DNA of 64,000 bases from Conoideocrella luteorostrata (Eukaryota; Ascomycota; Sordariomycetes; Hypocreales; Clavicipitaceae). This document shows positions 1-64,000 of the stretch, one piece after another (position 1 is the first letter of the stretch; each line of letters starts with the position of its first letter). The notes under the pieces were generated by a model. That model saw nothing but the letters and a program-made list of their open reading frames with translations, made no database searches and was not told where the DNA came from. The translations under genes were made by a program, and so were the position numbers. Where the stretch lies: the NCBI GenBank assembly GCA_032433595.1, contig JASWJB010000251.1:1-64000 (forward strand), given 5' to 3'.

Positions 1-126
1 AAATACCCCTATAATCTGAGACACTTCCGTCCTGAATTCCTGCCTTAGGCCCAGAGGCCACGTAACCTTTCTGGCTCAGCCCGTGTATCCACGCATCCGG
101 TCCACACACACCCGTGTAATCCAACA
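1..126 (-). mobile_element. LTR, family 2, copy 1 (cut by window edge)
   Basis: Read on the minus strand this begins TGTTGGATTACACG at 126 and runs off the window start. It is nearly identical, in inverted orientation, to 25172-25310; the stretch 1-60 appears to match without differences. The TGTTGGA start is typical of fungal copia-type LTRs. No coding part of an element is visible. Confidence 0.7.
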
Positions 127-463
127 AGATCAGTCCATGTCGCAACACTGGTGCCAAACATATTCAAATAGCAAGGCTTCCTGTGGCATTTCCGTAGAGA
201 TTTCCTTTCTGGCAAGAATTCGCCGTTGAAGCCAGCACCTGTGAGGCTCAGATTAGAGCGAAGCTCGAAATGTATCTTACATTACTCAGTGACGCACACC
301 CACTACACACTTATACTGGTGTCTGAGACACCACTAGAAACGCAACTTCAATTTAGTAATGAGATTAACTAGGGCCTGGAATTAATTCATAGTAACCTTG
401 TCAGTGATAATATTAAATCGCATGAGGGCGGAAAAGAACCTTTAGGGACTAAGGTAACCAAAC
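127..463. repeat. Degenerate repeat sequence upstream of solo LTR
   Basis: No gene seen. About 295-410 resembles 57667-57785 (shared blocks around CACACAC, ACTGGTGT, GCAACTT and AATTAA), and both lie upstream of a family 1 solo LTR. This is probably old transposon-derived sequence. The comparison was by eye and the boundaries are approximate. Confidence 0.35.
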
Positions 464-669
464 TGTTGGAAACCCTCGTCAAGCGTACGGGCAAGGTCAC
501 GTGGCCACCCTAGCGCGCCTCTTTTATACGGCGCGCTCGCGGGCATTCCTCTTCCTCTCGTTCTTCTTCCTTAGATAGACAGACCTAATGAATGAATTGT
601 TTTGCACATTGTTTTGTTTCATCTTCCGGTATCGATACTCTCGTCACCCGAAGCCCTGTGCTTCCTACA
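464..669 (+). mobile_element. Solo LTR, family 1 (copy E)
   Basis: A 206 bp unit begins TGTTGGAAACC and ends CCTACA, flanked by a perfect 5 bp target duplication CAAAC (459-463 and 670-674). It shares internal blocks with the other family 1 copies: GGTCACGTGG, a TTTATACGGCG TATA-like block, TTCTTCTTCCTTAGATAGAC and CCCTGTGC. No internal gag/pol sequence is adjacent, so it is a solo LTR. Confidence 0.85.
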
Positions 670-2549
670 CAAACCTGAATTTTGGACTTGACCGGGTTAA
701 TCAGATCAAATAAACTATCTATAAAAAGACTTCTAGCCCGGCTGTCTAAGTAGATTAGTATGTTTCCCATTTTATACTAAAATTGCGTATTCGTTCGGAT
801 TTTCGCTCCGGTGCCTGTTGTATTGAATTGCTGTACGGAAGTGCATATAGCCCGATAACATATAATTGAGCAGTTGAACCATTTGGTCTTACCCCTACGT
901 AAGGGGAGGACTTCTTCTCCGATCATCTCCTCACATCATCACACAACATCCATCATCAGAGTACATGGACTTGACCCCTCCTGGGCACGGAGACAATACT
1001 GCTCTATGTTCCCTTCGACGACGCTGTCTGTATCAGTTTTATCTCCTTTGTGAGACTTTTGAGTTTTCTGTAAAGCTTTATATCTATATTTTTAGTTTAG
1101 ATTCTTTGGTCGTTTGAACCAAGGTTTTTAACTACTCTGTTAGAGCAGTTAAAGTGTGCTACTGTCCGATAGCCTTATACTGGGCTTTAGAACTATTTGA
1201 TCTTATTGTATAGAAGACCTCTAAGATTGAGAATTGAGGGACCGTCGCTTCGCGCGCGTTAGATACTGATATACAAGTGTTTTGGATGTGCGCTTTGGGT
1301 CGACAAATTCCCTCCACTTACTCTTACCTTTAGCGAGTGCCTTCTCCGTCTTTTGGTAATATTCCAAGTGAACTCGCGACTAGTATATTTCGGACCAAGC
1401 GTACTCAAATGTCAGACAAGATGTGCGAATGCTACAGTTCTCAGTACGCACCAAAAGAAGCAAGTGCCATACCGTCCAATACAGCCTCCGCTGAAATATA
1501 ATATACGCGGAAGGTCCTCTTGAGGTCCAATCGAAGACTTTCTGTGGCCGGTATCCGATTGCTCTCAAACGGAAGGCTTGAGATCATGAGCCTCCCGTGG
1601 GCTTCGCCAATGAGCATGCTATGGCAAGTGGCAAGTCAGCTCTATATCCACAGTCCTTTTGCTGCGTGCTCGGACCATTCGGCAGATGAAAGCCCGTGCC
1701 CGGCCCCCAAAACGGGTAGGTCACCACCAAGATTTTCTTTGGGGGGTCACAGGCAAATGCTGCGTATTTTGCGGCGCAATTGGTTTCAATGCTGGCATAT
1801 TAATCGCACGAATTAGAGCAGTCATAGTTAAGACTTTATCGCGGATCTGCGACAGGGCATATGCTGCAATTAGGGCAAACATTGGCTAGCACGTGGATTA
1901 TGCATTAGAAGCAGACGAAGAGAACCTGTTTTATGTTAAGCTGCTTCCTAAATAGGCAATCGATGTTCGTAAGTCCCCACCGTAACATATCGCTCGGACA
2001 CAGCCGTTGCCCGATGTAGAGAGGTAAACGCAGTATAATGGACACAAGGTCCTTGCGAGTGATCTCCTTCTCGTGTTGCGTTGCTGGCTTCTAAATTTCG
2101 CTACCTAAATGTAAGCTCTGCTTAAAAAACCACTACGTAGTCTAAATTGGTGAGACTGCTTTAAAAAATTTAATGCGCAAGCTCTTCTCGGCACACCATT
2201 CCACAGGCTCTCTAGGTCTTGCTTATCGTATCGTCCGCATCGGCATTTGAAGCTTGGCTCGCAGGCTGGCCGGAAAACCAATGCCGGGGAAGCGCCTACA
2301 CTAGTACTAGGCTGCCTACTCCCGGCTGTCTTTCAATTCATAAAAGGAAACTGAGAGCTCTAGGCTGTAACCCTATACGATGGTTATGAACCATTACGGC
2401 CACCTTCCTAATGCAGGCTCAGCGTCCGCAGGATCTGCTACAATACTACTAAATCAGTAAGCTATAGCCACCTCGTTGGAAGAGAAGGGTATCATAATAC
2501 GAATTTAGTAGCAGCCGGGAATAGACAAAGCAGCGATGGCGCTGTTGAC
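670..2549. other. Gene-free stretch
   Basis: No supported gene. Short open frames here lack homology, signal peptides or good context. One copy of the dispersed motif TTTGGGTCGACAA lies at 1294-1306. The right part is presumably the upstream region of the protease gene. Confidence 0.5.
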
Positions 2550-2557
2550 TATAAAAG
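2550..2557 (+). promoter_or_regulatory. TATA box of aspartic protease gene
   Basis: TATAAAAG lies 80 bp upstream of the protease ATG, followed by a pyrimidine/CA-rich leader. The spacing and sequence suit a fungal core promoter. Confidence 0.6.
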
Positions 2558-2636
2558 TCTTCGGTACGAACAATGTCTGGCAGTTGATGAGACAGTTTCT
2601 AGATCACTTCTTCAACACTAAGCTTCAATTGTCACA

Positions 2637-3863
2637 ATGAACACCTTCACTGCGGCCGTCCTCCTCTTGGGAACCGTCACTGGCTCCTTGGCAGCCCCCG
2701 CCAAGGAGTCCGGCATCACATTCAGCGTCCAGGCTATTCACGGCGGCATCCAGCGCCACGTTTTAGCTGATATTCAACGCACTTTCTATAAGTACGTTCC
2801 CGCTGACACCGTCGCTGCCTTACGGGCCGCTGGCGTGTTAAACGAACGCGATACGGGCTCCGTCATTACTAGGCCTGAGCCCAATGCCGACAATGTTGAC
2901 AACCTCTACCTCACTGAGGTCTCCATTGGCAACCCTGCCCAGAAACTCAACCTTGACTTCGACACCGGATCCAGCGACCTTTGGGTCTTCAGTACCGACA
3001 CCGACTCTTCCCAAGTCAACGGTCAGACTCTGTACCGGCCTGCGGACAGCTCATCTGCTAACCTGCAAGAGGGCAAGACCTGGTCCATTCGCTATGGAGA
3101 CTCTAGCTCTTCAAGCGGCATCGTCTATTCCGACGATGTCACAATTGGTGGATTAACTTTTAAAGGCCAAGCTGTTGAATCTGCTCAGAAGGTCTCAGAC
3201 CAGTTTGCCAAGGATAACCAGAACTCCGGTCTTCTTGGTCTCGCACTTGACAAGGGCAACACGATCAAGCCCACAAAAGGCAAGACCTGGTTCTCCAATG
3301 TCCTGCCCAAGCTTGACCAGCCTCTCTTCACCGTCCGTCTAAGACACAATGCCGAGGGCTCCTACAATTTCGGCTACATCGACAAAGCACAGTACTCGGG
3401 GACGATCAATTACACCCCTGCCTTCACTGACCCCCTTGGTCATCGTCTCTTCAACTCTACCGGCTACGCAGTCGGTACAAGCAACACTGTTTCTACCCCT
3501 ATCAAAGGAACGGCCGACACTGGCACTTCTCTGCTTATTCTTGACCCTTCCGTTGCTACGGACTATTGGTCCAAGGTCCCTGACGCCGAAAAAGTTCCTA
3601 TTTTGGGAGGCGCCGGCTCTGCTTGGGTATTCCCATGTTCTACCACCCTCCCCACGTTTTCATTCAACATCGGAAACGGCAAGATCACTGTTCCTAGCGC
3701 TGATCTCAACTATCAACCCACCATCAACAACTTGTGCGTCGGAGGAATTGCCACGCTCGACGGTCTCAATGGCCTCTCTATTTTCGGTGACGTTGCTTTG
3801 AAGTCAAGTTTTGTTGTTTATGACGATGGCAAGAGCCAACTTGGCTGGGCTCAGGGTGTATAA
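2637..3863 (+). CDS. Secreted pepsin-type aspartic protease (family A1)
   Basis: Intronless, 408 aa, usual length for fungal penicillopepsin/trichodermapepsin-like enzymes that hydrolyse proteins outside the cell at acid pH. Residues 1-19 form a signal peptide (hydrophobic LLLG core, then SLAAPA). Residues 20 to about 84 look like the activation propeptide. The two catalytic aspartates are visible: D109 in FDTGSS and D294 in ADTGTS. A flap-region YGDSSSSSG motif and a C-terminal cysteine pair (FPCST ... NNLCVGG) match the family. The ATG was chosen because it opens the signal peptide and follows a TATA box. GC-rich third positions and an intact frame suggest an active gene, although its neighbours are repeats. 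Roles in nutrition or host-tissue degradation are inference. Confidence 0.95.
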   Translation: MNTFTAAVLLLGTVTGSLAAPAKESGITFSVQAIHGGIQRHVLADIQRTFYKYVPADTVAALRAAGVLNERDTGSVITRPEPNADNVDNLYLTEVSIGNPAQKLNLDFDTGSSDLWVFSTDTDSSQVNGQTLYRPADSSSANLQEGKTWSIRYGDSSSSSGIVYSDDVTIGGLTFKGQAVESAQKVSDQFAKDNQNSGLLGLALDKGNTIKPTKGKTWFSNVLPKLDQPLFTVRLRHNAEGSYNFGYIDKAQYSGTINYTPAFTDPLGHRLFNSTGYAVGTSNTVSTPIKGTADTGTSLLILDPSVATDYWSKVPDAEKVPILGGAGSAWVFPCSTTLPTFSFNIGNGKITVPSADLNYQPTINNLCVGGIATLDGLNGLSIFGDVALKSSFVVYDDGKSQLGWAQGV

Positions 3864-5112
3864 CGAAGCGAAAGTGGACAATAGTTCCTGCATGTCTGCG
3901 GCAGTAATCAGATAAAAGACCATATAGTAGTTAGTCGGCCGCGGGTATAACCTTATGAGTCTTTCGTTCCGTCCGCATACTAGCCACTAGTTACAAATAA
4001 GTACAAGGTGATGTTTATTAATCTAAACTCTGGTTCAAGCTCATCTATATTACTAGTGAAATTCAGATCAAGTGCTTTAATTTAACCGTGTCAAGATAAT
4101 ACTCTCGTTGATGAAGTCAATCCCACACCGAATAATTTCAACGACGAGGACGGGACCGAAGCATTCAAAATAGTAGTAGTGTACAGCACCTATTTTGTCG
4201 ACCCAAAGCACACACACCCATCGCTCGCGTATACCGCTGTCCAACGCACACCATACAACATAACGCCAGTTCAATAGTAGCATAATGCAGTGATTTAATT
4301 TAAGTAGCAGGACCCTCTGGATATTTGATCAAATGGCCTACCTATGGCTTCCAGAAATTCTTGCTTGGTAGCTCTGTAAGAGTATTAATATTATTATAAT
4401 AGACACTAGATTAGGGTAAGTTTAAACAGTCGCATTCTTCGATCAATGCAGTGCCCTCGAGACAGTGGCGTGACCAGCTAACACAGGTCGTTATGGGGGC
4501 ACAGTGAAGCAGGTTTATAGAGTTTGGTTCTAGCACACACAGAGTTGATGTGCTAAGTCGCAGTTTATGCACGGGTCTTTGTTCTTAAGTCGTGGCAAAT
4601 TAAGGACGCGCAAGGTTTTGCTTTCAAGTTATAGTACACACCGGGATAATAATAAGAAAAAATGAAGTAGAATAGATGTTCTACTGGTACAGAAGCCCTT
4701 TCGCGTAACGAGTCTCTTGCATGTTATTTCATTAATTTGAAAGCTGAGGTAGGCTAGCCTCAGATGGGAAAATTGCATGCGAGCGCCATCATGAGAATTG
4801 CACCGGGTCATGTCCAAGTTGAAAAGTATTAATACGTATCATTTGCTGGAAAATTAACCTGTATTGAGTGCCGTTCTACAAGGCTTTGAGTGGCCTGGCT
4901 TGCAGGTGATGACCGGGACCAGCCTAAATCAGAGAGTAGGTCACTGACTTTTAGGCACAACATGAACGTATCAAGTGACACCAGACACTAAAGTATCTTT
5001 AGAATAAAACATAAACTCAGAAAACCATACGTTTTAAGTCTAGCTTGGTTCCTGAACCCTATATTGACACTAATTACTTTTTTGGAATCGTTGATAAAGA
5101 CAACTCACCACC
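3864..5112. other. Gene-free stretch between convergent genes
   Basis: The 3' flanks of the protease and of the LYS2-like gene meet here. AT-rich, with a minus-strand copy of the dispersed motif TTTGGGTCGACAA at about 4195-4207. No gene supported. Confidence 0.45.
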
Positions 5113-8100
5113 TCAGGCACCGCCGCGACCACCAACGCCCCACTGCGCCTGCGCCTCCACGACGCCAGCCGCAATGGCCGGCAGCTCACGCCCCCGACCA
5201 GTGGGTGGCGCAAGGAAGCCAATGCCTATCAGGAAGTGCAGATAGCGCCCAATGTCCTCGCGTCCGACGCCCTCGCCTGCGCTGTCGTCGACACTCGTCC
5301 AGCGGTCTGCATCGGCCTGGAGCACGGCCACGGCGTTGCGGTCATCAAGCTCCGGCGCCCGTGTCGTCGATGGCAGGTCCGCCATCGCCATGTGGAATAG
5401 CGGCATAAGTGCGCTCTGCTCTTGGTCCTTCTCCACGGACCCGGCTGACACGAAGGCTTCGAGCCGCGTCTTCCACTCATCGTAATCAACCTCTGGTACC
5501 ACGTAGCCGTAGTACGTCAGCGCTGAGAGGAACTCGTTCATACGCAGCCGTGGGTGCCCCGTCACATGTACGACTTGGACACCGGGAAGTGGGTTGAGGG
5601 CTGCGGCGACAACGACGCGGGCAACATGGTCAACGGGGCAGGCGTTGATGGAGTTGATGATGCGCGGTCGTGCGCCCAGTTGCAGACACCCCTTACAGAG
5701 CCGAATAAGGAAGTCATCGGTGTTGGACACACCACTCTGGCGGCTACCGAGGATGTATCCCGGGCGGACAACGGCGCCGCGAAGACCTCGTTTGCCGGCT
5801 TCCCGGACAAGCTGCTCGGATACCCATTTCGTTTGCCCATACCCGGTCCCGAGACCCTCACGACTCCCAGCCATATTATCAGCCTCGAGCACTGATCCGC
5901 GCCCTGTAGCTGTCTGCTCATGCGACAACCTGATATAATGGTCCGTGTCTAACGTGGATGTTGATGATATGAAGGCGAAGAGTTTGGGCTTCCCCTCGTT
6001 ACAGAGCTTCATTGCGTCGATAGTTGACAGGACGTTACTGCGCATCATCCGCTGATAGGTGGCGATCCAGTGAACATGGGCCGCATTGTGAATGATAACG
6101 TCCACCGTCTCAGCAATGTGCTTCCAATCACTGTCATCGATGCCAAGCCGAGGTTTAGATATATCGCCCAGAACACATGAGACTCTTGCCCTCCATGAGT
6201 CCTGCCATAGCCCGTACCCCTTCAGGGATCTGACTAGACGATTTTGCGCCTGTTGAACGTCCTTGACTCCACGTATATGCACGATCAGCTTCGTGTTCTC
6301 CCTGTCTAGTATATCTTTGACTAGATAGGCGCCTAAGAAGCCTGTTGCGCCGGTGAGGAAGAAGGTAGCGCCGCGGGAAGGGCTGAGGGCGCTCGGCTCC
6401 GCGCCCTGGTATTTGGCATCCAGGGTGGTAACCAACTCGTCAAGTGATTCGGCGTAATTGATCTCGGCCGCCTCATTCATGACGGCAGCCTTGCCACCGC
6501 GGACGCGATCGACCTGGGTGCTTAGCGTGCCAAGCTCGGGGTTCGCGTATAGGACACCAATTGTAATGTCAACGCCCATGCTCTTGCGAATATTGAGCAC
6601 AAGCTGCTGGGCAAGAAGACTGTGACCGCCGCAGTCGAAGAAGCTTGATTCGGGCCTAGGTGCTGCGTAAGGTTTGTGGATCCAGAGAAGGCACCGATGA
6701 AGGCTTGGCTTGGGACTCTACATACCTGATGGTCTTCGCATTGAGACTTGGAATCAGAACTGACCACTGCGTGGCAATGGCTCTTTCCGTCTCGGACAGC
6801 TTCTCCCAGCTCTTTAGATTCTCTTCCGAAGCTTCCTCCGTCATGGCAGCAGCATCAGGGAAGGGCAGGTTCGGGGAGTCGACCTTGCCATTGGGGTTCA
6901 GAGGCAGCTTCTGCAGCACAATATAGACGGAGGGCACTGCATATGCCGGCAGACGGTCCTTGAGGTGGTCTCGTACTTCAGCCTGTATGCGGCGGAATCT
7001 CTTGAGATAAACTACACTGGAGCCCATCTCAACACCCTGGTCGTCCACATCCTGGAAGCCCTGGTCCTGGAGCCAGCGCTCCCATTCGGCAATCTCAGGG
7101 ACTACGTAGCTGACAAGTGTGGGCTCCTCATTGCGATCTCTTCGAACAAGAGTCTTGCAGTTTCGAACTAAGGGACTGCCGCTGAGATTGGCATCAATTT
7201 CATTGAGCTCGATGCGAAATCCGCGAATCTTCACTTGCGAGTCGATGCGGCCAGATACCCGCACAGCTCCCGACGGGAGATATTGTCCAAGGTCTCCTGT
7301 GCGGTAGAGTCTATCGCGAGCCCCTTGATAGTAACGACGCCAAGGCTCGCCTTTGTCCTTGGCCTTGTCAGTTTCTACCCACTTGGCCGTGTCCACAAAC
7401 CAGTTATTAACGAATTTCTCCTTATTCTTCTCAGCATCACCGAGATACCCTTCAGCTAACCCAGCGGCACGGATGAAGATCTCGCCGACCTCACCGGTGC
7501 CGCATAGTGAAGTATGGTCCTTAAGAGAAACAACAAGTACTTGCACATCCTGCATCCCCCATCCCGCAGGAACAGTATCGCCCAGGGTATCAAGAGCCGC
7601 TGGGTCTTGTGTGGCGGAGGGAATTTCGAAATACGACACTGCGCGAGAGGTCTCGGTGGTGCCATACATGTTGACGATGTTACATGAAGGCCCGAGCTTG
7701 CGCAGCGCCTTGCAATCACGAGTGGTAAGGATATCGCCGACAAAGAAGGCATGGCGCAAGGCGGGGAACGTAGCTACGGCACCGCCGCATAAAATTTGAC
7801 CCATGGCGGGAGTAAGGTGAACGATAGACGGTGACCAGGCCCTCATCCATTCACTTAGCTTTTCATGCTGGATGTCATCCTTGGAGGGGATGAGCAGCTG
7901 GGCTCCAAGCCAAAGGGGCGTCATGATGTCTGGGAAAAAACTTGAGGGTTAGCGTGAGCTGCAATGTGGTCTTGGGGACAGGTATTTTCTAACCGCGTTG
8001 AATAGGATCATGAGCAATTCCCGAGAGACAAGCAAAAATGCTCTCAGATGAGAGCTGGAAGCGCTCGGCCATCCATGGGAAATATCTTGTCAGGCTATAG

Positions 8101-9010
8101 TGACGACCCAACACTCCCTTGGGTCGGCCCTCGCTCCCGGAAGTGAATGCTAGCGTTGGATTGGAGTCAGGGCCGACGAGGACCGAGGGTGGTGACGAAG
8201 CCTTGGCTTTTGCACTGGCAAATATGTCATTGCCTTGGTTGTCGCCCGCGGACAGTATGCCTTCGTCGCTGAGGCGAAGGTTCGGGATCTGGGTCTTTAT
8301 GGATAGCTCTTTCTCAATGTACTCCTGCACCAACGGAGCCAGAGGGCTAGAAGTGAGATTGTTAGTGAAGATGCATAGTGGTAAACAGCCCTGCGCGGAC
8401 GATGACGAATACTACTCACCCATGCTCGTCCGTGGCCTTGCCGATGGATATCAGGGCATTCGGCCGGGAGACTTCGAGATAGACTGCAGCCTCAAATCAG
8501 CACAGCTCATTGCTCCGGCACCATGGGGTGTTACCGACTCTGCTGCCTTTGCGGCGGGTACAGAGGATCAAGAACAGTGACCGTAGCCCCCGCAGCCTTG
8601 CGTGGCGGTCAGCAGTGTCGGCCAGACGGGCACATGGATTAGAAAGTGAGTCATACCAGTGTCCCTATGAAAGCACAAACGAGCTCAACGGAGCGGTGAG
8701 CAAAGATCATGACGACGTCTCCGTTCGAAATACCGGCATCGTGTAGTTGATGAGCGATGATGCTGGACGCCTCATCAATCTGGCGATAGGTATATGTCCT
8801 TAGCGGCGACCTTGTGTACACGTCAGCGGGTCGTCCATCCGGCAAACTATGATCGCTTTTGAGGCGAGGGACTAATTACGTTGAACTCGGCGTCTCAGTC
8901 ACGCAGGGCCTGTCAGGATGAGCCACGGCGTTGCTGTGGAAGACATTGTGGATTGCGCCGGCAAAATCACTCCAATTGAGGTCGGCGGTGGGATCGGGAA
9001 TGGCTGTCAT
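5113..9010 (-). CDS. LYS2-like adenylation-thiolation-reductase (aminoadipate reductase paralogue)
   Basis: Seven exons: 9010-8880, 8846-8657, 8596-8539, 8483-8420, 8346-7994, 7929-6726, 6655-5113. The spliced length is 3543 nt, 1180 aa. It resembles L-2-aminoadipate reductase, which activates a carboxylate as AMP ester, loads it on a carrier domain and reduces it to the aldehyde with NADPH. Adenylation domain: TSGSEGRPKG at about 216, NMYGTTE, YRTGDLG, GRIDSQVKIRGFR, and NPNGK lysine. Carrier: FFDCGGHS with S679. Reductase: TGATGFLG at 768-775, YGQTK, and a LYS2-like tail ending GVGGRGGA. It lacks the ~200-residue N-terminal domain of canonical LYS2, and I see no such exon upstream before a stop near 9110. 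All junctions restore conserved family sequence. With six introns and a missing N-domain it is more likely a paralogue for secondary metabolism than the lysine gene. The 33-nt intron 1 is odd. Confidence 0.85.
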
Positions 9011-9938
9011 GACGGTGATTGTCCAGCCTTTCGAAAGCAGGACGTGATGCCTATGGAAATAAGGCGAGTGAAGCTTAAGTGTGCGCGGGTGATGTGTAAG
9101 AAAAAGAAGTTATATGTTGTCAGTCGGACGACTTTGGTCTTTCGCTGGCTCCGAAAATCGGGAGAAAAGTGGGGATCGTCTAAATAGAGGTCTGATGAAT
9201 CTAAGGTAATATTTTCCCCCTCTATTACGTCATCCTTATTTCCCCTTAACCGACTCTGCTTATTGTTCATTGGAAGAGCACGTGCTGTATCACGTGCAAC
9301 CAAAAGGCCCACACGAGTGACAGCTGGCTGCGATCCCTCTCGACTCCTTGACGAGTGTTATAGAGAAAAGAAGGCGAGGATTTTCCACGTCATTCAGAGG
9401 GCCTTGTAATCTATAAGGGGGTTTTTACAGAGACTTGAGGCTGCAAAGTTTACTGAATCAATGGTGAGGGCTTTGACTCTAGTATCTAGATCACTAGTTC
9501 AGTCTTCTCAATAACGAGTTTGGCCGCATATCATTGGTCAAAATATAAGAATACTTCCATCATCAAAGTAATGCTTCCGTACGGAGCATTTTAGGGGTGG
9601 TTGAGCCTGGATTGGCTATGGATCCGAGACATCGGACTTACGAGGTCAAAACCCACACATATTACGTGATATCGGATAATACGAGTCCCGCTGGCCAGGA
9701 GGCGGAATTTGACGACGTACTCCGTACCGCGCTATCGATTGATTAGTTTCCTTCCCATTTCCACTGTGGCCAAATTGCTATGCTAGCGAACCGCATGACA
9801 GGATATTACTATTCTAGCTAGTAGTAATTAAATCCCGTGCCCAACTATCTCCCTGCCACCATTACCAAATCCGTGCGCTAAAAAGCTTAACTGTACTAAT
9901 TTTGTCATGATTTAAAACATTATATAGTAGTCTTTATT
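9011..9938. other. Upstream region of the LYS2-like gene
   Basis: Contains the presumptive promoter of the minus-strand gene. A CACGTG E-box-like site lies at 9278-9283 and CACGTG recurs as part of ATCACGTG at 9290-9296. No coding sequence supported. Confidence 0.35.
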
Positions 9939-10140
9939 TGTTAGAATCCCTCCGCCAAGCACAATAGGAAGCACGGAGCAGGTCACGTGGTCACCTTTTA
10001 GCCACGATATTTATACGACGATATCAGGGCTTCCACCTTGACTTGTTTTCCTCTTCTTAGATGGACAGATTTGAATGTATCGTTTTTGCATTTTTGAAAC
10101 ATTGATCTAGATCACTGCTCAACACCCTGTGCAGCCCTCT
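9939..10140 (+). mobile_element. Solo LTR, family 1 (copy A)
   Basis: 202 bp, starts TGTTAGAATCC and ends GCAGCCCTCT, flanked by the 5 bp duplication TTATT (9934-9938 and 10141-10145). Internal landmarks: GCACGGAGCAGGTCACGTGG, ATATTTATACGACG and CTTCTTAGATGGACAGA, all shared with the other copies. No internal retrotransposon sequence adjoins it. Confidence 0.85.
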
Positions 10141-10938
10141 TTATTAATCACTGGCGCGGACCACGCTCCGAAAAATTGTGGCTAGTACTCCGTCCCGTGT
10201 TATCACTGTGAGGCGCGTGTAACCCGCCTATGTAACAGTTTTGTTTTGGGCAGCAATAGATAGTTATCACGCAGAAAAGTGTATCGCACGTTGCCAAGCC
10301 ATTTTTGTCACTACATGGTCAGTGCGACAAGTGGACAGCAATGTTGGTCTCCTGCAAAAGTGAAATACACGTCAGAAATCTAAACTAGTCTATCGACCCA
10401 AAGCGAGCACCCCTGAAGCATACTGGGAGTCGGAGACATGCCCAGCTACGCGACTTTAGTTTATTCCAGGGGATGAGGGAAAGTCATAATTTAACTTGGA
10501 GAGATCTGTCATATAGTCAAGTTAAGTAATTAGGTAGCTCAACTATCAAGACCGAAATTACTGTACCGTCCGCTCTTGCTTCGTTTGGTAATTGTAGGCA
10601 CGGCCCAGCTAGGGGCACATGTGCCTCACAGTGAGAACACGCAATTTGTCAGCGGATGGTCCATGCCTGTGATTACACAAGGATAGTGAGGGTGCATAAA
10701 ATTTCGGTCTCAACAGTATGCCGCTGATCAACTAAATCGTCATGGGTCACTGGTTTGCTGCGCTATAATTGGAATCTTAATTCCCATCAACTTCTGACAA
10801 CCAAATACTCAAATATTGATCAATAACTCATCTCAGGTCCAAAATACAGGCTAACCCGATACGGTACATGCCGCAATCATGAAAAGCACTGCACCAGGTT
10901 GACTACTGTTACCGTCAGTTGACCTCAAGCCTCAAGAC
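10141..10938. other. Gene-free stretch
   Basis: No supported gene. One minus-strand copy of the dispersed motif (TCGACCCAAAGCGAGCAC) lies at 10393-10410. Confidence 0.4.
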
Positions 10939-11470
10939 TCATCGCAGCCCCCGACACCAGGGTTCGTCTTTGGTTCCCTGTTGAATTGAAGCGGGATCCC
11001 GTCCACCGTAATATTTCACTTCGACATCCTTCAACTCCACCATTTGTTCCCCATCAACCCTCTCGTCCAAAGTCGCAGCATTCAGCCTTCGACAGCTTGC
11101 CCTTGTACTCAAACGTGCCTTCCTGGAATACCTAAACGCCACATGCTGGACACAGCCATCTATGCATGCGGTCACTCGTCTTGTAATCCCGCAGCCCAGC
11201 CCGTCCCTCTGGCGGTGTGAGGAGCGTGAACGAGGTCGCAGGCGCGGGGGTCGTTGTTAAGAGGCCATACTTAACGCAGATGGTGCAATTGCATCGAGTG
11301 AGGATGGCTTTGCTGAGAGGGTGCGGCGTTGTCAGGTCAAGGCGAACGGTATATGAGAGGAGCCCGCAATGACAAGAACCATTAAAGAGAGGCTGTTCTG
11401 TGGTGAAGGCCAGCGGATCTGCTGACAGTCCGATCGCATGGAGGACAGAAGTTGGCTGGCCATGATTTGC
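10939..11470 (-). pseudogene. Broken GFA/CENP-V family (DUF636) gene
   Basis: The frame at about 11400-11132 encodes the N-terminal half of a glutathione-dependent formaldehyde-activating-type zinc-binding fold: GSCHCG, then RCNCTIC, then CPACGV. It is cut by a TAG at 11134-11132 where the family has a glutamine (CAG). The same frame goes on with VFQEGTFEYKG. A second frame (from about 11090 to 10939) then carries the rest, RRLNAATLDERVDGEQ to KYYGGRDP, so there is also a frameshift near 11095. The cysteine ligands are kept. A 30-nt intron could remove the stop but is too short to be credible, so decay is the better reading. The 5' end is not defined. Confidence 0.7.
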
Positions 11471-13905
11471 CCGGCGTCGATCGATTTGGTGATCCGCAGG
11501 AGTAAGCAATGGAGGAAGACCACTGCTCTTATAGTCCGGCTGTGTTCGCGGACCGTTTGCAAATTGTCGGTCGTTGGTCGTAACATCATAGCACAACCCC
11601 ACAACTACAAGCTAATATCTCACATTCGCCAACCTAATTCTCTTGGCAGACATGGTGTCATCAGCTATCGCCACGAACGGAGATGACACTATGCTAAGTA
11701 TGGGAGTCAATCTCTCATCCGCATTGCTCCCGTGGTGGCGCTAAACCACACGCAGAAAAGGAGGAACAGAACGGAAGACTATGCCCAAAAAGCACACTAG
11801 TCAAACGGGATGGGTTGGTGTGGATCGGATCTCATGCCATACTCATAAAACTGTATATGTCATATATTAAACGGAGGGAAAGTAATTTGTAACGGCGTAG
11901 CTGGGGCTCTTTCAACAGCAACAGTGTCGAAAAAATCTCAGACCAAGCAAGCAAGTGGCTTCATGCGACGACACGACATAATAAAAAATATAGCGTTCAA
12001 TGAACTACAACTACTAGGCCATTACGGAGCTCAGTAGCCATCCAACAAGCACCCAGGTACTAAAGCCCTTCCATGAAGAAATGTACTTTCGCATCTCACG
12101 GAAAGCTGCAACCACCTAGTAGCTGGTTCAGCTATTCAATAACTCCCTCACTTACCTGGCGCTTTACGGCACTGGTCTTCCTGACAGCGGCAATTCTAGG
12201 CGAAACAAGCATTTTGCACATAGGTCATAGAAAACATATCATTGGTATCCAAGTGTTAATCTATTATATCAGCATCTCTTGTCAAATGCTATCCAGAGTA
12301 GCGCCAGATCTGGCCAAACTTTCATGATAAAAATTGAATTTCCCTCGTATATCGTTATCGAACGTGTTATATAGCGTATAGGCTTTGTTGATTGACAATG
12401 AGCGTTCGTAGGGATTTTGGGCTGAAACAGTATCCAAGAACTTGACATGTCAACGAGGATCAAAGGTTGCCCGGGGAGGGTTTAATGGCGATTCCGGCAT
12501 TTGGAACATACTTCTCTATTATCGATACCCGCATGCTCTCGGTAGAACACAGTCCGTCAAAGCGCGTTCAGACCGGCCTATGGAAGGTGACGCAATACCA
12601 AACAATTAACCCGATTGCCGAGAATGAACACGAAGGCATGGAGTCGGCTTGCCTAAAGAGAAATACCGAAGCAGCCCCAGTTCGTGTCGCGTTCAATACC
12701 CACTGCACTAAGATGTAAAAATGTGAACTCACTGTATATTAATCTCGAAAGACATAGTTAAGGCTTGCATTATTCAACAGTTGGTCCATTTTTATGCGTC
12801 CTTCCCCCACATACTCAATAGCCTAACCAAAAAAATGGTCGCACCGCATACGAACGAAACGACTTATGTGGGTAGCCAGAGTATTCTGGTATTTGCCTGA
12901 CTCCGTTTCCCTGCCGAAAACGTATAGTATTTTGTATGATTAAGGTGTCTCCGGGGTTGTCTCCGCGCTTTTTCTTCCTACGTTCCGATCGTCAGAGGTG
13001 GGAGGTGGAGTTATACAACGTTGAGACCAGGCCCTGGCTTCAGTATAGCCAGGATCTCCTAGAAGCCTTGATCCGACGGCCTGTCAAAGATTGACATTGC
13101 GACTCCATGTGACTAAAACATGCAATATCTCCAGTAATCGGCGGGTCATGCATAACTGTCCCCGCTATTTTCCAAATTATTATCAACTACTGCTAAACCG
13201 CGGCTACGGATGACCTCGTACACCGCCGCCCTTTGTCGACCCAGTAATATTAGGCTGGGGTAACAGAGGAACTCTTTCAGATGGTCAGGTAAATATGCGA
13301 TCGTCCTGCAGATTACGAGCAGAAATTCAAAAACGGTGGATCTTTCTATCGTGACAGCGGGGCCACAAATACCCGTCGGCTGGCTTCTGGTCCCGGACAA
13401 TTCTTCCCTTAGGCTTCGGAAGTCGGCTTATTTGGTTCAACATTGTAGCCCAGGCATGAAGCTGCCTCTAACTGAGTCCCCCGCATGCCAAGCCAATCAC
13501 TGTGTCAGTGGTACGCATGTTATAGCGAGGTTTTACCAACTTGGCCCTTCACACGACAACTACATAAATAGGCAGCAATCCTGTAGCTAAAATAGCAAGA
13601 TTCAGTCTCAACTATCTCACACAACACATACATTTTCTACTTACTTACACTAATTTATACTCTTCTATTAACTTATAACCGCAACTATAACAACTACGAC
13701 AGTAGACAACTAGCCCACACAGAACAGCGCGAGCCAAGCAACTAAATACAAGGATCCAGACAACAGATCCATTGTATCAAGGAGTCTGCTTTATTTCTTG
13801 CGTATATCTACTGATGGTATGAATATGAATACTTTAATGTTCATCTTACTGGGTCAGACCAATGTATTGTTCTCGTTGGAGCTAATCCTTAAATTTCAGA
13901 CTACC
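11471..13905. other. Gene-free stretch
   Basis: 2.4 kb with several short open frames on both strands, none with recognisable domains or compelling splice patterns. The frame 12467-12718 (83 codons) is the longest with even composition, but I cannot assign it. The last ~300 bases are the leader of the LysM gene; a pyrimidine-rich tract ending TTTCAG at 13899 could close a 5'-UTR intron. Confidence 0.35.
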
Positions 13906-14423
13906 ATGAAGCACATCCTTCTCCTGGCTTGTCTCAGCAGCCTCGCCTGTTGCCTTCCTCATATACTTCATGATGTCAGCCAGCATGAAGCTCCCCGAGT
14001 TCAAGAGTATGGATTATTGAATACCCCCCGGCACGATTCACACCATCAAGGTATTACGGCCAGCTCTTAAGAGTTATTGAGGAACTGAAATTAACAAGCT
14101 TTGCGCTAGATATAAGAGCCCCAGGGCCAACTCAGCTGGGGATTGCCAGCAACTGCAACGAATATTACCATGTCAAGAAGTTTGATCATTGCTACGGCAT
14201 CTGTTCTGTACTAGCCATCGATTTAGATGATTTTCTCAAATGGAATCCTGGTGCTGGCAGCGATTGCAAAACTTTGCAGTACGATACATATGCTTGCATA
14301 TCCGTGGCTCAGGATCCCGTCGTCACACACAAAGTCAAAGTCGATGAAAAAGACAAGAACGCAGATCAGCCGTGCTGGGGCCTCGGAGGTGGCTCGATGC
14401 TCTTCCCGCCAGGATCTTGCTGA
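13906..14423 (+). CDS. Small secreted LysM-domain protein (putative LysM effector)
   Basis: Two exons: 13906-14050 and 14110-14423. The 59 bp intron has a GTATTA donor, an ATTAAC branch-like site and a GCTAG acceptor. Spliced 459 nt, 152 aa. Residues 1-17 are a signal peptide (KHILLLACLSSLACC). After a short linker, residues ~66-112 form one LysM: YYHVKKFDHCYGIC, then LDDFLKWNPG, then a cysteine (YDTYACISV). Paired cysteines (C64, C76, C80) are usual for fungal extracellular LysM proteins. The family binds chitin or peptidoglycan fragments, and single-LysM secreted proteins often mask fungal chitin from host receptors. Whether that applies here is inference. The conserved glycine of the typical K-x-G-D-T motif is F and the threonine is H (KKFDHC), which could weaken ligand binding. 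Flanked by a solo LTR 300 bp downstream. Confidence 0.8.
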
Positions 14424-14726
14424 TACTGTGGTAAAAAGATGCATTAATGACAAGATGCGAAATTTGCAGTCCTATCCACTTTCCAGCCCAGCTGTAACAC
14501 ACCATTTATAATCGTTTTCCGATAAGAGAGGGTATCCAGAAAAGTTGCATCTCCGCGACTGTCTAGGGTACTATCATTGCAAAGAGTATTGCGTTTTTAT
14601 TTTAGTTTACTTATAATGTATTTCATATTTTATGTACAAATAAAACCTTTCTAAATTCCGAGCTGAGGTCGAGATTGTCATTGACGGCTCCCGTAATTAC
14701 TCCAGCACAATTCTTTTTAAACAAAC
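14424..14726. other. Downstream flank of the LysM gene
   Basis: AT-rich 3' flank between the LysM gene and a solo LTR; nothing else recognised. Confidence 0.4.
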
Positions 14727-14932
14727 TGTGGGTTGCAAAGGGTGGTGTGCACGATTGACCTGGGTCAATTGCTTCAAAAATGCAAAAACGATGTATTCAA
14801 GTCTGTCTACCTAAGAAGAAGAAAACAAGTCAAGGTTGAACGCTCGATATCGCCGCATAAATATCGTAGCTGAAAGATGACCACGTGGCCTGCTCCGTGC
14901 TTCCTATTGTGCTTGACGGCAGGATTCCAACA
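14727..14932 (-). mobile_element. Solo LTR, family 1 (copy B, inverted)
   Basis: On the minus strand it starts TGTTGGAATCCTGCCGTC and ends CAACCCACA. The 5 bp duplication CAAAC flanks it (14722-14726 and 14933-14937). Internal blocks match copies A and D, including the CACGTGG box and TTCTTCTTAGGTAGACAGAC. 206 bp, no internal element sequence. Confidence 0.88.
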
Positions 14933-15338
14933 CAAACCCCTCCCCTTCATAATGTTCGAATGCCCATCGCTAAGGTTCCACTAGTTTAGAGCTCACTTTC
15001 TACTGTCGTATAGAGTTATGCTAATATTCCAGTTTATACGGCTGATCACTATCCTCCGATATCCCTACGTAGAAGGAGCTCGTTTATGTTATTCACTTAA
15101 GCCAATGAAGACGTCATGAAGTTTTGGTCTAAATTAGTTGTAATGCAAGCTCTATTTTCACTCAAGTCTTCTAGGTGGGGACTCATAGATAATGGTTTAT
15201 TGGATACTAAATACGATAGCTATGGTCTCGGATAGAGTGTGTTCAACTCGAATAAGAAGATGTTACCTGGTGAAACCAAGTTTTGAGACAATACGCTTCA
15301 TTAAAGAAGTGACCTTTTTTTTTTCTGATAATACTATC
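14933..15338. other. Gene-free stretch
   Basis: 3' flank of the minus-strand MARVEL-like gene; no other feature recognised. Confidence 0.4.
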
Positions 15339-16391
15339 CTAATTCTTTGCTGAATTCTTGACAAAATCCGGCTCCTCATCCGGAATATACGGCGGAGGTT
15401 GTTCCCCCGCCACTGAGCCACTGGTCTGCGAATAGTCTGGGGTGTACATGTGGTCACCATTACTTGAAGTCGCCCCCGATGCAACTTCCGTGTCGATAAA
15501 ACCTCGTTGGTTTCGCGATAGTCGCGAGCCACGTCGCGACGGAGCATGGCTTGCGACGCTGCCACGCAATCGCTGCGTGTCTTCGGCAGCTCTGTTCTCG
15601 AATCTGAGAGATTTCATGTGCCGGCTAACCGCTACGGTTTGTCGTATGAGAACGCTGATGCTGTAGACGTACAGAGCCCTGATACAACAGTTAGCGTCAC
15701 TGCTGCGTCCCGCAGCCCAAGCCCGGAGGTATGTGTCTTACATTGATATCAGCGATAGCCAGAACACTGACTTTGGAATAGCGCAGTATTTCGGAGCCAA
15801 CTCATTTCCGGATCCCCCAACTAAGAGTTGCCCAATTAGCCATTGTAAAACATGACTTGTACAAACAGGATAAACTCACAGACGTCGCTGTCCATCCCAC
15901 TAGCTACACCATGGCAATTGGATGGCAGACCTGCCACGGCAAGTACGACAATGGTTGGTATTTGTAGCCCGATGCAGAAGGCATCCAAGAAGATGAAGCA
16001 TATGAGCCATCCTCGTTTGCGATATCCAGAGAAGTGGACGCCAACCCATTGGCTCATCCCAGTGAGGATGAAGGTCAACCCTGCCTACGACCGAGTTAGT
16101 AAATAGAATCGGCTTTTTTTTTTATATTTTCCAGCAGTTCAGTACCTCAATTATGGGCACCGGGACAGCCCCGCCGATAGAGGCATCCTTGGAGCCGAGG
16201 AATGCAGCAAGGTACGCGCTGGTGGCGAGATTCACGAATGCGATGCCATATTGGAGGACTCTCAGCCAGCGGAGTCGTCTGACGAGGGGGAAGTGTCCGG
16301 GCTCAGAGCGCCCTGCTGTGCGTTGACAAGGCATGTTGACTTGGCTCAATGGTGTGTACTCACACGAGGAGTATGACGGGACGACAGGCAT
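15339..16391 (-). CDS. MARVEL-like four-pass membrane protein
   Basis: Five exons: 16391-16364, 16312-16146, 16084-15880, 15820-15742, 15678-15339. The introns are 51, 61, 59 and 63 bp, all GT-AG; intron 2 has a perfect TACTAAC branch site. Spliced 819 nt, 272 aa. Four hydrophobic segments are visible: RVLQYGIAFVNLATSAYLAA, EAGLTFILTGMSQW, ICFIFLDAFCIGLQIPTIVV and KSVFWLSLISMALYVYSISV. A cytosolic, serine- and proline-rich tail of about 100 residues follows, with a PPPYIPDEEP stretch resembling a PPxY-type motif. The short luminal loop GGSGNELAPKYC is restored only by splicing, supporting the model. The architecture is that of fungal MARVEL-domain proteins of unknown function, thought to act in membrane organisation. 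The ATG at 16391 was preferred because the upstream frame has only a TTG. Confidence 0.75.
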
Positions 16392-17140
16392 TTTATGATG
16401 TGTTGCGCCCGGTTGTTTTTTATCGACAAAAGACAAGAAAATGGATGCGATGGGTTAAATTGAACCAACAGACTTGAGGCTTGCGAACAGTACGCAATCC
16501 AATTCGCTCCAAGAGCCACTCAGTCTACATCCGTGCAGCCTCGGATAGCCGTGACGCGGCCATAGTAAGCAAATGCGATCGGATTGCAGCCAAAACAGGG
16601 CGGGGAATGGCACTGATTGGTCCCGCCCACAGGCGGCCGGGGGGCTTATCAACGAAAGGGCTACGCGTAATTACAGCACATGCGTTGGATGCGACTCTCT
16701 TGATAGGACGGCAATTGCGTGGGTGGGGTGAATGCGACCTGGGCATGACGAGGACTGCATGTGCAGTGCCTCGGCGGCACAGCATGTATAGAAATCAGCG
16801 CCAGCCATTTCTATTGATCCCTCGTTTACTCCGTATTGTTTTGAACATGTCTCTCTGCACTCTCCGCGCGTAGCAAAACTGCTCTTGAAACCATAGCAGT
16901 GACGTGTTCCTTACGTTGCACATCAGCCCCCTCTACCAGCACCATCTCTCATACCGCGACTACAGCCTACGGAAAGTACTGCGGTACTTCTTTGCTGTGC
17001 CAATTTACTCATTTCATTAGCAATCACCCAAAACAATGTCCGGTTGGCTCTGTCCGATTACTCTTAGCTGCCGCCATCTCAGCTCAAGCGACCGAGTCTT
17101 TCCATGGCGAATTTTGCAATCAATCAGATGGTAGCCGTCC
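16392..17140. other. Gene-free stretch
   Basis: Probable promoter side of the MARVEL-like gene, then sequence antisense to the end of the esterase relic. TACTCCGTAT at 16829-16838 is one of the dispersed palindromes. No gene supported. Confidence 0.4.
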
Positions 17141-17880
17141 TTACGAATTGATGCCATATAGTTTGGCTACGCAGCCACTACCCGAACCAGGCCAGGGAAG
17201 TACGCGTTCAAGTAATTCGCACTCGTCCCCGAGCACCGCACCACTCACTTCATCCCCCATGCCCTCATACACGTGAGACTCGACTATATCCTTGCCGATT
17301 GTATTTCCGATTCTGTCTGAAGTCTTCCGGGAAACCCTCATCGGAACTAGCACGTCTTTGTTGCTGTGCCCAACAAGTATCTTCATGTCTTAGCCCTCAG
17401 AACTCTTACTGTACCCCTTGCGACCATGTTGGATCATCTCCCCGTCTAGTAGATAGCCACTCAGCCCTACCACTGCTCCAGCCCTGCCTGCAAATCTACT
17501 GCATAGACCCGCAACCAGACTTACTGTGCAGCCTTGACTGAATCTCCCCATGAGAATCCTCTCCAACGGAACACCGTCTGCATTGGTGATGTCGAGTAAA
17601 CGCCCACACTAGTAAAGCCGTCAGCGGTATCCCTGAGCCCATGCAAGAAAATGAACGTTGATTTAAAGGTGGTCGGCTGCAGAGCTTCGATGCGCTGAGG
17701 CGGTTTCTGCGACATTACAGATAATGACTGGAGAGTTTGGATGTTTTTTGCCTTCAGGTTTGGCAGAACAATGTGTTCATATTGGCCGACGTGACTAGAC
17801 TGTCTTGTTGCCATCACCAATGAGGGCTGACGGCTCGGGCGGAGGGGTGTCTCACTGACTCTGAGCCGTGGCATGTACAT
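17141..17880 (-). pseudogene. Broken acyl-protein thioesterase/carboxylesterase (PF02230-type)
   Basis: Fragments of an alpha/beta hydrolase are collinear on the minus strand. FIFLHGLRDTADGF lies near 17645-17605 (HG of the oxyanion region). A second frame near 17575-17500 has GRFSQGCTVSLVAGL with the nucleophile serine. Then come VVGLSGYLLDGEM near 17480 and, after a TAA near 17388, ILVGHSNKDVLVP with the acid residue. The catalytic histidine motif GMGH reads GMGD. There is at least one frameshift (17605-17570), a deletion of the stretch between the two frames relative to the family, one in-frame stop, and loss of the histidine. Acyl-protein thioesterases remove palmitate from proteins; this copy cannot do so. 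Confidence 0.7.
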
Positions 17881-18587
17881 TCGTGTCTCATATGAGCTTT
17901 AGCATGGAAAGATGAAACAAAAAACAAGAACATTTACGCTTATTTAGTTCGCGGCCATCTCAGCCAAAATTAGAAAGCCACAGCGACAATCTTCAATTAC
18001 GCTGTGCTGGATGATGAGCTTAGTTTCCCCCGGCGATTGGGACCAGGGTTATCATGAAATCTCACCATTCAGGATGCCGTCTGCCACCAATTCACGCTCA
18101 CTATGAGCAGAGGGCCCACCATTATCCAGTCAATCTATTCTTGATGCGGAGCGATTTCGATCTACTCGAGAGGAGGCTAAATCATGGCCCCACCCACTCC
18201 CAACTGTAAAAAGACCGAGCCAGTCATATAAGAGTGGTTTCATGTTTCCGCCTTGTTGTATTGCATGTTATCTACGGAGTATACCAGTCGCCAAAGTAGT
18301 CTAGAGACTGGCTTAGCCGCCTTATACATGTTACACGAATCAGCCTCGTCTGACATATCCATCAGGGTTCTCAGCGTTTGTAAGGTTGTCATGGCCCGAC
18401 TGTGATATTCGAGTATTTATCCAAGGTGCCGAACGATTCCGCTAAACGGATCTTTTTTGTGCAAGCGCATAACTATTACCTGCCATCTACAAATACTTAG
18501 AATCACTAGTTTCTGTACTAGAACAGTTGTGGACGGCGCCGGTTTGAAACCCATGTACCACAGGAGATCGATCCATTATGCTGCCCA
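17881..18587. other. Gene-free stretch
   Basis: No supported gene; possible promoter and 5' remains of the membrane-protein relic to the right. Contains a TACGGAGTA palindrome near 18272. Confidence 0.35.
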
Positions 18588-18953
18588 ATGCCCAGCGCCA
18601 CCCTGCTCAACGGGATATGCTGCTCGCAGACGCGGATGCTGCAGCAACTCCAGAGTAAGCGCAAGAGGGTGCCGAGCGAAATGAACATAGTTACAGCGTC
18701 AAATCTTCCAAGAAACCATCCCGTCGTGCTTTGGATGCTAAATGTTTTGGTGTCTTGGTTCTGTCAGCTTCAATACATAGGATTCGCAGAAACAGGGATG
18801 CCTATCGCATGTTGGCTTCTGACCGCTGGAGTACTTGCATATGCATGGGTGGCCATCCATCAAATGCAGCAGGTCGACTCCGACAACTTTGGCCTCTAAA
18901 GCCAGCCTCGGATCTCCTGCTCTGGTCTCTTTTCCCGGACTCTGGCCGCCGAC

Positions 18954-20355
18954 TTGGCCGCGTCGTTTGTGATGGCAGCGTCGGATTATTTCAAATCAGG
19001 CCTTATAGCACCAACTCCAGCGGTACTGCGATCTTGGGCATTACAGGGCTCATGTGATGTTGGCGCGGATACGTGGCGAGGGTTCATCCATGCTAATTGG
19101 TTCAAGAAGCTTCTCTTTATTTTACTTTTACTTTCCCCCATTCCGCTTCATTTCCTATAAGTCGTCCGTTTACTCACTAGGTATTCCTATCATTTGCGCA
19201 ATCGTTCTAACTTAAGCAGATCTAACAGTCTACTCATCACCCAAGAATGGACTTCAAACGCCTATGAGGTTGTCCTGTCGACCTCATTCTTCGACAAGCA
19301 AGCTTCAAACGTCTCCTTGCTTAATATGTCTTACGCAACTGTTGAAGATACACGATATGTTCCTTCTCGGAGTGTTAAATGGCCAAACGACTATAAAAAT
19401 GTCTCGGAATTGAGTGGAAACCTGCTTCGCCTTCGCGATCAGATCCTAAAATGGACATACCTGTCTCCTTTCGAGTGTGTGGAAGCCTACCGGCAGGCAA
19501 CTTACAGAAATTACCGAACTCTTCTCATGTGTACAAACTATAGCACACCAGCAAAAGACAATTCAGCGCTAGCTATCAGCGTTCTCCCAGGGATTTGTCT
19601 TGACTCTACCGCATCGTCGGTAATTGCACTCTGTCCTGATGAATATCTTGCCGCGTATAGCGGTGCGCGGAGACCCGCCTCTTTGCCTTTCATGGAAACT
19701 GGCAGTCCCAATCGGAGCCCTGCGTTCTACCTTGATCCAGAAACAGTTTTGAGCCTTGCAAACTCTTTAAAAGCCCTAATCTCATCTGTCTATGGACACA
19801 ATCCCTGCAAAAATGGGCCACGGCCGACTCATACTAGACCATGGAGCCACATGGCTGGTATACTAGAAATATGGAACACGCTAGGAGATTTTGATCTTTG
19901 CTATCATTATTGGGATTTCAGATTCCAACTGAGCACTAAAGAATATACTCGCCCTCGGTGTGACTGGAAAATATTGTCTAGCCGAGCCAGCAGCGGACAA
20001 AAAGTGCGACGCTATAATCAGCCGTCTCTTCCTATACACTATAGCGATTTGTCTGACGGTAAAACTCGGAGCTATGACGTTGGCGTTGTTCATCCGCTGT
20101 ACATCCGTTGTCTTCTTACGATGGAACGATGCACTTCACTACCTTTCGGAGCACGGCGTAGACCATCATGACTTACGACCAACCGATGAGTGGCGAGATT
20201 CCCAGGCGTGGCTAGGGATCTTTTGGATGGTTATCCACATCGCAATTTTCGCTTACAGTTTTGTGCTACTTGCCAGCTCACAGAAGCCACTACTTGATGT
20301 TTCTCCATCGTCGAAAAAGTACGAACTTCTGCTTTCTGTCTATTACCCGTGGTGA
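18954..20355 (+). pseudogene. Decayed DUF6536-like fungal membrane protein
   Basis: Collinear fragments in different frames resemble the fungal DUF6536 family (large polytopic proteins of unknown function). At 18954-19157: LIAPT-type segment, then a FIHANWFKKLLFILLLLSPIP membrane segment. Near 19158-19200 the next frame reads YKSSVYSLGIP. From about 19245 to 19930 a long open frame starts AYEVVLSTSFFD and includes a SPFECVEAYR block. From about 19938 to 20355 a third frame has YCLAEPAADKKC, a membrane segment and RWNDALHYLSEHG. At least three frame changes without good splice sites separate these blocks. The long middle frame is still open, so decay may be recent or I may have missed introns. 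Upstream, a hydrophobic frame at 18588-18899 could be a leading part but is not alignable by eye. Confidence 0.5.
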
Positions 20356-20656
20356 ACACGAAATCTTATCAAAATTTGCATTATAATGTAGAATCCGCTA
20401 ACGCTATGACCATTCTTAATAGCGATACGACTTGGTACCTCAAGGTGGGTGAGCCTCTAGCAAGCCAAGGTCCTGTCCACATTAATGACCATCTCATCAT
20501 TAGCCCGTCGTTTTTTGTCGAGCCATTCATGTCTTCTACGACATCAACGCCTATATAGAATATAATCACATATATCACCGCGTCAGTAAAGATGAATTTA
20601 GTTGCTTCACATCCATCAAACACAAAGACAAGACGACGAAACATCAGAGCAGCTTC

Positions 20657-21061
20657 ATGGCCAAGGTTAAGGCCATCCCTCGCACTATTTTCGACAGAGT
20701 GAAGACGACCAGTATTAAAAGCATTAGAACCAAAATAGCTAGGGGGCTTTCTGCTTTTCGCATGCTATTCAGAGATATTCGGAGTTCCCTACTAATTTTG
20801 CTGCCGCTTAGATCTGCTCTTGTGCATTCTCTTATCAGTTATATATTCGCCGTCCGGTTGAAGTCGATCGAGTCTTTAGAAACGGGAGCGCAATCCACGC
20901 CCATAATGTTTGCATCTATCCAGGTAGCAACCTTTGCTGGAATTGCGGGGTGGACGTTATGGGTGCTTGAAGGTTTCTCGTTTCTCTTGGTTGTTCCCTT
21001 TTTGTCTCTGCTTTTCGTTTATTATGCAGCCAAACTCATTAGGGTATGGGGCCGTGGATAG
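20657..21061 (+). CDS. Hypothetical membrane-associated ORF, possibly the 3' part of the relic upstream
   Basis: 134 codons. The first third is basic and the rest hydrophobic, with two membrane-spanning stretches (IMFASIQVATFAGIAGWTLWV and FSFLLVVPFLSLLFVYYA). It follows the DUF6536-like relic on the same strand and the frame is open upstream of the ATG, so it may be the C-terminal part of the same decayed gene. No family recognised. Confidence 0.25.
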   Translation: MAKVKAIPRTIFDRVKTTSIKSIRTKIARGLSAFRMLFRDIRSSLLILLPLRSALVHSLISYIFAVRLKSIESLETGAQSTPIMFASIQVATFAGIAGWTLWVLEGFSFLLVVPFLSLLFVYYAAKLIRVWGRG

Positions 21062-21586
21062 TGGGAAAGGTAATAAAGTTGCTTGCCATTCGCACATTAA
21101 TCTGTTCAGTTCTAGAAGAGCATGCTCTACTGTCACCTGTCTGGCCATGTGTTACGATGTGAACAGCTATGCTCATCTGTGCTTGATTTCTATCTAATTT
21201 GACGACGAATTTGACAACTACTTATACCCAAAATCCCTCTCCAGATTCCGTCGATCCGGGAATGCCGTCAGACCTTCCGGAATTCATTGAATTCTTTTTA
21301 TTTTGGCAGGATTCGGTGGCTTGAGCTAATCTTTTGGCGCCTCGTATTGTTCTATTGCCGCGCATCGTGGCTTGCGACTAATTTGTAGCATTTCTATTTT
21401 GAGCAGACTTGACGCTTTTTCTAGCATTCAGAATAACAGAATTATTAGTAATACAACGGCCTGAAGGATTAAATTGGGTTCCACAGGATTCCACGTAGTT
21501 CCACGCATGCACATATGACGCCTTGTTGTGCTGCCGCGCGCCACACCACGCGTACACGTACTTTCATATCAATTGGTTCGACCCCT

Positions 21587-22119
21587 CCACCTCAAGAATG
21601 CCCAAAATAGAGTACTTACTCAGCTCTGACACAGCGGAGGCAGCGAAAGTGATTATGAGGACTCCGAGTCTCCTCAACCGACTCCCCTATACCTCAGCCT
21701 TCATCAAGGAGACGCTGCGTCTCCCCCGTGAGGTCTATTCGCCCAGGTCCTCCAGCTTTATTCCTCACTCACCCGGAAACGCATCAACGCTACCCTACCG
21801 AAGAATTCATGCTTTTTCGGTATCATACGCGGTCTAACGCCATCCAGACTACTGGCATGACCCTGATAGCCTTGTCCCTGAGCGCTAGCTCACGAAGGAC
21901 GGGGGCATACTGCATGCAAAGAAGAACACTTTCAGGCCGCTTGAACTGGGTCCGAGAAACTGCATCGGACAGGAGGTGGTAATGACAGAGCTTCAACTGA
22001 TCTTGGGACTTACAATGCGCGAACTCGATGTCATACCGATGTATGCGGCTGATGGCCCAAAAGTGTTTGGGGAGGTGGGTTATCAAGCGGATTTGCCTGG
22101 CAAACTCACTGCTTCCTAA
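21587..22119 (+). pseudogene. Cytochrome P450 C-terminal relic
   Basis: About 530 bp carry the C-terminal third of a fungal P450 in shifting frames: DTAEAAKVIMRTPSLLNRLPY then FIKETLR (K-helix ExxR) at about 21634-21720. A second frame reads FLTHPETHQRYPTEEFMLF at about 21761-21815. A third has the haem-binding loop ELGPRNCIGQE at about 21943-21975, with the cysteine kept, followed by the family-typical MTELQLILGLTMRELDV and a stop at 22117-22119. At least two frameshifts separate the blocks, and the N-terminal two thirds are not seen. This is a truncated dead gene. Confidence 0.75.
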
Positions 22120-23401
22120 AGACGGAATGCCCGTGCGAGTTAATATAAGAAAACCCCATCACATTCCATAGATGGCTTCCGGATGCATAGAGAATTTATG
22201 AACACAGTCCCTCTAAATTTTACTTTTTGAACCTAGAAGCAGCTCGATTGGTGATCCTATTTTGTAGTCGAAAACTCAACCGAATTGACGTCTCGTTGCC
22301 GGTTGCTTCAGACATTAAAATACGTGCAGTGTGGGTGTGTGCTTTGGGTTGACAAACTATGTAGTTGATTCGTTGAACTTTTGTAATTTCTATGCGGTTA
22401 CTAACAAACTGGTCAGGAATATCATCCAGCCTATCCACATCCATAGGAGTAACATGAAGTATGAAGAGCATCTCGAGTTCATTGCGCAGTAACTTCTATG
22501 GCTTAATTTCTCGCAATAGTCTCGTTATGAAGCCGAATCCATTAAAACTTAGATCATCAATGAGTGATTCTTGCCTCTGAGCTTTGCTGACAAAATCCAC
22601 AATCCACGAAGCCACAGGCAGTTGCACATGACCTGGTATCTGTTGTTCGTAACATGCTTCACTCATACCGATATTGGGGTCGTTGAAAAAGATGATTGTT
22701 CAGACCGGGCCATCAAATCGAATATAGCACGAAATTCACCTGATAACGAATACTGATACGCCGTCTTGGGAATCGTTGATACACTTAGCTTGAGGCTTTG
22801 CTAAAAGTATAGAACACTTACCTGCAGGTTTTGAATCAGAGAATCATACCAGGCGCATGTGTATGACAGAGTTTGCACTTTGTTTTTTGTCCTGCAATGT
22901 CTAGCATTTTTTGAGTGAAATCAGCAGCCAACATCTTTCTCGTCGTTTCTCCCCTGTCACAAAGTGAGCTGCTGCGATCAATTCAGTCCGTCATCAGTCT
23001 TTAATTTCTTTCAAATTTATCAGGGGTTAGACCTCTACTTATAGGTCTGATTGACTAGTACTTCGAGCATGGTGCATTCTTTTAGAATACCTCGTATTAC
23101 GAATCCAGATCGTATGATTCAGCAGTATGTGTGACATTTATTTTGTGATGATTGATTTCCACGCACTTCCTTCGGAATACTGTCTCAGGTAGTAGAGATA
23201 ATTCGCGTGACATCCTCTGTCACCATGTGAGCAGCTATGGAAGTGCCTACCTGATTCAGCGGAATTGTCCTTGTATTCTAGCTACTCCGACAAGGAATTA
23301 AACCATTATGTATGGCTAGATTCTGCCCCTTGATATCGTCAGCCGACGTTATCATCAATGTAGTCAAGAACTCTAGCTTGGACCCCGCTCATGGCGAACA
23401 T
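22120..23401. repeat. Gene-free stretch with dispersed-repeat fragments
   Basis: No supported gene. 23218-23310 resembles 57066-57160 (shared GTGAGCAG, CTATGGA, GGAATTGTCCTTGTATTCTA and GGAATTAAACC), and a shorter match (TGTTACGA, GAACAGCTATG) occurs at 21148-21173 and 57020-57044. This is likely a third decayed repeat family. A copy of TTTGGGTTGACAA lies at 22343-22355. Confidence 0.4.
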
Positions 23402-24574
23402 CTAGTCCTCTGAAGATCTTCGGGCACGTCGTTCCCTGTAGCATCCTCTATAGAATCTACGACACCGGCATTGGGACTCCCACCACCGTGGCTTACGCGC
23501 CACCACATTCCGTACAGTGAACCGCAGGTTCAGAAGAGATGACCCTGCTTTGGAATTCAATGCCGCTGGGCGACGACTATGCCAGATAGTAACACTTGTG
23601 ATCTCCTTAATCCCCAGCTGAGCTTTATGTTGCACGAGCAGATTTGCCGGTCCTAAACCATGAGAAGATCCCAGAATAGCAAGGCCCTCGTCCTCACTCA
23701 TGTCAATAGTGAGCCTATTCTTCCAGGACGGAATTTCTATTCTTTTCTTTGCTCGTAAAGCGTGTATAACGACATTGAATGTGTCCTGGCTAGCTATATG
23801 AGCCCGGAAGATATACCTGAGAGATTTTTCATTTACGCCAGACTTTTGACAAGCACTGTGCCATTGAAGATAGGCTATATCCGACCAATGCCTTAGTTTG
23901 GGAAGCTTATTTGGTGGCATATCTGGAGCCATATAAGCAGGGCCGAAGCTGCTGACTGCTGTAATCGACCCGGAATCAGTATTTATTATGCTGGAATAAA
24001 ACGCATTTGTTGGCTTAAGGCAAGGCGCCGAAAATGTGAGCTGATGAAAAATTCAGAAGTAGGGGTGGAGCTTTGAACTCACGTATCGGCGATGCCCCCA
24101 GACTTTATAATGTGAGGCATGTACATACATGTACATCATTGGACGTAATTTCGAAACCATAGCCGCGTCTTCGAAAGTTTCAGCTTCTATATTGTCCCCG
24201 TCATGGGGATCGATCCCGTCGCCGTCAACCACTCGCTCCCATCCCCATGCCGACATTGATGTAACATTCGTCCAGGGGCTTGCCAGCCTCCAAAGATCTA
24301 TGGACCCGGCTCGGTGGAAGTTTCTCTGTAGCTTACGACCTCTTCGCAGTGACTTCGCCCAGCTTCTCGGCTCCGCGAGTCTCTCATGAAGAGCTTTGTG
24401 TAATTCAACACTAATCGGTGCAGTCCGGCCGCGTAGGTTTAGCGGACTTTCCGATTTATTAACATGAGTCGTGGCATTGGCGAAACAGCTGAGTAGCCCT
24501 GATTGAGTGAATAAGAAGAGAAGGCAAAAAATCTTAATGACTATTGCTGATCGCCCGGTCGCAGCCATAGTCAT
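23402..24574 (-). CDS. Secreted fungal protein of unknown function (two blocks, junction unresolved)
   Basis: Two coding blocks on the minus strand. Block 1 starts at an ATG at 24574. A hydrophobic stretch (IKIFCLLFLFTQSGLLSCFA) looks like a signal peptide, and the block ends with MMYMYVHASHYKVWGHRRY next to a good GTGAGT donor at 24079. Block 2 (about 23985-23402) contains FGPAYMAPDMPPNKLP, RHWSDIAYLQWHSACQ and a GLAILGSSHGLGPANLLVQH segment. This resembles a family of uncharacterised secreted fungal proteins known only as hypothetical proteins. The splice phases I can propose between the blocks do not fit cleanly (donor phase 0, acceptors phase 1 or 2), so either a junction was missed or a one-base frameshift has broken the gene. 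The 3' end is rich in arginine and may have drifted. Confidence 0.45.
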
Positions 24575-25171
24575 CTTTGAGGAGTAGTATTAACAGCAAT
24601 AGCTGAACAATTAAGTTGTGAGAGCTTGGGCGTAGCACCTGCAAGTTACTTCGTCGTTATCGGCCGGGGAACATTAGGAAGGGATCTATAAGACTAGTAG
24701 CCCTGATGTAGTGTCGACCCAAATCACATACCAACGACAATACCGGTCAGGTACGCAAGTTTCGATACGCCAGATCAAGTAATACGACAGTTCCGAGTAG
24801 TATTATCGCGAGCGGGGCCGCCGCAACGAATATGTGCAAGTGACCTCACTAAGATTCCTGTAGCCTTACACTCCGACCAGTTTGAAGCAGCTCAAGAAGT
24901 AGAGCAGCATATAAAGAGGCTTTCTTCCGTAAAGAGAACACCTCAAGTAATAGTAAATAGTTGAATAGTTGAGCAGTCCATCCGTAGAGTACTCGCAGCG
25001 AACCCCATACCAATTAAGAAAATCGTGCGGCAAAACATAAGAAGACGCCACGGGCTTATGTCAAAGGCAAGAGACCCATCTTCTTTTCTACCTCTAGCGT
25101 AATGAAACCCCTATTTGCTAGCTATTTTTTTGGTAATCTATTGGATCCACGCCAATTCTCCCCAGTAATTA
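24575..25171. other. Gene-free stretch
   Basis: Upstream region of the secreted-protein gene, followed by AT-rich sequence up to the LTR. A minus-strand copy of the dispersed motif (GTGTCGACCCAAATCACA) sits at 24711-24728. Confidence 0.4.
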
Positions 25172-25413
25172 TGTTGGATTACACGTGTGTGTGTGTGTGG
25201 GTGGATATGTGGATACACGGGCTGTGAGAGAAAGGTTACGTGGCCTCTGGGCCTAAGGCAGGAATTCAGGACGGAAGTGTCTCAGATTATAGGGGTATTT
25301 ATAGGGGGATTTGGACGGGACCGTCAGACAAGGGATTCTGGATCCATCATCTAAGTAACACAGCTCATCCCATGAATGCAAACATCGTTGAACCTCTCCT
25401 ATCAATTCCAACA
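25172..25413 (+). mobile_element. LTR, family 2, copy 2
   Basis: Starts TGTTGGATTACACG and probably ends AATTCCAACA, giving inverted termini TGTTGGA/TCCAACA, 242 bp. It is the inverted partner of 1-126. A (GT)n run lies near its start. The flanks (AATTA and GAAAC) are not a matching target duplication, so the right boundary or an exchange between copies remains open. Confidence 0.65.
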
Positions 25414-28128
25414 GAAACCTAGTATCGTACTTATGGAGTGCCAAGTCCTCCCACTGCATTATGGTATGATCTATCACTACACCCTCCTATCGGCTTGATA
25501 ACTATGAAACAGCTCCGCAAGTTCTCTCTGTACCGTAAGGCACTGTAATTTTTAATTTCTAGACTCTGTTATGTGCTACTTTCAGGTGGAGCTCGGGCCG
25601 ATTTAATAACGATTGCGCGGTAGAGCAACATACAACAAGATAATATATATTTACAGCGAGTATCCTTGCTTATGCAGGCCCAATACTTACCCCTGTCGTT
25701 AGTTGCCACGGGATGGCCCGACGTAACGGGACAAGCCGGTACAACGGAATCGCCCAACGAATTTTCAACCCAGCTAGTTAACAAGAGGCTAAGAATCATA
25801 CGATCCCCGAGGCTAACCGGAGTTATACAAGATAAGATGGACTCGTTATACGGTTGGTGGCATTAAGCTTGTACATCCGTCCGGGTATCATCAACGCCAC
25901 CATCACTGAGGAGGGCGGGTATGCAAAAAATGTTGCGCCGCACACCATCATACGTTAGTACAGCAACGCTAGGCTAATGACGCCCAGAGAAGATATGCAA
26001 TTGCAAAGCATTGCATTTCCTTATTCGCTGATGCGCTGAACGTAGGCCATCCTCGCTGAAATGCATAATCATTGTTTGAACTGTGGCGCACAGCCCTACG
26101 ATAGCTTCTCGAGGCATCGAAACTCACTATAGTTACTCCGTCCTCCGTAGAGAATCTGAATTTGCAAAGAAGAAGAAAAGGGAAGGAAAAAAAAAAAAAG
26201 AAACACTATGACATACAACACCAGGTATTCGCTGGTCGTCACCGAACCAACTACTAATCTAGCGCTCACCAGGTTATCGCTCGGAGATCGGACGGGATCC
26301 AGATTTGACTAGTGGCTGTGGTCGTATGTACCTGGGACCTCACACAATCGACTTATGAAATCGTCAGTTCATGGGCATCGTTGTCTATCTCATGCCGCTT
26401 CCGCCTCCGTTCTCAAGCCAACTCGGACGGGCATTGCTCAGCCACTTTCTTCTTCTCAGGGCGACGGCGGAATGGGCGTACGGTAGACCATCCACGTCGC
26501 ATCACCTCTACGGAGTAGTAAAACACGCATTCGATGATGAGCAAACAGTGTGCCAATGCTTCCAAAGAGAACTAACTAAGGGTGCGTGTGCATGTACGGT
26601 GTACAACGCATATACATGTCCCAGTCTCACGCTAGCAGTCAAACCGTGCAGGCGCGATTCAACCACTCAGAGCAACAACCCTAGACATAATAACTACACC
26701 GTATCCCTCAGCCCTGTGTCCTCAAAAATATCCATCACGCCCTCATCTTCATTCGCCTTTCTCATCCCTTCCCAAGCATCACAACTCATCCTCAACCCCA
26801 GCAGGCAACACGCACCAGGCACCACGCGCCACCCCTCCCACAGTGCCTCGCCTTTCCGTATTGCCAATAAAATGCCAATGCCTGGGATACTCCGGGCAGG
26901 TAGCACACAGCATTTTGACTCTCACTCGGCTCCCAAGAGTCTAAAGCACCTACTAAGTACGGATTACTCCATAACTACTGCCTGGTTGGCGTACAGCTCC
27001 TCCTCCACCGCTCGTCTTGTTATAGCGCTGTCGTCTTATCTCCTTTTCCTGAAACAAAATTGCCCAAATTACATGGAATCCCCCGGCACGTAGCGACAGC
27101 AGCCTGACCACCACGCGACACCTCCATCGATCACTTGTGAACGTAAAATCTCACATCCGCACCACACAACTGTGCAACCTACAATGCAAACCAGGAACTC
27201 CGCATGTACTCGGCTGCTGACTGCATAAAAAAAGCGGCACTTAGCTGCAGGCCTCAACCAGGATGCCAATCCCGAGGGTCGAGTGTGGCTGGGATGGCGA
27301 AGACGACCAGGGAAGCCCAGCCTAGTTAGTTGGCCGCTCTCAAGTATCGATGTGCTATGTCTATGTCAGCCTCACGCAAAGTGGACTAAACATTGACAAA
27401 GTTCAGGTAAACGGCGTTGCTCGAGGCCCAAATAATGGCGATGTGGTTAAAGTTTCGTCCAGCAGCGCACAGGTCCATAGTAGGACGAAAGCGGCACCGT
27501 CAGCGCCGATCACCTTGGGATTTCTGGCTGTCTATTTGGCGGTTACGACGTTAAACGGCTTACAGAGTGGACCGCAGTGAGTAGCAACACAAGGTGCAGG
27601 CGGGAGGAATTTCCGATCCGAACCAGGTCTTGCCACAAACAACACGGCCCAGTCCAGATACAGCGAAACGTCACTAAGTGCATGCATTCCAGTCACGCGA
27701 CGCGCAAACAGCTGGGTAGATGAGGAGACGCATGTCTCTAACGGTAATCTTAATACCCCGGACTCCCGCCCTTCCAGTAGTAAAGCGCGCTAAGTTACAG
27801 ATGATGAGTGTACTGTATGAACCCTAAATCCCATTCAAACCCTGTCAAAACCCCGGTAATTGAGCATGTGTAGCATGTCTTGAAAACATAAACGCGAGTA
27901 AGTGATAAGGCCCCAGTGAGGTAACAATGGCCCCATGGCTCGTAAAACATCTCAAACCAAAAATGCAAGTAACCAGTAAATGTAGGCTACAGGTAACCAA
28001 GAATCTATCGCCACCCAATGCTGTTGTTGTTGTTGTTTTTGCTTCGCAATAAATATTAGTATAGTAATAGTTTAGACATGAGAACTGCGTCTCAAAAGGT
28101 TTATTCTAAACTCATTTTCCCATTATAA
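25414..28128. other. Gene-free stretch of 2.7 kb
   Basis: No gene supported. The longest frame (26371-27093, plus) is proline/serine/histidine-rich low-complexity sequence without a domain and with stop-free composition effects. Contains an A-rich tract at 26188-26202, TACGGAGTA-like sites at 26134-26150 and 26509-26517, and a (TTG)n run at 28022-28036 near the 3' end of the sulfatase-like gene. Confidence 0.4.
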
Positions 28129-30744
28129 TCATGGAGAAAAACGCCATCGCTTTGCATTTTCGTCAACCCACCACCGCGTTATGAAGGCAGCGTCTTCTAC
28201 CCACTTGGATGCGTCCAAGCCATGCTTGTCTTCCACGCTTTGCAAGAAAGACTCAAAGTCGAATGAAAGAACGGCGTCTTTTTCGTAGGGATCCTCTTCG
28301 ACATTTGTGAACCGCCACTCAATGTCCTTGACAACCGGCACAACCAGGCGCCAATTGGGGTCGCGCGCGTTGCGTGTAGCGATTTGAGCGCGACCTGTGT
28401 TCATGACAGTGAATTGCCAATCTGCCAATCCAGTGTGCTTTGACTCTTTATGTAGCGGTCGAATAAGAGACTGGCCCTCATAGTTGCGGACGAGGTCACC
28501 GGCGGCCTTTCGATCAGATGGAGACAGCGAGCCCGTCTCAATAAGCAAATCTAAAATCGTGGGCAAGATAGCGATCGAGTTGACAGGGGAGTTGATGTCG
28601 ATTGGCGGCAGCTTTGGGTGCGAAAGCACAAGAGGCACGTGGAAGTTGCCAATATTGGGCTGGTAGTATGGAGTCACTGCCCCGGTCTCGGGGACAGATA
28701 AGCCGTGATCTCCTACGAGAATAACCAGCGTCTCGTCACTAACGCTTTGCTCTTCAAGGATCTCGAGAATTCGTCCCAGCCATCGGTCGACAAACCCGAT
28801 AGTGTTGACGTAGTGGGAAAGGTCTTCCAGCTTGTCCCCCGCGGCGAGTGGCACATAAGTCTCCTCGTCTGGCATCTTGAAGGGGTGGTGAGCGGTACTA
28901 GTGAGGTGAGTGAGGAAGACTCTCTCATTCTTTTCCTTGGCAGTCTTAAAAGCATCCTGAATGTAGTCTTCTATTGCAGATTCGCGCATACCATAATAGT
29001 TGATCTCTGGCAAAGTCACCTTGCCGAACTTGGCAGCATCGCTTTGCAGGTACTCTTTGTGAATAAGATCCTCGTCCTTGTACCCTAGCACCGGCATCAA
29101 AAGGTCCTGTTTGTCGTAGAAGTTTGTCACTGACATCATGAATCGATTGTTCCATTTGTACTTGGTGTATTCATCTTTTGAGGCGACAGAATCGTCGGAG
29201 TGATTCAATGTGTTGAAGGCGTTAAATATGTGAGGCAAACAAGGCTGGTAAACGTGGTGATCATACTCGACATTGAAATCGGCAACCAGCGGAGTGATGC
29301 CACAAAGTGTTCCCGGAAGACTTTTGAGAGTGTATGTGCCGGTTGTATGATCGTTGTTGACATTGATTCCGCCGCGTCGCCTCGTCACGTTGTGGTCAAA
29401 GCCATCGTTGTAGTCGCCTGTAAGAAAGTTGGCAGTTTGTGTAAGGTTAGCTAGTCGCCCCTGCACTTCCTCGGGAAAAGTCCCATTCTCCCATGTTTCG
29501 GCAAGCTTTTGCCAAATCTGACCGTTTTTCTTAATTGGAAACACATCTTTGCGGGTGCTCTCCAGCTTGATCAGAACAACGTGGCGAATATTTATATCAA
29601 CGAGCTTTCCTCGGAGAGGGGCAAGCACGTCATCCTCAAGGTTGGATATCTTGAGAGGGTCATGAGCAGCGTTGTAGTGTTCCACGTCATCCTCATACCA
29701 ATCTTCAAATCCGGGTAGAGGCTCGTAGCGCTTGGGGAGCCACTCCCAGCGGATAGGCTCGGCTAGAGCGGTTTGGTTGTCCCAGCCCCAGCCGATGCTC
29801 TCGCCATGGTGGGGAATCAAACTGGCAAGGGTGGGTGCGGAATGCGCAAAGTCAATGAACGGGAGTAGAATTGGAGTCCAGGACATGAATATGAGCGAGC
29901 CTTCGATTGGGCGAATAATAGACAGCGTAATCTGGGCAACCAGAAGTATACCGATTACAGTGTACAACAGCCACATTGCCTTATTCTCCCGCAGAGAGGT
30001 GGGAACCGCAGCTAGCGTGTGGCTCTTTCCGTCCAAATGGTAGTCTTCATCACCATCTGATCCATCCTCGAGGTCGAGTTCTTTCTGAGGAACGTGGTCG
30101 TACTTTACGGCACGGGGCACGTTGCGGCGACAGCACGTAATCTTGCTGAACAAAAAGGTGAAGGGCAGCTTGACAATATCGATGGCCATGCCAGCCAAGG
30201 CGAATGAGATGTCCTGGAGGAGCCAGCCGAGAACGAGAATGGTAACGAAAGCAATAGAGCAAGACACCAGTCCAGTTAGCAGCACCGACCAGGATGAAGA
30301 GTCACCAGCGAGGCCAATATTTCGCCAGTGAAGCTCAGATCCGGCCACAGCAAAGAAAGAAATGTTGATAGACGCTAGGGCATGCTGCATGAAAGTAATC
30401 AGGCAGGCCAGGCTGGTGGCCAAGAAACGCAAGCAAGAAACAGATGCGAACAAGGGTAGTTCGGCATCCAGTAACAGCCGAAGCATCAGCAGCAGCGCTG
30501 TATCCTGGGCAAAAAATGAGAGTCCCCATTGAGCCATCTCAGCTGGCGGAAGGGCCGTAATATGGGCGTAAATGTGAATACATTTTGCACTGAGTATCGA
30601 AACGGCGGCGATGGAGAAAACGAGTCGTCGATTAGCAAAACGAGTGGCAACCGCCAAACAGAGCCGTCTGTTGGTCAGAACGCAGCGTCGGCTGGCGAAG
30701 CGAGAAGCGAGGGAGCCGCCAGCGTTGTTATTTGAATCCATCAT
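28129..30744 (-). CDS. Membrane sulfatase/alkaline-phosphatase-superfamily protein
   Basis: Intronless, 871 aa. The N-terminal third (residues ~45-285) has five or six hydrophobic segments, for example LVFSIAAVSILSAKC, SVLLTGLVSCSIAFVTILVLG and MWLLYTVIGILLVAQITL. A large soluble domain follows. Sulfatase-superfamily signatures are visible: VVLIKLESTR (E395, candidate nucleophile T397) and the late metal-binding ILVGDHG (D679, H680). The topology (membrane bundle plus extracytoplasmic hydrolase domain) recalls LtaS-type phosphotransferases and fungal sulfatase-domain membrane proteins. The nucleophile is Thr rather than the Cys or Ser of formylglycine sulfatases, so phosphotransferase or phosphodiesterase activity is more likely than sulfate hydrolysis; that is inference. 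The arginine-rich N-terminus (residues 14-43) is unusual. The ATG pair at 30744 gives the complete membrane region. Confidence 0.9.
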   Translation of the reverse strand: MMDSNNNAGGSLASRFASRRCVLTNRRLCLAVATRFANRRLVFSIAAVSILSAKCIHIYAHITALPPAEMAQWGLSFFAQDTALLLMLRLLLDAELPLFASVSCLRFLATSLACLITFMQHALASINISFFAVAGSELHWRNIGLAGDSSSWSVLLTGLVSCSIAFVTILVLGWLLQDISFALAGMAIDIVKLPFTFLFSKITCCRRNVPRAVKYDHVPQKELDLEDGSDGDEDYHLDGKSHTLAAVPTSLRENKAMWLLYTVIGILLVAQITLSIIRPIEGSLIFMSWTPILLPFIDFAHSAPTLASLIPHHGESIGWGWDNQTALAEPIRWEWLPKRYEPLPGFEDWYEDDVEHYNAAHDPLKISNLEDDVLAPLRGKLVDINIRHVVLIKLESTRKDVFPIKKNGQIWQKLAETWENGTFPEEVQGRLANLTQTANFLTGDYNDGFDHNVTRRRGGINVNNDHTTGTYTLKSLPGTLCGITPLVADFNVEYDHHVYQPCLPHIFNAFNTLNHSDDSVASKDEYTKYKWNNRFMMSVTNFYDKQDLLMPVLGYKDEDLIHKEYLQSDAAKFGKVTLPEINYYGMRESAIEDYIQDAFKTAKEKNERVFLTHLTSTAHHPFKMPDEETYVPLAAGDKLEDLSHYVNTIGFVDRWLGRILEILEEQSVSDETLVILVGDHGLSVPETGAVTPYYQPNIGNFHVPLVLSHPKLPPIDINSPVNSIAILPTILDLLIETGSLSPSDRKAAGDLVRNYEGQSLIRPLHKESKHTGLADWQFTVMNTGRAQIATRNARDPNWRLVVPVVKDIEWRFTNVEEDPYEKDAVLSFDFESFLQSVEDKHGLDASKWVEDAAFITRWWVDENAKRWRFSP

Positions 30745-33700
30745 AACAGCGAGGTAGGGGGTTCACTGTCGAAGAAATATGTCATGCTCGAAAAGACGGA
30801 ACGGGATGTCTGAGGAATCCCAATAGCAAAACCGAGGGAGATAACGAAGCAATGAAAGAAGGAAAATAGTGTTCCAAGCGAAGTGTTACACGTCTGCGCC
30901 GCTGTTGAAGCGGTCTCGCTCTGTTGTCGCTTGCCGTCCTCCCCAAAAGCTGGTCAATGATAGAAGACGTTCACGGGCTGTGAGCCAAAGTCGATACGAA
31001 AAGAATGAGGTGATCCGAGGTCTTGGAGGTGAGAATTTTGTAGGGGGAGGCAGGAAAGAAGAAGTAAATGGGATATGTGACAAAGATGTACTCGGCATTG
31101 TAGCAGCGGGCGTAGGGCTTGTAAAGGGCAGTAGCAATATGGGTAGAGAGGCTAAGGAGGATACGAGGGAGGAGACGACGGACAAGGGCAGGTGGAGTGT
31201 GACAGGAGGAGAAGAGGGTGCATGTAGCGAATCAATGTCTGACCGAAAGTAGGATGGCATTTTTGCCAACATTGATGCGAGCAGCCATCCCAAGCCATCC
31301 AAGCCATCCCAAGCCAGCCCCTGCCGCCAGCAGCAAAAGCCACCCGTCAACCCAAAATGTACGGAGTACTCTGTATTTGCCCTTTACTGGCCCTACTTAC
31401 TATTCCGTACGATCTGACGCCTTTTTGATTCGTTTGTCAGAGCTCAACCGCCGAATTGGCTATGCAGCACGAAGCAAGGTAGTAATACATACATAGCATT
31501 AGTGCAACCAGCTGTTCAAGGTCGGGGCCAGTCCGAGCTTTCTGCTACAGCGGGCCTTTCGTCGTCACATAACACGAGGACCAAGATCGTGCTGCCATCT
31601 GTGACGGAGCCCGTAGCGCAATCCACGGCCGGCCAGGGACACAAGAGGGCAGGAGGCAAAGGAGGGCAGAAGACGGTTTACGTAAGAACTTGGCGCCGAA
31701 TGATGCTGCCGAATTGAGCAACAGGACACACGACGGCGGGTGCGGATGCGGGCGGGTACGCTGAGAGTGCTGCAGCCTTCCCCGACGTGGTGAAATGTGT
31801 GAGGGTGGTGGCAGTGGGTAACTGGGAGGAGCCCACAAGCGATGCCGACGCGACTTCGTTCATTCAGATAGACGCCGTGTCGCGTGCGCTTTTGCCGTTC
31901 ACTCAGCAACTCCCTGAGCGCACTATCATCTCTGAACGCACCATACGATAATGTATTGAACCCAGCACTGGCCCTCCAGGCAAGTCATGCTGAAGAGACA
32001 GCCCGGACCCATAATATTGAAAATTATTCAACAATAGTCTAAACGCGGGCGAACGCACAGCTCGCAACCCTTGAGTTGGCAACAGGCACCGGGAGACAAG
32101 ACGACGACAGGATAAATGGCGTCAATTCCCTGTTTACGGGCGGCTTGCAATGACACACTGCACTATTGACAGTCAGCACAGTACTCCGTACGGAGTACCG
32201 AGTGCTCCGTATGACAGGTGCAATAATACTGCGGAGTACTCCGTAGTATGTACTAATATCGCTACCTGCAACCCTGGAAGGACATTCGACGGAAGTGATG
32301 AGACGAGCATGGATGTGGGCGGGGATTGGGGGGTGTCTGATATCATCGACACTGTAGATCCGACAGGGGGGGGAAACAACTGCCCGTCAGTGCATGCTGA
32401 GGTACGGGGGATTTTTCAGTGCAGCGTAAGGAGCACAGCACAGGATTGTGGCCGCGCTGGCAGAGTGCCAAAGATGCATGCCATGCAAAGCAGTGCTCCG
32501 TACGGCGTAGAGGCCACTGGCCGCATGCTAAGTGGCGAGTGTGCTTTACGTACGGTGATGTTGGGCGGTACCGCTTTGTTGGAATGTGAACTTAACCGCG
32601 TTGAGTCGTGCAGCCTGGAGAAAACCGCCTCTGGAATGCTCCCCTGCACTCCCTTTCCGTACAGCGTTTTGATGCCACAAACCCGCACAAAGTTAGGCTT
32701 CATCACAATTGTCCTTCCATCACCCACCGTACGCCAGTTTGGTAATGTGGTGAAGCGACAATTCCTCTGTATCGGCGACTTGGACCGTAAATGTCAGAAA
32801 ATTTCGTGGTGGTTGACGTATTAGTAGTACATGGCCGTCATGGCATGCCGTGCCCCCGGCGGATGTGGACGTATTTCAAGCATTGGTCGCGTGTCACTAC
32901 TCCGTAGACCCCCTGTGATGTCGCCAGGTTACATCTGAATTGAGTACGGAGTAAACATGTCGCTAACATCGAGATGATTGCTGCGCCTGGATGGCTTGCT
33001 GCAGCCCTCATCATTGTCGGCAGATGTACTCCGTATTTTAGGAGCGATTCCGCCATAGACACTGCAGATATTTGGGACTAGTGCTCTATCGGGGTCAATA
33101 ATCTGGCGTCTTTCTTTGGACTTTCCGAGCTTCCTTGTTTCTGTTCCCTTTTCTTTTTTTTTTTTTCTTGTCCTTTTTTTTTTTCTTTTTTTTCTCCTCT
33201 ACTATCCTCTTTTTCTTCTCTCGCACTGGACTGAACCGAGGTGGTGGATCTGGCTTGGCGACCCCAGTTTCCGCGGAGAATGCAAAACCCCATTTTGTCC
33301 AGAGTACGAGCAATCCACATTGTCGCGAGGTTGATACGAGACGACAAATCTGTACAAGCTGCCCGTGCCATTCTGCGTCGGGGCAAGGGTTGAAGTCAAG
33401 AAAGACTAGGCGGCCCTAGGAAAGGCTAAAAAGCTGGACAAAATTTTCCATTTCTTCCTTTTGCGGTACCGTGGCAGATATCAATCAGGGTCGTAGCCGC
33501 GATGTGGCAGAGTCTTGGCGTGTGGCAACGAGACTTAACAGGGTGCTGTCGAATGATTAGCTACTCGTACGGAGTACGGAGTAACTACCGTTCTAGAGAA
33601 TGCGCACGAGGGAGGGGCTCACAAGGGTCGAATTCCAGTAACCAGAAACCCAAATTGAAAGCGTCCAGATCTGGATAGTGGCGCGTAAAAATACGAAACC

Positions 33701-36089
33701 TTATAGTAGCACTTTGCACAAGGTACTAGTATGCCCCGTCAGATTCATCGATTTGAAAGATATGCCGGATTCGACGCTGGATCCGACTCCCGCAACGTGC
33801 ATGCAGCAGTCTGTTGCCCCAACAGGCGACAGCGGACCAGTGAGATGACGGGACGGTAAATGCAATGAGTATGTTCAGTCTGGAGCTCTAACTAGAGAGC
33901 GATCAGACAACAGAGCCTGGCTGTGGGCGGCGCCACGTTTACTCGGAAGATTTCCAGCGCTTACCCGATTATGACCATATAACCATATGCCAAGTACGGA
34001 AAACGGAGCACCGCGTAAGTAATACGGAGTACCATACGATACTGCCACGGCGACCCGCGGTCGCCGCCTCCGTCGCGTGCCCTCTGTATCTCATGCAGTA
34101 AGTTCTCCGTATAGGGCTGCGAAATTACGGAGTAATCTGCTTAACAACTAAATGCAATTCTGCCCGCCTGGCCAGTATTTGTGAATCGAGCAGGCAGCTA
34201 GCTTGCTTACGCCCCTGTCGCCTGCAGTTTGGCATACTCGCCCTCCCGTGCCAGCGAAGCAGAGCATGCGTGCCTGTCCATCATCCCCGGCATCCGGCTG
34301 AGTATTGTAACGAAACCGGACCACGATGCCAATGTCGGACCCTTCATTTATTTGCTGGCTCTACGGCTTCACCATAAATTTCTCCGTCCAATCTTCGTTC
34401 ACATACCCCTGGCCGCCCATCGGTCGGTCTGGAAGGTAGGTTGCTTCGGCAGTAGTGCCGACGAGAAGCACTAACCACACACCCCCCCCTTTCATGAATT
34501 GGCTGTGTGGCGGTCCAGATTTTTTTCTCGGTCGTACTCCGCATCTTGGGACTCGGTGCTGGCATCACGCGACCTCTTGCTAATTTGACTCGCTTTTCTA
34601 GTGCACTGGGACATGATCGATCTCGCATCCAATAAAAATGCCCTTCTGTGGTGCGCACAAACCCATCTTGCCCCTTCATCTGCTGTGTTCTGTCCTATGG
34701 ACAGCACTAGTTACAGAGCATACAGAGTACGGAGTACGGAACCCTCCGTACAAGTAAATAGTTCTTCAACCCCTGACGCTAATATCGTGCATCCAGCATT
34801 ATTCTCCAATGGCTGGAATGCGACGTGTGTTTTGCAGCCCTAGAAAGACTCCCGTCGCAGGAGTCATACATGCAATACTGCGTACGGAGTGCAGGGCACA
34901 GGGAACGAACAATATGCCTGGTCCAGCCATTTAGCGTCAGCCGTCTGTCGCGGAGCCGGTCCCGCGCGAACTTACTTTATCGTAATAATGCATCAATCAG
35001 ATCAGAGCACCGCAAGGGCCCAACAGAGTCCAAACAGAGGAAAATCTTCATCCCGCGTGGATGCATCAACGTTCCCGCTGTGGACTCGTCTCTCTCGTCG
35101 GCAGAATTATCAGGAGGGAGCCGCAAGCCCCATCCCCTGATCATTGGTCCCGACCAGCCATCTAGGGGTGGCCAATGACTTAACAATGATTTAGCGGCGG
35201 GAAGCCCATCCCAAGTCTGGGGATTGTACTCCGTAGAACTCCAGACTCTTTCCATGTGTCGGCAGCGCGCTGTGCAGTCTAAATGGCCCATTTCCCAAGA
35301 TTAAATGAGCCCCGTTCTTCATGCACCTGTTGTTGGCCCATTCCCCAAACAGGCAATTGGATGGCCTTGCAATCATATTATATGGCCCAGGGGTGCCCCA
35401 GTGGCCCGGAGCTTCCCTTTTGCTTCCACCGAATTGCTCCTTCAGTCGAATAGAGTATGGAGGACTCCGTAAAGGAGGTTGGTTGTCGGATGTCGCCACC
35501 GTTTTTGAAGAGAGCTTAAGCGCTGGTGCTAAACTTGCTACGTGGAATATAAGCCCTAATTACAGCCACTGGAAAGAAGTTCAGTAAGCCAATGGAGTAC
35601 AGTACACTTTTGTTAATTGTTCCAACAAAATTATCATACGACGCTATCTGCGTCATAATCTCATGTAAGCACCAAGGCGAAAACATGACGCTCCGCGCAA
35701 ATAAATCCTTACGCGCTTATTTCCGGTAACCTAAGCAGCATCTATGACCAGCTAGGTGCTGAAGTATAGAGAATGTGGAGTTGATTACTCCGTAATTGGG
35801 GTGCGTTATGCATGTCACGGTCCACGACCAAACGCACGTCTTTAATGCCCACCTGGCGTGCGGCGTATCGAATGGACCGCAATGGCAAAATATCAGGACA
35901 CAGCTCGATCTGCATCATGGAATTGGAGTCCAAAACCGGCCCCAGCTCAATTCATTTAGCAATAGTCGTTTTACTATCCACGACGCACAACGATTTTCCA
36001 AATTGGACGCTGCCAAAGACCAAGTTTTATCACGAATTGTACGATTGAGCTGAGATCGTATATGGAAGGACATGCAACCAAAGCGTTGC
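30745..36089. other. 5.3 kb gene-free stretch rich in TACGGAGTA palindromes
   Basis: No gene supported on either strand. The region holds a dense series of the 9-bp palindrome TACGGAGTA/TACTCCGTA and near variants, at about 31358, 32180, 32234, 32896, 32943, 33026, 33568 (two overlapping copies), 34022, 34127, 34726 (two overlapping copies), 34881, 35227 and 35786. A polypyrimidine tract lies at 33147-33226. The left end is the promoter of the sulfatase-like gene. Open frames in this region are low-complexity or lack any domain. Confidence 0.55.
33147..33226. repeat. Polypyrimidine/polypurine tract
   Basis: About 80 bases of almost pure T/C on the plus strand, mostly T runs interrupted by C. 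On the minus strand it creates a spurious lysine-rich open frame. Confidence 0.8.
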
Positions 36090-37038
36090 TCAAAATCCAT
36101 CCTTGTAATCCAAGTCCCTGGACACCCAAGAGCCGACCCTCAGCAAGAAGTCAACCAGCTCCTTTCTCTCGGCCCAAACCTCCTGCACAAACGCCGTCCC
36201 AAGATCCATCCCATTCAACAAGGCACCGCTCGTCCATAACTTGCCGTCCCTCACCCACCTCTTTTCAACCCATTGCACCTCTGGAGACTGTTCTTTCAGC
36301 ATGTCAAGCATGAAGCGCGGCGCCGTGGCTGTTTTACCGCTTAAAACACCAGCGCGGAGAGGAACAACCATGCCGCCGCAGACGGTAATAAATGCGGAGC
36401 AGGAGCTATACGTTTTGCGCACGAAGTCAAGCTCGGTTTCATTAGGCGTGTACCCAAAGTTGTTGGCACCGATAATGGCGATATCCAGTGGTGGACAGTC
36501 TTCAAAAGAGTGCTAGATATTTGCTGTTAACAACGAGTTTACAGGATGCTACAAAAGGGGGAGAGAGAGGCAGAGAAAGACAGAAGGAGAGAGTGTGTGG
36601 GCGCGCGGGCGCGTGTGTGTGTGTGTGTGTGTATGTTTGTGTGTCCATATGTATGTGTTTGTGACGTACAGTAGGTGTAATGTTCAGTCCAGACGTAAGT
36701 CTATTCTGATCAGTGGGTCCAACTTCGGATACCCAGATGCATTCCATATCTAAAGCCTGGCTTCTCATCGCAGGTGTTATAAATTCGTCAATGAGTTGAT
36801 CGGTGAAAGCCTTGCTCATCCCGTGGAAGAGATCAATAGGAGCAACGTCTAGGAGTTCAGTTACGCTGTAGTAGTTCGCAAAGTTAGCATGGAAAACATT
36901 ACAAGTATATATGAACGCGAATAGTGCTGCAAGATCCGCCTTTGTTCTTTGTAGTTTGAGGATAAAGACTCACCCGTTCATCAAGATGACTCCGACACGC
37001 ACCGGACGGTCAGGATTGGAAAGATCAAAAGGAGACAT
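36090..37038 (-). CDS. DJ-1/PfpI (class I glutamine amidotransferase-like) protein
   Basis: Three exons: 37038-36974, 36865-36670, 36512-36090. The introns are 108 and 157 bp, with GCTAAC and GTTAAC branch-like sites. Spliced 684 nt, 227 aa. The fold is recognisable from VRVGVILMNGVTELLDVAPIDLF (first strand and helix), PPLDIAIIGANNFG, and the nucleophile-elbow segment FITVCGG with C132, followed by LRAGVLSGKTATAP and WTSGALLNGMDL. DJ-1/PfpI members include glyoxalase III, chaperones, proteases and isonitrile hydratase-like enzymes; the sequence does not say which. Both short exons are needed for the conserved first strand, and the ATG at 37038 is the only one upstream in frame. Intron 2 contains a long (GT)n microsatellite. 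Confidence 0.85.
36599..36662. repeat. (GT)n microsatellite in DJ-1-like gene intron
   Basis: GCGC followed by about ten GT units and imperfect TATGTTTGTGTG repeats; preceded by a GA-rich stretch (36559-36592). It lies wholly inside intron 2 of the DJ-1/PfpI-like gene. Confidence 0.85.
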
Positions 37039-38576
37039 AGTTCAGACTGGCTTTTTTGTTTGAATGTTGCTTGGATTCTGTGTTCTTGTGGCAGTTTAGA
37101 GTTTGATACAAGTTTTGCGGGTGTTGCGCTCAAGGGGGTTCTTATAACTCGGCCAGGCGTATATATCCGAAGCCGACCGGATGAGGAGTACGTACGCGCG
37201 CTACGAATGCAGCATCATAGCTGGTCAATATTCATATGCAGGTTTATTACTGGTCCGTTAGGTACTAGTCTTTGGGTTCCATGCAGGCATTCTCAGCTTG
37301 AGGGATTAATCTATTCCAGCCATGAACGACACTTACGTGGCCGTTCTTGAGGGAAGTGATCCGCGCCACATGTCTTGGGTAACAGCCATAAGCATTACAT
37401 GCCGAATTGTAAATTTATCAAATACAGTTTTTGGAGCGCAGGCATTTTGCTACGCGTTTCTGACGAGATCACGTATACGTATGCCGCTTTGAGCTCCACG
37501 TCAAAGGGGAGGGTAGGTATTGCTACTAGCTATAGAAACACATTTCATTTACTTCTGAATTAAGATTAGACATCAATCGAATAATATATTAATTCGCCTA
37601 ATAATGTAGGAAACGAAGGCGAGTGAAGAATTTTGTGATTGACGATGCAGCAAACGGGCAAGCCGGCTACGCATCATACCATTCAATGCTCCGGTTCAAA
37701 AATGCCTTATTTTTCTCAACTCAGAGCAAATACATCACTGTTGTCGATATAAACATCTATCCTCATACCACTATAGCGCATCACGAGCGACTAGCTTGGA
37801 GTGAACATCAAAACACTGCGCAGCTCCAGGCTGACTCGGTTCTCCTCGGTCACCATCGCAGTCGCGAATACCGTAAATTTTCGCAGAGCTCCACAAACAA
37901 CGGAGATGCAGCGGCTAAGATAATCACCTCAATGTAAACAGACCAGGTAAACGCCTTAGGTTTCAATCGTAGTAGACAATCTGGATGCTTGAAATACTGC
38001 TCCCGTTGCTAAACCTGCGTGACATGATGGCATACCGGTGCTGATAATCTGCATCATGAGCATTACTTGCCGCGCAAAAGACTTCATGTATAGGGTAAGT
38101 CCTTCATTAACTGCGGTGAAGAAGGTCAAAGACTTTCACCTTCTAGCATAGCAAAGACAAGATGAAACTGCTGATTGTCATTAAGAGCAACAGTTTAGAT
38201 CTATACCGATTTAGAAAAAATTCAATCTTCGGCAAAGGTCATTTTTCACGAGCGTAGCTAGCGTCGAAGGTGTCTTGTCTTAGGCGCCTAGATTGAGGAG
38301 GCCGTGGCTGCCACGACGTCATGTAATCCAGATCAGGGCGGATCGCCGTCGCGTTTCCTCATTCCGCGTCTCCGTTTCAGCAGACAGAATCCGCACAAAG
38401 ACTTGTGCGACTAATTGTACGACTGTGACCTACGATTGTCTTCCCAGATGAGCCATTGCGCAGCCACAGTTCTTTGTTTTTGATCTCTGTCTCGCATGCA
38501 TGGCTCGTGCCGGTAACAATACAACTCCTGGTGACCATCCCAGCTCGTCCCAGGGACGGCCACAATTGACGACAAC
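37039..38576. other. Intergenic stretch between divergent genes
   Basis: Holds the upstream regions of the DJ-1-like (minus) and CorA-like (plus) genes. No gene supported; the middle is AT-rich. Confidence 0.45.
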
Positions 38577-40514
38577 ATGACGACCGACGAGAAATCCTTC
38601 CGAGGCGACGTTGCCCCAGAGCAGAAGGGGACTCATCGTCTAGATCCATCCCCGGATACGCGGCCGCGAACAAGCTCAGACGTCCGCGTCACGTACGATG
38701 CCAACATCACGACGCAAAACCTATCGCCCCGTCGCGCAAGCGCTCGCAACCGATCCTCTCGATCTGACACCGAGGTCTACCGCGACGGATCGCTCCTCAG
38801 ACGACGAAGCACACGCGCCGCGACATTTAAAACCATGGACGACTCTGATGAATTTGACACGTACGGCTTGCCCGATGGCTGGCAACCTGGCTCAGAGCCC
38901 GGTTATGATCCAGAGCTACCTGACGGCGGGCACGCATCGATGCCCACGCTGAGCGCAGAATGCGACATTACAGTTGTTGACTTCTCACTGGATCGTATGG
39001 TCAAATGTCATTTCAACAATGAATCATTTATTACATTTTTGGAGCACCAACCGCAAGAGAGCTGGACAAAGTGTCGCTGGATCAACATCAACGGGCTAAG
39101 CTGGGATGTTATCCAGGCGGTAGGGACAAAGAAGGGTCTTCATAAACTTGCCTTGGAGGATATCATGAACATACGAAATCGAACAAAAGCCGATTGGTGA
39201 GTTTAATTGCGATGTGCTATTTCGGTAACCTGGACATGCCAAGAAATTCTAACTAGTGGGTATCGTTGCTTGGCATTTTAGGTACCCGAACCACGCATTC
39301 ATCATCATGACCCTCCAGAAGCTCGTGCATGTGGTGGATGACGATGATAGTTCCGCTTCTTCAGTTAGTATGCGATCGAAATCGTTGATCAAAGGATTTT
39401 TGAATGGTTTCGGCAAGAGCATGCCGCAGAGCGAAATGGATCCGGAGCGTCACATTCGGGACGCCAATGGTGGGCCAGTTCTGTCAGATGGTTCGACGCT
39501 GGAGGAAACATCCATGCTTCGCTCGCTGCAACGCTACCATGCGTCTGGGAATGAGGCGCGGACGGAATTCATGGAAAAGCACTCGTCTCTGTCACAGTAC
39601 AACATGGCCGTGTCGGCAGAGCAAGTCTCCATCTTCCTCACCAACGACAACACCGTCATTTCGTTTTTCGAAATATCCGCCGCCGACGTCGAGCGTCCCA
39701 TAGTCACGCGATTAAGCACGCCTGGGACTATTCTTCGCGAGTCGTGCGATGCCTCGCTTCTTGTGCAAGCCATCATTGACGCCGTTATAGATCTTGCCCT
39801 TCCCCTAACAGCCGTGTACACCGATCTCCTTGGCGACTTGGAGCTCGATGTTCTCACCTCGCCAAGCATCAAACAAAGCCGCAAGTTATACATATGCATC
39901 AGCGAGATCAACAAGATGCTCCGATTCCTCAATCCTATAGACAACCTCGTCAACGTCCTACGTGATCATCGCACAAGTCTATCTCCAGAAGGCGCTACGC
40001 GAGCACTCCAAAATCCCGCTAGCGGCGTCATCGTCACCCCCTTAACGCATACGTATCTCGGCGACGTTCTCGATCACTGCATCATCATTACTGAAGCATT
40101 GCAGCAGTTGAAGCAGTCCTCAGAGAATCTCATAAATCTCATTTTTAACACCATCTCAGCGAACCAATCCCAATCTATGAGACAATTGACCATGGTGACA
40201 ATTATCTTCTTACCTCTGACATTTATCACCGGGTTTTTTGGACAAAATTTTAAGGATGAAGGGTTTCCGGAGATAAGTCACGGTATCTGGTATTTGTAAG
40301 CTCTCTTGCTGTTTGCGATTTTCTCCAGATTGCGAAGGTCGGTATGCTGATGATGATGGTATTTGCTAGCTGGGCGTGTGCTGTGCCTACGGCGTTAGCG
40401 ACAATTCTAATTCTCATGCGAGAGATGATTTACTCTTGGTTTGTAAGAGTCGGGCAGAGGAAGCAAATTTTGTCAACGCGGAAGAGGGGAAAGAGGCGGC
40501 GTAGGAGAGTGTGA
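38577..40514 (+). CDS. CorA-type magnesium/divalent cation transporter (ALR/MNR2-like)
   Basis: Three exons: 38577-39196, 39282-40295, 40370-40514. The introns are 85 and 74 bp. Spliced 1779 nt, 592 aa. The N-terminal ~130 residues are polar, Arg/Ser/Asp-rich and probably disordered. A CorA cytosolic domain follows (WININGLSWDVIQAVG, LHKLALEDIMNIRNRTKADWYPNHAFIIM), then a long helix. Two C-terminal membrane segments come last: QLTMVTIIFLPLTFITGFFGQNF, then WACAVPTALATILILMREMIY, and a very basic tail. CorA proteins form pentameric channels for Mg2+ at the plasma or vacuolar membrane. The signature GMN after the first membrane segment reads GQN here. Exon 3 supplies the second membrane segment, without which the protein would stop after WYL, so the second splice is well supported. 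Confidence 0.9.
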
Positions 40515-43500
40515 CAGGAGATCATGTACATCCTATTGGTGGCTAAACAGGAAAGGAGTCGATGGTCCTGGTATGTGGAGTAGAACTCAATTATAGATGC
40601 ATTGAAGCATTGATAAAAGTAATGAATATGCTTCAGAAGGCGTCAATGTCTCAATGGAGTGGCCATCACATTTGAATGAATACTTACAGCCCGAGGGCGG
40701 ATTTGGATACATGAGTATCCCGCATCAACCTTTGTTAATATTAACCGGTTTTTGGTAGTCCTGCAAAGAGTTGTAACACGGTGCTTATCCTTCGAGTTGG
40801 CCCTGTTTGACGAGAGAAGCATTCTCTCTATGCCTATATGTTTGTACTTGGGATCAGTCAAAGCGTTGTACGACCAAGAATACCCTTACATTTGATATAT
40901 CTGCCTCTCTCAATGTACAGTGGCTAGCGAAAGAAGTGCGTGCCCACCCGTTTTCTTTCCATGTTACAGGCTGTAGGCGTCCGATAGCACTGTTGTTAAT
41001 TCTTGGAACTTAATTAAAGCCATGTCGTCTTTTCCATCCCGCATCATTAATGCCATATATGCCCATTGAGGAATAGGTATGGTCTTAAGTCCTCGTTGTC
41101 TGCCAGCGGGTGAAACCGGAACATTCTTTGTGCAATACTGGCTTCTCCCAGGTCGCGACTGAATTAGGCGTCGACGTTATACCTATGCAACTGTTGCTAT
41201 AGACAGGTTGTCACATCATCTGGCAAAATAGAAGCCGACGAGGATCTCGTGAAAAGAGGAAGCATTAACCACCCCCCAAACGCTTTCGGTTTGTCGCCTG
41301 CATAGTATTCTTTCGGGTAATGTATGGAGGGGAGCGCAATGTATTTGCAAACTTCCTATTGTCATATGCACACCAACTGGTGTGCATATAGCTTGTTTTT
41401 TGATCGACAAGTATAGGTAATCCTGTTTTGGCGGAGGTTACTCGCCTGAGCTGAAAAAGATGAAGCTGGGACTTGGACGGCGGCTGTTGGGGCTTTTCCA
41501 AGATCTTGTATTTTCTTCCTCGAGTAAAGTAACTGGGCCCCGCCTTCTGCTTTAAAAAGCTGCATGTAAATTTTGAAGGCGTTTCATCTTCCGTATATGG
41601 GTCTACGGGCGAACCGAACCTGTAGTTCAACTCCGTGCTGCCGTTGAGACAGATCGGTATTGAACTGGCCGAAAGCAGGACCATATCTCGCACACAATCC
41701 GCCCAATTCCCTGATTTCTCTTTCCATCCATCCCCGAACCATTTGCAGCTGCCTATTTGGGCGAGGGTTAGTTAGTTATCAGGGTGGTAATAACTGGTTA
41801 TAATAGTTATGCTCCATATGATACCGATCCAACGGACATCCATTTCAATCCGAGTTTCAAGACCCGGGCACAACGAAGAGCTATAGCTATTTGGGTTACC
41901 ACCGGGAATTAAATGGTTATGGCTGCATGTGGTGGTGCCGATGATCGGCCCAGCTCACCATTGCAGATCGAGTTCCCGTTGGGACTGCAGTATTGTCACA
42001 CGCCGAACCGCACATCTACCTGCATCCAACGCGTCGGACTGAAAGAGCTTTCTTAGTGCAACTTGACGCTGAGATCTCGATAATTGCATTTGTTGGGAAG
42101 AAAATTTATCAAAGCATGAATTAATCGCTTTCCTCCACGAGAGATATATTATACATTTCGTTTTAATAGTAACTATCACACGCTACACTGATGCAGGCCC
42201 TGCAGATGCTACATATCGCGCTTTTCGAAAGAAATAGCTCCAGGGGATACCAGAAGGCGCTGATAAGGATATAGTTATGATATACTGATATAAGAAAAAC
42301 TTTCATAAATCTTGTTGGAACATATCATTTGAGGGAACCGGAATTTTTGCTTCCGTAGTGGAAAAAAGCTGCATCTAGGCACGGCTTTCCGCTTCCGACG
42401 GACGTGCTCATAGCTTGCTTCACAATTCGATCGATTGGCTGCTGTTGAGTGGGTATTTATTTATTCTTAGAACCTCTAACGTGAGGTTGCGTTAACCGAG
42501 GCGAATGATGCTGGTTATTGAATTGAAGCATAACTTATTATACTTATGGGACATATACGAGCCTACCAGATTCAAAACAAAATAGGCATTAATGATGTCC
42601 GAGATAAGTAAACCAGGGCGCTCATAGCTCGACACATTTATGAATGTGGTTGGCAGATAATTATTTTAATTGATGGAATCCTGGTTGAGAGACGGTTGGA
42701 TCGGCATTTAGGTCTGGAAGGTAAGATCTGCCACACCTTTTCCGCTTATCTCACGACCATACAATTACCGAGACGCATCCGAAAACACAATTTGGAATAC
42801 CTTTTTTTTTTTTTTTAGGTAAGTTACTTATATACCTATAAAGAGTTTAGTTGGACTTAATAAGTAATAAAAACATCGGTATAGTCGAGTAAACTGTCTT
42901 AGTGATGTACTGGTATACGATGCCAAAGGGCGTTTAGAAGAGCTTCCGTTCAAAAGAGGACTATATCACGAGACATTTAGATCGTTACGCGTTCCTGAAT
43001 AGCGCGTTATACTACTTGGTAGACTACAGGCATGTTTGGTGAGATGAGAAAATAACAAATATTTATTCAAACGAATATGCGTTATTTCTGCCATTAGCAG
43101 AACAGCATGCAGCGTGCTTGGCTCAAGGGTTGTTATGCCTGACACGTAGGTGCTTTTGTCTCGGGCCAGGGGAAAGATTGCCCCCCGGTTTGGTCAATTA
43201 ACTTCAAGTCTGCGTTTTGGAAAAGCAACCAGTTCCACAAAATTGATTGCCAAGAACAGACAATTGGTTGGTTAGGGGAACTAGGTAATGTAGCTTCCGT
43301 AACAGTCAAATGAGGCGATAACGAGAGGCATCCCGCTGACGAAATTGATATCCTCAAGCACGTGTAAATTAATTGGGTTTTATATTATTTGCCCCCTAGC
43401 AGCGGGTAACTGCGCCCTGAAAGTATTTTTCTGTTAAGCAGCAAGGATGTCAAGACGGGATGGCATGTTCCGGCGCGTGGTGGTACATATTCTCCCCCAT

Positions 43501-43631
43501 TTTCTCCGCGCACGCAAATTTTATTAAAAAGCGACATGCTCGGCGAATTAGTTCTCCTGACTTGTTGGTGTGAGGACAGCTCAAAGCCGCCTCGTTTGCT
43601 CACTTCCTAACCTGTTTCTTCAACAACCAAT
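40515..43631. other. Gene-free stretch of 3.1 kb
   Basis: No supported gene. A minus-strand frame at 41265-41693 (142 codons) has no recognisable domain, starts without context and is probably chance. The centre (about 41950-43080) is AT-rich with a T tract at 42803-42819. The right end is the promoter side of the next gene. Confidence 0.4.
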
Positions 43632-45088
43632 ATGGCCCAGCCGCACTGGCACCAGACTGCGCCACTCTTGGAAAATATGCCAACTGACAAGATGGATGGC
43701 TTGAAACCGGAAATTGAAAAAGTCCATACAAATGGAGGAGCAGCCAAAAATCTCAGATGTCGGGCCCCCACCTCAGAAAAATCGAAAGACGTCGGTGGAC
43801 TAACTTTTGCAATGACGGCGGATGCCGGTAGCCCAGACGAAGGGAGGGCCGGAAAAGATAGCACGAATGCGATCAAGACCGACATGTCTGTTATTTCCGT
43901 CCTGGTATCTGGGGATATTACAAATCCCTTCATCGTCAAGTTTTGGCTGCTTCTGTCAGGCGGCGTGGTGGTCTTCTTCGCTTGGCTTGGTCTGTTTTCC
44001 TGGTTGGCCAAGGTGTGGGAACTGGATCTTCATCTTGGAAATATATTGACCACGGCCATTAAAGTTGCCGATACGGCTGATGGCGCGAAAAACGATATAG
44101 CCGGGTCAGCTGGTCTGTTTTGCGTCGACATATGGTTCGGTATAGCGCTCATGGGAGGCGTCGACGCAATTACCATAGTCTCCAACTTCAACCGCTCGCT
44201 TATTCACCAATTTCACTATTATGTCAGTTTGCGCATGATGCTTCTAGCCTTCATCACTTCCCTCGCAGTCCACCTGCTGTGCGGTTATGACCGCCAAACG
44301 CCGCTTCAATTTCATCATCTGGCTGCCGTCTTTGCCTTATGTGGCGCTCTGTACATATTCTGCTTCATTGTTCTCGAGAAACTCCACAAGCTGCTACCCA
44401 TACGTGGCATCGGCGAATCGCGCGGCTCACTCCAGAACTTCAGCGAGCAAATGTGCCTGTTTGACTTGACGTGGAAGCGCGCTATTCTGTTCGCCGCAAC
44501 CAACGGAGCAGTCGGCCTGGCGCTGACGACCCTTGTGCCAGCCAGGTGGTCCATGTTGAACCCCGTGGTACATATTACCTGGGAGGTACGCACGAATTCC
44601 CTCCCCTTTCTGCCTTTAATGCCGTTCTTGGCCCGATAACCTAACCGTCTGTATAGGTAACGTTTCTGGGCCTAATGGGCACCAAGCAAACACCGCGCTA
44701 CATCTGGTTTGCCACACCGATAGTACAAGCCTCTTCATGCACCGATTGGGGTCTTCGCCAGGTGGTGGCGGCTCCAAGACTTGTCATACAGCCATGGGCC
44801 TTCATGTCGTTGATGCTCGCTGGCCGCCTAATACTCGACTTGCACCTGCTTACGGTATTCCGCCACCGGCGAGACTTCCAATGGGCCCGGAAGGAAGTAC
44901 TGCTGCCGACCAGCCGCCTTATCGAGTGCTTCGTTTTGGCTCTGGCAGTCGAATACCTGGGCGTGCCAGTCATAACTTACATCAAGCTGATATCTGTGAT
45001 TATTCTACATGCGCTTGGCGCTCTAGTATTCTTGCTGCCAGCTTCCTACGCCCTTGCCTTTGACAAGATCAAATTCATTCGCAGTTGA
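43632..45088 (+). CDS. Polytopic membrane protein of unknown function
   Basis: Two exons: 43632-44585 and 44657-45088. The 71 bp intron has a GTACGC donor, a CTAACC branch-like site and a TATAG acceptor. Spliced 1386 nt, 461 aa. The first ~95 residues are polar. About eight hydrophobic segments follow, among them FWLLLSGGVVVFFAWLGLFSW, MMLLAFITSLAVHLLCGY, FALCGALYIFCFIVLEKL, ILFAATNGAVGLALTTLV, MSLMLAGRLILDLHLLTVF and VIILHALGALVFLLPASYAL. The reading frame is clean and the codon use even, so this is a real gene. I do not recognise the family; it is not an obvious MFS, ABC or channel protein. The C-terminus is short and basic (FDKIKFIRS). Confidence 0.8.
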
Positions 45089-46483
45089 AGGCAGAAAGTT
45101 GAGAGTCAAGCCACTGCACATGCGAGAGTCCGTCGCAGAACATAATTGGGATGAGCCACACCGAAATTAGAGCATTTACGCTTGGTCTGACACCATCACT
45201 GGTTTTTTAAACTTGATAGACTAGCTGGGAAAAGCCGCCATAGAGTCATCCATCATACGCATCGTATCCCATCAAGATAAAAGTCACTACGCTTATACTA
45301 GTGCACTTATACCAATTTCCACTTTCTTACATCTGCGTGCAAGGCTTGGTGATACTACTATTATGCGCACGTACAAGGAAGGAACTATTTGCGGTGACAT
45401 GTCATCTACTGTATTTTTGGCCGTTAGTCGCGTTCACGAGGATCGAATTTGGGCTTTAGTCCATGAAGGTACATAGCGAGCTTAGTTAACATATCATTGT
45501 CCTCCGTGGGAGAACGTGCTTGACTCTAACCATGGAAACACGCTTTTAGTATATGTTGTTAACCTGTCGGGTGAAACTTTTCCGATGACTGTTGCATGAC
45601 TCCTGCAAGCGGTCTTCCACTCAATGAGACGAGCCGATTCAACGATTGAAGCAGTAGTAAGAAAGCGAGCGAGTTGCCCAGATGCTAACTTCAACACGAG
45701 TGCTCGATCCTGGCAGGTTAAGAGTCGGGCAGACGAAGCCACCATACGGCAATGTACTATTTCAGGTTGGTCAGGAGATCTACTGTGTCATTGAGGTAGT
45801 TCAATTGGGGACTGATCGCGCAAGGAATGGAGAAAACAAGGGGCCCACTATTTTGCCCCACCATATTTGCCCCTCCCTCGGTCGCGACTGCAAGATTTTT
45901 GCGCCCCTCGACTCCTTAGCCATCATTGTATTTTTGCTCGCCTTGCGCGTCGCCTCAATTGCTCGTCCCCGGGCGTGTTCCAAACTGAAATATGGCCACC
46001 ATTATGTCGGGCTCCCAATAGGGCAAGTCTTTTCGTTTTCTTCTGTCCCGCCTTGCGCTGTCCCTCATCGCGCTATGTTGTGCTTCAGCTCCACCCACCT
46101 CGAATGCATCATCTTAGATCGTATCCGGCGCTAATCGTCGGAACGTCGGCCGTGCATTGATTTGAATAGGAGATGAGGGTAACAGAAAGCTGACCGATGT
46201 TCTCTGTTCCATCGTTAGGCTATGTGCTGGAGCTGCTGTATGTTGGCCTTAAAATTGATTGCAGGGTGCTGTTGGGCAGTGGCTAGAGGATCGGCAAACA
46301 TAGGGTGCACATAATGCCGGTTTCCAGTGTGAGTCTCTATGTAAACTTTGCATGAAATTTACCCCGATCTGATGTCACTACCTATGAATACTAACTGTAT
46401 CAACATAGCAGTGAAAATTGTGTCTCTTACGTAACGACTCATTTCGAATCCGCGGTCCGACCATCTCCCGATACTGAACATTC
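45089..46483. other. Gene-free stretch
   Basis: No supported gene; the frame at 45682-46134 is unsupported by any domain. AT-neutral sequence leading into the adenylosuccinate synthetase relic. Confidence 0.4.
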
Positions 46484-47713
46484 TTCAGCTGCCATTTGCT
46501 GCCTCCAGACCTCGCAAACTTCAGCTGAGTCAACTTCATTGGCTTAAGCGTTGCCTTTCATGTCCCTAGCTTCTTCAAAGAGCTCGGGAAGCTTCAAAGG
46601 GATACCAAGGATCGCATTCTGGTCTCGGATCACTGCTAGGACAACTTCGATCTTCTTGCCGCCGTCGATGGCATCAAGGAAGTTGAGCTTGGTGAGCGCA
46701 AGATTGATACAACTAGTCGTGGCATTGGAAATCTTCGACGGAATGACTTTCGATCGCAAGCTGCGTCTACTCGCTTCTGGCTATAAACAGCGCTTCGGTG
46801 ACCTGAAGCAAGGCGTAGAAGAAGATTAATGCGCGGTTCGAGGAATACCGCGACAAACTCGCCCCTTGCTGTATTTATGCTGTTCAGTTCATGAAGGATA
46901 CCCAGGACCAGAACGACAAGACCCTAATTGAAGGGAGTCAATGCCCTAATATTGGACGTTAATTTCGGCGCATACTATTACGTCGCTAGATCAGACGTCG
47001 GGCACGGTAGCATCGTCGTTATCACACTGCTCACTATGAACCCGAGGAGGATTGAGTAAATAGTGCTAGCCCTGTGGTAATCTGGCTGCAACCAACATCC
47101 GACGTCTTTTGCAGTAACGTCATTGGCGTCATTAAGGCTTGATTGGGGACGTATGGCAATGGCCAACCCGTATGTTAGCACTGGGGAAAGGGACACCATG
47201 GCTGATTCGACCTGGTTGTGTTGAAGTGCTCAGCCGCCGTCAACCACTACATCCCGTCTCAACCTGACCAAGCTGGATATTCTGGATACTTTCCCGACCA
47301 TCAAGGGAGGAGTGGATCGCTTCATCTATTTTGCATGTTGTGTACGACTAACAAGTCAAAGTTGCTGTGGCGTACAAATCTCCGGAAGTCAAAGAGCTCG
47401 ACTAATTTCCCGACAATTTTGTTTCCTCGAAAAGTGATGTTGTTCATGAAGAGTTTGAGGGGTGGCAAATGCCAACCACTCATGCCAAGACATGTGCGCT
47501 TCGACCTATACTCATGGTATTCGTTCAAAACTGACCATGTGATGAAGTACGATTTGCCCAAGTAGGTGCGTGAGTACGCTGAGTTCATTGAACAGTTCAT
47601 TGGTGTAAGTGCTTGACATGAGATTTGGATGCACACACGCGGGTGATTCATGTTTGAAGATCAAAATTGGTTGGATTGGCACCGGTAATTCGCGCAATGG
47701 CATGATCTCCCGA
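46484..47713 (+). pseudogene. Decayed adenylosuccinate synthetase copy
   Basis: Collinear fragments of the purine enzyme that converts IMP plus aspartate (GTP-driven) to adenylosuccinate. In order: HLLPPDLANF; FHVPSFFKELGKL; DGIKEVELGERKIDTT; EIFDGMTFDRKLRLLASGYKQ; EYRDKLAPCCIYAVQFMKDT; IGVIKA; FDLVVLKCSAAVNHY; LNLTKLDILDTFPTIK; HEEFEGWQMPTT; YAEFIEQFIG; WIGTGNSRNGMI. The frame has in-frame stops (near 46525, 46652 and 47211) and several shifts, and the N-terminal ~60 codons with the GTP-binding loop are missing. Before IKIGWIGTG there is a GTAAGT...AAG stretch (about 47605-47657) that looks like a retained intron, so the copy arose from genomic DNA and not by reverse transcription. The functional gene must lie elsewhere. 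Confidence 0.8.
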
Positions 47714-48251
47714 GCCGGCTCAATTGGTATTGCTCAATATGTGCGCCTTAGTTCCCGGTCATATGCGAACGAGAAAGAATGAGCGACGGTGAGGTCTACA
47801 TCAGGGCTGACCAGGATCCCGATTTGGCCGTCGACACCGGATACGTGTGGGTCGATTTCAACATGAATTAGCCGCATAGAGTACATATTACACCCATAAA
47901 TGCATTAGACAGAACTATTTCATGCCAATTTGGGAGAAGCTACGGAGCAGTTTTAAACTTCATTAGTGCAGACTGGACTGCCTGCCAATGACCCAAAGTG
48001 CATACGTAATCGGATTTTGGCATGGGTCGGAGCGGCCTTGTGTAGGCATCAGCCGCTAAGCTGTGGCAACCCCCGGACCAATCGACGGCTCGTTTTGCCT
48101 GACAACCATCGCATCATGCACGGCTCCCAGCATATATAACTGTGAAAGCACCCGTGCCTTAAACCTATGGCTGGGTAGTCATGTTCTTTTGTGACGCGAC
48201 AAATCGTTTCAAACATCAAAGACTGCCGATTTTAAACGCGTATCAAGCACA
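47714..48251. other. Upstream region of DNA ligase IV
   Basis: Follows the synthetase relic; a short frame at about 47790-47871 (ends with a stop at 47869-47871) resembles nothing I know. The last ~150 bases serve as the ligase promoter and leader. Confidence 0.4.
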
Positions 48252-51200
48252 ATGAGCGACCGTAAGAGAGCCAAGTCGCCCGATGCGGATGCTGAGCGAG
48301 AGGAGGAAATGCAGTACGGAACTCACGAACAAATGAAAGAAGAACTTCAGAAAAGGTTGGCAAGCACCTGTTCATCTACTGAACCCGACAACTGATTAAC
48401 TGTTTCAGATACCCTAATCGTCCAAGGAATCATTCCAAGACGCTGGCCTTCTCAGACCTTTTCTTGCAGGTGTTTAATCCTCTTAACGAGAACAAGAAGC
48501 AGCCAAGGAGCGGTCCAGGTCGCAAAAAAGGCCCCCACGGCGCGACAACAATTTCCCCCCAAGAACAAAGACGCCACATCATTGAGAGATTCATCAGTCG
48601 ATGGCGAAAGGAAGTCGGCAATGACTTTTACCCCGCGCTGCGCCTGGTGCTGCCCGACAAGGACGGCGACCGAGGGGTTTACGGGCTCAAAGAGAACGCC
48701 ATAGGAAAGCTGCTGGTGAAACTGATGAAGATTGACAAGAATTCGGAAGATGGATATAACCTCCTGCATTGGAAACTTCCCGGACAAACAATAGCTGCTC
48801 GAATGGCGGGCGATTTTGCTGGCAGGTGCTACGAGGTGATTTCCAAGAGGCCCATGAGAACGGAAGTGGGCGACATGACAATTGCTGAGGTGAATGAGCA
48901 ACTGGACAACTTGGCCAAATCAGCGGGGGAAGCCGATAATCTGCGTGTCTTTGAGACGTTCTACAATCGGATGAATGCTGAAGAGATGTTATGGCTCATT
49001 CGGATCATCCTCAAGCAGATGAAGGTGGGTGCCACGGAGAAGACGTTCCTGTACCTGTGGCATCCAGATGGGGAGACTCTGTTCAGCGTGTCGTCGAGCT
49101 TGAGACGGGTATGCTGGGAATTATACGACCCAGAGGTCCGATTGGAGAACGAAGAGGCCGGCGTAAGCTTAATGCAGTGCTTTCAGCCGCAGCTGGCACA
49201 GTTTCAAATGCCATCTTCGTTTCAAAAGATGATTGATCTTATGCGTCCGACCGAGGACGACCCGGAATTCTGGATTGAAGAGAAATTAGACGGCGAACGG
49301 ATGCAGATGCATGTGGTGGAAAGCCCCGGATATCCCGGTGGCAAGCGGTTTTGCTTCTGGTCACGGAAAGCAAAGGATTACACATACTTGTATGGGAAGG
49401 GGTTGCAGGATGGCGATTCTAGCTTGACGCGCCATCTGAAGAACGCATTTGCGTCAGGCGTTCGAAACTTGATTCTCGACGGCGAGATGATCACATGGGA
49501 CATGGCAGTAGACAAAATCGTGCCTTTCGGAACGCTAAAGACGGCTGCCCTTGCAGAACAACAGAACAAGTCAGGAACCGACGCGTCAGGCCATCGACCT
49601 GTATTCCGTGTATTTGACATTCTTTATCTGAATGACAAGTCGCTGACGCAGTACACACTGCGCGACCGACATAATGCCCTCGAGAAGGCTGTTAAGCCCG
49701 TCCACAGACGGCTCGAAATCCACTCTTATACCAGCGCGACAACGGCAGACGCCATCGAGCCAATGCTACGACAAGTCGTTGCCACCGCATCAGAGGGCCT
49801 GGTACTGAAGAATCCTCGTTCCATGTACAGACTGAATAGCAGAAATGATGACTGGCTCAAGGTGAAGCCTGAATACATGTCAGAATTCGGCGAGTCCCTC
49901 GACTGTGTCGTCATCGGCGGCTATTACGGCTCGGGTCGGCGAGGTGGCACTCTGTCCAGTTTCCTATGCGGCCTCCGCGCTTCCAAGAACCATGTGCAGG
50001 CTGGTGTCGATCCCGAAAAATGCTTCAGCTTCTTCAAAGTCGGCGGGGGCTTTCGCGGCGAAGACTACGCGGCGATTCGGCACCACACCGAGGGGAAGTG
50101 GATGGAATGGGATCGCAAAAACCCACCGACTAAATATATCGAACTTGGGGGCGGCGAGAGCAAGCAGTTCGAACGGCCGGACGTATGGATTCGTCCCAAG
50201 GACTCGGTCATTGTGTCCGCAAAAGCAGCCAGCGTAGGACCCTCCGATAGTTTTGCGCGTGGATATACGGTGCGCTTCCCGCGGTTTCGTCAGCTGCGCC
50301 TAGATCGGAATTGGGATACGGCCCTGTCGGTGGATGAGTTTGAGGAACTCAAGAAGCGCATCGACGAGGAAGTTAAAGAGAAGGCAATGACTGTTGAAGA
50401 TCGGAAACGCAGAAACCCCAAGCGAGTGAAGCGACAGCTGGTAATTGCTGGCGAGGACTCTGCCCCTCCGGAGTTTGAAGGCCAGCAATCGAAAGTCTTT
50501 GAAGGGCTCGAGTTTGTTGTTTTGTCTGAGTCTTTGAAACCATACAAGAAGACCAAAGTACAGCTGGAAGCTATCATAAAAAAAAATGGAGGGACCATAT
50601 CCCAGCGCGCAACCACGGCGTCACACATGGTCCTCGTCGCCGATAAGAAGGTTGTCAAGGTGGCAAGTCTTATCAAAGGAGGCAAGGCGAACATTATTAA
50701 GCCTAAGTGGATCAAGGACTGTGTCGAGCAAGAAGGCACGTTTCTGTTGCCCTACGAGGAGGGTCATCTGCTCCACGCTACGGAGGAATTGACCGCAATT
50801 GCGGCGCAGAACGTGGACATGTACGGCGACAGCTTTGCGCGAGACGTGTCGATTGAAGAGCTGAAAGAGATTATGGGAGATATGCCTAAATTCGAGATGG
50901 GCGAAACCTTTGATGGAGATTATTTTCTGGGCGAACTGGAAGAGCGCGGCAAAGGGCTGACCCATTTAAGAGGCTTTATGTTCCGTCGGTGTGTGATTCA
51001 CATACAGGTTGTTGGGGTCGTGGATCCGACTCTGGTGAGCAAGCTGGCTCACTACGTCGAATATGCAGGTGGCAAGGTAGTGGAGCAGCTAGAGAGGAGG
51101 GTGACGCAAGTGGTGCTGGTTGGTGGTGATGCGATGGAAATTGGGGAGGCGGCTGATGGAGTGAGAAGGGAGATTTCAGCGTGGGAGATGGTACCGCGTG

Positions 51201-51277
51201 TGGTGGGCGAGAAGTGGATTTTAGAGTGCTGGCAGGAAAAGACATTACTGGATGAAGAGCCCTTTGCAGTTCAATGA
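48252..51277 (+). CDS. LIG4: DNA ligase IV (ATP-dependent, non-homologous end joining)
   Basis: Two exons: 48252-48355 and 48409-51277. The 53 bp intron has a CTGATTAAC branch site and a TTTCAG acceptor. Spliced 2973 nt, 990 aa, usual for fungal ligase IV. It seals double-strand breaks in the nucleus together with the XRCC4/Lif1 and XLF partners. Domain order: N-terminal DNA-binding domain (~50-290); adenylation domain with the active lysine K327 in EEKLDGERM; motif-like segments DGEMITWD, EGLVLKNP and DWLKVKPEY; OB-fold (GSGRRGG, SVGPSDSFARGYTVRFPRF); then two C-terminal BRCT domains (from FEGLEFVVLSES, with WIKDCVE, and from RGFMFRRCVIHI, ending in WILECWQE), between which the XRCC4-binding segment is expected. 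Exon 1 supplies a charged N-terminus and the TLAFSDLFLQVFNPL segment is only complete after splicing. Nothing suggests damage. Confidence 0.95.
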
Positions 51278-51480
51278 TGATATTCGGAGGATGATGGTGC
51301 TAGGGGCATGTTACATGTACAATCGAGTTGCCACATTTCGATGCCAGACGCTCGAAAGGAGTTGGGAAGCTTGAATCACACACGCACATATACATAGTTG
51401 AGAAACCGTCGATAGTGCTGCGCAAGTAAGACCATTTCAAGTATCCAAGGCCTCTATCATCTAAAGCAGCCATACCAGTC

Positions 51481-52317
51481 TTATTTCCCAATAGTCAAAA
51501 ACAGTCTGTCCCCGATATCCCCCAATCCAGGCTGCAGCATACCCTCATTGGTCAGCTGTTTGTCAATTCCCGCTATCCACAGCTCCGTCCCTTCGGGCCA
51601 CTCCTCGGCCGCCCTCTTGACACCTTCGTCAGCGCCCAAAATCGACATGACGAGTATCTTCTTGGCACCCCATTCCCTCAGGGTTTGGATGCCCGCCGCA
51701 CAGGTGCCTCCCGTAGCGATAACCGGATCGACTAGAATGGCAAGGCTGCTCGCGCCGGTGCCCGTTGTGGAAGCTTCGGGAATGTGGTGAGGGAGGTTGT
51801 TGTAGTATTCGACGGGGTCAAGGGTCGAGGGTTCTCGGTACATGCCTAGATGATGGACGGGGACGGCAACGGGGAGAATAGTCTGGACGGCTGGACTGCC
51901 TCAGTATCGCTGGCCAAGCGGAAAACAAGAACGGAGCCAGGAGGCGACTGTAGTTATAGGCGTATCGTACCTTCGACCATGCCCAGGCCAGATCGTAGTA
52001 TGGGAACAATGCACATTGTCTGAGGAGTGACGGTCGTGCTGGTATATTCGAATCCAAGCGGTGTTCGATCCTAATGCCAACCCGTCGCATTAGCTCCAAT
52101 GCCCTCCTCAATTGGTTCATTCTGCAAATAAAATAATTACTTCGGCCCCATCCACAGGCTTCATGTTTTTGGCCAAGGCCTCACACGCCAGGATGAGTGT
52201 GATGTCATTGACCAAGGCCTTGACATCTTTGGAATTGGCTGACTCGGAGCGCAGCTGGCTGAGCTTGGCCTGCACGCTTGGATGGTGCGACACATGAACG
52301 TTTGGTATGGAGGACAT
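51481..52317 (-). CDS. FUR1: Uracil phosphoribosyltransferase (pyrimidine salvage)
   Basis: Three exons: 52317-52141, 52070-51971, 51890-51481. The introns are 70 and 80 bp. Spliced 687 nt, 228 aa. The enzyme converts uracil plus PRPP to UMP in the cytosol, and in fungi its loss gives 5-fluorouracil/5-fluorocytosine resistance. Family landmarks: HPSVQAKLSQLRSE near the start, TPLGFEYTSTTVTPQ across the first junction, VPILRSGLGM, HHLGMYREP, the PRPP-binding LVDPVIATGGT, and the uracil-binding GDIGDRLF near the C-terminus. Each splice restores conserved family sequence. It converges with LIG4 (204 bp between stops). The ATG at 52317 was chosen because the longer frame upstream starts only with TTG. 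Confidence 0.93.
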
Positions 52318-53341
52318 GATTGCTGTTGCTGCAGACAATTGAATTTCTATTATTACTGTATAATGGGAGAGTGTTGTGCAAATGTAATAGGTCGGAGGAC
52401 AACGAGGGGGGCCGGAAAGGGCGGGCGAAAAGGGCCAAGGGAGAAGAAGGGAAGATACGTTGAAAAGAGGGGAGCTACGGTAGGAGGTATTTGAACGGTT
52501 GGGACACGGGACCGCAGAGACCGCGATACGACTAGTTACTTGGTAGGCAGGACGGCACAGAGACGCTGTCTGTCACCTGAGCTGTGCAGCACTGAAATGG
52601 GAAATTAGAGTAGTTTCACGAACACCAGCCAGCGACTGATGAAGGGCGAGGAGGGGAATTGGGGAACTAGAGATCGAAATGGAGGGATGAAGAGGGGCAA
52701 GCCATGGCATGCGGGGCCAGTCGGAGGTCTCCGCTTGTTGCACATGGATGTTGGGAACGGGTCATCCTTGTTAACAGCACGACGGGCGACGATGTGTTTG
52801 GCTTGTTGGGCGTGGATTCAGGAACGGGCTGCTGCAGGTTCTACGTTTTGTACAGTACGGAGTAGATTGCCTGTGGCTGAGGGCCTACTGGGTTTAGTGC
52901 CCTTGCTGCCCTTGCTGCCCTTGCCGCTCTTGCTGAGGTTCGGCTCAGTCACGGACCCACAAGCTCAGGCGTCACCCTGAGCAACAAGAATTATGCAAAT
53001 TAATGCAAACTCAAAACAGAAAACGGAGGGGAAACAGTACGTAGCCCTTATCATATCCGTAACACCACTTTCCTGTTTTCTCCGACACTTCTCGTAGGTC
53101 CGTTTCACACTCAACAATCTTCAACAGATCGCACTGTGTACGGTTCTGGCCACAGGCTGCACTTAACCTTGGATGCGTTCAGCTTCATTTTGGGCAGGTA
53201 TAAAGATTGGATCAAGGGGTCTACGTAGGTGCATTACTACGGAAAAAAAAAAAAAAGGGACTACACCGGGGGTTTCTATCTAAATCTAATATTAGTTGAG
53301 AATGACCGCTCTTTATTCCAGTCTTCCAGTCTTATTGTGGC
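52318..53341. other. Gene-free stretch
   Basis: Promoter of the uracil phosphoribosyltransferase gene, then GC-rich sequence. A CCCTTGCTG short tandem lies at 52899-52930, a TACGGAGTA palindrome at 52857-52865 and an A tract at 53243-53256. No gene supported. Confidence 0.4.
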
Positions 53342-54080
53342 ATGATTCTTGCCTTACTGTTTGGCCCATTCATGGTTTGAGCGACTGATGCGAATCAACA
53401 GGCAAGGGACAATGGTTGGTCATCCTGCCTACGTGCGAGGAGCAATATCCCGACTTGCACAAGGATCTAGTGACCTACGGATGCAATATCTTTTGCCACC
53501 GGATAGTCGTGTAGGGATGCCAGGCGTACACCCAACAGATCATATCTGCAGAGCATCTCAGAGTATAGGAAACTTCAGCGCAAGCTTGCCCCAACTACAG
53601 GCAAGGCCTGGAGAATACGTAGCGCTACAATACCAGGAGAATGGCCACGTAACCTTTCCCGGAGAATACACCACAAAAAAAAAAAATAGTAGCGGAAACG
53701 TTTATGTTTATGGCACATCGTATCCTTCTAACGATGATACTTTTATTTCTATTCACAAAGTATGGAACACCGATGGCACAGGTGGAAATGCACGAGGCAG
53801 ACTCTTAGCAGCTAGGCCATTTGACGATGGACAATGCTATCAGATCAATCATGGGAAATTCTCTTTGCAGCGCCAGCATCTTTATGCTAAAGCTGCAGAG
53901 GACCCTCAAGGGGCAGATCTGTGATGTCAATGCGATATAAAATTACCTACAGATATACAGGATCAATACACCCTATACTGGGTTTGGGATTGGCCATCTA
54001 CATCAACCGCAGAATTCCTTGCCGGCCAAGAAGAGATATACACAAGCTGTATGGACCTAGCCATCGGTGGTAAGGTTCAG
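53342..54080 (+). pseudogene. Broken DUF7492-type secreted protein gene
   Basis: The coding part matches a family of secreted fungal proteins whose mature chain begins with histidine: AHSWFERLMRIN at about 53364-53400, HPAYVRG, LQARPGEYVALQYQENGHVT, VYVYGTSYP, IHKVWNTDGTGG and DDGQCYQIN. The putative signal peptide (ATG at 53342, MILALLF) is in a different frame from the mature start, so a one-base shift lies near 53362. After GADL the frame stops at TGA (53922-53924), yet the same frame continues CQCDIKLPTD, YTLYWVWDWPS and EEIYTSCMDLAI to about 54070. The stop stands where the family has tryptophan (TGG to TGA). Both lesions together make it a pseudogene. An A-rich run (53672-53685) adds lysines not usual in the family. 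Confidence 0.75.
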
Positions 54081-55158
54081 GCGGAAATATGGAGCATAGG
54101 GATACACTGACACATCCCATTTTCCGTCTAAGTTCTGTGATCTGTGCAAACTTTCTCGAGTAGGCGAATTCAAGGGATGAGTTGGAATCAGGAGACAAAT
54201 CGCGATACCACACATTAGGTTAGGCAGTTATGGGTTTTCTGTGTCAGTATCCCAGCAACTATGCTAATCCCACTGTACTATTCACATGGCCGTGCCGTCC
54301 TATGAGCGTCGACTTCTTTGTCTGACACGGAGCTGTAATTCTTCAACTTGTTCTCCGCCAATACACTTGCAGAGTAATGCTATAATCTCCATCCTGAATA
54401 CTGATGCCGCTATTTTGACTTTGCCCAGGCCTTCACATGCCAAGCGAAACGAGAGGACTCCGTGTCACCCAGCCACCGACGCTGCGGCTTCACTCTCTGG
54501 GAAGTTCGTCTTGTACGCATTACTAAATGGTATAATCTACATTACTCATCATCTAGCACCCCGTACATGTGTTGAGACTAGAGATGCATGTCAGGAAAAT
54601 CAGTGCCGTAAATAACTGAAAAGGTCACAGGGTCATATCACAAGGTCATATCACAAGGTTAGGTCACAAGGTTAGGTTACAAGGTTACAAACGTCATAAG
54701 TTTACGAGGATACGAGGCCTACAAAGTAACATAAAGAGGTAGCTTTTAGGTTCTTCAGGAAGAAAGGAATCATAATAAGATATCACGAATCTATCTATCA
54801 CTGCCGATTTCCACTCATAACGCAACGGGTCCGGGCATGGGAAACGTTGGGTCGTGACCCTACGTTGACGCGTAGGCATTGTTGATGTTTGCAGCGAAAA
54901 TGGTCGGGCTTATGCAACTTGGACTGGGGAGGTGAATGTCCCTGTATAGTAATACCTTGCCTCCGTCATTTTGCTAGGATGCCAGGTGAGTAACCGATTT
55001 CCCTCGGGGTGACTCAGGTAAGACTCGTAACCTTTACATGGGTAGTCGACACCATACACCAAGAGTGGACTTTCCGGACCAATTCTTATAAATACCTCCA
55101 CCAATTTGTCAATGCACTGAACTTCTCTTGCACGTCAGTTTTGAAAATACTGGTCATA
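54081..55158. other. Gene-free stretch with a short tandem repeat
   Basis: No gene supported. Contains a 13-bp imperfect tandem repeat (54631-54685) and a TATAAATA box near 55087 upstream of the reductase relic. Confidence 0.45.
54631..54685. repeat. 13-bp imperfect tandem repeat
   Basis: About four units of GGTCATATCACAA drifting to GGTTAGGTCACAA and GGTTAGGTTACAA. A repeat of unknown role in an intergenic stretch. Confidence 0.8.
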
Positions 55159-55900
55159 ATGTCGTTCAAAAATAATTTCTTGGATCAGCAAGTGGTTTTG
55201 CTTACTGGATCTACTCGCAACTTGGGTACTTGGCTCTTATATAAGCTTGTTCTCGTTCTTCAAGTCTTCCGGGTATACGTTCTCATCCGGGGAACACCCG
55301 GCCAAGCTATCACTACATGGACAAAATTAATGCCAGAATACGTCAGTGATATCATCAAAGCTGGCAAAGTACATTTTGTACCTTGCAATTTGTCGCAACC
55401 GGATTGTGGGATTGGTGAACATAATTTGGCTGTGACGTCAAATGTTGTCACTATCATATCCACACCGCTGCTAATATCAATTTGAAAGCACCTCTTCGAG
55501 ACGCGGTGATAGATAACTGCCTACCATCACTAGAGTTAGCTCGAACCGCCACGAAATTCGATCAATTAATCAATTTCGTTCAAATTTCGAGTCTGTACGC
55601 GCTATCATTCCTTCTCGACGGGCCGGTAGAAGAACGCATGTATATGATCGATGACCACGAGAAGGTGTTAGAGAACATCATGGCCGGACATGACTCTAGC
55701 GCAGAGGGTTACGCATGGCCGTACGCAAAGTCGAAGCATATTACGGAATGCCTAGTATAGTCACGCTACGCTGACCTTCCCCTGATGATACTGAGGCCAA
55801 GCAGCATAGGCCTTGCTATCTTTCAGCCTTTTGAGTTGTACAAATTGCCAACGCCTGCGATGAGACTTCCAGGGACGATCCGGAAATAGACGATATATTG
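55159..55900 (+). pseudogene. Broken fatty-acyl-CoA-reductase-like (NAD-binding type 4) gene
   Basis: Reads as an NAD(P)-binding reductase of the male-sterility type, also found as the terminal domain of fungal A-T-R enzymes. Visible parts: QQVVLLTGSTRNLGTWLLYKL (nucleotide-binding loop, with R in place of the central G), VYVLIRG, then KVHFVPCNLSQPDCGIG. After VTII a one-base shift near 55460 moves HTAANINLKAPLRDAV into the next frame, which continues FVQISSLYAL and YAWPYAKSKHITECLV (Y-x3-K, active-site pair) to a TAG at 55759-55761. The same frame goes on with SRYADLPLMILRPSSIG. One frameshift, one stop and a changed Rossmann loop make it a pseudogene. An upstream TATA-like box remains. Confidence 0.75.
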
Positions 55901-56671
55901 CAGTGCTCACAGACAAATGATAATTCTCCAAATCCTAGCCAAACATCGACTGTCCTTGAAAAAGATGACCTGTTTTTGAGTTTTGCAACCAGCTTTACAT
56001 CAGGCTTCACGAATGATAGCACGCTGTTTTGGTCCAAACGCTCCAGACAACTTGTCTCGCCAAACAACTCGTTGGGGCGCCAGTTCGTCGAAGAGTCGTA
56101 CGCGTGCCCCCGTGAACGAGCTGCTCACAGAAGAACCAGGTGCCGCGGCGCGGTCTTCCGAGCGGTTAGAAAGTCAAGAACAACTGGTGGTGGACCCATA
56201 GAGTGTCCTACTTTCAAAGCAGAAAGTGAACTGACTAGCTCAGCAACTACAGCCATATTCAGCGGGAAAAACTTAGAGCTCCACTTCCTTTCTTGAACGA
56301 GATCCTGAGCTCTGGCCGCTTTAACCTGCTTAGCCCCTGAGCCGCCCTGAGCAACCCTGAGCCGCCCTGAGCCGCCCTGAGCAATCCTGAGCTGCTTTGA
56401 GTTATGCAATTTATGCCAAGTTCTAATAGTACACGTGGCTATTGCTTTGCGGCTTCGCCGACCCGCTGAGGTTAGATAACGGGATATCGGATCACCAATC
56501 ACAATCATAGAATAGCGCAATTACGTTAGAGAAATTGTCCTTATCGGCTTTGCGACTGGCTGCCTAGATTTAGCTGGGGCGCAGCATAAGACTAACTTAT
56601 TTTGGCTTCACGCGCATTATCGAAGAAATTCATAGAAGGCTCTAGATACTATAACATTAAGTTCGTGTTAT
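55901..56671. repeat. Gene-free stretch with CCCTGAGC repeats
   Basis: Frames after the reductase relic (to about 56200) have no recognisable domain. 56332-56400 is a short imperfect tandem of CCCTGAGCCG/CCCTGAGCAA units, followed by TTGAGTTATGCAATTTATGC. A related sequence (CCCTGAGCAA then AATTATGCAAATTAATGC) occurs at 52974-53007, so this may be the terminus of a dispersed element. Confidence 0.4.
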
Positions 56672-56858
56672 TGTTGGAATGCCGCCAAGCAGCATCGGGC
56701 CCGTCACGTGGTCACCTTCAAGCCACGATATTTATACGGCGATATCGTGCCTTCCACTATGACTTCTTTTCTTCTTCTTAGAGAGACAGACCGAATTATT
56801 AATATATTACATTTGAAGCCGATGATCTAGATCATTGCACAACCCTGTGCAACCCATA
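56672..56858 (+). mobile_element. Solo LTR, family 1 (copy C)
   Basis: 187 bp, starts TGTTGGAATGCCGCC and ends CAACCCATA, flanked by the 5 bp duplication GTTAT (56667-56671 and 56859-56863). Shares GTCACGTGGTCACC, ATATTTATACGGCGATATCG and TTCTTCTTCTTAGAGAGACAG with copies A and D. Confidence 0.88.
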
Positions 56859-58060
56859 GTTATGTTTACTTCTTAAGCGACAGTATGTAGCATAATAAAC
56901 TTTATGCATAGTTTAGAAACTTTTACTATAATAAAAATAATTTAAGAGTTCTTATTGAGTATAAAGCGCATTGCTATTTAACCCTCCCTAGGAATAGATT
57001 TAAGTAGTTAATGTGTTACGAGTGAACAGCTATGGATGTCTAATAAGTAGAATTATCCTTTATTTATGTCACAAGTGAGCAGATATGGATGTCTGAATGC
57101 AGTGGAATTGTCCTTGTATTCTATCTATTAACGAGGAATTAAACCTCTTCATATATTTGAATTTAATCTAGAAACTCCCACATTTTCTGCAGCCGGAAGT
57201 TGTCTCATAACATCTCCAGGGTTCAGAATCTGTAACCGGCTCACTGTGATCTGTAGCATGCTCTTTTTGGTAGCTTCAATCTAATTTGAAGGAATATGAC
57301 AATTATTTATGTCTTTTAGGATGCTTCTTCCAGATTCATTTTATTCTATTGCTTCCTGTAAGGTGCTGGCGCGAGCAGCGCGTGTGCCTTATAAATAGAT
57401 GTAAGGTGCAATGAAAGCAGTCGCTTGTATTGGCAGATCTTTTTGGTCCATTGGGGTAACAAGCACACCTTCTTGTTATCTTACACTTTCGGCGATATCG
57501 TGCGCTTCCGGCAGCATCAAACGTTTCTGGCAGCGACGTGTATTTCCTCACGATATTCTATGACATAGTGGCTGTAGAACTAAGCAATATAATGGATTAT
57601 TAGACATAAAACGGAAGGATAAAATGATCCTAAGCTTTTACACTAAAATATTAACTAATTTATTAGGCTAAAACATACACCCGCCACACACATGCACTGG
57701 TGTTTGACACATAACCAGTGATGGCAACTTTAATTCTGTAAGAGGCTTTAATTAAGCCCAAATAAATTATAGACCTCTTGTACGTGCCGAGATCAAATGG
57801 TCTGTTAATCAAGTCGTAGAAATTAGAGCGCGCTTGCACGTTAAAAGGAAAGAATAGGCATAATCGCACAAAGACAGCGCTCTTGCCGAGGACACGATTT
57901 AATTCTGTGGGAGCAAGCAATTCGATTCGTTAACGATGCCTGTGCGTGTGCCTAATAACTATCTAAACGAGCAGGCAACGGCCCATCTTATAGATAATCT
58001 ATTTAATCTTAACTAAACTAGTCAAGTTTAAACCTCACGTGAGACTGCATCCACCACCGT
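56859..58060. repeat. AT-rich decayed repeat sequence
   Basis: No gene. 57020-57180 resembles 21148-21173 and 23218-23310; 57667-57785 resembles 295-410. The base composition is strongly AT, compatible with mutated transposon remains. Confidence 0.45.
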
Positions 58061-58264
58061 TGTTGGAATCCTTCCGCCAAGCATAGTAAGGAACACGGAG
58101 CGAGTCACGTGGTTACCTTTTAGCCACGCTATTTATACAGCGATATTGAGCCTTCCACCTTGACTTGCTTTCTTCTTCTTAGATAGACGATTATGAATAC
58201 ACTGTTTTGCCCTTTTGATGTAGATAATCTAGATCACCCGCACAGCACCCCTATACAACCCACA
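58061..58264 (+). mobile_element. Solo LTR, family 1 (copy D)
   Basis: 204 bp, starts TGTTGGAATCCTTCCGCC and ends CAACCCACA, flanked by the 5 bp duplication ACCGT (58056-58060 and 58265-58269). The best-preserved copy end to end. Confidence 0.9.
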
Positions 58265-59323
58265 ACCGTAGAAGATTATTTTCGCCCGCAAACTAAGTAA
58301 GAGACTATTATTTCGGCATTTTAACTATTTTATTTATAGTTTAATACTGTATAAGGACGTAATTAAATATTAATGTCGGGTTGCTAATTATTATAATAAA
58401 TACTGGTCTAGCTAGACCTTTAGCTAAACTATGCGTTAAGATAATGCTACTATTGACAAATATTATGCTTAAAGTCTATTGAGTACTGTATCTAAAAAAC
58501 ACTTATTACTTATAGCAGGAAATTATTAAAATCTTAACCCTTTCTAATAACTAGCTAAAATAGTGGTTATTAGACTTTCTTTGCACGTATTAAAATTAAA
58601 TAAATTTATTAACATTGTGAGGACTTAGGATCCTCTAGCGTGTATTTAAGTCCTAAATAGCACTATATAACGGATTAAAACTGTGAATGCTTATGAACAA
58701 TGAAAGGAGTGCTAGAAATAGCATAGTAGCTATTTATTGCTTATCCTTTAGCAAGAGCCTGCCCCACGATAGCCACAAACCGCCGAAAGAGATAGAGCAC
58801 AGAAGCACTTTTGGATACTTGCTACACCTTGTGGATAAACTTTAACATAGTAGTGAGCATTCAACTATTCTGTTTCACGTATAATCTATAAGTGGTAGAT
58901 AGTGAATTTCGACTATAAATAGCAACCTCTATGTACATCTAAATACTCTTATATATCCACTTTTAGCTCCTGCTTGCCCCTAAATGTCTCTTAGTTTAAG
59001 CTATACAAGATAGGGCCTAAGTAGTACAGTAAAAGGCGAAATGAATGTCCTAATTTGTTTAAATAAAGATAATAGCGGATAGCCAAGTTTGGACGTCACT
59101 GTGGCTGTGCACTGAGGCTGTGATGTAGTGTCTAAGTATCACTGCTGCCTAAACAAGGGCCACATCTGGCTTACGACTAGTTAGTCCGTAGTTATTTTGG
59201 ATAACTGGACACGAAATGCCTATAGGCGAACTTGATGACGTATTATTCGCTTCTCTCTCCTCGTACTTTCGCACTAATCTGTTCTCTCGGCAGACCATGG
59301 CCGCAAGAAAACTTTACAACAGA
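58265..59323. other. AT-rich gene-free stretch
   Basis: 58270-58990 is very AT-rich with many TTAA/TATTA runs and no open frame, as expected of RIP-mutated or otherwise decayed repeats. The remainder leads into the 3' end of the phosphorylase-like gene. Confidence 0.5.
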
Positions 59324-60577
59324 TCACTTTCCTCCAAATGTCAACCCACTGACGGAACCGTTGACGCTCCACGCCTGAAACCCTGCATTGTGCTTGCCAA
59401 ACTTCACGATCGACGGCTGGCCTCTAGTGTCTGTGGTCGCCGCATCATTCTCGCACGACGCCATGCGTCGTGATCCACCTGTACCCCTATCGCCATTTCC
59501 ATCCTCCAGAGCATATCGCTCGAGTAAGGCTCTTCCCACCGCTGCCGCCGTAGCTGCTGCGTAGTCTTGCCATGCTTTGTTCTTGTGACTATCCGAGTAG
59601 TCGCATATGCCTTTGATCACAACGCACGGCACCTCGTCCCAAGCACCCGCGCCCTCCATCTCAAAGGCAATCACACCATGCTCCGCAGAAATGCGATCGC
59701 GGTCTTCCCCCGACTTCATCACTGCGTTGCCTGAGCCTATGCAGCCAATGAATATCGCCGGGCTGTGGCCACCGCCTTCGTCTGGCTGCTCTCTCTTCAC
59801 TAAGTGGACATTGCTGCACCCGAGATCCTCACAAGAAGTCTGGATGGCGAGTTCGCAGATGCGAACAGATCCATCACAGCACGTGTCGCAGGATTGCTTA
59901 TGCGAGTGCCGATACTTTGATGAGAAAAGATTATCCTTGCTCACCCCTAGATATTGATATTTTGCCCGCCGCCGCTTATGTCTTGCTGCTTCCTGCAAGT
60001 TCTTGAGATAAAGCATAGCTTTGGCTTGTAACCTCTCACGTCCAAACTCCGTCCCGATGCTCGCCAGAAGACCTCGGATGTCCTTGTTAGCCCTGCCAAG
60101 GCTGTCTTCTATCGTACCCTTTGCCATAAAGTGGCCCAGATACTGTCGTCCATAGTCGTATTGAGCGACCGTTTTGCTAATAACAACATCGCCAAGAAAG
60201 ACATCGCAGCCGTTGATCTTAGGAACCCCTCCACAGACTCCAATAAGCAGGGCCAACTTCAATCTGGGAAAGCTCAAACGCAAGCAAGCAGCCGTAGACG
60301 CGGCATTCGGTGTGCCCATCGCAGGAGCTGATACAAGGACAACGTTGTGGATGCCTAACCGCCCGGTGACATACGTGTTCGTGTCTCCTTCCGCCCGGCG
60401 GAAAGTGTCGCCATCGTCGTCCCAAAATTCATCAAATAATAAAGTTACGGCATCAGTCTCACAAGATAATGCGCAGATAATTGCGACAAAGAAATCTTCA
60501 CGACTAGTTGGCTTCATAAGTGCAGTCATCGCAGTAGGTAAAGGATGGTGTAGAGAGGAAGGCGAAGCTTGTGACAT
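59324..60577 (-). CDS. PNP/UDP-phosphorylase-type effector with C-terminal amyloid-like motif
   Basis: Intronless, 417 aa. Residues ~28-350 form a nucleoside phosphorylase (PNP_UDP_1-type) domain: FFVAIICALSCETDAV, VVLVSAPAMGTPNAA, LLIGVCGGVP, ILGDVVISK-like GDVVISK, then IGCIGSGNAVMK, the ribose-binding AFEMEGAGAWD, VIKGICDYSDSH and YAAATAAAVGRALL. In fungi this domain is common as the N-terminal effector of NLR receptors, and also occurs as a stand-alone protein beside them. The last 29 residues contain FGKHNAGFQAWSVNGSVSG, which matches the N-terminus of the NLR encoded 190 bp away and looks like an amyloid signalling motif. A cysteine-containing insertion (residues ~205-260: CDTCCDG, CEDLGC) is unusual for phosphorylases. 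The inferred role is an effector triggered by the NLR, perhaps by depleting nucleosides or nucleotides. Divergent from the NLR. Confidence 0.85.
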   Translation of the reverse strand: MSQASPSSLHHPLPTAMTALMKPTSREDFFVAIICALSCETDAVTLLFDEFWDDDGDTFRRAEGDTNTYVTGRLGIHNVVLVSAPAMGTPNAASTAACLRLSFPRLKLALLIGVCGGVPKINGCDVFLGDVVISKTVAQYDYGRQYLGHFMAKGTIEDSLGRANKDIRGLLASIGTEFGRERLQAKAMLYLKNLQEAARHKRRRAKYQYLGVSKDNLFSSKYRHSHKQSCDTCCDGSVRICELAIQTSCEDLGCSNVHLVKREQPDEGGGHSPAIFIGCIGSGNAVMKSGEDRDRISAEHGVIAFEMEGAGAWDEVPCVVIKGICDYSDSHKNKAWQDYAAATAAAVGRALLERYALEDGNGDRGTGGSRRMASCENDAATTDTRGQPSIVKFGKHNAGFQAWSVNGSVSGLTFGGK

Positions 60578-60767
60578 GCGTGCCTAAGGGCGTACGCAGC
60601 GTCGTAGAACGAGGCTGGCGGCTACCGGAAGGCGGGGCATCAACCACGCTAACACTCAAGGCTAGCTGAGTACCACGCAGTCGTCTCCCCTAGACTCATA
60701 TCTCCATCGCATCTCAACTCCAAATCAATAGCGAGAATTCATCTGCTGTCTTTCATCTCTAAGCATC
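60578..60767. promoter_or_regulatory. Bidirectional promoter of the effector/NLR pair
   Basis: 190 bp separate the two divergent start codons, so both leaders and core promoters must fit here. The right half is C/T-rich (TCTCATCTCCATCGCATCTCAAC-like), as usual for fungal leaders. No consensus TATA box is evident. Co-expression of the pair is an inference from this layout. Confidence 0.6.
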
Positions 60768-63698
60768 ATGAGCACCACCACTTTCGGCGATTTTAATTCG
60801 GGTTTTCAGGCGAAGATGATCCATGGACCCGTCAACGCGGAATTCCACCACTACCACCCCGCTCTAGGTAGGTTCCGACAGCACGCTAACGCTACACCTC
60901 TGTTGCTGACGAACAGGCAGAGCGACCGGAAACGCCGCCACTTCCATCGATCCTGATTCCATTTGTTCGCGATAGAGACTTTGTGAATCGAGGAGAAGTA
61001 CTCGACCGGATCAAATATAGCTTTAGTCAACCAGGGTCGCGGACCGCGCTCGTCGGCCTCGGTGGTATTGGGTAGGTTAACTGCGTTATATTAGGTGGTA
61101 TCCTTTTGACATGTCGCTAATTTATGCAGCAAATCACAACTCGCTATTGAGTACGCATACCGCACTCGGGAGCAATCGCCTACAAAATGGGTGTTTTGGG
61201 TCCACGCGAGCAACGCTGCTCGGTTTGAGCAGAGCTTTCGCGACATTGCGACGTGCATTAGGGTTCCTGGGCGGCAGAACCCGAAAGCTAACATATTTCA
61301 GCTCGTTCACGACTGGCTTCGAGACGCAAGACAAGGACCCTGGGTTATTGTTCTCGATAACGTAGACGATGCGAGTTTCTTAAAGGCTCCTGTCCCTGGT
61401 AACGAAACGGGGGAAATGACAGCAAAGACTTCAAATTCGAAACAGCTAATATTGTGCATCCCACAGTGCCAGCATGGATCCGTTTTGATTACGTCTCGAA
61501 GCAGGGGTGCTGCGCTAGAGCTTGTGGAATACGCTGATATTATTACGATCGAGCCGATGGATAAAAAGGATGCCTTGCAACTGTTCCGGAACAAGCTTGG
61601 CCAGAGCGATGATGAGAATTGCGTAGCGGAGCTCGCTAGAGCGCTTGAATATATGCCGCTCGCCATTGTTCAAGCGGCAGCGTATATTTTGCAAAGAAAG
61701 CCACGATGCTCTGCGCAGGAATATTTAAATAAGTTCCGCCATAGCGACAAGAGAAAAATCGGGTTACTTGGTCTTGAGGGCGGGAAACTCCGTCGAGATA
61801 CTGAAGCAAAGAACGCAATCCTTATTACATGGCAGATGTCATTCGATTACATTCGCAAAACCAGAACATCTGCGGCAGACTTACTGTCACTCATGAGCTT
61901 CTGCGATCGGCAGGGCATACCCGAAACTCTACTACGCGATCGAAATGACTGTGTACACGACCATAATGAACAGAATCTACGTGATGGAACTCACGACGTG
62001 GGCGAGGAAGATGAACACAATAACATCACCGTAAGCGGCGAGAGGACCAACAGCGAGGGCGAAAACGATAGTGATAGCGACTCAATTGAATTTAGATCTA
62101 ACTACAGCGATAATAACCAGTTTGAAAACGATATCATAGCCCTGCGGGACTTCTGTTTCATTACTGCCAATGACGACAGGACTTCTTTTGAAATGCACAG
62201 ATTGGTTCAGCTCGCTACGCTTGAGTGGCTCAGAGCTCATAAGGTGTACGAGCAATGGAAGAACCGGTTTCTCGTAAGACTCTGCGCAGAGATTCCAGAG
62301 GGAGAATACAAGAACTGGACCAAATGCCAGGCGCTTTTTCCGCATGCACAATCAGTGGCTGCCCAAAGGCCAGTCTCTGAGAAGTCGATGAAAGAGTGGG
62401 CTACAATCCTATACAGGGCAGCATGGTATGCCCTGAGAGTGGGAAAAGGAATTGAAGCAGAGGATCTTTCTATTAAGGCTTTGAAAGCAAGAAAGAAGAT
62501 ATTCGATAAGCCGCATAGGCACGTGACCGATTCAAAAGCAATGGTGGCATTAGCGTATAGCCTCAGAGGCCGGTGGGAGGCGGCAGAAGAGCTGGAGGTG
62601 CAAGTGATGGAGACGAGCAAGAAGAAACTAGGGGAGGATCATCCTGATACGCTGACGAGCATGGGCAACTTGGCGTCGATATACAGGAACCAAGGCCGGT
62701 GGGAAGCGGCAGAAGAGCTGGATATGCAAGTGATGGAGACTCACAAGAAGAAACTAGGGGAGGATCATCCTAATACGCTAACAAGCATGGGCAACTTGGC
62801 GTCAACATACAGGAACCAAGGCCGGTGGGAGGCGGCGGAAGAGCTGGAGGTGCAAGTGATGGAGACTCACAAGAAGAAACTAGGGGAGGATCATCCTGAT
62901 ACGCTAACGAGCATGGGCAACTTGGCGTCAACATACAGGAACCAAGGCCGGTGGGAGGCCGCGGAAGAGCTGGAGGTGCAAGTGATGGAGACTCGCAAGA
63001 AGAAACTAGGGGAGGATCATCCTGATACGCTGACGAGCATAGGCAACTTGGCGTCGACATACAGGAACCAAGGCCGGTGGGAGGCGGCAGAAGAGCTGGA
63101 TGTGCAAGTGATGGAGACTCACAAGAAGAAACTAGGGGAGGATCATCCTGATACGCTGACGAGCATGGGCAACTTGGCGTCGACATACAGGAACCAAGGC
63201 CGGTGGGAGGCCGCGGAAGAGCTGGATGTGCAAGTGATGGAGACTCACAAGAAGAAACTAGGGGAGGATCATCCTTCTACGCTAACGAGCATGGGCAACT
63301 TAGCGTCGACATATTGGAACCAAGGCCGGTGGGAGGCGGCGGAAGAGCTGGAGGTGCAAGTGATGGAGACTCGCAAGAAGAAACTAGGGGAGGATCATCC
63401 TGATACGCTAACGAGCATGGGCAACTTGGCGTCGATATATTCGAACCAAGGCCAGTGGAAGGCGGCGGAAGAGCTGGAGGTGCAAGTGATGGAGACTCGC
63501 AAGAAGAAACTAGGGGAGGATCATCCTGATACGCTGACGAGCATGAACAACTTGGCATGGACATACTGGGAATCTCAACGCGCTGAAGAAGCTATAAAAT
63601 TAATAAGGCGTTGCGTCCGATTAGCAGAAGCTAAACTAGGCATTGATCACCCAAATTACTTGTCTTCTAGTAAGACTTTAGCTAGTTGGGAAGCTTGA
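60768..63698 (+). CDS. NLR receptor: amyloid-like motif, NB-ARC, tetratricopeptide repeats
   Basis: Three exons: 60768-60867, 60921-61071, 61130-63698. The introns are 53 and 58 bp. Spliced 2820 nt, 939 aa. Residues ~5-27 hold TFGDFNSGFQAKMIHGPVNA, the counterpart of the neighbour's C-terminal motif. A proline-rich linker (ERPETPPLPSILIPF) leads to the NB-ARC domain: FVRDRDFVNRGEVLD, P-loop GLGGIGKS (K85, S86; split by intron 2), Walker B VIVLDNVDD near D160, GSVLITSRSRG, and a GLPLA-like MPLAIVQAAAYIL. An acidic Ser/Asp/Glu-rich insert lies at ~370-410. Eight 42-residue TPR units occupy ~564-899, then a diverged last unit ends in SSSKTLASWEA. NB-ARC/TPR proteins are fungal NLRs that sense self/non-self or other ligands and activate cell-death effectors. 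The acceptor at 60920 was chosen because it alone gives the conserved ERPETPP linker in frame. Confidence 0.9.
62568..63575 (+). repeat. Eight tandem 126-bp TPR-coding units
   Basis: Units start at 62568, 62694, 62820, 62946, 63072, 63198, 63324 and 63450, each exactly 126 nt (42 codons), nearly identical in DNA. Protein differences are confined to a few positions: unit positions 10-11 (EV/DM/DV), 17 (S/H/R), 27 (D/N/S), 32 (M/I), 38 (I/T) and 40 (R/W/S), plus R2Q and E4K in unit 8. The antisense strand shows long serine/proline-rich open frames that are artefacts of the repeats. Confidence 0.95.
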
Positions 63699-64000
63699 CT
63701 TCGGTCTGATAATGCCAGGTCTAGTTTACAAATCAGTCGAGGCAGGGAGACAGATAACTATGTATGTCAAATTACTGTTCAAATCGAAACCGGCCTTTGC
63801 TTTCTTTAAATATATATATTGCGTGCTTTGCGCCTAGTATGGGTCTTCTTTCACATGTAAACTGAATTTATGCATATAAATAAGAATTAAAATGGTGCTT
63901 CGGCGCGGGATATTTCACTTTGGTATGGAGGCCGGCGTTCAAGCAATGAATGTGTTATACAAAGACAAGCACATCTCACTAACAATACCGTTAGCGAATT
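63699..64000. other. 3' flank of the NLR gene
   Basis: AT-rich downstream sequence; no further feature recognised before the window ends. Confidence 0.4.

Follow-up and report, generated by a model that had tools for sequence, protein, structure and literature searches.

Closest described systems

Podospora PNT1 is an NB-ARC/TPR receptor whose PP head, PNT1(1-31), forms prions that activate the effector HELLP (PMC7885112, in the sections available to us). In the HELLP/PNT1 system of Podospora anserina and the HELLP/SBP/PNT1 system of Chaetomium globosum, the receptor motif lies in the first ~30 residues and the adjacent effector carries a C-terminal motif. The same arrangement is present in the window, the whole stretch of 64,000 nucleotides from Conoideocrella luteorostrata that was analyzed. 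The window NLR has the NB-ARC/TPR type of Podospora PNT1, the G-phi-Q-phi-G core of PP is common to most relatives of the window motif, and a HeLo-like protein with a window-type tail exists too (P0241). Unlike in PP signalosomes, the window effector is a predicted nucleosidase, the second Asn of NxGxQxGxN is mostly Ile or Val, the second core glycine is absent from the window copies, and the motifs fall mostly below the cut-off of the Pfam PP model. PP accompanies pore-forming and enzymatic effectors alike, according to the available part of PMC9815663.

Daskalov et al. 2012 described UDP-phosphorylase/STAND pairs from Aspergillus oryzae, A. terreus, and Magnaporthe. As far as the accessible text of PMC3321046 goes, these pairs were described with sigma-type motifs, unlike the window pair. 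PNP/NLR pairs of this layout were already proposed in 2012, and the window pair is a variant.

PUASM pairs (Wojciechowski et al. 2022) also combine a PNP_UDP effector with an NLR. In the part of PMC9815663 that was available, the PUASM pattern is FxGxGxQxxGxGxF and it occurs on NACHT or NACHT/WD40 receptors. Amyloid and prion behavior was seen for the peptides of one such pair. PUASM pairs differ from the window pair in motif pattern and receptor type.

Immune ATP nucleosidases are PNP effectors of bacterial defense (PMC10197012, PMC12881547). Their defining trait is the conversion of ATP to adenine and ribose triphosphate. They are PNP_UDP-type defense effectors, and the window PNP is likened to them by its similarity to a PADLOC PN-superfamily profile. 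Unlike in these systems, activation of the window enzyme is proposed to run through an NLR tag.

Locus and gene models

Conoideocrella luteorostrata is an insect-killing fungus. The window contains two divergently arranged genes, a PNP_UDP enzyme on the minus strand and an NLR on the plus strand, with 190 bp between them (60578..60767). An earlier note had observed a gene pair with related termini, and we confirm this. Its description of a divergent layout with a short gap, and of an enzyme separate from the NLR and not fused to it, also holds. Layout, common terminal motif, and separate enzyme resemble pairs of the HET-S/NWD2 type, as the note had proposed.

The effector gene (59324..60577, minus strand) is one open frame of 417 aa with a match to Pfam PNP_UDP_1 (E 1.2e-13). 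Translation may start at Met17, which is nearly invariant in homologues.

The NLR gene (60768-63698, plus strand) encodes 939 aa and contains two introns. Exon 1 (60768..60867) contains the N-terminal motif. It is followed by intron 1 (60868..60920), exon 2 (60921..61071) with an RPETPP linker and the P-loop start, and intron 2 (61072..61129). Exon 3 (61130..63698) encodes NB-ARC (Pfam E 4.3e-8), DUF7779, and TPR repeats (TPR_10 E 4.8e-136), including a near-identical TPR array (62567..63566; Tandem Repeats Finder, period 126 bp, 7.9 copies, 94% matches). Both introns are supported, because the spliced protein is identical across 939/939 aa to the deposited C. luteorostrata protein QQS21_009606. 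The NLR has the build of a fungal NLR (STAND), with an N-terminal signaling region, an NB-ARC domain with P-loop GLGGIGKS, and C-terminal repeats.

The shared terminal motif

The motif core is at residues 393-413 of the PNP (59339..59401, minus strand) and at residues 6-26 of the NLR (60783..60845, plus strand). The two cores, FGKHNAGFQAWSVNGSVSGLT and FGDFNSGFQAKMIHGPVNAEF, align without gaps and are identical at 9/21 positions, the nine identities that the earlier note had counted. The last 40 residues of the PNP and the first 40 of the NLR reach a best ungapped BLOSUM62 score of 50, which was reached in 0/5000 double shuffles (shuffle maximum, 43). Against the NLR head, 103 motif-free homologues (of 120 listed) score <=28 and 66 internal 40-mers of the window PNP score <=20. 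The PNP tail scores <=27 against the remaining NLR.

A profile was built solely from 76 NLR N-termini (heads) of other species. Selection of these heads required a short N-terminus and a match to N.G.Q/E (76/93). It was run on 123 effector-set proteins, namely, the window enzyme, 120 listed homologues (the best 120 of 1612), and two further proteins. It matches 20/123, all <=12 residues from the C-terminus, with 10.6 to 36.2 bits. The matches are the window enzyme (14.0 bits), 17 of the 120 listed homologues, and the two further proteins. The remaining 103 score <=-1.8, and 6150 shuffled proteins score <=6.6. Shuffle controls and profile bear out that two unrelated proteins carry a common terminal motif. 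The motif is short and the window pair alone has 9/21 identities, which would suit a chance likeness of two G/N-rich termini, but the shuffles, the tails of other homologues, and the recurrence across loci and species make that explanation extremely improbable.

In the GxQxG core, neither window copy has the second glycine; at this position (Q+2) the PNP carries Trp and the NLR Lys. This glycine is kept in 18/19 other effector tails and 79/87 NLR heads. The window copies may be weak or inactive.

Motif class

Pfam PF17046, 'Ses_B', is called a misnamed PP model in the part of PMC12261475 that was available. Its curated cut-off is 23.2 bits. The earlier note had suggested a profile search of both termini against known families. 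This gave a partial match on the NLR side (17.2 bits, E 0.0048 on the 42-aa terminus, below the cut-off) and none for the window PNP. The NLR of a second pair in the genome (C109) scores 23.4 bits as a six-frame piece and 18.1 as a full protein, and Talaromyces P0201 scores 41.1 bits. PF17046 also matches 14/20 members of effector alignment A1 at E <= 1 (best, 1.4e-4).

The PP pseudopalindrome NxGxQxGxN and its G-phi-Q-phi-G core are incomplete in the window, where the first half, NxGxQ, is present and Q+4 is Val or Ile. Among the relatives, Q+4 is Asn in 5/87 heads and 0/19 tails. The PP placement, an NLR N-terminus and the C-terminus of an adjacent effector, is found in the window and at C109 and C140. 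We read the window motif as a diverged, RHIM-like relative of PP that is mostly under the Pfam cut-off.

The earlier note had placed the pair in the PNP_UDP-associated class. A PNP_UDP enzyme does adjoin an NLR with a common terminal motif, as in the consulted part of PMC9815663. By reading, however, neither terminus fits FxGxGxQxxGxGxF, and PF17046 is partially matched instead. This assignment is wrong, because the pattern does not fit and the receptor is NB-ARC/TPR and not NACHT/WD40; a PUASM pair is a very unlikely reading. No sigma motif repeats (GxGxQFNxx / GGTQNINT) were found in either terminus by reading, and NACHT_sigma gave no match at E <= 10. Our literature search found no paper that describes a PNP_UDP enzyme with a PP motif in words; the supplements of PMC9815663 may list such proteins.

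Recurrence in the genome and in other species

Co-inheritance had been named as a check, and the pair does recur as a divergent unit. Further divergent PNP/NLR pairs with the motif are present in the same genome at C109 and C140 (the window is C251). In Lecanicillium saksenae, g107/g108 are a divergent PNP/NLR pair, judged by consecutive locus tags on equally long contigs. C. luteorostrata 012920/012921 are a divergent pair on the same grounds, and this PNP is partial, with no tail seen. PNP and NLR partners in Pochonia and Beauveria may be adjacent as well, judging by the matching lengths of their contigs.

The motif is also shared at C18 by an NLR and its upstream neighbor (21.2 and 20.6 bits). 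By eye, the upstream gene was taken for a SesB-like lipase. This is unconfirmed, because the gene has no lipase Pfam match and none of the 15 DUF676 places detected genome-wide lies at C18. Of the three frame pieces of the gene, two lack a Pfam match, and in the third the tail alone matches PF17046 (E 0.043).

Other PNP homologues carry an SGNTFGNNxxIxQGD-type tail (35, 42, or 43 proteins, depending on pattern strictness). A PNP tree was built from 76 rows, 19 with PP-like tails, 42 with SGNTFGNNxxIxQGD-type tails, and 15 of the 59 lacking a readable tail. The SGNTFGNNxxIxQGD group (42 rows and 12 tailless) separates from the PP-like rows with support of 95/99. The PNP of the C503 PNP/NLR pair carries this second tail type. 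The C503 NLR head looks alike by eye, but a profile built on 43 tails does not bear this out (5.4 bits, E 3.3).

Distribution among NLRs and effectors

The NLR homologues were the best 120 of 3187. The motif is present in 87/104 NLRs with short N-termini, a rate that is partly built in because the training heads were chosen by pattern, versus 1/14 with a long N-terminal region. This contrast and the effector matches are not built in by head selection. P0226 and P0227, whose models begin inside NB-ARC, were excluded from the long group, and P0219 was reassigned to the short group upon reading. The 14 long NLRs carry Pfam HET in 5, SesA in 3, and PNP in 1. Another 5/14 are PNP-like by eye only; three were scanned with Pfam and gave no PNP_UDP match.

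The HeLo-like protein and a different PNP have tails alike in 39/48 residues and no other significant match between them. P0241 and P0242 are not independent of the motif, because they were retrieved by a tail query. The motif tail is portable between effector families.

The shared motif could be a non-amyloid homotypic docking tag that forms a defined receptor-enzyme complex without a self-propagating fold. The sequence data themselves give just a shared, conserved, portable tag, and the core glycine is lost in the window copies. PP, the nearest described motif, nevertheless makes prions and fibrils in the available part of PMC7885112, and the tail is modeled at low confidence, as for disordered tails. 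We regard a docking tag as unlikely, though worth keeping in view.

The effector enzyme

A structure model of the window PNP was built from an alignment of 91 rows (pLDDT 82.9). Its closest matches among solved structures are hydrolytic MTA/SAH nucleosidases, which makes hydrolysis more probable than phosphorolysis and the name 'phosphorylase' in the earlier note doubtful. Fold and catalytic-type acidic residues place the enzyme in the MTA/SAH-nucleosidase-like branch of PNP_UDP. Asp326 (59600..59602), which we take to be catalytic, aligns with the Asp of the ISD segment of MTA/SAH nucleosidases and is Asp in 85/91 rows. Glu308 (EMEG; 59654..59656) aligns with the Glu of their MEGA segment and is Glu in 91/91 rows. 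Glu40 (60458..60460) is the expected counterpart of MTAN Glu12 and is Glu in 89/91 rows, with a gap in 2. A His/Cys-rich stretch (59816..59908; His224, His226, Cys230, Cys233, Cys241, Cys249, and Cys254, each in 88 to 91 of 91 rows) is possibly a metal site. All these features are on the minus strand. PADLOC matches the enzyme to 'Effector, PN-superfamily' and PDC-M60C.

Residues 357-391 (59405..59509, minus strand) form a linker of variable sequence, and residues from 366 onward are mostly at pLDDT < 50. In 18 PNPs, mean pairwise identity is 46% in the linker, 70% in the motif, and 75% in the catalytic part.

Selection and partner specificity

Both genes are under purifying selection. The dN/dS of the PNP catalytic part is 0.16 against C140 and 0.13 against C109, and that of the NLR is 0.23 to 0.25 between the window and C140 pairs. 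Between the window and C109 PNPs, dN is 0.136 in the tail motif and 0.712 in the linker. The NLR head motif has a dN of 0.156 and a dS of 1.25. Recent constraint on the tail motif is unsupported for window and C140, because they differ there by just 4 changes, 3 of which alter the amino acid (ratio 0.79).

The window pair could also be a duplicated, weakening copy, with the C109 pair functional and the window and C140 pairs drifted from function. The core glycine is replaced by Trp/Lys in both pairs, and stop-containing copies at C361 and C554 indicate that this genome does lose genes of this kind. Against this, the window genes are free of stops, and the C251/C140 ratios given above are low for both catalytic part and NLR. 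We consider a weakening copy rather improbable.

The window PNP tail shows no best fit to its own NLR head, which ranks 59/120 among heads. Among six PNP pairs, own-partner preference was not found; no private channels are supported, because 112/720 pairings equal or beat the real one. With the C18 pair added post hoc, the counts are 4/120 (five pairs) and 130/5040 (seven pairs), and C18 contributes most. One speculative reading, to which we give limited credence, is that the genome shares one amyloid code of RHIM/PP-like type. A many-to-many network with interchangeable motif versions, made up of four or more NLRs and as many as five effector loci (nucleosidases plus another gene), would switch on an ATP-type nucleosidase. 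The C503 pair would be a separate channel with a different motif, and the second core glycine would have been lost by drift in two nucleosidase pairs.

Proposed mechanism

The pair is probably a receptor and an effector that signal in trans, with a PP-like stack nucleated by the NLR activating the nucleosidase. We favor this because of the shared motif, the recurrent divergent pairs, the portable tail, and the confinement of the motif mostly to short-headed NLRs. The NLR would sense a ligand via its TPR repeats. NB-ARC oligomerization would gather the N-terminal motifs, which would nucleate a RHIM/PP-like cross-beta stack. By amyloid templating, the stack would recruit the nucleosidase through the like motif on its disordered C-terminal tail. 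Clustering or templating may then activate the enzyme. It would hydrolyze an adenine nucleotide, for which ATP is the leading candidate given the parallel with immune ATP nucleosidases. Nucleotide hydrolysis would arrest or kill the compartment (cell death).

Because the genome has three paralogous pairs and tails are swapped between families of effectors, the pair-privacy of the amyloid code can be tested directly. The Trp/Lys replacements probe the need for the second core glycine, which is central to RHIM. If the proposal is true, this is a compact and testable case of a RHIM-like motif that switches on an enzyme destroying nucleotides and not a membrane pore.

The window gene pair

The source assembly of the window is fungal (Clavicipitaceae) and contains 46.4 Mb. 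The PNP gene is located at 59324-60577 on the minus strand and encodes 417 aa, with a Pfam PNP_UDP_1 match at E 1.2e-13. This nucleosidase contains a His/Cys-rich stretch (59816-59908) that is nearly invariant in 91 homologues and is possibly a metal site. Solved bacterial MTAN chains have ~230 residues, and the stretch is probably absent from them.

The divergent NLR gene is located at 60768-63698 on the plus strand, with introns at 60868-60920 and 61072-61129. It encodes NB-ARC and TPR domains, and its product is identical letter for letter to QQS21_009606 of Conoideocrella luteorostrata. The TPR array contains 7.9 near-identical units of 126 bp; similar near-identical repeats are described for NLRs whose repeat number varies (PMC4986451). 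Purifying selection acts on the NB-ARC and TPR parts, with dN/dS of 0.17-0.25 relative to the copies on contigs C140 and C109.

The window also encodes an aspartyl protease (2622-3860), reading frames of an AMP-binding/carrier/reductase (NRPS-like) enzyme (5116-7948), a sulfatase (28132-30762), CorA (39253-40296), and a DNA ligase with BRCT (48383-51274).

Shared terminal motif

The earlier note had the two proteins sharing a terminal motif, and this was borne out. The tail (PNP C-terminus, core residues 393-413) and the head (NLR N-terminus, core 6-26) are identical at 9 of 21 core residues. Their alignment scored 50, and 5,000 shuffles reached at most 43. The 103 homologues without the motif among the best 120 of 1,612 reached at most 28 against the NLR head.

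The heads of 76 NLRs from species other than C. luteorostrata were used to build a head profile, which contained no effector sequences. The effector set contained 123 proteins: the best 120 of 1,612 PNP homologues, the window PNP, and two proteins from a tail search. The profile matched 20 of them, namely, 17 of the 120 homologues, the window PNP (14.0 bits), P0241, and P0242. All 20 matches lay no more than 12 residues from the C-terminus. The top score was -1.8 bits for the remaining 103 proteins and 6.6 bits for 6,150 shuffled proteins. The window tail ranked its own NLR head only 59th of 120, and a pairing test found no partner preference among six PNP pairs.

The earlier assignment to PUASM was dropped: the pattern printed in PMC9815663 and the receptors given there differ from the window motif and NLR. 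PF17046 is described as the PP motif misnamed SesB (PMC12261475). The window-type motif matches it, mostly under the curated cutoff. It retains NxGxQxG and the later GxV, but 74 of 87 heads (among the best 120 of 3,187) have Ile/Val where the second Asn would be. Because of the low scores and this replacement, we name it PP-like rather than assigning it to PP. The second core glycine is lost in both window partners (Trp, Lys) and likewise in both C140 partners. The window pair has its closest copy at C140 (PNP, 90%; NLR, 798/939 residues), so the losses may be one event.

Recurrence in the genome and relatives

The arrangement recurs as a pair. At both C109 and C140 of the same genome, a PNP and an NLR gene stand divergently, and each of the two proteins carries the motif. 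Consecutive locus tags, on contigs of equal length, place partners side by side in C. luteorostrata (007098/007099, 006139/006140, and 012920/012921, the last with a partial PNP) and in Lecanicillium saksenae (g107/g108).

Contig C18 (265462-268145) encodes NLR QQS21_001742 and an upstream gene on the same strand, both with the motif. With the head profile, the NLR head scored 21.2 bits and the upstream gene 20.6 bits, the latter on its last exon piece, which ends in FRGQNSGLQAGTISGGLHGVTFGRN. The upstream gene appears SesB-like by eye; the Pfam scan matched only its tail and gave no confirmation.

Contig C8 contains a PNP tail with the motif (11.2 bits) spread across two frames, and no NLR was recognized in the open frames of the surrounding 9.5 kb. 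C361:9850-12722 and C554:4091-5404 hold fragmentary PNP and NLR copies interrupted by several stop codons. Their TAG/TAA stops look RIP-like. C503 (11461-15799) encodes a divergent PNP/NLR pair whose enzyme tail is a different motif, NVFGDGARINQGDLGGNTMF. The C503 NLR head resembles that tail by eye, with a nonsignificant profile score.

Distribution and conservation of the motif

The PP-like tail is present on the PNP homologues most similar to the window enzyme (among the best 120 of 1,612). In a tree of 76 rows, a separate group of 54 (support 95/99) contained 42 SGNTFGNN-type tails, 12 rows without a readable tail, and no PP-like tail. P0242 is a Stachybotrys PNP with 38% identity to the window enzyme. 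P0241 contains a PF17111 domain (28.1 bits; cutoff, 27.2), which is HeLo-like in PMC9815663 and named PigL_N in the Pfam release searched. The two are identical at 39 of 48 tail residues and have no second significant stretch. By analogy with HELLP and SBP, they are perhaps two effectors of one NLR.

Two truncated models aside, the best 120 of 3,187 NLR homologues comprised 104 whose N-terminus is short and 14 whose N-terminal region is long. The motif was present in 87 of the former, a count partly built in by how the profile heads were chosen, and in 1 of the latter. This one, P0136 (L. saksenae NLG97_g3419), combines a SesA domain and sigma-like repeats with a weak PP-like copy, all ahead of NB-ARC.

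Pairwise identity among 18 tail-bearing PNPs was 70% in the motif, 46% in the preceding linker, and 75% in the catalytic part. Between the window PNP and C109, dN was 0.136, 0.712, and 0.211, respectively. Between the window and C140, constraint on the tail motif itself was not seen (three of its four changes are amino-acid replacements). The tail distribution, P0241 and P0242, the short-N-terminus contrast, and motif-versus-linker conservation fit a tag joining receptor to effector in trans. The amyloid step, the enzyme substrate, and cell death in the window pair are putative.

PNP/STAND pairs with a common terminal motif were put forward in 2012 (PMC3321046). In 2022, prion formation in Podospora was reported for an effector-side PUASM peptide (PMC9815663). 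The PNP/NLR layout is therefore not new. This case contributes a variant of the motif, carried by a nucleosidase in each of three paralogous pairs within a single genome.
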